Shown here in pieces: positions 1 to 24,562 of a DNA stretch of 24,562 nucleotides; the stretch's first letter is position 1; the number at the start of each line of letters is the position of its first letter. The stretch lies in the IMG/VR virus record IMGVR_UViG_3300034375_006016, positions 1-24,562 of that record; one strand, 5' to 3'. This DNA is from a virus. Position numbers and translations under genes: made by a program. The notes under the pieces are model-generated. The model was not told where the DNA came from. It worked only from the letters and a program-made list of their open reading frames with translations, and ran no database searches.

Positions 1-92
1 TCTATGCTGTCATAACGTCGGATCAGTTCTGGCAGTGTGTGTGTGCGGCTCTCTATCTCCGCGATGTTGTCTTTGATTATCCTTATGTCCAT
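1..92 (-). CDS. Partial small protein, runs off left edge
   Basis: The first 30 codons of a minus-strand gene are visible and the frame is still open at base 1, so the C-terminus lies outside the window. The ATG at 92 follows the TAG of the upstream gene directly and is preceded by a strong Shine-Dalgarno AAGGAGG about six bases away, which makes the start convincing. The visible protein begins MDIRIIKDNIAEIESR and continues with LPELIRRYDSI; it is charged and probably helical. It is the last visible gene of the unit that starts with the 170-residue protein at 756. I do not recognise the family. Confidence 0.6.
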   Translation of the reverse strand, partial: MDIRIIKDNIAEIESRTHTLPELIRRYDSI

Positions 93-254
93 CTATGCCT
101 CCTTGTTGTGTTGCTTGGACTGTTGTCTCTGTTGTTGGTTGCGTTGACGTGTGCGTGTGATCTGCTCACGCCTCAGCCTCTGGGGCTCATACACCGCGTC
201 GTGCAGTCGGCGGCAGTATTCGGCCTGTTGTCGGAGCCGCTGTTCAGCGGTCAT
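93..254 (-). CDS. Small Arg/Gln-rich hypothetical protein (53 aa)
   Basis: The frame is open further upstream, but the likely start is the ATG at 254, which has a G-rich ribosome binding site (GGGGGA) just before it and overlaps the end of the 170-residue gene by 11 bases. The product begins MTAEQRLRQQAEYCRRL and ends in a run of Arg, Gln and Lys, so it is strongly basic and probably helical. It could bind nucleic acid, but no motif proves that. Its stop codon abuts the ATG of the next gene, so the two are probably translated together. The Arg/Gln richness is shared with the plus-strand 71-residue protein at 2975-3190. Confidence 0.55.
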   Translation of the reverse strand: MTAEQRLRQQAEYCRRLHDAVYEPQRLRREQITRTRQRNQQQRQQSKQHNKEA

Positions 255-756
255 CCCTGCGTCCCCCGCCACGCCTCCAGTCGCGGCCACGTGCCTTGCT
301 ACCCAGTCCCTTTGGCTTTATCCTCTTCTTGCCGTGGGTGGGCCTACGCATGGATTCACCACGGTTGACCAGGTGCACGTTCCATAGGTGCCAGCCTTCA
401 TCAGTGTCGATGCGGGCCAGGTGCAGTGCGTCTCCGTCCCTGCCACCCCAACGTCCCGGTGCGGTCTTGAATATGTCCAGGTAGTCCTCCCACCGCAGGG
501 TCCAATCCTGTCGCCAGAATCGGGCCTGTGCCTGTGCCCTGAGCCATCGGTAGTAGTGTCGCCTCACCTCGGGATCAGGTCCGGTCTTCCAGGTGGAGGG
601 TCCGCCCAGTCCCGGGAACGGGTGGTCCGGGTTGTCACGTAGCCACTGTCGCTGTCGCTCTGACTGGCGTTGACGTCGCTCTGGCGTCCAGCCCGCTTCA
701 ATTCCTCGTTTGCCTTTGTTCCAGGGCGTGGATCCCGGTTGGAATCTGTGTTTCAT
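244..756 (-). CDS. Putative HNH/NUMOD-like phage protein (170 aa)
   Basis: The ATG at 756 has a clear ribosome binding site (AAGGAG, seven bases upstream). The N-terminus carries GSTPWNKGK at residues 8-16, similar to the short NUMOD3-type motif found with phage homing endonucleases. The middle is rich in Trp and Arg (about 71-92). Residues 111-138 read L-LARID-DEGW--WNV--VNR, resembling the 'RIDND-GY-P-NCRW' segment of HNH/AP2-type proteins and of small Trp-rich proteins I recall from marine phages. I see no complete HNH catalytic triad, so nuclease activity is unproven and it could be only DNA-binding. The C-terminus is a basic Arg/Gly tail. It is the first gene of a three-gene unit with its own promoter at 782-810. 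Confidence 0.6.
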   Translation of the reverse strand: MKHRFQPGSTPWNKGKRGIEAGWTPERRQRQSERQRQWLRDNPDHPFPGLGGPSTWKTGPDPEVRRHYYRWLRAQAQARFWRQDWTLRWEDYLDIFKTAPGRWGGRDGDALHLARIDTDEGWHLWNVHLVNRGESMRRPTHGKKRIKPKGLGSKARGRDWRRGGGRRDDR

Positions 757-781
757 GTGATCTCCTTTTTAAATCGTATTT

Positions 782-810
782 ATACTACTATAAATAGGCC
801 GTGCTGTCAA
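782..810 (-). promoter_or_regulatory. Sigma-70-like promoter for the 170-aa gene
   Basis: On the minus strand a perfect -35 TTGACA (805-810) is followed after 17 bases by TAGTAT (782-787), a four-of-six match to the -10 consensus. A TATAAA lies slightly further on with a longer spacer and is an alternative. The start site would be near 775, giving a leader of about 19 bases that contains the ribosome binding site AAGGAG. Unlike several promoters nearby, this one serves a gene with a normal leader. Confidence 0.6.
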
Positions 811-816
811 TGGTTT

Positions 817-1206
817 TCAATAGATCCGGTAAATGAACACACGGTTCTTGCTGATGTATAGGAACATATGCCTCTTAAATTTGGTTCTATAATCTTCACT
901 CAATGTGCCTTTGAACAACGGTTTAACAAACGGACCGGTGCCTTTGATGGCACAATCGATGAATTCACGTAGATATTGATTTTTGTGTCTTTTGACCTGT
1001 TTTTGCTGATGCTGGGATCCTTTAAGTAAGTCAATGGTATGCCGGGGTGTGTCTCGATATTGTTTTTGCAATTTGTTGGCCACAAAGCCACACGCAAGGG
1101 CACACAGTCGACGTCTATAGTCATCCGGTAATTGTGCCATGAGATTGTTTCGGCTTGTAAGATCGCAATCATATAAAAATGGATTGGTCAATTGTATCTT
1201 GGTCAT
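817..1206 (-). CDS. Hypothetical protein (129 aa)
   Basis: The ATG at 1206 is preceded by AAAGGAAA at suitable spacing. The product is basic, with a Lys/Gln-rich middle (KGSQHQQKQVKRHKNQYLRE, about residues 62-81) and an aromatic C-terminus (FLYISKNRVFIYRIY). There is one possible buried segment, LCALACGFVANKL at about 34-46, but no clear signal peptide or transmembrane helix. I do not recognise a family. It lies 27 bases after the 61-residue gene and has no promoter of its own, so it is probably the second gene of that transcript and shares its structured leader and operator-like repeat. Confidence 0.65.
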   Translation of the reverse strand: MTKIQLTNPFLYDCDLTSRNNLMAQLPDDYRRRLCALACGFVANKLQKQYRDTPRHTIDLLKGSQHQQKQVKRHKNQYLREFIDCAIKGTGPFVKPLFKGTLSEDYRTKFKRHMFLYISKNRVFIYRIY

Positions 1207-1233
1207 TGTGTTTCCTTTGTAAAAGTTTGTATC

Positions 1234-1419
1234 CTACCAATATTCGTAGGCATAATCAGGCTGTAGCAATCTGGGATCACCATATCTACTGCCAAGATCG
1301 ATCTGATCCCGCTTCAGCATCTTGATCTCCGCCTTGGTGGGTTTGCGACCATACTTTTCACGGAATGCACGTTTCTTCTGGTTATTGCGTTCACTCCAGG
1401 TCTTTGTTCTAACTGCCAT
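1234..1419 (-). CDS. Small basic hypothetical protein (61 aa)
   Basis: The ATG at 1419 has an excellent Shine-Dalgarno, AAAGGAG, directly after a run of A residues. The protein starts MAVRTKTWSERNNQKKRAFR and has a basic N-terminal half (RKPTKAEIKMLKRDQ) and an aromatic, more acidic tail ending YAYEYW. No family is recognised. The gene is first in a two-gene unit (with 817-1206) driven by a near-consensus promoter at 1533-1560. It has an unusually long, structured leader of roughly 107 bases, listed separately, so its translation may be regulated. Confidence 0.7.
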   Translation of the reverse strand: MAVRTKTWSERNNQKKRAFREKYGRKPTKAEIKMLKRDQIDLGSRYGDPRLLQPDYAYEYW

Positions 1420-1424
1420 ATTTT

Positions 1425-1500
1425 TCTCCTTTTTTTATGTGTGCCACACCAGACCCAGGCACACGCTGGAATCTTTAATGTAAATGCCCTCTGGTGTTTG
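1425..1500 (-). promoter_or_regulatory. Structured 5' leader, possible pseudoknot
   Basis: In the minus-strand transcript a perfect 7-bp stem forms between GTGTGCC (1458-1464) and GGCACAC (1439-1445), with a 12-base loop. Eight of the loop bases (TCTGGTGT, 1446-1453) are exactly complementary to an upstream segment ACACCAGA (1490-1497). The two pairings could coexist as a pseudoknot or compete as alternatives. The hairpin ends a few A residues before the ribosome binding site of the 61-residue gene, the position expected of a translational regulatory element. It matches no riboswitch class that I know. Confidence 0.45.
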
Positions 1501-1503
1501 GGC

Positions 1504-1530
1504 TAGAGAGTTATGAGTATTAACTCTCTA
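1504..1530. repeat. Perfect inverted repeat at a transcription start
   Basis: TAGAGAGTT (1504-1512) and AACTCTCTA (1522-1530) are perfect inverted copies separated by nine bases. The repeat begins three bases after the -10 box of the promoter at 1533-1560 and spans its predicted start site (about 1526). That position suits a repressor operator. If transcribed, most of it could also form a hairpin at the 5' end of the RNA. Confidence 0.6.
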
Positions 1531-1532
1531 CA

Positions 1533-1560
1533 ATTATAGCACGGATTGAAATCGTGTCAA
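1533..1560 (-). promoter_or_regulatory. Near-consensus sigma-70 promoter with extended -10
   Basis: On the minus strand: -35 TTGACA (1555-1560), 16-base spacer, -10 TATAAT (1533-1538), both perfect. The -10 is preceded by TGC, an extended -10 (TGn) element. It drives the genes at 1419 and 1206 through a leader of about 107 bases. The bases around both boxes are shared with the promoters at 1967-1994 and 2238-2266. Confidence 0.8.
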
Positions 1561-1624
1561 CCTCCGGCATTTTTGAGAAGATTTTTTTCGCGTTCCGCTT
1601 TTTTTTGCGTCAGCAAATTTGCGC

Positions 1625-1960
1625 CTAGGCTTGAAATAGATAGAATGCCTTGAGTGCATAACGGTAGAAACCTTTACCAACCCTGCCTCCAGCATCTGCT
1701 ATGAACCGCTCCCTTGCCCTACGGCTTTTGGCCGCTGTCTCATACTGTGAAGCGTCCGCTATGAGTTGAACAAGATGTTTCAATGCTTGATCAAGTGAGG
1801 TTATGTCTGATAATTCAGCATAACCAAGATCACTTCGTTTATAAACTGACTTACCAAATGGTGCGTGCCGTTGTATCCAGGGTTCAACCACATCTAATAT
1901 TTGGCCTGGTATGCCATATGTGAATGCCATGGTTTTGAATTCTTTGTAAGTTGCTGTCAT
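1625..1960 (-). CDS. Hypothetical protein from a leaderless message (111 aa)
   Basis: The frame starts at ATG 1960 (MTATYKEFKTMAFTYGIPGQ) and there is no Shine-Dalgarno. The -10 box TATAAT ends six bases before the ATG, so transcription should begin at or next to the A of the start codon, giving a leaderless mRNA. The protein looks globular and soluble, with an Arg-rich segment (KSRRARERF, about residues 79-87) and an aromatic C-terminus (FYRYALKAFYLFQA). I see no known motif. The spacer after its stop (1561-1624) contains runs of seven and eight T (A on the coding strand) and no clear terminator. Confidence 0.65.
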   Translation of the reverse strand: MTATYKEFKTMAFTYGIPGQILDVVEPWIQRHAPFGKSVYKRSDLGYAELSDITSLDQALKHLVQLIADASQYETAAKSRRARERFIADAGGRVGKGFYRYALKAFYLFQA

Positions 1961-1966
1961 ACCACA

Positions 1967-1994
1967 ATTATAGCAGGGATCTGGTTCGTGTCAA
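1967..1994 (-). promoter_or_regulatory. Consensus promoter abutting a start codon
   Basis: Minus strand: -35 TTGACA (1989-1994), 16-base spacer, TGC plus TATAAT (1967-1972). Only six bases separate the -10 from the ATG at 1960, so the expected start site is the start codon itself. It shares GGTTGACACGA and TGCTATAATTGT with the promoter at 1533-1560, which suggests that the two are copies of one cassette. Confidence 0.8.
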
Positions 1995-2081
1995 CCTTCC
2001 GGAAAGATTTGGATATTTTTACAGTGTAAGAGGCCCGCCACCCTATTACCATTTCAGGGGACGCCACCGTGTCTACCGTGT

Positions 2082-2228
2082 CTATCGTGAGTCTGACGGG
2101 GATTCGACCATGGTGCCACAGCGTAGGGTCACGGGATCCACCCATGAGCCGGTGCGACAGGGCCATCCTGAGGGCTGACAGGCCGTGAGCAGGGTCAAAA
2201 CCGTGATGATCCAGGTGATTCGCGCCAT
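2082..2228 (-). CDS. Tiny predicted lipoprotein (48 aa)
   Basis: The ATG at 2228 opens a 48-codon frame ending in TAG at 2082. Residues 1-17 form a lipoprotein signal: MAR, the hydrophobic run ITWIITVLTLL, then the lipobox L-T-A-C with the lipid-accepting Cys at 17. The mature part is only 32 residues and has two further Cys (24 and 37) that could form a disulfide. It should be exported and anchored in a membrane. Known phage lipoproteins of this size include Rz1-type outer spanins and superinfection-exclusion proteins such as T5 Llp; the mature part is not especially proline-rich and no inner spanin is visible beside it, so I lean to exclusion or envelope modification. The promoter at 2238-2266 lies nine bases upstream, leaving a leader of only 2-3 nt. 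Confidence 0.65.
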   Translation of the reverse strand: MARITWIITVLTLLTACQPSGWPCRTGSWVDPVTLRCGTMVESPSDSR

Positions 2229-2237
2229 TGTGTCCGG

Positions 2238-2266
2238 ATTATAGCACGGAATTGGCAGGATGTCAA
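2238..2266 (-). promoter_or_regulatory. Consensus promoter for the lipoprotein gene
   Basis: Minus strand: TTGACA (2261-2266), 17-base spacer, TGC plus TATAAT (2238-2243). Both boxes are perfect with an extended -10. The block TCCGTGCTATAAT is identical to the promoter at 1533-1560. The ATG of the 48-residue lipoprotein follows after nine bases, so the leader is almost absent and no ribosome binding site fits in it. Confidence 0.8.
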
Positions 2267-2514
2267 CCCAAAATGGCGGCGAAAAAGGTGGTGAGAACGG
2301 TTCGATCGGGTGGTCTAACGCGGGTTTGGATGGTAATTTTATTATTTGAAAATTGATTTCCAGAGGCGGCCTTCCACCGTGTCATACGGCTCTAATACTC
2401 CGCATATAGCCTGCCGTGTAGCACTTCTTGTTGCTCGGACCTGTGTGTGTATGTTGTGGTAATGTTAATGAAAGTCAGCAGGAATCTGTTCGTGATTTCC
2501 TGCTCTGTTGGCTC
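2267..2514. other. Non-coding spacer with one hairpin
   Basis: I find no convincing gene on either strand here. The only clear element is an 8-bp perfect inverted repeat, AGCAGGAA (2477-2484) with TTCCTGCT (2497-2504), just after the stop of the 60-residue gene. It lacks a T tract on the minus strand, so it is at best a weak terminator or an RNA-stabilising hairpin. Confidence 0.4.
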
Positions 2515-2697
2515 TTACTTGCTCTTCATATTAGCCATCAGTATGCCGCTGATGTTCTCAAGTTCTTCTTTGATAGCATTGAGATTGTAGGCGATCTGTC
2601 CAAGGTTTCCATTTGCTGTGAAACCATAGATGTCATCTGTGCCCATTGCTTCAAAGTTATCAATTGCGTCAGCGATGTTCTGTAGTTCTTCTTGCAT
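2515..2697 (-). CDS. Small acidic hypothetical protein (60 aa)
   Basis: The ATG at 2697 has a strong ribosome binding site (AAAGGAG). The protein starts MQEELQNIADAIDNFEAMGT and continues with LNAIKEELENISGILMANMKSK. Two amphipathic helical stretches surround a Gly/Asn-rich turn; it is acidic and soluble, without membrane segments. It may be a small binding or inhibitor protein, but I recognise no family. It is expressed alone from the promoter at 2742-2770, divergent from the plus-strand gene at 2975, with an inverted-repeat region between the two promoters. Confidence 0.65.
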   Translation of the reverse strand: MQEELQNIADAIDNFEAMGTDDIYGFTANGNLGQIAYNLNAIKEELENISGILMANMKSK

Positions 2698-2741
2698 ACT
2701 GCTTTCTCCTTTCTATGTCGGTTTGTTTCTAACATAGTTTA

Positions 2742-2770
2742 ATAATAGCACACATCGGCGGCACAGTCTA
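2742..2770 (-). promoter_or_regulatory. Sigma-70-like promoter, weaker -35
   Basis: Minus strand: TAGACT (2765-2770, four of six matches), 17-base spacer, TATTAT (2742-2747, five of six) preceded by TGC. The start site would be near 2735, giving a leader of about 38 bases that contains AAAGGAG for the 60-residue gene. It points away from the plus-strand promoter at 2938-2967. Confidence 0.6.
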
Positions 2771-2794
2771 CTGATTTGGTAATCTAATCGGGGG

Positions 2795-2916
2795 GTGTTG
2801 CCCGCGACCTTTTCCGTAGCATATGGCAACACAATAGACACGATCGCGGGCGATAAGGGTGTTGCGGTGTTCACTTATAAGTCACACGTGCAAGGCATGT
2901 CCGAACACAGCAACAC
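2795..2916. repeat. Nested inverted repeats between divergent promoters
   Basis: Two hairpins share the stem sequence GTGTTGC/GCAACAC. The first pairs 2795-2802 with 2825-2832 (8 bp). The second pairs 2859-2872 with 2903-2916 (13 of 14 positions). Inside the second lie ACTTATAAGT (2873-2882, a perfect palindrome) and a 6-bp stem (2886-2891 with 2895-2900, one G-U). A further pair, GCCCGCGA (2800-2807) and TCGCGGGC (2844-2851), competes with the first hairpin. The region is upstream of both flanking promoters, so it probably acts as DNA (operator or origin) unless an unseen promoter transcribes it. Confidence 0.55.
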
Positions 2917-2937
2917 GACTATTTAATCACATTTTGG

Positions 2938-2967
2938 TTGACACCGTGACAGAGTGGCATATATAAT
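2938..2967 (+). promoter_or_regulatory. Consensus promoter abutting a plus-strand start codon
   Basis: Plus strand: TTGACA (2938-2943), 18-base spacer, TATAAT (2962-2967); an overlapping TATATA (2960-2965) would give a 16-base spacer. The expected start site is near 2974-2975, which coincides with the ATG at 2975. Earlier in-frame starts (GTG 2954, ATG 2969) lie in or beside the -10 box and cannot be on this transcript. Confidence 0.75.
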
Positions 2968-2974
2968 CATGATT

Positions 2975-3190
2975 ATGGCAACGAGACTCAACACACGACA
3001 ACGCGCGATCAATCAACTACAGGCATATCAGGCACGCCGACAAGAACAGGCAGTCCAACAATTCGGCAGACAATTTGGCAACGACATCATGGCACTGACT
3101 CCCAGGCAAGTGAGACGCATCAGGAGGCAAAGGCAGAGGCTACAGGCACAACGATCTAGGCTACAGAGAACAGACAAAGCCAAGTCTTAA
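2975..3190 (+). CDS. Arg/Gln-rich basic protein from a leaderless message (71 aa)
   Basis: The ATG at 2975 is chosen because the TATAAT box ends seven bases before it, so the message should start at or next to this codon; there is no Shine-Dalgarno. The protein begins MATRLNTRQRAINQLQAYQA, has a short neutral centre (FGRQFGNDIMALTPRQ) and a very basic C-terminal half (VRRIRRQRQRLQAQRSRLQR). It is probably helical and likely to bind nucleic acid or an acidic partner; this is inferred from composition alone. It is the first of two plus-strand genes in an otherwise minus-strand region and is followed by about 270 bases of structured non-coding sequence and a terminator. Confidence 0.65.
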   Translation: MATRLNTRQRAINQLQAYQARRQEQAVQQFGRQFGNDIMALTPRQVRRIRRQRQRLQAQRSRLQRTDKAKS

Positions 3191-3447
3191 CCAGTGGCTG
3201 AACGCAGGGTTGCAATATGACGGCTAATGAGCCCTGCCGTATGCGAGACGGTTCGAGGGACTGACCGCTCGTGCGTTACGGGGCCGCGGTCGCTGTATAT
3301 GAGTTTATAAGGAATACGTTCTCTCATTGGCGGCAGTCTTTTCTTGTGCGAGACCAAGCACGGGGGACGGGTATGGTGGATCTTTTTTTTTTGATCAAGA
3401 TCTGCACATAGCCGTCTTGTGACTTCAATCCAAGTGTCTGTCTGAAA
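3191..3447 (+). other. Structured non-coding stretch (candidate RNA or long 3' UTR)
   Basis: No convincing gene is present on either strand. On the plus strand, GCAGGGTT (3204-3211) pairs with 3230-3237, and a long imperfect hairpin runs from 3237 to 3281: CCGTA/TACGG at the base, then TGCGAG with CTCGTG and CGGT/ACCG near the tip. Further on, a run of ten T (3383-3392) sits in a hairpin with stem GATCTT/AAGATC (3379-3384, 3397-3402). Since the stretch lies between a plus-strand gene and a plus-strand terminator, it should be transcribed from the promoter at 2938 as a 3' UTR or a processed RNA. Confidence 0.4.
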
Positions 3448-3503
3448 GTAAATGAGAAAACACAATCACGGAGTGGCAACGGAGTGATTGTTTTTCCATT
3501 TAC
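3448..3503 (+). terminator. Long hairpin terminator, possibly bidirectional
   Basis: The core stem is perfect: ACAATCAC (3462-3469) with GTGATTGT (3484-3491), followed by T residues to 3495. The arms extend outward through an A run facing the T run to a further perfect 7-bp pair, GTAAATG (3448-3454) with CATTTAC (3497-3503). The complementary A and T runs could allow termination from both sides. It separates the 71-residue transcript from the next plus-strand promoter. Confidence 0.7.
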
Positions 3504-3520
3504 AGGTCTCAGAGAGACCT
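3504..3520. repeat. Perfect 7-bp inverted repeat upstream of a promoter
   Basis: AGGTCTC (3504-3510) and GAGACCT (3514-3520) are inverted copies separated by three bases. The repeat lies between the terminator hairpin and the -35 box at 3533, a position suited to an activator or repressor site. Confidence 0.45.
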
Positions 3521-3532
3521 CTAAACAGATCA

Positions 3533-3561
3533 TTGACATTGGTGACTGGATCAGTTATAAT
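3533..3561 (+). promoter_or_regulatory. Perfect consensus sigma-70 promoter
   Basis: Plus strand: TTGACA (3533-3538), 17-base spacer, TATAAT (3556-3561). All twelve box positions and the spacer length match the consensus. The ATG of the 86-residue gene follows after seven bases, so the transcript should be leaderless or nearly so. Confidence 0.85.
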
Positions 3562-3568
3562 CACACAC

Positions 3569-3829
3569 ATGACCCCGGAGGAATTACAATATCAATTCGA
3601 GACCCAAGAGCCACGTCGCCTGAACACGATAGCCACCGCCCACGTGATCGCGTTCGCTCGTCATGTGCTTGAACGCATACCACCTGCACGTTGGAATGCA
3701 AAACAGTGGGCCACTACCACTGGCATAGTTGATGTGTATCGGAGATCGCAAACCATATCAGTGCGACAGAAATGGTTCATCGTCAACACCTTGCGGGAAA
3801 CTGTGCCTGAAAATGTGTTCTACCTCTAG
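3569..3829 (+). CDS. Hypothetical protein from a leaderless message (86 aa)
   Basis: The frame is open further upstream, but the start must be the ATG at 3569: the -10 box ends seven bases before it, so transcription begins at about this codon. The protein starts MTPEELQYQFETQEPRRLNT. Its C-terminal half contains W-AKQW---TGIVDVYRRSQT-S-RQKWFI-N, a pattern loosely like the 'S-KQ' helical segments at the ends of phage DNA-metabolism proteins; this is a weak resemblance. No catalytic motif is visible. It is the last plus-strand gene before the convergent minus-strand tail operon. Confidence 0.65.
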   Translation: MTPEELQYQFETQEPRRLNTIATAHVIAFARHVLERIPPARWNAKQWATTTGIVDVYRRSQTISVRQKWFIVNTLRETVPENVFYL

Positions 3830-3895
3830 ATCACCCCTTTAAACGCACATAGACGCACGCACACAGTGATCCTGCCGGGATCAAGCACCTTTGGA

Positions 3896-4081
3896 CTAGG
3901 GTCTCCTGGTGAGCTGGTGTATCTGCACCGCGGAGCGGTGTCGGTGTCGGATCTCGTATCGGCACTGGTGCCAGGGATCACCCGCGCAGTTGGTCTGTCG
4001 GCCACGTCCGGTGTGTGTGCGCCTGTCACACCTCCACTTGCCCAATCCACGTGCCAGCGCCAGGAATCGTGACTGCCTCAT
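3896..4081 (-). CDS. Candidate coupled small basic protein (61 aa)
   Basis: The ATG at 4081 overlaps the stop of the J-like gene by one base in the arrangement TAATG, exactly as at nine other junctions of this operon. This is the main reason to call it. The product starts MRQSRFLALARGLGKWRCDR, is very basic (many Arg and His) and has three Cys. No family is recognised. Two other frames are also open in this GC-rich stretch: one on the minus strand in frame with the J-like gene after TAATGA, and one on the plus strand (3866-4072). The choice is therefore uncertain. The remaining bases 3830-3895 contain three ACGCAC copies and the inverted pair GATCAC/GTGATC (3829-3834, 3866-3871), without a T tract. 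Confidence 0.4.
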   Translation of the reverse strand: MRQSRFLALARGLGKWRCDRRTHTGRGRQTNCAGDPWHQCRYEIRHRHRSAVQIHQLTRRP

Positions 4082-6447
4082 TAGGTCACCGTGTAGGTGG
4101 CCACCGTGGCGTAGTCGCTCCGCCTGTCCAACTCATTACGTGACGCGACCCGGACGTCCCATTGGTCACCGGAACTGACAGGTCCCCAAAGGAATTCGGT
4201 GTCATTGGTTATGCCTATGGTGTAGAATGTTGAATCCGCGGCCCTCTTGACCTGAACTATGTATTCGGTGGTGAATGGATCAGTGGATGCTGTCCACGTG
4301 ATGTCCAGTTGCTCGTCGGCCGTGTATCCACTGCCGCTCAGGGCGGTGCTCTGTGTGACGGCCAAGTTGGTTGGTGCTGAGACCAACAATGGATTGGGTA
4401 GATTTATTGTTGGCCGGGCGGCCGCGGCCGCGTGTCCATCCAACACGTAGTCATTGGGGTTGTGTTCGGTGGCCACGAATCCAAGATCACCAGATGCATT
4501 AAGGTTCATGCTCTCGATCCTGAAGATGCCACTGAAATTCAAATTCTTGTTCTGTATGCTGACCAGATCACCCACGCTGACGTTGGTGACCGCGGAAGTG
4601 GTGCTGAACTGCACAACCATCTTGTTACGGCTGGTCTTGACCAAGGTCTCCGCTATGTTCAGTGCCCTCTCCCTGTTGGTGCAGTGTGGCATCGCCAACT
4701 GTTTGTCAAGCGGTATGCTGTTGTCCTCGGTCAGGTATGTGCTATACACACTGCTACCCGAGTCTGGCCAGAAAACGTCGTTGGGTTGGTAGTCCGCGTC
4801 TGGGTCCGTGTAGGTCACACGCAGTTGGTTGATCTTGCCTTTCTTGCTCTCGCCCTGTATCTTCAATCCGCCGATCAGATTGTCCTCGTTGATTATCTGC
4901 ACAACCGGTGGTGGATTTGGTGCGGCATCAATGTCTGCGAGATTGCCTCCGTGGTGCAGTTTCAAGAAATACTTCCCAGCCTGGTATGGCATCATGCCAT
5001 TGAAACTGGCCAAGATACTCCTCACGTTGTTGAGTAGGCTCTCAGAAGTCTCAAGCACTCCGTCAAACACACTGAACTTGCCTGTGGTTGATGTGGTGTA
5101 TGGCACGATCTGATCACACTGCTGTGCCGCCAACTGGATGCTGTCCCAATCAAAGTAGTCATTGGACAGTCCTTTTCCGTAAGTGGGATTTCTAAGATAG
5201 TCGATCAACACGTTGACCGGGTTGTTGTTGTATACCTCTGTTTCATTGTCATAAGTGGTCGTGTGTGTCAAAGTGCTGGTGGTCGGTAATTCAACAGACC
5301 AAGACACAGATCCACAAGGGTTTGGTCCTTGTGCAACACTGTAATCTGAAGGTCCCACTGTTGAATTCAATTGTATCTGGTAAGTGCCAATAGATGGCAA
5401 CACCACATCTTCATTAAGATAAACAGTGGCCGGCGTGCTATCAGTAGTGGTCGCCGAATTATAAGGCCTACCATCGGTATTAGAATTAATGATTTCTTGT
5501 GTTGGACTAACATCAGTCCTATATACAGCATAATTCGTCACCACCGTTAGCAAATCACCAGAACTATTATCCCTGGCACTGGCGGTGTTGACCAAATTTA
5601 TTTTCAACACTGCATTGGCTTCCGTCGTGGTAACAAAAACATTACCCGAATATGCCTCTCCAGGCCCTTGCGGTGGTCTTGTCACATTGGTGCCGCTGGC
5701 ATAATTGGAGGTGTTTCCAACTGTGCTAGTGGTTCCAAGCGGACCAGCGTTAGTGGCACTAGTGATCGTGCCATCAAAATTCTGTGAATAACCAGACAAC
5801 ACATTAAAAACTTTCTTACCTTGGATCCTTACCTGGATTTTAGGTATTCCTGATCTATAAGGATTATTATCAGCGTCCTCTTGGTTCTCGATCTTCTTCC
5901 ATCTAAACCTACAAGCCAAATAAGCCACACCTCTCAACCTATGGTTCGAACCCCAACCCGGAGCGGCATCTAACAAGGTTGAAACCGTCTGGTCGTCCCT
6001 GCCATCAAAAAATTGTGTGATCAACCTATCCTGATACGGTCCAGAACTTGGTGATCCCTGGACCCCATGGGCGTAACTGCTGACCGCCACTTCCTCGTCG
6101 TCGATGTAAATCTTGTCTATGCCTTCTACCTGTCCCTCACAGATGGCCAGTGCCACATACAGGTATTCATTGTCCGTGCCATTGGTCGAAACGAACACAC
6201 GATAACCGCCAACCCTACGTTGACCATAGATCACCGGTATGTTGCCAACACCCGAATCCTTGTTCAACAATGGACCTAGGATCTGTTGATTTACCTGTGC
6301 TCCTGTGCCATCACCGATGCCCATGTCAGGCATGGCGAAAGGTGATGCCACTATGTCAATGGCCGCCTTGACCGTGTCCGTGATAAAATCTATGGCATCA
6401 TCAACGAAATCTTTTAGTTTATCAAGGAATTTCTTATGGAATGGCAT
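4081..6447 (-). CDS. J-like tail tip / host-specificity protein (788 aa)
   Basis: This is the largest virion protein here and the last recognised tail gene, matching the place of lambda J. Residues 55-215 hold the hallmarks of the J family: IPVIYGQRRVGG (70-81), a segment describing a small feature at the tip (IYIDDEEV, 113-120) and PKIQVRIQGKKVFN. Residues 406-430 read NNNPVNVLIDYLRNPTYGKG, the conserved 'NP---LLDYLRNP-YG-G' block, followed by the tail-hub-like region to about 680. The C-terminus (about 690-788) is fibronectin-III-like. Between 215 and 405 is an extra Thr/Asn/Ser-rich domain that I regard as an insertion. The product should form the tail tip that contacts the host receptor. 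It is coupled by TAATG to the preceding gene. Confidence 0.8.
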   Translation of the reverse strand: MPFHKKFLDKLKDFVDDAIDFITDTVKAAIDIVASPFAMPDMGIGDGTGAQVNQQILGPLLNKDSGVGNIPVIYGQRRVGGYRVFVSTNGTDNEYLYVALAICEGQVEGIDKIYIDDEEVAVSSYAHGVQGSPSSGPYQDRLITQFFDGRDDQTVSTLLDAAPGWGSNHRLRGVAYLACRFRWKKIENQEDADNNPYRSGIPKIQVRIQGKKVFNVLSGYSQNFDGTITSATNAGPLGTTSTVGNTSNYASGTNVTRPPQGPGEAYSGNVFVTTTEANAVLKINLVNTASARDNSSGDLLTVVTNYAVYRTDVSPTQEIINSNTDGRPYNSATTTDSTPATVYLNEDVVLPSIGTYQIQLNSTVGPSDYSVAQGPNPCGSVSWSVELPTTSTLTHTTTYDNETEVYNNNPVNVLIDYLRNPTYGKGLSNDYFDWDSIQLAAQQCDQIVPYTTSTTGKFSVFDGVLETSESLLNNVRSILASFNGMMPYQAGKYFLKLHHGGNLADIDAAPNPPPVVQIINEDNLIGGLKIQGESKKGKINQLRVTYTDPDADYQPNDVFWPDSGSSVYSTYLTEDNSIPLDKQLAMPHCTNRERALNIAETLVKTSRNKMVVQFSTTSAVTNVSVGDLVSIQNKNLNFSGIFRIESMNLNASGDLGFVATEHNPNDYVLDGHAAAAARPTINLPNPLLVSAPTNLAVTQSTALSGSGYTADEQLDITWTASTDPFTTEYIVQVKRAADSTFYTIGITNDTEFLWGPVSSGDQWDVRVASRNELDRRSDYATVATYTVT

Positions 6448-6908
6448 TATGGCAGAATCCTATACATTGTGGTTGGCTCGCCCATTATCTTGATTGCCTG
6501 TTCAAAAATCTCACAGTCATTGCTCAAAGTCCAATTGTCCGTGGTTTTTATGTCCGTGATTTGTAATTGTGCCATCAAGTCAGTCATACATCGCAGTAAT
6601 TTACAATAATTTTCCACGGTCCTGAATTCAGGCGACAAATACACACTTTCAACCACGGCCGAACCATTGTCATTGTGTGACCTCGAGGACACATCGCTGA
6701 AAACATAACCTATCAAGGTATTCATCTTGAACAGTCCATAATTGAAACTTTGGAAACGCTTGACCAAACCGTTTTTCAACTGAGTCATCAATATGTCATC
6801 ACGGATGTTCTCAACACCCCTCTCCAACAAGGACATCTTACACAATGCAAACAACTGGGTGATGTCTTTTGCCCCTATTCTCCTTGCCCTGATGTCATCC
6901 ACTATCAT
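6447..6908 (-). CDS. GNAT-like protein inside the tail operon (153 aa)
   Basis: The protein begins MIVDDIRARRIGAKDITQLF, the usual start of a GNAT acetyltransferase with its first strand and helix. It continues with GLFKMNTLIGYVFSDVS and VVESVYLSPEFRTVENYCKL, the beta4-beta5 strands and the turn before the CoA-binding helix. The acceptor substrate cannot be told. The Q/R-x-x-G-x-G/A pyrophosphate loop is not clear (SPEFRTVENYCK), so it may be a degenerate or structural version. GNAT-like genes between hub and tip genes are known in marine phages. It is coupled by TAATG at both ends, so it is made together with the tail proteins and may modify or chaperone one of them. Confidence 0.6.
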   Translation of the reverse strand: MIVDDIRARRIGAKDITQLFALCKMSLLERGVENIRDDILMTQLKNGLVKRFQSFNYGLFKMNTLIGYVFSDVSSRSHNDNGSAVVESVYLSPEFRTVENYCKLLRCMTDLMAQLQITDIKTTDNWTLSNDCEIFEQAIKIMGEPTTMYRILP

Positions 6909-7489
6909 TACGTCCTACCCCATTTTATGTCTGTTTGTATCTGTGGTGAGAATTCGAAACCCACGTCTCCACTGAAAAATCTCTGTTGGCTGTCGCTGTT
7001 GGTTCTCCTACCAGAAATTTTGGCGAAATCAGCGAACTGACTGCCAACGTTGAAAGCAAGTGTGGCCGTTTCTTTAGATTCACTGATGTTGAAATCTTTT
7101 ATCCTGCCATCGAAATATTGGAACACCTTGGTGCTGTCTATGTCATAATTGTCATCCAACACAGCCCTGTATACAACCACCCGCCGGTCAATGTATTCAT
7201 TGTTCAACACATAGCCCAGTGTGGTGTAGTCCACTGCCGTGAACGCGATGTTCATTGTTCCAATCTTGAGGTCCTTGGTCTCCTGCACGTTGCCCAATCC
7301 TATGAATTGACCTTGTGCCAGATAGGTGTTCGCCCCGGCGTCGGGTGCTGAAACACTGTCATAGGTGAGATCTACGAAACTGGTGTTGAAATAGATTGGC
7401 GTGCTCAGGTGTATCTCGATCAAGTCGGCAACGCGAATTTGCCTGCCTGACAATGATGTTATCAATCCTGACGAAAGATTCCTAGGCAT
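6908..7489 (-). CDS. Tail hub protein, DUF2163/L-like (193 aa)
   Basis: The start is MPRNLSSGLITSLSGRQIRV. The region ADLIEIHLSTPIYFNTSFVD, followed by YDSVSAPDAGANTYLAQGQF, resembles the N-terminal part of phage proteins described as DUF2163 or minor tail L, which begin with 'a(d)lveI-f--p'. Later come RVVVYRAVLDD and FQYFDGRIKDFNI, the typical strand that describes a flux or tilt in this family. The C-terminus (SGRRTNSDSQQRFFSGDVGF) resembles the R-x-x-x-x-QRxFxxDxGF motif of these hub proteins. It probably forms part of the baseplate hub between the distal tail ring and the J-like tip. It is flanked by TAATG junctions on both sides. Confidence 0.7.
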   Translation of the reverse strand: MPRNLSSGLITSLSGRQIRVADLIEIHLSTPIYFNTSFVDLTYDSVSAPDAGANTYLAQGQFIGLGNVQETKDLKIGTMNIAFTAVDYTTLGYVLNNEYIDRRVVVYRAVLDDNYDIDSTKVFQYFDGRIKDFNISESKETATLAFNVGSQFADFAKISGRRTNSDSQQRFFSGDVGFEFSPQIQTDIKWGRT

Positions 7490-8079
7490 TAATGGTCCTC
7501 TGCTACTTGTATTTCAATAACACTCGTGCCATCCACGGCTGTCGTCGTAGTCAAACGGTCGGTCATCAGCATCACCTTGAACGGCACATTGTTGTAGATG
7601 ATGGTGGTCGTGTTGTCAACTTGTTGTTCCAGTCGAGGGGTGAACTCGAAAGTGTCCTCCGAACTTAGATCTTGATTGACGTCCGCGGTCAGCATATAGA
7701 CCTTGTCGTGGTTTGAAAATTTTATGAAATCACCCGCGTGTAGGGTGCCGCCACCTCCATTGGCTCGCACACTGCCCAAACCAGCGTCATAGGTCTGTGT
7801 CACGGTGGGTGTGCCAGTGGCATTGGTGCTTCTCGTGGATCCATATATGGGTGGCACTACTGTGAAATTGCCAAACATACCTTCTTGCTTGGCAAGGAAA
7901 GCAAATAGTTCTCCCTGTTCTGCCCTATCCAAAGGTTTCGTGCCAAGAGTCATTAGCCAGTGCTGTGCCCCGACCGCCTTCCTGAACGTTATACCACTGA
8001 GACTTTCACTTATCCTCGTGGTTGTCTCACTTGTAATTGTTGCATTTTGGAAATAATTTGTTGAAAGTGATCCACTCAT
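7489..8079 (-). CDS. Distal tail-like protein (196 aa)
   Basis: This gene directly follows the tape measure gene, where the distal tail protein (Dit, lambda M type) is expected. It begins MSGSLSTNYFQNATITSETT. The block QHWLMTLGTKPLDRAEQGEL, followed by FAFLAKQEG and FTVVPP, resembles the part of distal tail proteins that describes a stack with the tube end: 'W-----t-pL---e---l-af---q-G--G-F'. The C-terminal half is beta-rich. The product probably caps the tube and docks the hub. It is coupled by TAATG to the hub gene and to the tape measure gene. Confidence 0.65.
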   Translation of the reverse strand: MSGSLSTNYFQNATITSETTTRISESLSGITFRKAVGAQHWLMTLGTKPLDRAEQGELFAFLAKQEGMFGNFTVVPPIYGSTRSTNATGTPTVTQTYDAGLGSVRANGGGGTLHAGDFIKFSNHDKVYMLTADVNQDLSSEDTFEFTPRLEQQVDNTTTIIYNNVPFKVMLMTDRLTTTTAVDGTSVIEIQVAEDH

Positions 8080-10064
8080 TATACTAGACTCCTTTGACCG
8101 TTTTCATTTAGTGCTTGATTTATGACACCAACGATGGTGTCTCGTCTTTCTACCAATAGGTTATCGAAACTGCTAGAATCAACAGCGTTGATGTTGAAGT
8201 TGACATTGACCTCTGTTCTTCCGCCGGACTGGCTGTGTGGTGTAATCGTGCCAGTTGAACTTGGTGTGAGCAATTCCGGACCGGCTTCTCCAACCAAGTA
8301 TGATTTGCCTGACATCACCTGTCCACCAAATTTCCTACCAGGATACTGCTGTGACCTTATCGCGGCCACCTGTGCCATACCTGCCGCTATCACCAATGCT
8401 CCTGTCACGAAGCCCAACACACCACCCTGTGCGAATGCCTTGGTGGCACCCAGGTAGGTGTTCTGTATCGCTTCAGCGATCTTGACCGCTTTCTGTAGTT
8501 CAAAGAATTTCTTGTTCTGTGATGCCAATAGGTCCAAGGTGTCCCTGCCGGTGCTGACCGCGATCTCTTTCATGTCCTCTTCCGTGGCCTTGGTTATGTC
8601 AGCCTTGGCATACTGTCCAGATTTGAAGAGATCCACGTTCTTTCGTCTCTCTTGATCTAATTTCTGTTGCTCTCTGGCATAGATCTGCATCCTCTCATTT
8701 GAGGCCTGTTCTTCCACCTTGTTGATCAGGTCAGTGTATTTCTGATAATTTTCCACATCCTGGGATCTGATCCGCTCTAATCTTTCTATCTTCTCTTGTT
8801 CTTCCCTCAAGCTCTTTTCTATGGCATCCTCACCCAGTATGCCCATGGCATCCAGGAATGACTTCTCTTTCTCCAACATTTCGGCGATGGCGTCGGTCTG
8901 TGCCTTGACTTCCTTGTCTGCGTTGGTCGGGGTGATGTTGATCAGTGATCCCTCACTCATCTCTTCCGACAACCTTAGTGTGTCTTTCAGAATGTCATTG
9001 AATTCTTCCTGTTCCTGTGTGGCGTCTGACGTCCTGTGCATGTAGTATGCTATCGCACCACCGGCCGCGAATATGACAGAGGCCAGTTTCACGAATGGAT
9101 TCTTGCCCACCACCGTGTTCAGCAAGGCCATCGCGGTAGAGGCCTCTCTTATCTTGATTATGAGTTGTGAGAACAGCAGGATCGTCTTGCCCAGTGCCAG
9201 TCCAACGAATGCGGCTTTGACCAATTCTACGTTGTCCGCCAAGACCCTTATGGTCTTGCCAGTGGTGCTGACCGCTGTGGCCAGTGCTCCACCCAATGCC
9301 CTCGCTATTTCATCTATGGTGTCCGCGTTCTCTTTCAACGCCTCATCAAGTGCACCAAATTCGTCCTGTAGTGCGGCTATGAATTCCTCGCCCACTGTCT
9401 TCTGGAAGTTGAAGAACTTGTCACCCAGCATTGACACGACACCATCAAAGGTGTTGGCCAATGTGGCCGCCGCGTTACCAAATCTCCCACCTGGTCCAAA
9501 TTCTCTGTTCAACGCTTCCGCTGTTTCCGCCACCGTGACCGTGGCTCCCGCCTTGAAGCCCAGTAGTGATGTGACACCACGTTCCCTCAATAGGTCCGCG
9601 GCACTTATACCACCGGATAACGCCCTCTGTAACTGTTCACCAACGGTCTGGAAATCCAGTCCCGTGACCGCGGCTATGTTACCTGCTAATTCTAAATTTT
9701 CTCCGAGACCCTTGGCCCCGTCTGACACAACGGCCAGGTTACCTGATGCCGCCGCTATCTGTTCAAGTGAGAACGGGACCTTGCCCGCGAATTCGGTCAG
9801 CGTGTCAAACGCCGCCGCACCCTCCTCGGCTGATCCAAACAGGAACTTGAATCTCAGTTGTAGATTCTGGACCGAACGTCCAACATCCACGAAACCCTTG
9901 AGCAGTTTACCTGTTCCCAGTGCCGCGAAAGCACCCGCCGCAAGTTTGGCCGCTTTACCTAGGTCGAGGGTGGATCGGTTGACCCTCCCCAGTTGTTTTT
10001 CCAGTGCGTCGAGTCGTTGGGTGTTCTTGGTTACGACATCAACGATCAACTTGTCTGTGGCCAT
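8079..10064 (-). CDS. Tail tape measure protein (661 aa)
   Basis: This is the scaffold around which the tail tube assembles and it sets tail length. It starts with a helical region and an Ala/Gly-rich segment (KAAKLAAGAFAALGTGKLLK). Two long hydrophobic stretches lie near residues 260-345 and 545-575 (GFVTGALVIAAGMAQVAAI), and between them is a charged coiled-coil (KSLREEQEKIERLERIRSQD). The C-terminal GGQVMSGKSYLVGEAGPELL is the signature end of many tape measures. At about 0.15 nm per residue the tail would be near 100 nm (inference). It follows the chaperone genes, as in lambda, with ribosome binding site AAAGGAG; no lysozyme domain is visible. Confidence 0.9.
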   Translation of the reverse strand: MATDKLIVDVVTKNTQRLDALEKQLGRVNRSTLDLGKAAKLAAGAFAALGTGKLLKGFVDVGRSVQNLQLRFKFLFGSAEEGAAAFDTLTEFAGKVPFSLEQIAAASGNLAVVSDGAKGLGENLELAGNIAAVTGLDFQTVGEQLQRALSGGISAADLLRERGVTSLLGFKAGATVTVAETAEALNREFGPGGRFGNAAATLANTFDGVVSMLGDKFFNFQKTVGEEFIAALQDEFGALDEALKENADTIDEIARALGGALATAVSTTGKTIRVLADNVELVKAAFVGLALGKTILLFSQLIIKIREASTAMALLNTVVGKNPFVKLASVIFAAGGAIAYYMHRTSDATQEQEEFNDILKDTLRLSEEMSEGSLINITPTNADKEVKAQTDAIAEMLEKEKSFLDAMGILGEDAIEKSLREEQEKIERLERIRSQDVENYQKYTDLINKVEEQASNERMQIYAREQQKLDQERRKNVDLFKSGQYAKADITKATEEDMKEIAVSTGRDTLDLLASQNKKFFELQKAVKIAEAIQNTYLGATKAFAQGGVLGFVTGALVIAAGMAQVAAIRSQQYPGRKFGGQVMSGKSYLVGEAGPELLTPSSTGTITPHSQSGGRTEVNVNFNINAVDSSSFDNLLVERRDTIVGVINQALNENGQRSLV

Positions 10065-10220
10065 TTACCTTCTCCTTTTGCTCTGTGCCTTTGCCTTCCG
10101 CATCTGTTCGTTGGCAACATCCTGTTGGATCTTGATCCATGCGGCCCAAAGGTCCATTTCCAATGTAGACAGTGCCATTATCTCCGCGACAGGCATTTTC
10201 AACCTGTCCGCCAACATCAT
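10065..10220 (-). CDS. Tail assembly chaperone extension, GT-like (51 aa minimum)
   Basis: A frame too short for a default ORF scan ends with TAA directly before the tape measure ATG. From ATG 10220 it reads MMLADRLKMPVAEIMALSTL, then EMDLWAAWIKIQQ and a basic tail. This fits the C-terminal 'T' part of siphophage tail assembly chaperones, which typically read 'LA-rLG---v-el---s--E---W-a---'. The frame extends upstream to 10265 and overlaps the end of the 121-residue gene in the -1 frame, with the overlap at 10247-10265. It is therefore probably made as a frameshifted fusion, as lambda G-T. Near the overlap, GTA AAG GAA would let tRNA-Lys re-pair at AAA, but the A-site re-pairing is poor. Confidence 0.65.
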   Translation of the reverse strand: MMLADRLKMPVAEIMALSTLEMDLWAAWIKIQQDVANEQMRKAKAQSKRRR

Positions 10221-10246
10221 GATAAAGCCTAGGTCAACATTGGTTT

Positions 10247-10612
10247 TTATTCCTTTACGAGATCCTCAATTTTTGCCCTCTGTTCGAGGTTGTTGATCTC
10301 ACCAACCACCCTCACTATCACTGATGGATCCGCTTCGCTCATGAGGCTGACCCTGTCATAGGCAGTGAAGATTTTTTTTCCTTCCTTGTCTAGAGCCTTG
10401 ACTATCAAACTCTCCACGAGGGCGTCTACCGTCTTGCCCTGTGATTGTAATTCAATTATCTTGGACTCTTCCTTGAAGGGATATGTCTTCCTACAATAGA
10501 TCTCCATATCCCATTCAGGAATGTTTATTTTCGTCAACTCACCTGATATCGCTGACTGATAGTGTTGTGCTATCTTGGCGATGGGTGATTGCGTTTTTAC
10601 TGCTTGATTCAT
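10247..10612 (-). CDS. Tail assembly chaperone, G-like (121 aa)
   Basis: Start ATG 10612 overlaps the stop of the neck gene by four bases (ATGA), with GGAG just upstream. The protein begins MNQAVKTQSPIAKIAQHYQS. It is soluble, with helices rich in Lys and Glu and no membrane segment; KIFTAYDRVSLMSEADPSVI and VGEINNLEQR are the kind of sequence seen in G-like chaperones. Function is assigned mainly from position: directly upstream of the tape measure, with a second frame overlapping its end. It should keep the tape measure soluble during tail assembly and not be in the finished virion. Confidence 0.7.
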   Translation of the reverse strand: MNQAVKTQSPIAKIAQHYQSAISGELTKINIPEWDMEIYCRKTYPFKEESKIIELQSQGKTVDALVESLIVKALDKEGKKIFTAYDRVSLMSEADPSVIVRVVGEINNLEQRAKIEDLVKE

Positions 10613-10908
10613 TTGAATCTCCTTTGCTTGTTAGCAACTTCCCTGATGGCAGGTCGTTTGATACCACGAGGTGATTGTTTTGAGTAGCCTTGGTCCAAGC
10701 GGTTGATGTATGGAGCATCGTTTATAGCACGATACTTCATGTCTCTGCCCCTCAGCCTCCATCTCGATCTAGCACGACCAGATCTCTTGGGAGTGTATCT
10801 TTCCAATGTCTTGAAAAGATCCTCGGCCACCAGGCGAACCTGCTGAACAATATCTTTCTTTAGTTCAGTGATTACCCGTTTGCTGTTAAGTGACGTTATC
10901 GAAAACAC
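10609..10908 (-). CDS. HK97 gp10-like neck/tail completion protein (99 aa)
   Basis: The frame starts with GTG at 10908, just after the tandem stops TAATAG of the tail tube gene. Residues 20-55 read IVQQVRLVAEDLFKTLERYTPKRSGRARSRW, followed by GRDMKYRAINDAPYINRLDQG. This is the pattern of gp10-type proteins: a helix, 'TP--sG-lr-sw', then 'n--pYa--vE-G'. It is shorter than typical family members. The product should join the neck where the tail meets the head. The C-terminus (KRPAIREVANKQRRFK) is basic. It is unusual that the gene follows the tail tube gene instead of preceding it. Confidence 0.7.
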   Translation of the reverse strand: MFSITSLNSKRVITELKKDIVQQVRLVAEDLFKTLERYTPKRSGRARSRWRLRGRDMKYRAINDAPYINRLDQGYSKQSPRGIKRPAIREVANKQRRFK

Positions 10909-10910
10909 TA

Positions 10911-11327
10911 TTATAAGTCTGCTTTTGTCAACGCACCTGTTCCTTGGAATGAAACTGAAGCCTCAACCATTCCATCAAAGTTTGATGTGATTGAGTGTCC
11001 AGTTATGATTATCTCTCCAGATAACTTGATACCTGTAGTCTCTCCTGATGGATAAACTTCAAGTGTTGCCGCATCCGCACCAATTCCTGCGAAAAGGGCG
11101 TTTGCCGCTGAGTCGTCATCTCTGAAGAAAACATCCATTGTTCCTGAAAACTGCGCAAGGCTCGGCAGGTATGTCCTGTTGCTGTCGCCCATCACAGTGT
11201 TTTCAACTGTTGCTGTCTCCTGGTCTATTGTGAATGATCTAACCTCAGCAACCGCAGTCGCTGTTCCAGAAACATCATATTTCACAACACCAGATTGACC
11301 ATTGTAAGTGGTAGTATTAGTTGCCAT
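10911..11327 (-). CDS. Major tail (tube) protein (138 aa)
   Basis: The protein starts MATNTTTYNGQSGVVKYDVS and shows the tube protein layout: an early strand (VAEVRSFTIDQE), GTMDVFFRDDD and a final strand EASVSFQGTGAL. The block TVENTVMGDSNRTYLPSLAQ matches the loop in TP901-1/lambda-V-type tube proteins. It should polymerise as stacked hexamers around the tape measure. Its codons (GCT, GTT, ACA, GAA) differ from the GTG/CTG/GCC-rich neighbours, as in the capsid gene, which fits selection for high expression. Ribosome binding site GAGGAA precedes the ATG. Confidence 0.8.
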   Translation of the reverse strand: MATNTTTYNGQSGVVKYDVSGTATAVAEVRSFTIDQETATVENTVMGDSNRTYLPSLAQFSGTMDVFFRDDDSAANALFAGIGADAATLEVYPSGETTGIKLSGEIIITGHSITSNFDGMVEASVSFQGTGALTKADL

Positions 11328-11328
11328 C

Positions 11329-11538
11329 TTATTGTTCCTCTTTGTTTAGATCCTCTGGACCAGTAGGATCGGTTTGTTTGTTTTCAACTTCCGCGCTCGC
11401 CTTGATCTTGTCTTTGCTGAACTTGAAAGTTGCTTTTGGTTGTGATGGTTTGAAGGTCCAACCATCTTCCAGACGTGACTTAACATCTCTGTTCGCCACG
11501 ATCTCTGAAACTTTGCCTTTATACATTTGGATTGCCAT
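11329..11538 (-). CDS. Small virion-operon protein (69 aa)
   Basis: The ATG overlaps the previous stop by one base (TAATG). The product starts MAIQMYKGKVSEIVANRDVK, then SRLEDGWTFKP, a pattern seen in short phage head-tail proteins ('m-k-Y--g----v----v---L--GW---'). The C-terminal half is charged and probably disordered (ENKQTDPTGPEDLNKEEQ). Lying between the tail terminator-like and tube genes, it is probably a minor joining or assembly factor, but no activity can be assigned. Confidence 0.6.
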   Translation of the reverse strand: MAIQMYKGKVSEIVANRDVKSRLEDGWTFKPSQPKATFKFSKDKIKASAEVENKQTDPTGPEDLNKEEQ

Positions 11539-11975
11539 TATAAGACTCCTTTCTTGTATTGATATTTGACGTCAACCACCACGTTGACTTCTCCCAGTGG
11601 CAGTTCTCTCTCGATCACATCCACTCCCGTGATCTGTGTCTTGACGTTGTGTATGTTGCTGGTGCTGAGATCTATGTCACGGTCACGTGACAGTTCCAAC
11701 GATTCTTCTATTCGTTCAACCATCTCGTTCCTCAGGGTGTCGATCTCCGTTCCCCGCACATAGCATCTCAGTTGGTATTGCAGTGTGGATTCCCTGGCGC
11801 TCATCGATATGTCGCTCCTGACCTCGTTGCCGGTCACCACTAGGATTGCTGGAAATTGTGTTATGGCCAGTTTCTGAACATCAAAGAAGATCCTCGACAC
11901 CTTGCCCGGCGCCGGATCAGTCATGTTCTCCAACTGTGCTACTATGTTCTTTGCTATCTCTTCTCTCGCTGACAT
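11538..11975 (-). CDS. Tail terminator/completion-like protein (145 aa)
   Basis: The protein starts MSAREEIAKNIVAQLENMTD and has the block FFDVQKLAITQFPAILVVTG, then LQYQLRCYVRG and RNEMVERIEESLELSRDRDI. This matches a marine-phage family in the tail-terminator position ('eiA--I---L----dp----v-r-pf----L---QfPAvlv---'). The C-terminus alternates strands (LPLGEVNVVVDVKYQYKKG), typical of the terminator ring. It should stop tube growth and form the neck. TAATG coupling joins it to both neighbours. Confidence 0.65.
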   Translation of the reverse strand: MSAREEIAKNIVAQLENMTDPAPGKVSRIFFDVQKLAITQFPAILVVTGNEVRSDISMSARESTLQYQLRCYVRGTEIDTLRNEMVERIEESLELSRDRDIDLSTSNIHNVKTQITGVDVIERELPLGEVNVVVDVKYQYKKGVL

Positions 11976-12424
11976 TATCTGATCAACCTACCCTTGTAAA
12001 ATGATTGTTTCTCACTGTCCGTGTATGAGCCCGAGCTATCCAGGTCATAGTGGACCCCGTCCTTGAGTATGAGGTCGAACTCCTCGTGGAACCTCTCCTT
12101 GTAGAATTTCATCCTCTCCTGGAATGAATCTGAATCTGGTTCGAACGTGGATAATTTTGGATAGATGTAGTAGGCCAGGACATGATAAACCGCGGCCCTG
12201 GTGAACTGATCTGAGTTGAGTCTGCTGGGTGACAGCTTCTCCGTGCCGCCTAGCACCGAGATGTCATATCTCGAGAATCCAGTTGTGGGCCACCATCTCA
12301 CATTGAGTAGTCTGATGATGTCATCGTATGTGTTTTCGTGTTCTGTTGTGAATTCCTGTATACCGTATTTCTTGATGTCAGGAACGTAGTCCAATAGGTC
12401 TGTATCGGTTGCGAATTGCGCCAT
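11975..12424 (-). CDS. Head-tail connector-like protein (149 aa)
   Basis: The protein begins MAQFATDTDLLDYVPDIKKY and is mainly helical; it contains NVRWWPTTGF and FTRAAVYHVLAYYIYPKLST. Its place after the capsid and before the terminator-like gene, and its helical make-up, match gp6-like adaptor proteins that seal the portal after packaging. The family is not certain. The ATG at 12424 follows AAGGA about nine bases upstream; the gene starts soon after a hairpin at 12450-12466. Confidence 0.6.
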   Translation of the reverse strand: MAQFATDTDLLDYVPDIKKYGIQEFTTEHENTYDDIIRLLNVRWWPTTGFSRYDISVLGGTEKLSPSRLNSDQFTRAAVYHVLAYYIYPKLSTFEPDSDSFQERMKFYKERFHEEFDLILKDGVHYDLDSSGSYTDSEKQSFYKGRLIR

Positions 12425-12449
12425 GTTTAAAAGTCCTTCTTTTAAGTCT

Positions 12450-12466
12450 ACAAGGGCCTCCCTTGT
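12450..12466 (-). other. Perfect 7-bp hairpin in an intergenic gap
   Basis: ACAAGGG (12450-12456) and CCCTTGT (12460-12466) form a perfect hairpin with a three-base loop in the 53-base gap after the GNGPS-like gene. No T tract follows, so it is more likely an RNA processing or stability signal than a terminator. Confidence 0.4.
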
Positions 12467-12477
12467 GATAAACTTAT

Positions 12478-12984
12478 TTATTGGATACGGTCGAGGAATT
12501 GCCGTGGTTTGATTACTGTGAAGGGAACGTCAGGTGTTCGATCATTGACCACGAACACATCACGGTGTTGAAATAATCTACGGATCTTGTTGCGGGCTTG
12601 GTTGGTGTATTTCCTCCTGGGCCCATGTCCGTATATGTGGTCGAAACTGCTGTGCTCTGTGAGTCCCCAATCGCAACCTATGATGTAGATGTCACCTTCA
12701 TAATTGAATTCATTCACGGCCACCCAGCAGGCCAGTATGCCGGAGTTGGCACCACTCACTATGTGATTATCAACCAATCGCCATCCATCTATCCTGGCGT
12801 CGGCCCTGGTGTAGTATCTGGTGTTGGGGTTGATCTTGAGTTGTTTGACCACTTCGATGTCGAACGCACAAACGGCGTCAACGGGCCTTATTGTTTCAAT
12901 GTAGTTGCAACCTAGCTCAATAGGTTGTCGTGGCAGTGTGTCTGCTAGTTTGCTCTGTGATGGACCGTTGAACCAAATAAGCAT
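12478..12984 (-). CDS. GNGPS-type Rossmann-like protein, DUF115-related (168 aa)
   Basis: The protein opens MLIWFNGPSQSKLADTLP, where FNGPS (5-9) stands in place of the usual GNGPS loop. Then come ELGCNYIETIRPVDAVCAFD, SGANSGILACWVA (77-89) and DIYIIGCDWG (98-107). This order (loop, 'GCN', 'D---a-D', 'SG--A---A', 'iyl-G-D') is that of a phage family related to DUF115/6-hydroxymethylpterin or sugar-modifying enzymes. A nucleotide or nucleotide-sugar ligand is inferred; no reaction can be stated. The gene is inserted in the head module. Its ATG lies two bases after the T tract of the capsid terminator and has no Shine-Dalgarno. Confidence 0.6.
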   Translation of the reverse strand: MLIWFNGPSQSKLADTLPRQPIELGCNYIETIRPVDAVCAFDIEVVKQLKINPNTRYYTRADARIDGWRLVDNHIVSGANSGILACWVAVNEFNYEGDIYIIGCDWGLTEHSSFDHIYGHGPRRKYTNQARNKIRRLFQHRDVFVVNDRTPDVPFTVIKPRQFLDRIQ

Positions 12985-12986
12985 AT

Positions 12987-13013
12987 AAAAAGAAAGGGCC
13001 CGAAGGCCCTTTC
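12987..13013 (-). terminator. Rho-independent terminator after the capsid gene
   Basis: On the minus strand a perfect 9-bp stem GAAAGGGCC/GGCCCTTTC is capped by the stable tetraloop TTCG and followed by five T. It should end or reduce transcription after the capsid gene. The next gene starts two bases after the T tract, so its expression depends on read-through. Confidence 0.9.
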
Positions 13014-13028
13014 CATAATCCTGGAGGT

Positions 13029-13048
13029 CAAATCAATTAGTTGATTTG
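13029..13048 (-). other. Hairpin around the capsid stop codon
   Basis: CAAATCAA (13041-13048 on the minus strand) pairs perfectly over 8 bp with TTGATTTG (13029-13036), and the loop CTAA contains the capsid stop codon. It could protect the 3' end of the capsid message together with the terminator downstream. Confidence 0.5.
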
Positions 13049-13882
13049 GTTGTCTCCTAACACTTTGATACCGTAAGAGTTGTGTAATACAGATACACCG
13101 TATCTTGTAGAAGCAACAACTTCTTCAGCTCTTAGTGAAGCATCTCTTTGAGTCTCGATGTTGATGTTTTGAGCAACTGCAAGACCTAAAGCATCTCTTG
13201 AGAAGATACCGTTGGTCACGCCTGTCGCTGAATCTTCAACAACGTTCGAGCTTTCGTAGATGTCTATGCCAGCTATACGGCCGATGTAGCCTTCTGACAT
13301 CGCTTGGTTAACAACACTAGAAGCATTTGGATTAACGAAAGTGTTAGTCAATGTTTTCTTGATGTTGTAGATAGACTTGGGATTGAACACGCCGAAGTAT
13401 GGTCCTGGAACCGCATTCGCTTTCAATGTAGCGTATGCTTCGAAAAGGTCCTTAACTTCTAGCTCGTCACCCGCCGCACCGATTTGTGATGTGAAAGTTG
13501 AGAACAGGCCAGTTAAAGCTCTGTCGTGTCTTTTCGCGATCGCTTCACCAAATAACTTACCTAGGTCAGCAACAACGTTTGATACTGAATGGTTTCTAGC
13601 CATGTCAGTCAGTGTAGTCATGATACCTGCTTCAGTTAATGTGATGTTAGCAACACCTGTTGATACTTCAGTGTTTGCTAGATCTGAGTTCTCACCTGCG
13701 TCTGAGGCGATAGTTTGTGTGCTGTATAAAGGCACTTGTAATACCTTACCAGCGTTTGCAGGAACTGTGAATTGTTTCACAAGTCCTGGCATGATTGAAG
13801 TTTCGGATGCCACGAACATAGCCTCTTGGACTATCGGGGCGATCAGATCATTCAACGTTCCTGTAGTTGTTTCATTAGCCAT
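13037..13882 (-). CDS. Major capsid protein, HK97 fold (281 aa)
   Basis: Start MANETTTGTLNDLIAPIVQE, with ribosome binding site AAAGGAG. The N-terminal part resembles the N4-gp56/HK97-type shell proteins: 'l-----a-----v------------a-----ipvy'. Later segments are the helix AKRHDRALTGLFSTF and the A-domain block YFGVFNPKSIYNIKKTLTNT, then AGIDIYESSNVV and a C-terminal stretch NINIETQRDASLRAEEVVAS, typical for the domain closing the shell subunit. No delta domain is visible at the N-terminus. It forms the icosahedral head. Codon choice (GTT, GCT, AGA, CTT) sets it apart from neighbours and fits high expression. The gene ends with a hairpin and a strong terminator. Confidence 0.88.
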   Translation of the reverse strand: MANETTTGTLNDLIAPIVQEAMFVASETSIMPGLVKQFTVPANAGKVLQVPLYSTQTIASDAGENSDLANTEVSTGVANITLTEAGIMTTLTDMARNHSVSNVVADLGKLFGEAIAKRHDRALTGLFSTFTSQIGAAGDELEVKDLFEAYATLKANAVPGPYFGVFNPKSIYNIKKTLTNTFVNPNASSVVNQAMSEGYIGRIAGIDIYESSNVVEDSATGVTNGIFSRDALGLAVAQNINIETQRDASLRAEEVVASTRYGVSVLHNSYGIKVLGDNQIN

Positions 13883-13918
13883 TTTGCTAATCTCCTTTAA
13901 GTTGTTAATTTAGAAGAC

Positions 13919-14620
13919 CTAGAAGCCTTGTTTCTTGCGATACTCGGCGTAGACCTTCCTGTGTTCTGGATTTGTCATGTCCAGTTTATTAACATCAACT
14001 TGGGAAACACCTGCTGTGCCAGTGTTGGACTTGGATCCACCGCCTGGTTGTCCCGCTGAGACGAAGTGTGGGTTTGATTGTAAGAATTCTCCTACCAACC
14101 CATCTACCGTCAAGGGATCACCATTGTCAGTGTATCTAGTCTGACCCGTCTTGGGATCAATGACCTCAACCTCACCTGTCTCTGACATCTTGATGTTGTC
14201 CCTCACGAGCCTCGCGACCTGTTCTGGGTTCACCGCTTTCTTGGTCGATGCGGCATTTATCAATGCACCATCCACCTTGATCTTTGTCAGTTCAGATGTC
14301 AGTGTTGAAATCTTTGAATTGAACTTCTCTGCGTTCTCCTTCAACAGTTTCTCAAACTCTGACTTCTCCTTTGCTTGGGAGATCTTTAGTTCTTCCTCCT
14401 TCTGCATTAGAGTCTGGTATTTCTCAACGTCTATGCCCTCGAATCTCTTGGCCAGTTTGGCTTCGGCTTTTCTTCTTACTTCAGCCGCCACTGCATCGAG
14501 TTCTGCCTGCGTATAGACTTTCGCGGGTTGATTGTCCGCTGTAGCCTGGATCGTGTTAGAGACTGTGTCAGCCGCCCCAGTGGCAGTCTGAACGTCTTGC
14601 GATGTTGTTTCTTGACTCAT
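13919..14620 (-). CDS. Capsid scaffolding protein (233 aa)
   Basis: The start chosen is ATG 14620 (MSQETTSQDVQTATG), which has a very strong ribosome binding site AAAGGAGG; the frame continues upstream without one. The N-terminus is disordered. A long charged coiled-coil follows (about 40-125: ELDAVAAEVRRKAEAKLAKR ... EEELKISQAKEKSEFEKLLK). Next is a segment AVNPEQVARLVRDNIKMSET, found in GP20-type scaffolds, and the tail is Gly/Ser-rich with basic KVYAEYRKKQGF, likely to contact the capsid. It precedes the capsid gene directly, as expected. It should direct prohead assembly and leave the shell before maturation. Confidence 0.85.
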   Translation of the reverse strand: MSQETTSQDVQTATGAADTVSNTIQATADNQPAKVYTQAELDAVAAEVRRKAEAKLAKRFEGIDVEKYQTLMQKEEELKISQAKEKSEFEKLLKENAEKFNSKISTLTSELTKIKVDGALINAASTKKAVNPEQVARLVRDNIKMSETGEVEVIDPKTGQTRYTDNGDPLTVDGLVGEFLQSNPHFVSAGQPGGGSKSNTGTAGVSQVDVNKLDMTNPEHRKVYAEYRKKQGF

Positions 14621-14675
14621 CGTAGTCCTCCTTTTGTTGTGCGTGGCAGGATATACCACAATGTGTTGATATTTA

Positions 14676-15140
14676 TTAGTAAAACTGGTCAAACGAATCT
14701 ATAGACCATTTCTCGTAGTATCCAGATTGTTTCAACTTTTTTTGTGCTTGTTTCAGTTTCGCCATATCCTGTATCATCACCAATGGCCGTCGGCCATAAC
14801 TGAATGACACACCCTTATGTAGTCCATCGTTGTCTGGGTGGTCATACATTATGGCGTAGTCAGGATTGTTCTTGTGTGCCCGCCTACACAGGTTGGCGAG
14901 TTTTCGTTCGGTTATCTCGTCAGTGAAATATAGGATGACAATGTCCAGGCCAAGGCTAACAAAAAGACCGCAACACTGATCAATTTGATCCAGCACATCT
15001 GTCTTCGCAGGCGTGATCTGTATCTTGCGATCCTCAAGTGTTCTTTTCGCAAACGGACAGATTGCCGCTCCACTCGCCTTATGAGTTTTAGCAACAACCT
15101 GTCTGATCCACTTCTCAATGTCCTTACCTACGTCTACCAC
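14676..15140 (-). CDS. Hypothetical head-module protein (154 aa)
   Basis: The start is GTG at 15140 (MVDVGKDIEKWIRQVVAKTH). A Cys-Pro motif AAICPFAKRT (25-34) recalls the 'CPFA' motif of DUF1415-type proteins. The middle shows LDIVILYFTDEITE and the C-terminus YGRRPLVMIQDMAKLKQAQK, with KKLKQSGYYEKW. It appears to be a soluble alpha/beta protein. Function is not known. It lies between the small genes after the portal and the scaffold gene, where a prohead protease often sits, but I see no protease motif. Two copies of a 12-base repeat lie in the gap before it. Confidence 0.6.
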   Translation of the reverse strand: MVDVGKDIEKWIRQVVAKTHKASGAAICPFAKRTLEDRKIQITPAKTDVLDQIDQCCGLFVSLGLDIVILYFTDEITERKLANLCRRAHKNNPDYAIMYDHPDNDGLHKGVSFSYGRRPLVMIQDMAKLKQAQKKLKQSGYYEKWSIDSFDQFY

Positions 15141-15154
15141 TTGGTTTACTAGGC

Positions 15155-15190
15155 TTCCTTCTACCGGATGACATCGGTTTCCTTCTACCG
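15155..15190. repeat. Short direct repeat in an intergenic gap
   Basis: TTCCTTCTACCG occurs at 15155-15166 and again at 15179-15190 in the 56-base gap before the 154-residue gene. On the minus strand each copy carries GAAGGAA, which resembles a ribosome binding site, so the repeat may be a duplicated initiation region. Confidence 0.5.
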
Positions 15191-15196
15191 CTTCTC

Positions 15197-15475
15197 TTAG
15201 GTCCTGGCATCTTGGTCCTCCTTTTTCCTGTGCTTGGTTGGGAACTTCTCGGGTCTGCCCTCGTTCCTTGATGGAGCGTAAAGGTCCAACAGTTCAATGC
15301 CCCTGGCGTGTGCCACTCGTTTCAACAGCACACAGGCCTTCCTGGCCCTGGCGGCGTTGGTCTTGCTGGGGTGCTTCATCAATTTGTCATAGTGGGTGAA
15401 GTAGTCAAGGCACAACTGCTTCATCTGCCTGTGCCTGGCTGTCTCCTCTGGTAATCTGTATAGTTTCCTAATCAT
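15197..15475 (-). CDS. Small basic head-module protein (92 aa)
   Basis: ATG 15475 is preferred: it overlaps the end of the previous gene by eight bases and gives a clean protein MIRKLYRLPEETARHRQMKQ. An earlier start would overlap the 74-residue gene by over 100 bases. The core HPSKTNAARARKACVLLKRV resembles the 'K-N-aa-RaRkal-e-kkl' segment of small histone-H1-like and phage helical proteins, but the match is short. It is very basic and ends KHRKKEDQDART. It probably binds nucleic acid or acidic portal regions; its role is unknown. Confidence 0.6.
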   Translation of the reverse strand: MIRKLYRLPEETARHRQMKQLCLDYFTHYDKLMKHPSKTNAARARKACVLLKRVAHARGIELLDLYAPSRNEGRPEKFPTKHRKKEDQDART

Positions 15476-15692
15476 TGGTTGGTGTGAAATGTATGCTGTG
15501 CCAAGGTGCCGTGAGTCCGTGGCTGTTCTTGTATATCTCTCCGGTCTGGACTGATTGTGCGGCCATGAATGTCCTGGTGCCATTGCCTGATCTCTTCTTC
15601 TGTATCACCTTACAGGGCCTCCACTCCTGACCTCTGGCGTAATACTTCATGTGATGTGTCTGCTGTCCCTTGCGGGTCTTGATGCCTGCCAT
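15468..15692 (-). CDS. Small basic hypothetical protein (74 aa)
   Basis: ATG 15692 follows the previous stop by three bases, and the ribosome binding site GGAGG overlaps that stop. The protein starts MAGIKTRKGQQTHHMKYYAR and continues GQEWRPCKVIQKKRSGNGTR and TFMAAQSVQTGEIYKNSHGL. It looks like a compact beta protein of about three strands. No family is recognised. It lies between the FGDP protein and the 92-residue protein in a run of four small genes that separates portal from scaffold. Confidence 0.6.
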   Translation of the reverse strand: MAGIKTRKGQQTHHMKYYARGQEWRPCKVIQKKRSGNGTRTFMAAQSVQTGEIYKNSHGLTAPWHSIHFTPTND

Positions 15693-15695
15693 CCT

Positions 15696-15959
15696 TTACC
15701 TCCACGCCCTGATACTCCAGTATGCTGGGCTCAGTGATTTCTGTCCACGCACCTTTTGTAGGATCGCACCCATCCTGGCCATGAATGATCTCTTCCTTGC
15801 TGGTATGTTGGACCTGATACGCATGTCGGGATCACCGAACCTGACTATGTTGACGTCGCCGGTCCGTTGGTTCCTCACATACACCGCGAACTTCTTGCTC
15901 TTGCCCGGTGTCCTGAATGGTTTATTGAGTGTTATCTTCCTGCCCTGGTATTGAGCCAT
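15696..15959 (-). CDS. FGDP-motif protein beside the portal (87 aa)
   Basis: ATG 15959 is preferred over the ATG 12 bases upstream because GGAGG lies at ideal distance before it. It overlaps the portal 3' end by 38 bases. The protein reads MAQYQGRKITLNKPFRTPGK, then KKFAVYVRNQRTGDVNIVRFGDPDM and RKRSFMAR, ending SPAYWSIRAWR. From memory, this module (KPFRTP---KKFAVYV, V-FGDP-M-I, P-R--SF-AR, K-RYWSC--W) is common in marine phages and often follows a XkdF-type protease domain. Here it is alone and the usual Cys residues are absent (W-S-I in place of W-S-C). Its function is unknown, probably in the prohead. Confidence 0.65.
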   Translation of the reverse strand: MAQYQGRKITLNKPFRTPGKSKKFAVYVRNQRTGDVNIVRFGDPDMRIRSNIPARKRSFMARMGAILQKVRGQKSLSPAYWSIRAWR

Positions 15960-17508
15960 TGGTGCCTCCAAAGAATTGTGCTATCTCCGGATGCAGTTCA
16001 AATATTTCTTCGTTGGTGTAGCCCTGTTCGATCATCTCCCTCATGTGGGTAATCATCTGTATGGGATCAGTCATTGGTGGGTGTTGTTGCCCATCATCCG
16101 CCAACTGGTTCTGCATTTCTTCCAACTCGTCGTCATCCTTCGCTAGTATCTCGATCGTCTTCTGATCTATAATGCTTTTAACATTTGGAGTGGCCGTCGC
16201 TGAGTCCCTCTGGGCGCTCGCGGCCTTGCTGATTATGTCCATGTCCAGGTTCTTGTCCCTGATGTGGAAAGCCATTGGATACTTGATCTCACCATCCCAT
16301 GATTCACCCTGCCACAGTCCAAACAGTCTGAACATCTGTTCCTCGAACAGTTCCAGATTCTTGGCCTTCTCGCACAGTTTGGAATCCAGTAAAATAAATT
16401 CACTCTGCATCGCGACACCTGACATCTGTCTTGTTTCAATTGCTCTGATTGACCCCATGTGAGCCATCCTGTCAATTGACTTCACGGTCTCATCCATGGT
16501 CTTTAATATGGCCTCAAGATTACCACCGTTTGGTTGAAGCAAATATGGTTTTAGATTTGGATCCAGTTCCTCTGGCATGTCGATTATGGCACCCGCTCCC
16601 GCCTGTGCTGACACCGAACGTGTCTTGACCAGACTTGGATGGTTTGTCAGAGATATCAGTTGTTCCGCCTCTGAATAACAGTTGCCCAGGAACCTCTGTG
16701 CTTGTGCTATCGAATCGATGTCTGACACACCGATGCCCTTGATCGGTCCCCTGTTGGCGTAGCACCATACCGCTGGGACCTTGCCCAGTAGGTTTGGTCT
16801 CGAGTCCACTTGTTTCATTGGATCCTTGGCGTCATTGCCATTATATGAATATAATTCTATGGTGTCTGGTGTCCACTTCCTCACGTAGAACTCTCCAGCC
16901 CTCTGGTAAGGTCTCTCATCATGTTCCAACAACATCAGTTCAGTGAGTTCATAGTGCCCATTGGGCTGTCTCACGAATCTCCAGTTCAGGATGTTCTCTG
17001 GCGTGTATATTGTTGTGTAAGGCCTAATGCCCTGGGCCAGCTCGTCGGCCCTCGTGCCCACCACGGTCTCTGGTCGGTCCATCAACACCAAACAGTGTCC
17101 ATATATTGAACTCTGTATGTTGACCTCCCGCATGAAAGAATCCCAGCTCCTGCCCTCCATGTCGCAGTCCTTCATGAACTGTTCAAGTTCAGGTGAATCC
17201 TCTAGATTTCCAAAGTCCCTCTTGGGTTGCTGTCTGTATAGGAAAGCGTTGAATGTCTGTATGATGGCACGGCAGTGGTTGTCCTCGGCCGCGTGTGATA
17301 GTCTGGTTAGGTATTCGCCCTCGTTCTCGTATTGGTATCTCTTTAGATACATGCCCCTCTTGTATTCAGCACCACCTAGGTATGATCGCTTGAGGAACTT
17401 CCAATGATGGATGTAGGCATCATAGTCCTGGTGGACCGGTAATGAAATAGTCTTGCCTGATGTGTCTGTGAATGATGTGCCGGTTAAACCGTAGATGTCT
17501 TGTGCCAT
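15922..17508 (-). CDS. Portal protein (528 aa)
   Basis: The position directly after TerL, coupled by TAATG, and a length of 528 residues fit a portal. The N-terminus (DYDAYIHHWKFLKRSYLGGA ... GMYLKRYQYENEGEYLTRL) and the block WDSFMREVNIQSSIYGHCLVLMD are typical of SPP1/DUF4055-type portals. The region IETRQMSGVAMQSEFILLDS (about 365-385) is the part near the stem. The C-terminus is acidic and Gln-rich (DDDELEEMQNQLADDGQQ) with a final IFELHPEIAQFFG. It forms the dodecameric ring for DNA entry and the site where terminase and connector bind. Confidence 0.85.
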   Translation of the reverse strand: MAQDIYGLTGTSFTDTSGKTISLPVHQDYDAYIHHWKFLKRSYLGGAEYKRGMYLKRYQYENEGEYLTRLSHAAEDNHCRAIIQTFNAFLYRQQPKRDFGNLEDSPELEQFMKDCDMEGRSWDSFMREVNIQSSIYGHCLVLMDRPETVVGTRADELAQGIRPYTTIYTPENILNWRFVRQPNGHYELTELMLLEHDERPYQRAGEFYVRKWTPDTIELYSYNGNDAKDPMKQVDSRPNLLGKVPAVWCYANRGPIKGIGVSDIDSIAQAQRFLGNCYSEAEQLISLTNHPSLVKTRSVSAQAGAGAIIDMPEELDPNLKPYLLQPNGGNLEAILKTMDETVKSIDRMAHMGSIRAIETRQMSGVAMQSEFILLDSKLCEKAKNLELFEEQMFRLFGLWQGESWDGEIKYPMAFHIRDKNLDMDIISKAASAQRDSATATPNVKSIIDQKTIEILAKDDDELEEMQNQLADDGQQHPPMTDPIQMITHMREMIEQGYTNEEIFELHPEIAQFFGGTNGSIPGQEDNTQ

Positions 17509-18752
17509 TATCTTATCGCTCCTACTTTGATAGAGAACCGTTCGGGTGCCTGTTGTTCATACGCGGTCCTGATTGGGTAAAGAAATGAAATCAAATATCC
17601 TAATGCGTCATTCATATGGTCAAATCCCTGTGTCTTGTCTGGCAACACGGTTCCCTCTTTATAAGTGTGTTTGCTAATGCTATTTAACATATTCTTACAC
17701 TTGGGATGAATGAATACAGTGCGCTCGTTTGACGCCGAACACAACTTGGCGTTGACGGAGTTTATCCTGTCCCTGATGGCCATGTGCTTTGGTGGCACCT
17801 TGCAGATGAATCCCGCGTTCTGCAGTATCGAAAGGTCAGTCCTACCACCCGCTGATGTCTTCCTCTGCCTGGATGCTGGATCTGGATAGCAGAATATCTT
17901 CTTGCCCGGATATCTCCTGTGGATCTCTTGGCACAGTTCATCCGTGTTGGAACTCCATATGGTGATCTCGTCCATGATGTAGACGGTGCCGTTCTGGATG
18001 TAGGCCACCACCGCACTCATGGGATCAAGGTTGAAGTCAATGCCTATGTGTAAAATGCTGTTGTCCAAGGGCTCGTCGAAATGCCTCACGTTTTCATTCA
18101 TGGAGAAGCCATGGTAGATTATGCCCGAGTATGTCTCCCACGTGGCCTGGTATTCCTGTCGGAACGTCTTGGCGTCAAGGTCCCGCTTGGCCTGTTCTAT
18201 CTCGCCCTCATCGACGAAACCGCCATCTATGGTGGTGTATAGGTAACTGCTCCAGTCCTGCTCAGTGGGATCCTGTCCCCTCTGGTATAGGTCGTGGAAC
18301 CAGTTCATGCCTTTTGGTGTGCCAGCGAACAGTGCCAATCCCTTGGTGTCTGAAAGTGTGGGCCTCAGCACCTCCGACCAGGCGGCCTCGTCTATGTCCG
18401 CGCTCTCGTCCAGCACTATGAAGTCGATACCCACACCCCTCAGTGAGTCCTTGTTGTCAGCACCTCGCAGGCATATCCTTGACTTGTTCTTTAATTCTAT
18501 GGTGAGTTCTGCCTCGTTGATCTTCTTGACCCAACGCAGGTCTTTCAGTATCTCTTTGATCTTGACCCAACATATCTGTTTGGCCTGCCGGTATGATGGT
18601 GCCACATACCAACACACACGCCCTGGTATCCTGGCGTGATAACAAAGTTCCCTGATTGCTAAGGTAGTTTTTCCGAAACGTCGGCCAGTCACAAGAACAC
18701 GGAATCGTGCTTGGTCATCCGCGACCTTGCGTTGCGGTGTTGATAGTTTCAT
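17508..18752 (-). CDS. terL: Terminase large subunit (414 aa)
   Basis: This ATP-driven packaging motor and nuclease has all key motifs. Walker A is GRRFGKTT (23-30), Walker B is FIVLDES (111-117) and the coupling motif is LFAGTPKG (141-148). The nuclease domain has the acidic residues D239 (in GIDF), D291 (YPDPASRQ) and D382 (in HMNDALG), a typical RNase-H-fold set. At 414 residues it is in the short range of the family. It binds the portal and the small subunit. No good Shine-Dalgarno is seen at ATG 18752; the gap to TerS is 21 bases. The gene is coupled to the portal gene by TAATG. Confidence 0.95.
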   Translation of the reverse strand: MKLSTPQRKVADDQARFRVLVTGRRFGKTTLAIRELCYHARIPGRVCWYVAPSYRQAKQICWVKIKEILKDLRWVKKINEAELTIELKNKSRICLRGADNKDSLRGVGIDFIVLDESADIDEAAWSEVLRPTLSDTKGLALFAGTPKGMNWFHDLYQRGQDPTEQDWSSYLYTTIDGGFVDEGEIEQAKRDLDAKTFRQEYQATWETYSGIIYHGFSMNENVRHFDEPLDNSILHIGIDFNLDPMSAVVAYIQNGTVYIMDEITIWSSNTDELCQEIHRRYPGKKIFCYPDPASRQRKTSAGGRTDLSILQNAGFICKVPPKHMAIRDRINSVNAKLCSASNERTVFIHPKCKNMLNSISKHTYKEGTVLPDKTQGFDHMNDALGYLISFLYPIRTAYEQQAPERFSIKVGAIR

Positions 18753-18773
18753 ATATGTTTAGTTATTGGGGGA

Positions 18774-19082
18774 CTATTTCTCGTCCCACGGTAATGGTGC
18801 CGTTGATTCTTCGTCAGTTGGTGAGTCCTGTTGTCCCAACCAGTTCTTACCCAGGAACATAAGCATCCTGGCGTCGCCCGCCAATGCCTTCTCGAACTGG
18901 GCACGTCTAAGGCTCTTCTTACCTTCAGCCTTGCCCTTCTCTATCAGGTTCTTGAATCTCTTCTGTAGTGTTGTGACTGAAGTGCCCACGCAGTCCGCTA
19001 TCTCTTCATAGGTGCAGTGCATCGAGGCCAGTTTGAAGATCAGGTCATGATCCAGTTTGTATGATTTCTTCTGTGCGTCCAT
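18774..19082 (-). CDS. terS: Terminase small subunit-like protein (102 aa)
   Basis: The first 60 residues contain a helix-turn-helix: LIFKLASMHCTYEEIADCVGTSVTTLQKRF (about 14-43), which should recognise the packaging site. This is followed by an assembly helix (KSLRRAQFEKALAGDARMLM) and FLGKNWLGQQD, a signature end in many short TerS proteins. The tail is acidic (PTDEESTAPLPWDEK). Position directly upstream of TerL supports the call. It is coupled by TAATG to the gene before it, which is unusual because that gene encodes a fibre adaptor-like protein. Confidence 0.85.
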   Translation of the reverse strand: MDAQKKSYKLDHDLIFKLASMHCTYEEIADCVGTSVTTLQKRFKNLIEKGKAEGKKSLRRAQFEKALAGDARMLMFLGKNWLGQQDSPTDEESTAPLPWDEK

Positions 19083-19429
19083 TACAACAATCTCTCCTTG
19101 ACCACTATCCTGAATGATCTCGCGTCGGTGTCACCTTGGGTGGTGACGATCTTGCACTTGACCGTGTAGATGTTGTTGACAGTGCCACCCTCCAGTCTTA
19201 TGCTGACCAACACACCCCCGGTCACCAAAACATCAGTGGCCTCGTTTGTTGGGAAAGCCAGTGGTGAACTGTCCCCGGTGATGGTCTCTATTGTGACGTC
19301 CGCGGAAGTCACGGTGTCACCTGAGTTTAGGTAGTCCGTGAAGTCAAGTCCGTATTGCACGTTGGCATCCGGGTCCTTGTCTATGTATAATCCGTCGTTG
19401 TCTCTCTTGAATCCTGTTAAGTTGGCCAT
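19082..19429 (-). CDS. Fibre-tail adaptor-like protein (115 aa)
   Basis: The sequence DKDPDANVQYGLDFTDYLNS, followed by GDTVTSADVTIE, VTGGVLVSIRLEGGTVNNIY and FRIVVKERLL, fits a family of small beta proteins that phage annotation calls fibre-tail adaptor (gp77-like). The family pattern is 'KDPda-ldYg-dw---l---dtI--s' and 'v-i-gG--g--Y-vt-ri-t--g-----s--i-V-e'. They are single Ig-like beta domains. It should help attach fibres or other appendages. It is tightly coupled to the 657-residue protein before it and to TerS after it, so appendage and packaging genes share a transcript. Confidence 0.65.
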   Translation of the reverse strand: MANLTGFKRDNDGLYIDKDPDANVQYGLDFTDYLNSGDTVTSADVTIETITGDSSPLAFPTNEATDVLVTGGVLVSIRLEGGTVNNIYTVKCKIVTTQGDTDARSFRIVVKERLL

Positions 19430-21402
19430 TATTGCTCCTGTCTTACCCTAGGTGTCGAGAATCTGTTCTTGAATGGTGGAATCCTCAATCTCAAACTCCT
19501 AGTTTCTTGCGGCACCAGGTAGTCACCTGTTTCAGTGCCAATGGTATTTAACCTTGTTTCCTGGCTAACAAGTGTTTGCCTATTTTCAAACGGCAACACC
19601 ACCTGTCTAGATTCCTGTAAAACCTGTATAGTGAAGTAGGGATCCGCCTGGAAGAACAGCCTTCCCACCTGCAGTGTGCTGGCGAACGCCAATAGTGCGG
19701 CGATGCCACTCGGTCGGAATGTTGGGTTGATCTCAACCTCAGATTGTGCTTGATACAGTTCCGCTGTGGTGCCTGGTCGGAACGTGGGTTCAACCGCGAA
19801 CGTGAAGGCCACATCAATGTCAGCAAAAGTGTCAGTTATCGCATTCGCGGTCAGAACAGGGGTGAATGCGCCAGTGATACGTATTGGTTCTTCTTCTAGG
19901 TCGTATATGATGTTGGCGGTCAGAGCAGGTGCGAACGCACCACTCATGGCTATGTCAACGTCAATGACACCAGACGCAGTGAAACTGGTAGTGAATACAG
20001 CATCCAGGTCGGCCTCGGCGGCCTCCTCCAGTGCTGTGTCCTCTGTGATGGTGAACGTGCCAGTGTAGGCCACCGTGTCACCGATGAGGAATGTGGGTGT
20101 GGCCACGAGATCACCCAGTGAGTCAACTCCATATGGTGTCTCCCAGACATCGTCTGGCCAGTTGTCCCATGTGGCCTCGTCACCGATCCAGGTGGTTGTT
20201 GGCCAAGCGTCCCATGTGCTGTTGGCCAGGAACGTCCAACTGTATTCACCTTGGTTGAGTGAGAAGTCAGCTACCGCGTAACCCTGCACGAAGTAACTGT
20301 TTAGGTTAAAACTGTCCCAGGTGTAGTCACCAGTGATGTCGTAGATCATGTTGCCAACGAAATCTGCAGTTGTGTTGGCTGTTAATGATTCAATTATACC
20401 GTGCGTGAAACCAGAGGTCTCGGAGAAGGAAGTCACCGCGGTCAGTGACCCAGATGCCAACACTAGATTTTCTGTTGATGCCAGGATGTTGGCTTCCAAT
20501 GGTAAATTTTTTGTTATGCTGAATTTTATATTGCCTGATAAATCCGCGGTGGTCTCAGACTGTATGTTTGCCTCGGCCAATCTAACATTCTTGGACTGTT
20601 CGTTTAGACTGGATTGGCATGCCAATGACGCCTCGGCTTGCTGAATGATGCCGCCAAGACAGTTTAAACTGCTCGTTGCTGGATCAAATGATACAGTGTC
20701 ATTGTTGACACCGTCTATGGTGTATAGGTTGCCTTCCCAACTACGAGTGGCAGTGGCCCTCACCTCCGGAACGAAAACTAGATCCCATCCGCTAAAGAAT
20801 CCAGAAGTGTTATAACTTCCAACCCTGACAGTTGATTGTAGACTGCTTAGAGTGTTCTTGGATCCACCGGTTACTGCTGATCCTTGAAGCACATGATCTG
20901 ATCTAAGATTAAAAATTTGTGCTTGATTAGGCCAATCACGACTTCCGGAACCAGTTGGTAATTGATCATTGATAGAAATGGTATGTAAGACATCACTGCC
21001 AAGTGCTTCTTCTGTGATCGTGAAATCATATGTGATGGGGAAACTACTTCCACCGGTCCAACTACCATAGAATACCAAACCATTGTTGTCAATACGGGCA
21101 TTGGAGAAAGTTACCCTACATCTGCTTGAGGGTATACCATTCTTGCTGGTGAGCACGGATGATTCAATTGCATCACCCCATGGGAATGTGAGTGTTTCAC
21201 TGTTCCCGCTGGAATTTGTCAGTTCCTTGTCATACCTTGTGGCATCACCACCATCAAGGGTGGTGCCGCTGGCGGTCCAAGCACCACCAGGACCTGTAGA
21301 GGTCTCTGTGATGTCATTGGCCGTTACTTGATATCTCTGGCTATATTGTTGCTGTAGATCGTCAATCGTTTCTGCGAAGACGAACTGTTTTGTGTCTGAC
21401 AC
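19429..21402 (-). CDS. Large repeat-rich structural protein (657 aa)
   Basis: The start is GTG 21402 (MSDTKQFVFAETIDDLQQQY) with GGAGGT upstream. The N-terminal third is beta-rich (TYDFTITEEALGSDVLHTIS). The middle has pairs of repeats: STWDAWPTTTW and ATWDNWPDDVW, then GAFAPALTANIIYD and GAFTPVLTANAITD, and PTFRPGTTAEL and PTFRPSGIAAL. The C-terminus has the ETR repeats QESRQVVLPFENRQTLVSQE, TRLNTIG and VPQETRSLRL, which I recall from marine-phage structural proteins of this genome position. It is likely an elongated fibre or appendage protein. No enzyme motif is seen. Confidence 0.65.
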   Translation of the reverse strand: MSDTKQFVFAETIDDLQQQYSQRYQVTANDITETSTGPGGAWTASGTTLDGGDATRYDKELTNSSGNSETLTFPWGDAIESSVLTSKNGIPSSRCRVTFSNARIDNNGLVFYGSWTGGSSFPITYDFTITEEALGSDVLHTISINDQLPTGSGSRDWPNQAQIFNLRSDHVLQGSAVTGGSKNTLSSLQSTVRVGSYNTSGFFSGWDLVFVPEVRATATRSWEGNLYTIDGVNNDTVSFDPATSSLNCLGGIIQQAEASLACQSSLNEQSKNVRLAEANIQSETTADLSGNIKFSITKNLPLEANILASTENLVLASGSLTAVTSFSETSGFTHGIIESLTANTTADFVGNMIYDITGDYTWDSFNLNSYFVQGYAVADFSLNQGEYSWTFLANSTWDAWPTTTWIGDEATWDNWPDDVWETPYGVDSLGDLVATPTFLIGDTVAYTGTFTITEDTALEEAAEADLDAVFTTSFTASGVIDVDIAMSGAFAPALTANIIYDLEEEPIRITGAFTPVLTANAITDTFADIDVAFTFAVEPTFRPGTTAELYQAQSEVEINPTFRPSGIAALLAFASTLQVGRLFFQADPYFTIQVLQESRQVVLPFENRQTLVSQETRLNTIGTETGDYLVPQETRSLRLRIPPFKNRFSTPRVRQEQ

Positions 21403-21421
21403 GGGGTTTTTACCTCCGTGA

Positions 21422-21892
21422 TTACGCTAGACTGATGCTTAGGTTACCGCTTGATACTGTGAACTGGTCTCCTGAACTCACTGTCTTGCTAGTGGTCAGT
21501 GTTCCATAGAACAACACGTTGCCGCCTGTGCTCGCATCCATCAAAGCGATGTGCGTCACCACCTGTCCAGTGGAACCTGCGGTGTCATAGTTGGCAGTGG
21601 CCACTGGGAATGACACAGACGCTGAAGTCTCGATCGTTCCTGTCGTGGTCGTTCCAGCCGCCGCGAAAGTCACTGACTGTCTGGCGTATGAACCGTTGTT
21701 GATCTCAAAGTAGCCCCAGTCTGATGATGAACCAGTTCCTGATGTGCCTGATTCCAAGGCCGCCGAAGCCGCCGATCCTGAGTCCGCGAATAAAGCCACA
21801 TACACCGTTGATGGTGCCGTGTAGGGTGCCGTTCCATATCTAAGTGTATGGTCCAGTAATTTGTCTTCTAAGTAGTTTGATGCCGCTGACAT
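21422..21892 (-). CDS. Tail fibre-like protein (156 aa)
   Basis: ATG 21892 has the ribosome binding site AAAGGAG. The protein reads MSAASNYLEDKLLDHTLRYG, APSTVYVALF, then NGSYARQSVTF, SVSFPVATANYDT and VVTHIALMDASTGGNVLFYG, ending QFTVSSGNLSISLA. This is the pattern of a common small phage family annotated as tail fibre or tail protein ('-YlEd-lld------------yvaLf', 'Y-Rq-vtF', 'a-fp-a---wGtvth-ai-da-sgGn-L-yg-Lt--k-v--Gd---'). It should be an exposed virion protein in the appendage cluster. Confidence 0.7.
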   Translation of the reverse strand: MSAASNYLEDKLLDHTLRYGTAPYTAPSTVYVALFADSGSAASAALESGTSGTGSSSDWGYFEINNGSYARQSVTFAAAGTTTTGTIETSASVSFPVATANYDTAGSTGQVVTHIALMDASTGGNVLFYGTLTTSKTVSSGDQFTVSSGNLSISLA

Positions 21893-21932
21893 AATTTGTT
21901 TCTCCTTTGTAATATTACCTAACTATTTATTG

Positions 21933-22676
21933 CTAACCCCTGCTGGAATCATCCCTGTTGCCGTCACAATGGAACAACGCTAATGTGTTCTCGTCCGTGG
22001 TGAATGCTGATGTTGGCACCGTGTAGGATGCGCCAGAATACCTCTCGGTGTTGCTGATCCTGATCTCATCAAAAACTGCCCTGGGTCCATTTACTGCCCT
22101 GGTGCCCCGGAATCCAAACGCACAACTTGATGCGTTGCCGTTGTAGGTGTAGGAGCTGTCATTGACCACCCTTGATCCATTCACATACCAGTTCTGTGTG
22201 CCGGATCCGTTGCTGACGATGGCCACGTGTGTGGAAGATGTGAAATTGCTACGTGCTGAGTTGGTGCCAGTCACGTTGTTGGTGTCGAAATACACCAATG
22301 AACCATTTGCGGTTACACGACCATAGTTGTTGGCGGTGTCCTCGAGACCTTCGGTGTCATCTAATGTGATCTTGAAGATGTCGTGTGACTGCGTCAGTGA
22401 ATTAGTGTTGGTGAAGGCCAACCAGAACTCTATGGTGTAGGCGAAGTTGGTGTTGAATCTGAAACTGGTGTCACTGGGATACAAGGTGATGGTGCTGTCG
22501 GTGTCGTCCACTGATCCATCGAAGTCTGACATCTGTGAGGTGCCAAACGCGGAAGGTGATGATATGCCGCTGAATCCAGTGTGTCCCGCCAATATGGTCC
22601 AATCCGCCGCCTGTGTGTTGGCGGTGCTTGAAACTGCTGACGATGCCAGTATGTGTTTGGCGAATCCTATCGGCAT
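21933..22676 (-). CDS. LamG/concanavalin-like receptor-binding protein (247 aa)
   Basis: The C-terminal 170 residues form a LamG-type jelly roll: AYTIEFWLAF, the strand THVAIVSNGSGTQNWYVNGS, RAVFDEIRISNTERY and the end SAFTTDENTLALFHCDGN. Such domains bind sugars or glycans on the cell surface. The N-terminus (MPIGFAKHILASSAVSST) looks like a short attachment part. It follows GGGGGA at good distance. In a phage appendage cluster, it is a good candidate for host-surface recognition. The final part matches the LamG pattern 'yt-pt--f--d--t-lLlh-dg'. Confidence 0.75.
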   Translation of the reverse strand: MPIGFAKHILASSAVSSTANTQAADWTILAGHTGFSGISSPSAFGTSQMSDFDGSVDDTDSTITLYPSDTSFRFNTNFAYTIEFWLAFTNTNSLTQSHDIFKITLDDTEGLEDTANNYGRVTANGSLVYFDTNNVTGTNSARSNFTSSTHVAIVSNGSGTQNWYVNGSRVVNDSSYTYNGNASSCAFGFRGTRAVNGPRAVFDEIRISNTERYSGASYTVPTSAFTTDENTLALFHCDGNRDDSSRG

Positions 22677-22684
22677 GGTTCCCC

Positions 22685-23506
22685 CTAGGCCGCGAATGCC
22701 TTGGCTATGCTTCCCAGGTAGTTGGTGCCATCATTGAATATGGTCACGACGTCGATCGAACCACCCGCCGTTGACAGTGTGGGTGTGCCACCCGCGAATT
22801 TCACCGCTGTGGATCCATCCGTGCCGAAAGTGGCCGTCCTGGTGCCCGTGACGTCCTGTGTTATGATCAAGGTCACTGAACCACCTGTTGGTAGTGCTGA
22901 TATGTTGAATTCTGTGTTTGTGTCCAGTGTCACAGTGTGGACGGATGCCAGGGACGAATCAACGGTTATGGTTGAACTTGAAGTTAGACTGTTGATGTCC
23001 TCCTTGTAGCCCACGTTGAATCTTGCTGTGGCGTTGAGATTGATGTCACCTGTGCCGGCCGGATCTAGGGTGATGTCCGCATTGGATGGCGAACTTATGG
23101 TTGAACCGGTTATGGTTAGGTCACCATTGCCATCATCAGTGATGTAACTGGTAAGGTCTGGTCCTGTAATTGTAAGTGTATCACCTGAAACCGCGGTTGT
23201 GATGTTCTGTGTGCCCGCTATCTTGAATGTCTCTCCCAGGTTCACGGTGGTGCCTGTTGAATCATCGCCCACGAATGTCATTGTGGTGGTTGAACCGGTG
23301 TCATCAGTGGCCAATTCAAATCTGGAATTTGACGTGTTGTATTTTAGGATCTGATTGTTTGTGGGTGAATCAATGTTGAACATGTCAATGATGGCATTGA
23401 CGTTGTCCACGTTCTGTTTGATGTCTGGTCTCGCTAGACGAGGTGAATCAGTCCCTGAATCTAGATTGGCAGTGGATGCCTTTGTTCCTGAGGGCCAAGT
23501 AGCCAT
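22685..23506 (-). CDS. Beta-rich tail fibre protein (273 aa)
   Basis: Start MATWPSGTKASTANLDSGTD, then DSPRLARPDIKQNVDNVNAI, a common beginning of marine-phage fibres. The middle is dominated by Thr, Asp, Ser and Gly repeats (TGSTISSPSNADITLDPAGT, GDINLNATARFNV) in the way of beta-helical or trimeric fibres. The C-terminus (STAGGSIDVVTIFNDGTNYL) is a frequent fibre end ('g--Dii-f--dGt-wl--i----'). It should be a tail fibre or a fibre stalk. The ATG has AAAGGAG upstream. Confidence 0.7.
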   Translation of the reverse strand: MATWPSGTKASTANLDSGTDSPRLARPDIKQNVDNVNAIIDMFNIDSPTNNQILKYNTSNSRFELATDDTGSTTTMTFVGDDSTGTTVNLGETFKIAGTQNITTAVSGDTLTITGPDLTSYITDDGNGDLTITGSTISSPSNADITLDPAGTGDINLNATARFNVGYKEDINSLTSSSTITVDSSLASVHTVTLDTNTEFNISALPTGGSVTLIITQDVTGTRTATFGTDGSTAVKFAGGTPTLSTAGGSIDVVTIFNDGTNYLGSIAKAFAA

Positions 23507-23530
23507 GATAGCAGTCTCCTTTAACTATAT

Positions 23531-23710
23531 TTAATCTTTGTTTGATGCTTCGGGCATGTCACCAACCGGTGTATCGGTTTTTGGCAACTGCGCCAGTAAC
23601 TTCTGGTGTAGCTGTCCAATGATGATCATCTCCTGGGCTCCAAACAGGCCACGTCTCGCGGCCAAGTCTAGGATCTGTGCTAATAATCTGTAATCGTTTT
23701 CAATTAACAT
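23531..23710 (-). CDS. Small helical protein from a leaderless message (59 aa)
   Basis: The start chosen is ATG 23710 (MLIENDYRLLAQILDLAARR). An earlier ATG at 23728 overlaps the promoter and cannot be on the transcript. The -10 box ends six bases before the chosen ATG, so the message should be leaderless; no Shine-Dalgarno is seen. The product is probably two helices (AQILDLAARRGLFGAQEMII and IGQLHQKLLAQL) with a Pro/Asp-rich tail. I recognise no family. It is the first gene after the promoter and is followed at 24 bases by the fibre gene, so the promoter may also drive the downstream structural genes. Confidence 0.6.
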   Translation of the reverse strand: MLIENDYRLLAQILDLAARRGLFGAQEMIIIGQLHQKLLAQLPKTDTPVGDMPEASNKD

Positions 23711-23716
23711 GTCTGT

Positions 23717-23745
23717 ATTATATAGCATTCCCGATCCGTTGTCAA
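23717..23745 (-). promoter_or_regulatory. Perfect consensus promoter inside the fibre cluster
   Basis: Minus strand: TTGACA (23740-23745), 17-base spacer, TATAAT (23717-23722). All box positions match. It lies in the 41-base gap between the truncated fibre gene and the 59-residue gene, whose ATG comes six bases after the -10. It could be the start of transcription for the block down to terminase and beyond. Confidence 0.85.
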
Positions 23746-23751
23746 TCTTTT

Positions 23752-24562
23752 TTATTCGTTCTCTATGAATGTTTTGCCTGACAGTTTCTCAACCTCGGCC
23801 ACCAATTTCTCCATGTTGATCCTGACCGTTTTACCTGTCTTGCTGTTCCTAGAGTAGTATTCCCATTCGCCTGCTTCGTTGTGCGGTGATATCTTTGTGA
23901 CGTTGCCGGCCTCGTCCCTCACATACACTTCTGATGAGCCCGCGTCGTCCTTGGCGTAGATGTGTGCGGAATCCGCCACACCACTTGGATCACTGGCCTG
24001 GTTGGCAAGTATAACAGCACCAAATCTTGAAAGTTTGTTGGCATTGTCATAGAACGCATAGATGTTTGTGGGGTTTGTTCCACCAACATACTCGTCTCCA
24101 TGATAGTAATAACCATAGTGATTGGTGATTGAACTTGCGGCACCGATAACGTAGTAACCTGCTCTGAACGCATATGCGTTGGTGATGTTGAAATCCGCTC
24201 CTGTGCCAGTGTCATCATTGGCCGCGTAACTGATGGCCATACAACCTGTTGAATCAGTGACGGTTACGTCACCCTGTGCTGTTGCACTGTTGAATGTGTA
24301 TGCACCATGTGCGATCTCCAATCCCCTGTTGTTGGCCAAAGTGGCCGCTGTGGCACTGGAGTTCATGCTGATTGCACCAAATGACGCACCCAGTGGTCCA
24401 CGGAACAGTCCTGATCTTGTATAACTGTATCCGGCATGATCAAGTGTCGTCAGTGACAACAGACCCCTTGGTCTGAAGTTGGAGTTGGTAGTTGATCCAT
24501 TTGTCAATTGCACGTCATGGTGGAATCCGGCCATATATTCAAATCCACTAGTGTTGGCGTCC
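23752..24562 (-). CDS. Tail fibre protein, N-terminus truncated at right edge
   Basis: The frame is open to the last base. An ATG exists at 24534, but it has no ribosome binding site and the nine codons before it (DANTSGFEY) are also open, so the gene probably starts beyond the window. At least 260 residues are seen. The long middle is a beta repeat region with Asn, Thr and Tyr (ITNAYAFRAGYYVIGAASSI, TNHYGYYYHGDEY). The C-terminal domain has SAHIYAKDDAGSSEVYVRDE, AGNVTKISPHNEAGEWEYYS and KTVRINMEKLVAEVEKLSGK. This is a characteristic end of marine-phage fibres and may help trimerisation. The product should be part of the receptor-binding apparatus. Confidence 0.65.
   Translation of the reverse strand, partial: DANTSGFEYMAGFHHDVQLTNGSTTNSNFRPRGLLSLTTLDHAGYSYTRSGLFRGPLGASFGAISMNSSATAATLANNRGLEIAHGAYTFNSATAQGDVTVTDSTGCMAISYAANDDTGTGADFNITNAYAFRAGYYVIGAASSITNHYGYYYHGDEYVGGTNPTNIYAFYDNANKLSRFGAVILANQASDPSGVADSAHIYAKDDAGSSEVYVRDEAGNVTKISPHNEAGEWEYYSRNSKTGKTVRINMEKLVAEVEKLSGKTFIENE

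Follow-up and report, generated by a model that had tools for sequence, protein, structure and literature searches.

Perfect sigma-70-type promoters joined to small, probably leaderless genes in an uncultivated virus related to pelagiphages

Five small open reading frames of an uncultivated virus lie immediately behind perfect TTGACA/TATAAT promoters, and it is very probable, judging from the DNA sequence, that they are largely monocistronic accessory genes driven by the host sigma-70 factor and expressed from leaderless or nearly leaderless mRNA. The direct basis of this reading is the geometry of promoters and start codons, its statistics, the conservation of the promoter boxes, the coding constraint on two of the genes, the occurrence of both arrangements in one gene family and the sharing of promoters between genes. 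The host housekeeping (sigma-70/RpoD-type) RNA polymerase would transcribe these genes from full-consensus, self-contained promoters in which the -10 box is joined straight onto the ORF. Transcription would begin at the start codon or at most about 3 nt from it, so that the mRNA would be leaderless or nearly so and would be read without Shine-Dalgarno (SD) pairing, presumably by 70S or other leaderless initiation. The structural genes and several neighbouring genes would be carried on leadered, SD-led mRNA. Each unit would be moron-like, consisting of a promoter and a gene and largely monocistronic, and one of them has a terminator-like hairpin behind it. The same promoter type would shift between genes, abutting an ATG in the leaderless ones and an SD in the leadered ones, and expression would probably be early or constitutive.

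The virus and its promoter array

The window analysed (IMG/VR record IMGVR_UViG_3300034375_006016, positions 1 to 24,562) is the entire 24,562-base record of one uncultivated virus, with a G+C content of 0.49. A long structural block occupies the minus strand from 24.5 kb to 4.08 kb, and small genes on both strands fill the region 0-3.9 kb. The terminase is closest to those of the Pelagibacter phages HTVC026P, 111P, 112P and 202P and the lake phage DSL-LC06 (51-53% identity), and the capsid protein (44-46%) and the J-like tail protein (30-34%) match the same group, so that all three proteins place the virus among the HTVC pelagiphages, although its cultured relatives lack the promoter array. 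Scanning genomes with the J protein in search of a host gave no match, and the portal protein retrieved only relatives of 31-45% identity, the best in gammaproteobacterial MAG contigs that are possibly mis-binned phage. No tRNA was found in the window.

A promoter scan of the whole window has revealed six sites with all 12 bases of TTGACA-N16-18-TATAAT, and one additional site with 11/12 that is antisense within a gene. This pattern exceeds chance both in this virus and in its clade, as befits sigma-70 promoters. Behind five of the six perfect promoters an ATG follows 6, 6, 7, 7 or 9 nt past the -10 box and opens an ORF of 48-111 codons devoid of an SD, a sequence that could not be accommodated at these starts because the -10 box fills its position. 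Transcription usually starts about 7 nt beyond the -10 box and, on this assumption, the predicted leaders of the five units are 0-3 nt long. These genes share the layout of TA-led genes: the -10 box stops about 5-9 nt short of the start codon, and no SD lies upstream. By chance, 2.3% of promoter-like sites have, 4-9 nt downstream, an ATG that opens an ORF of at least 30 codons, and five of six against this background corresponds to a binomial p = 3.5e-8. The null model was an order-1 Markov resampling of the whole clade set described below, which yields 0.2 perfect promoters per set.

The initial annotation had described three near-consensus promoters with 6-7 bases between the -10 box and the ATG, a nearly leaderless gene at 2228 and a recurrence of the geometry at 23.7 kb, beside neighbours with strong ribosome binding sites. 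All of these promoters are present as exact 12/12 matches, the three named ones with spacings of 6 nt (ATG1960), 7 nt (ATG2975) and 7 nt (ATG3569). The neighbours at 756 (AAGGAG), 1206 (AAGGA), 1419 (AAGGAG) and 2697 (AAGGAG) do carry SD sequences, which also precede most structural genes, in contrast to the promoter-adjacent starts. The initial annotation missed the sixth perfect promoter, of the extended -10 type (1533..1560, minus), which precedes the SD-led gene with ATG1419 (1234..1419, minus) by about 115 bp. Its predicted leader of about 105 nt contains a hairpin, and this gene serves as the contrast case within the window.

The promoter-gene units

The ORF P0001 (1625..1960, minus, 111 aa) has its ATG 6 nt past a perfect TTGACA-N16-TATAAT promoter of the extended -10 type (1967..1994, minus). 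It is conserved at the protein level across four relatives (L020-L023, 46-51% identity) that share an invariant DAGGRVGKGFYRYALK motif and whose N-termini are consistent with its start. Ahead of the relative in L023 stands TTGACG-N16-TATTAT-6-ATG, which is of the leaderless type; in L020 and L021 about 24-30 nt of leader precede the start, one of the two showing a weak SD-like AGAAAGG, and the L022 relative can be read either way. The family thus alternates between leaderless and leadered forms, and the leaderless arrangement is not required by P0001, since two of its four relatives are leadered. The P0001 promoter also resembles that of an unrelated, SD-led gene (L045 +5451), with 13/16 spacer bases and 23/30 of the upstream 30 bp identical. 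The putative lipoprotein gene at ATG2228 (2082..2228, minus, 48 aa), assigned by inspection of a lipobox-like LLTAC, is separated by 9 nt from TTGACA-N17-TATAAT (2238..2266, minus, extended -10), which predicts a leader of 3 nt and a nearly leaderless message; no PHROG or Pfam match was obtained for this ORF.

On the plus strand, TTGACA-N18-TATAAT (2938..2967) precedes by 7 nt the ATG2975 of P0002 (2975..3190, 71 aa, Arg/Gln-rich). A second in-frame ATG at 2969, one nucleotide past the -10 box, could not lie on a normally initiated transcript. The P0002 homolog in L045 (2835-2632, minus) has TATACT 8 nt ahead of its ATG, and promoters similar to that of P0002 precede an SD-led ORF in L046 (+1617) and in L010 (-13425). 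P0002 is followed by a structured 3' region (3191..3455) that is conserved in L045 by alignment, with fold z-scores over 3185-3505 of -4.2 in this virus and -6.0 in L045. This region is a possible new RNA element, and no Rfam family matched in the window or in ten relatives. Next to it, a terminator-like hairpin followed by TTTTT (3456..3497, plus, -14.1 kcal/mol) is kept in L019 and L045. Lying between the 2938 and 3533 units, it speaks for separate transcription of the two.

The third plus-strand element, TTGACA-N17-TATAAT (3533..3561), lies 7 nt before the ATG3569 of P0003 (3569..3829, 86 aa, predicted all-helical). L019 and L045 share its position, with all 12 box bases kept and diverged spacers, and the start follows at 7 nt in this virus, 7 nt in L019 and 6 nt in L045, where the positional counterpart is a 79-aa ORF behind TATAAT-6-ATG. 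In L019 the P0003 counterpart is 83% identical and begins with GTG at an unchanged 7-nt offset; this GTG is less certain as a leaderless start. As to whether genes persist in related phages after losing the boxes, a point raised in the initial annotation, the picture is mixed: the 3533 arrangement is kept in two relatives, and the 1960 gene is leadered in L020 and L021 alongside the leaderless-type relative L023.

A different function of these promoters, the synthesis of small non-coding RNAs with incidental short ORFs, would agree with the conserved structured region behind P0002 and with the clade-wide count, in which about 12 of the 29 perfect promoters lack a following ORF of 30 codons or more and some of these run into hairpin-rich sequence. 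We consider it very improbable, as the dN/dS values of P0002 (0.15, versus its L045 homolog) and P0003 (0.45, versus L019) and the protein conservation of P0001 in four relatives mark these three as real coding genes, and the distances between -10 box and ATG cluster sharply. Searches of PHROG and Pfam gave no match that would point to a function of the small genes, and P0001 and P0003 gave no match in phage records and no fold match with their predicted models.

The fifth unit is inserted among structural genes. Its promoter, TTGACA-N17-TATAAT (23717..23745, minus), is located directly downstream of a virion-type gene and is also present in L025 and G022/L052, and it ends 6 nt before the ATG23710 of P0004 (23531..23710, minus, 59 aa); the mechanical ORF listing starts this frame at 23728, an ATG that precedes the last base of the -10 box. 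Independent transcription of P0004 is assumed here, and reading from upstream is also possible, the gene being in line with the structural operon. This location, together with the leadered P0001 relatives in L020 and L021, would fit a reading in which the promoters are real but the natural messages come by read-through from other promoters farther upstream; the genes would then have longer leaders that lack an SD, and the start next to the promoter would be secondary. Such read-through is quite unlikely as a general explanation, given that the -10 box excludes an SD from its usual position, that perfect consensus boxes are kept despite spacer divergence and that a terminator-like hairpin stands upstream of the 3533 unit.

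Start distances in related phages

Related phages were gathered through the J protein and the small proteins into a clade of 35 records (393 kb), mostly fragments. Because its members share descent the counts are not fully independent, and promoters were de-duplicated. The clade contains 29 distinct perfect promoters versus 0.2 in shuffles, and an ATG opening at least 30 codons was found at 4-9 nt in 13 of these 29, at 10-15 nt in none and at 16-57 nt in four; the shuffles had no ATG at 4-9 nt behind perfect promoters. Lowering the threshold to at least 11/12 gave 20, 0 and 13 of 56 promoters in the same distance classes, so that the start distances are bimodal with a gap at 10-15 nt. The excess persisted when this virus was left out (8/23 at 4-9 nt, p = 2.5e-8) and when the near-identical L025 was removed as well (7/22, p = 4e-7).

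The two distance classes also differ in their ribosome binding sites. Counting GTG and TTG starts too, none of the 21 starts at 5-9 nt has an SD, versus AAGGAG or GGAG before 13 of the 15 starts at 16 nt or more from the -10 box. The predicted leaders of the SD-led cases, mostly 10-22 nt, fit a transcription start about 7 nt past the same -10 box, and this lends support to the start predicted in the leaderless cases. A second pair of similar promoters, leaderless in L042 (-15227) and SD-led in L045 (+5853), adds to that of P0001, and such pairs suggest that genes can exchange promoters and that the way in which gene and promoter are joined decides whether a message is leaderless. Neither a downstream A/C-rich signature of leaderless genes (p = 0.09, not significant) nor a difference in promoter strength in favour of leaderless over SD-led genes (12/12 versus 11/12, p = 0.08, a trend only) was established in the clade. 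Some ATGs stand just 5 nt past the -10 box, close for a transcription start site, which speaks against reading these as leaderless.

Among the phages used as controls, no promoter of at least 11/12 at this start distance was found in four cultured HTVC siphoviruses, two roseophages, lambda, HK97 and a Vibrio phage. The freshwater phage DSL-LC06 has one, a perfect promoter with TATAAT exactly 6 nt before the annotated CDS at 1328. Perfect extended -10 promoters have the leaderless geometry in 7 of 15 clade cases versus 10 of 95 among the matches listed for a broad viral sample chosen blind to the start codon, whose rate is approximate (Fisher p = 0.002, and p = 0.0005 among promoters with any start). 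The arrangement therefore occurs elsewhere and is concentrated in this clade, in agreement with the earlier view that using it repeatedly next to SD-led genes would be uncommon in a phage. The leaderless or nearly leaderless messages proposed there are thus well supported as a prediction by geometry, statistics and related phages. The initial annotation had also suggested that these genes may be tied to a particular translation state of the host.

Known systems and short ORFs in the clade

Leaderless translation is familiar from some bacteria and from the lambda cI gene. The TA-led (TANNNT) leaderless genes of bacteria are most pronounced in Deinococcus-Thermus and Actinobacteria (Zheng et al. 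2011, PMC3160421; PMC12340547). The Deinococcus -10-motif genes are mostly without a -35 box (PMC12340547), whereas both boxes are perfect in this virus, and the genes described here belong to a phage group and adjoin SD-led phage genes. The phage precedent, lambda cI transcribed from PRM (PMC9031893, PMC3160421), is a single regulated repressor gene, unlike the several unrelated small genes with consensus promoters found here, and the same scan detected no promoter of at least 11/12 in lambda. Two leader-length classes separated by a gap are also seen in Lactococcus cremoris, where measured leaders are bimodal and none has 4-14 nt (PMC10986495). That work, however, concerns a measured Gram-positive transcriptome and ours the geometry of phage DNA, and the SD-led class here, unlike that of L. 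cremoris, includes predicted leaders of 10-14 nt. The units recall phage morons, annotated for example in HK97, in being small accessory genes with their own promoter, one of them among structural genes, but differ in the leaderless joining of promoter and gene. As for moron-type autonomy, the promoters are clear and a terminator-like hairpin is found only between the 2938 and 3533 units.

No report of systematic leaderless use by a phage group was found in the open-paper literature searched, which is weak evidence of novelty because the search was limited to open papers. The clade offers natural matched pairs, with one promoter type before leaderless and SD-led genes and one family in both forms, and these allow a direct test of why genes go leaderless. 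For annotation, gene callers that reward an SD are likely to overlook small genes of this kind or to misplace their starts. More tentatively, and with considerable doubt, this group of aquatic phages could keep a distinct expression class, in which an array of host promoters with full consensus, joined to small genes and mini leader peptides, yields leaderless messages that bypass SD recognition. Such a class would allow the production of these proteins in conditions, or in a phase, in which the SD-led phage messages are not used.

Some leaderless starts might open leader peptides that regulate or couple the translation of the next SD-led gene. This is unlikely: the ORFs of this virus have 48-111 codons, and no abutting SD-led gene was identified. 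The idea draws on shorter ORFs in two relatives. In L044, two 13-codon ORFs (15196 and 15489, MFN...KGRI) begin 5 nt past TATAAT and their TAG stop abuts the ATG of an SD-led gene, and the 11-codon form found in L041 overlaps with the ATG that follows it.

Conserved sequences at the 3' ends of leaderless-type ORFs

Fold z-scores and alignment have revealed a conserved folding region behind P0002 (71-aa leaderless-type ORF, 2975..3190, plus strand), located at 3191-3455 in the window and at about 2631-2350 (minus) in the related phage L045. Folding was strong in both copies (z -4.2 in the window and -6.0 in L045), AATATGACGGCTAATGA was invariant between them, and the flanking stems differed in sequence with pairing retained. 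These two copies were the only ones found, and a search of the window and ten relatives against Rfam gave no match for this region.

At the end of P0001 (111-aa leaderless-type ORF, 1625..1960, minus strand) and about 25 bp past its stop codon (window 1600-1697), DNA identity to L023 was 88%, against 46% overall identity between the proteins. A constraint at the nucleic acid level is possible on this segment.

Leaderless-type starts near SD-led starts

Leaderless-type mini-ORFs (MFN...) of 13, 13 and 11 codons were found in L044 (15196 and 15489) and L041 (near 1109, minus strand), respectively; their stop codons abut (L044) or overlap (L041) the ATG of an SD-led gene, and they could be coupled leader peptides. 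An ORF of L027 (9050-9100) has a second in-frame ATG, AAAGGAGG-led, 14 codons past its leaderless-type ATG, and possibly yields two protein forms.

Hairpins and promoters without a clear ORF

The 168-aa ORF at 12478-12984, which lacks an SD, has its ATG 2 nt downstream of the end of GAAAGGGCCTTCGGGCCCTTTCTTTTT (window 12984-13014, minus), a strong hairpin of terminator-like type that includes a T run. The perfect extended -10 promoter at 1533..1560 (minus) has a predicted leader of roughly 105 nt (1419-1533, minus), opened by hairpin AGAGAGTTAATACTCATAACTCTCT, to the SD-led gene at 1419.

L042 (15497 and 15367, minus) and L043 (420, plus) carry perfect promoters that lead into no evident ORF. 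Each is followed by an inverted repeat of the GGGGACG...CGTCCCC type, and these promoters might produce small RNAs.
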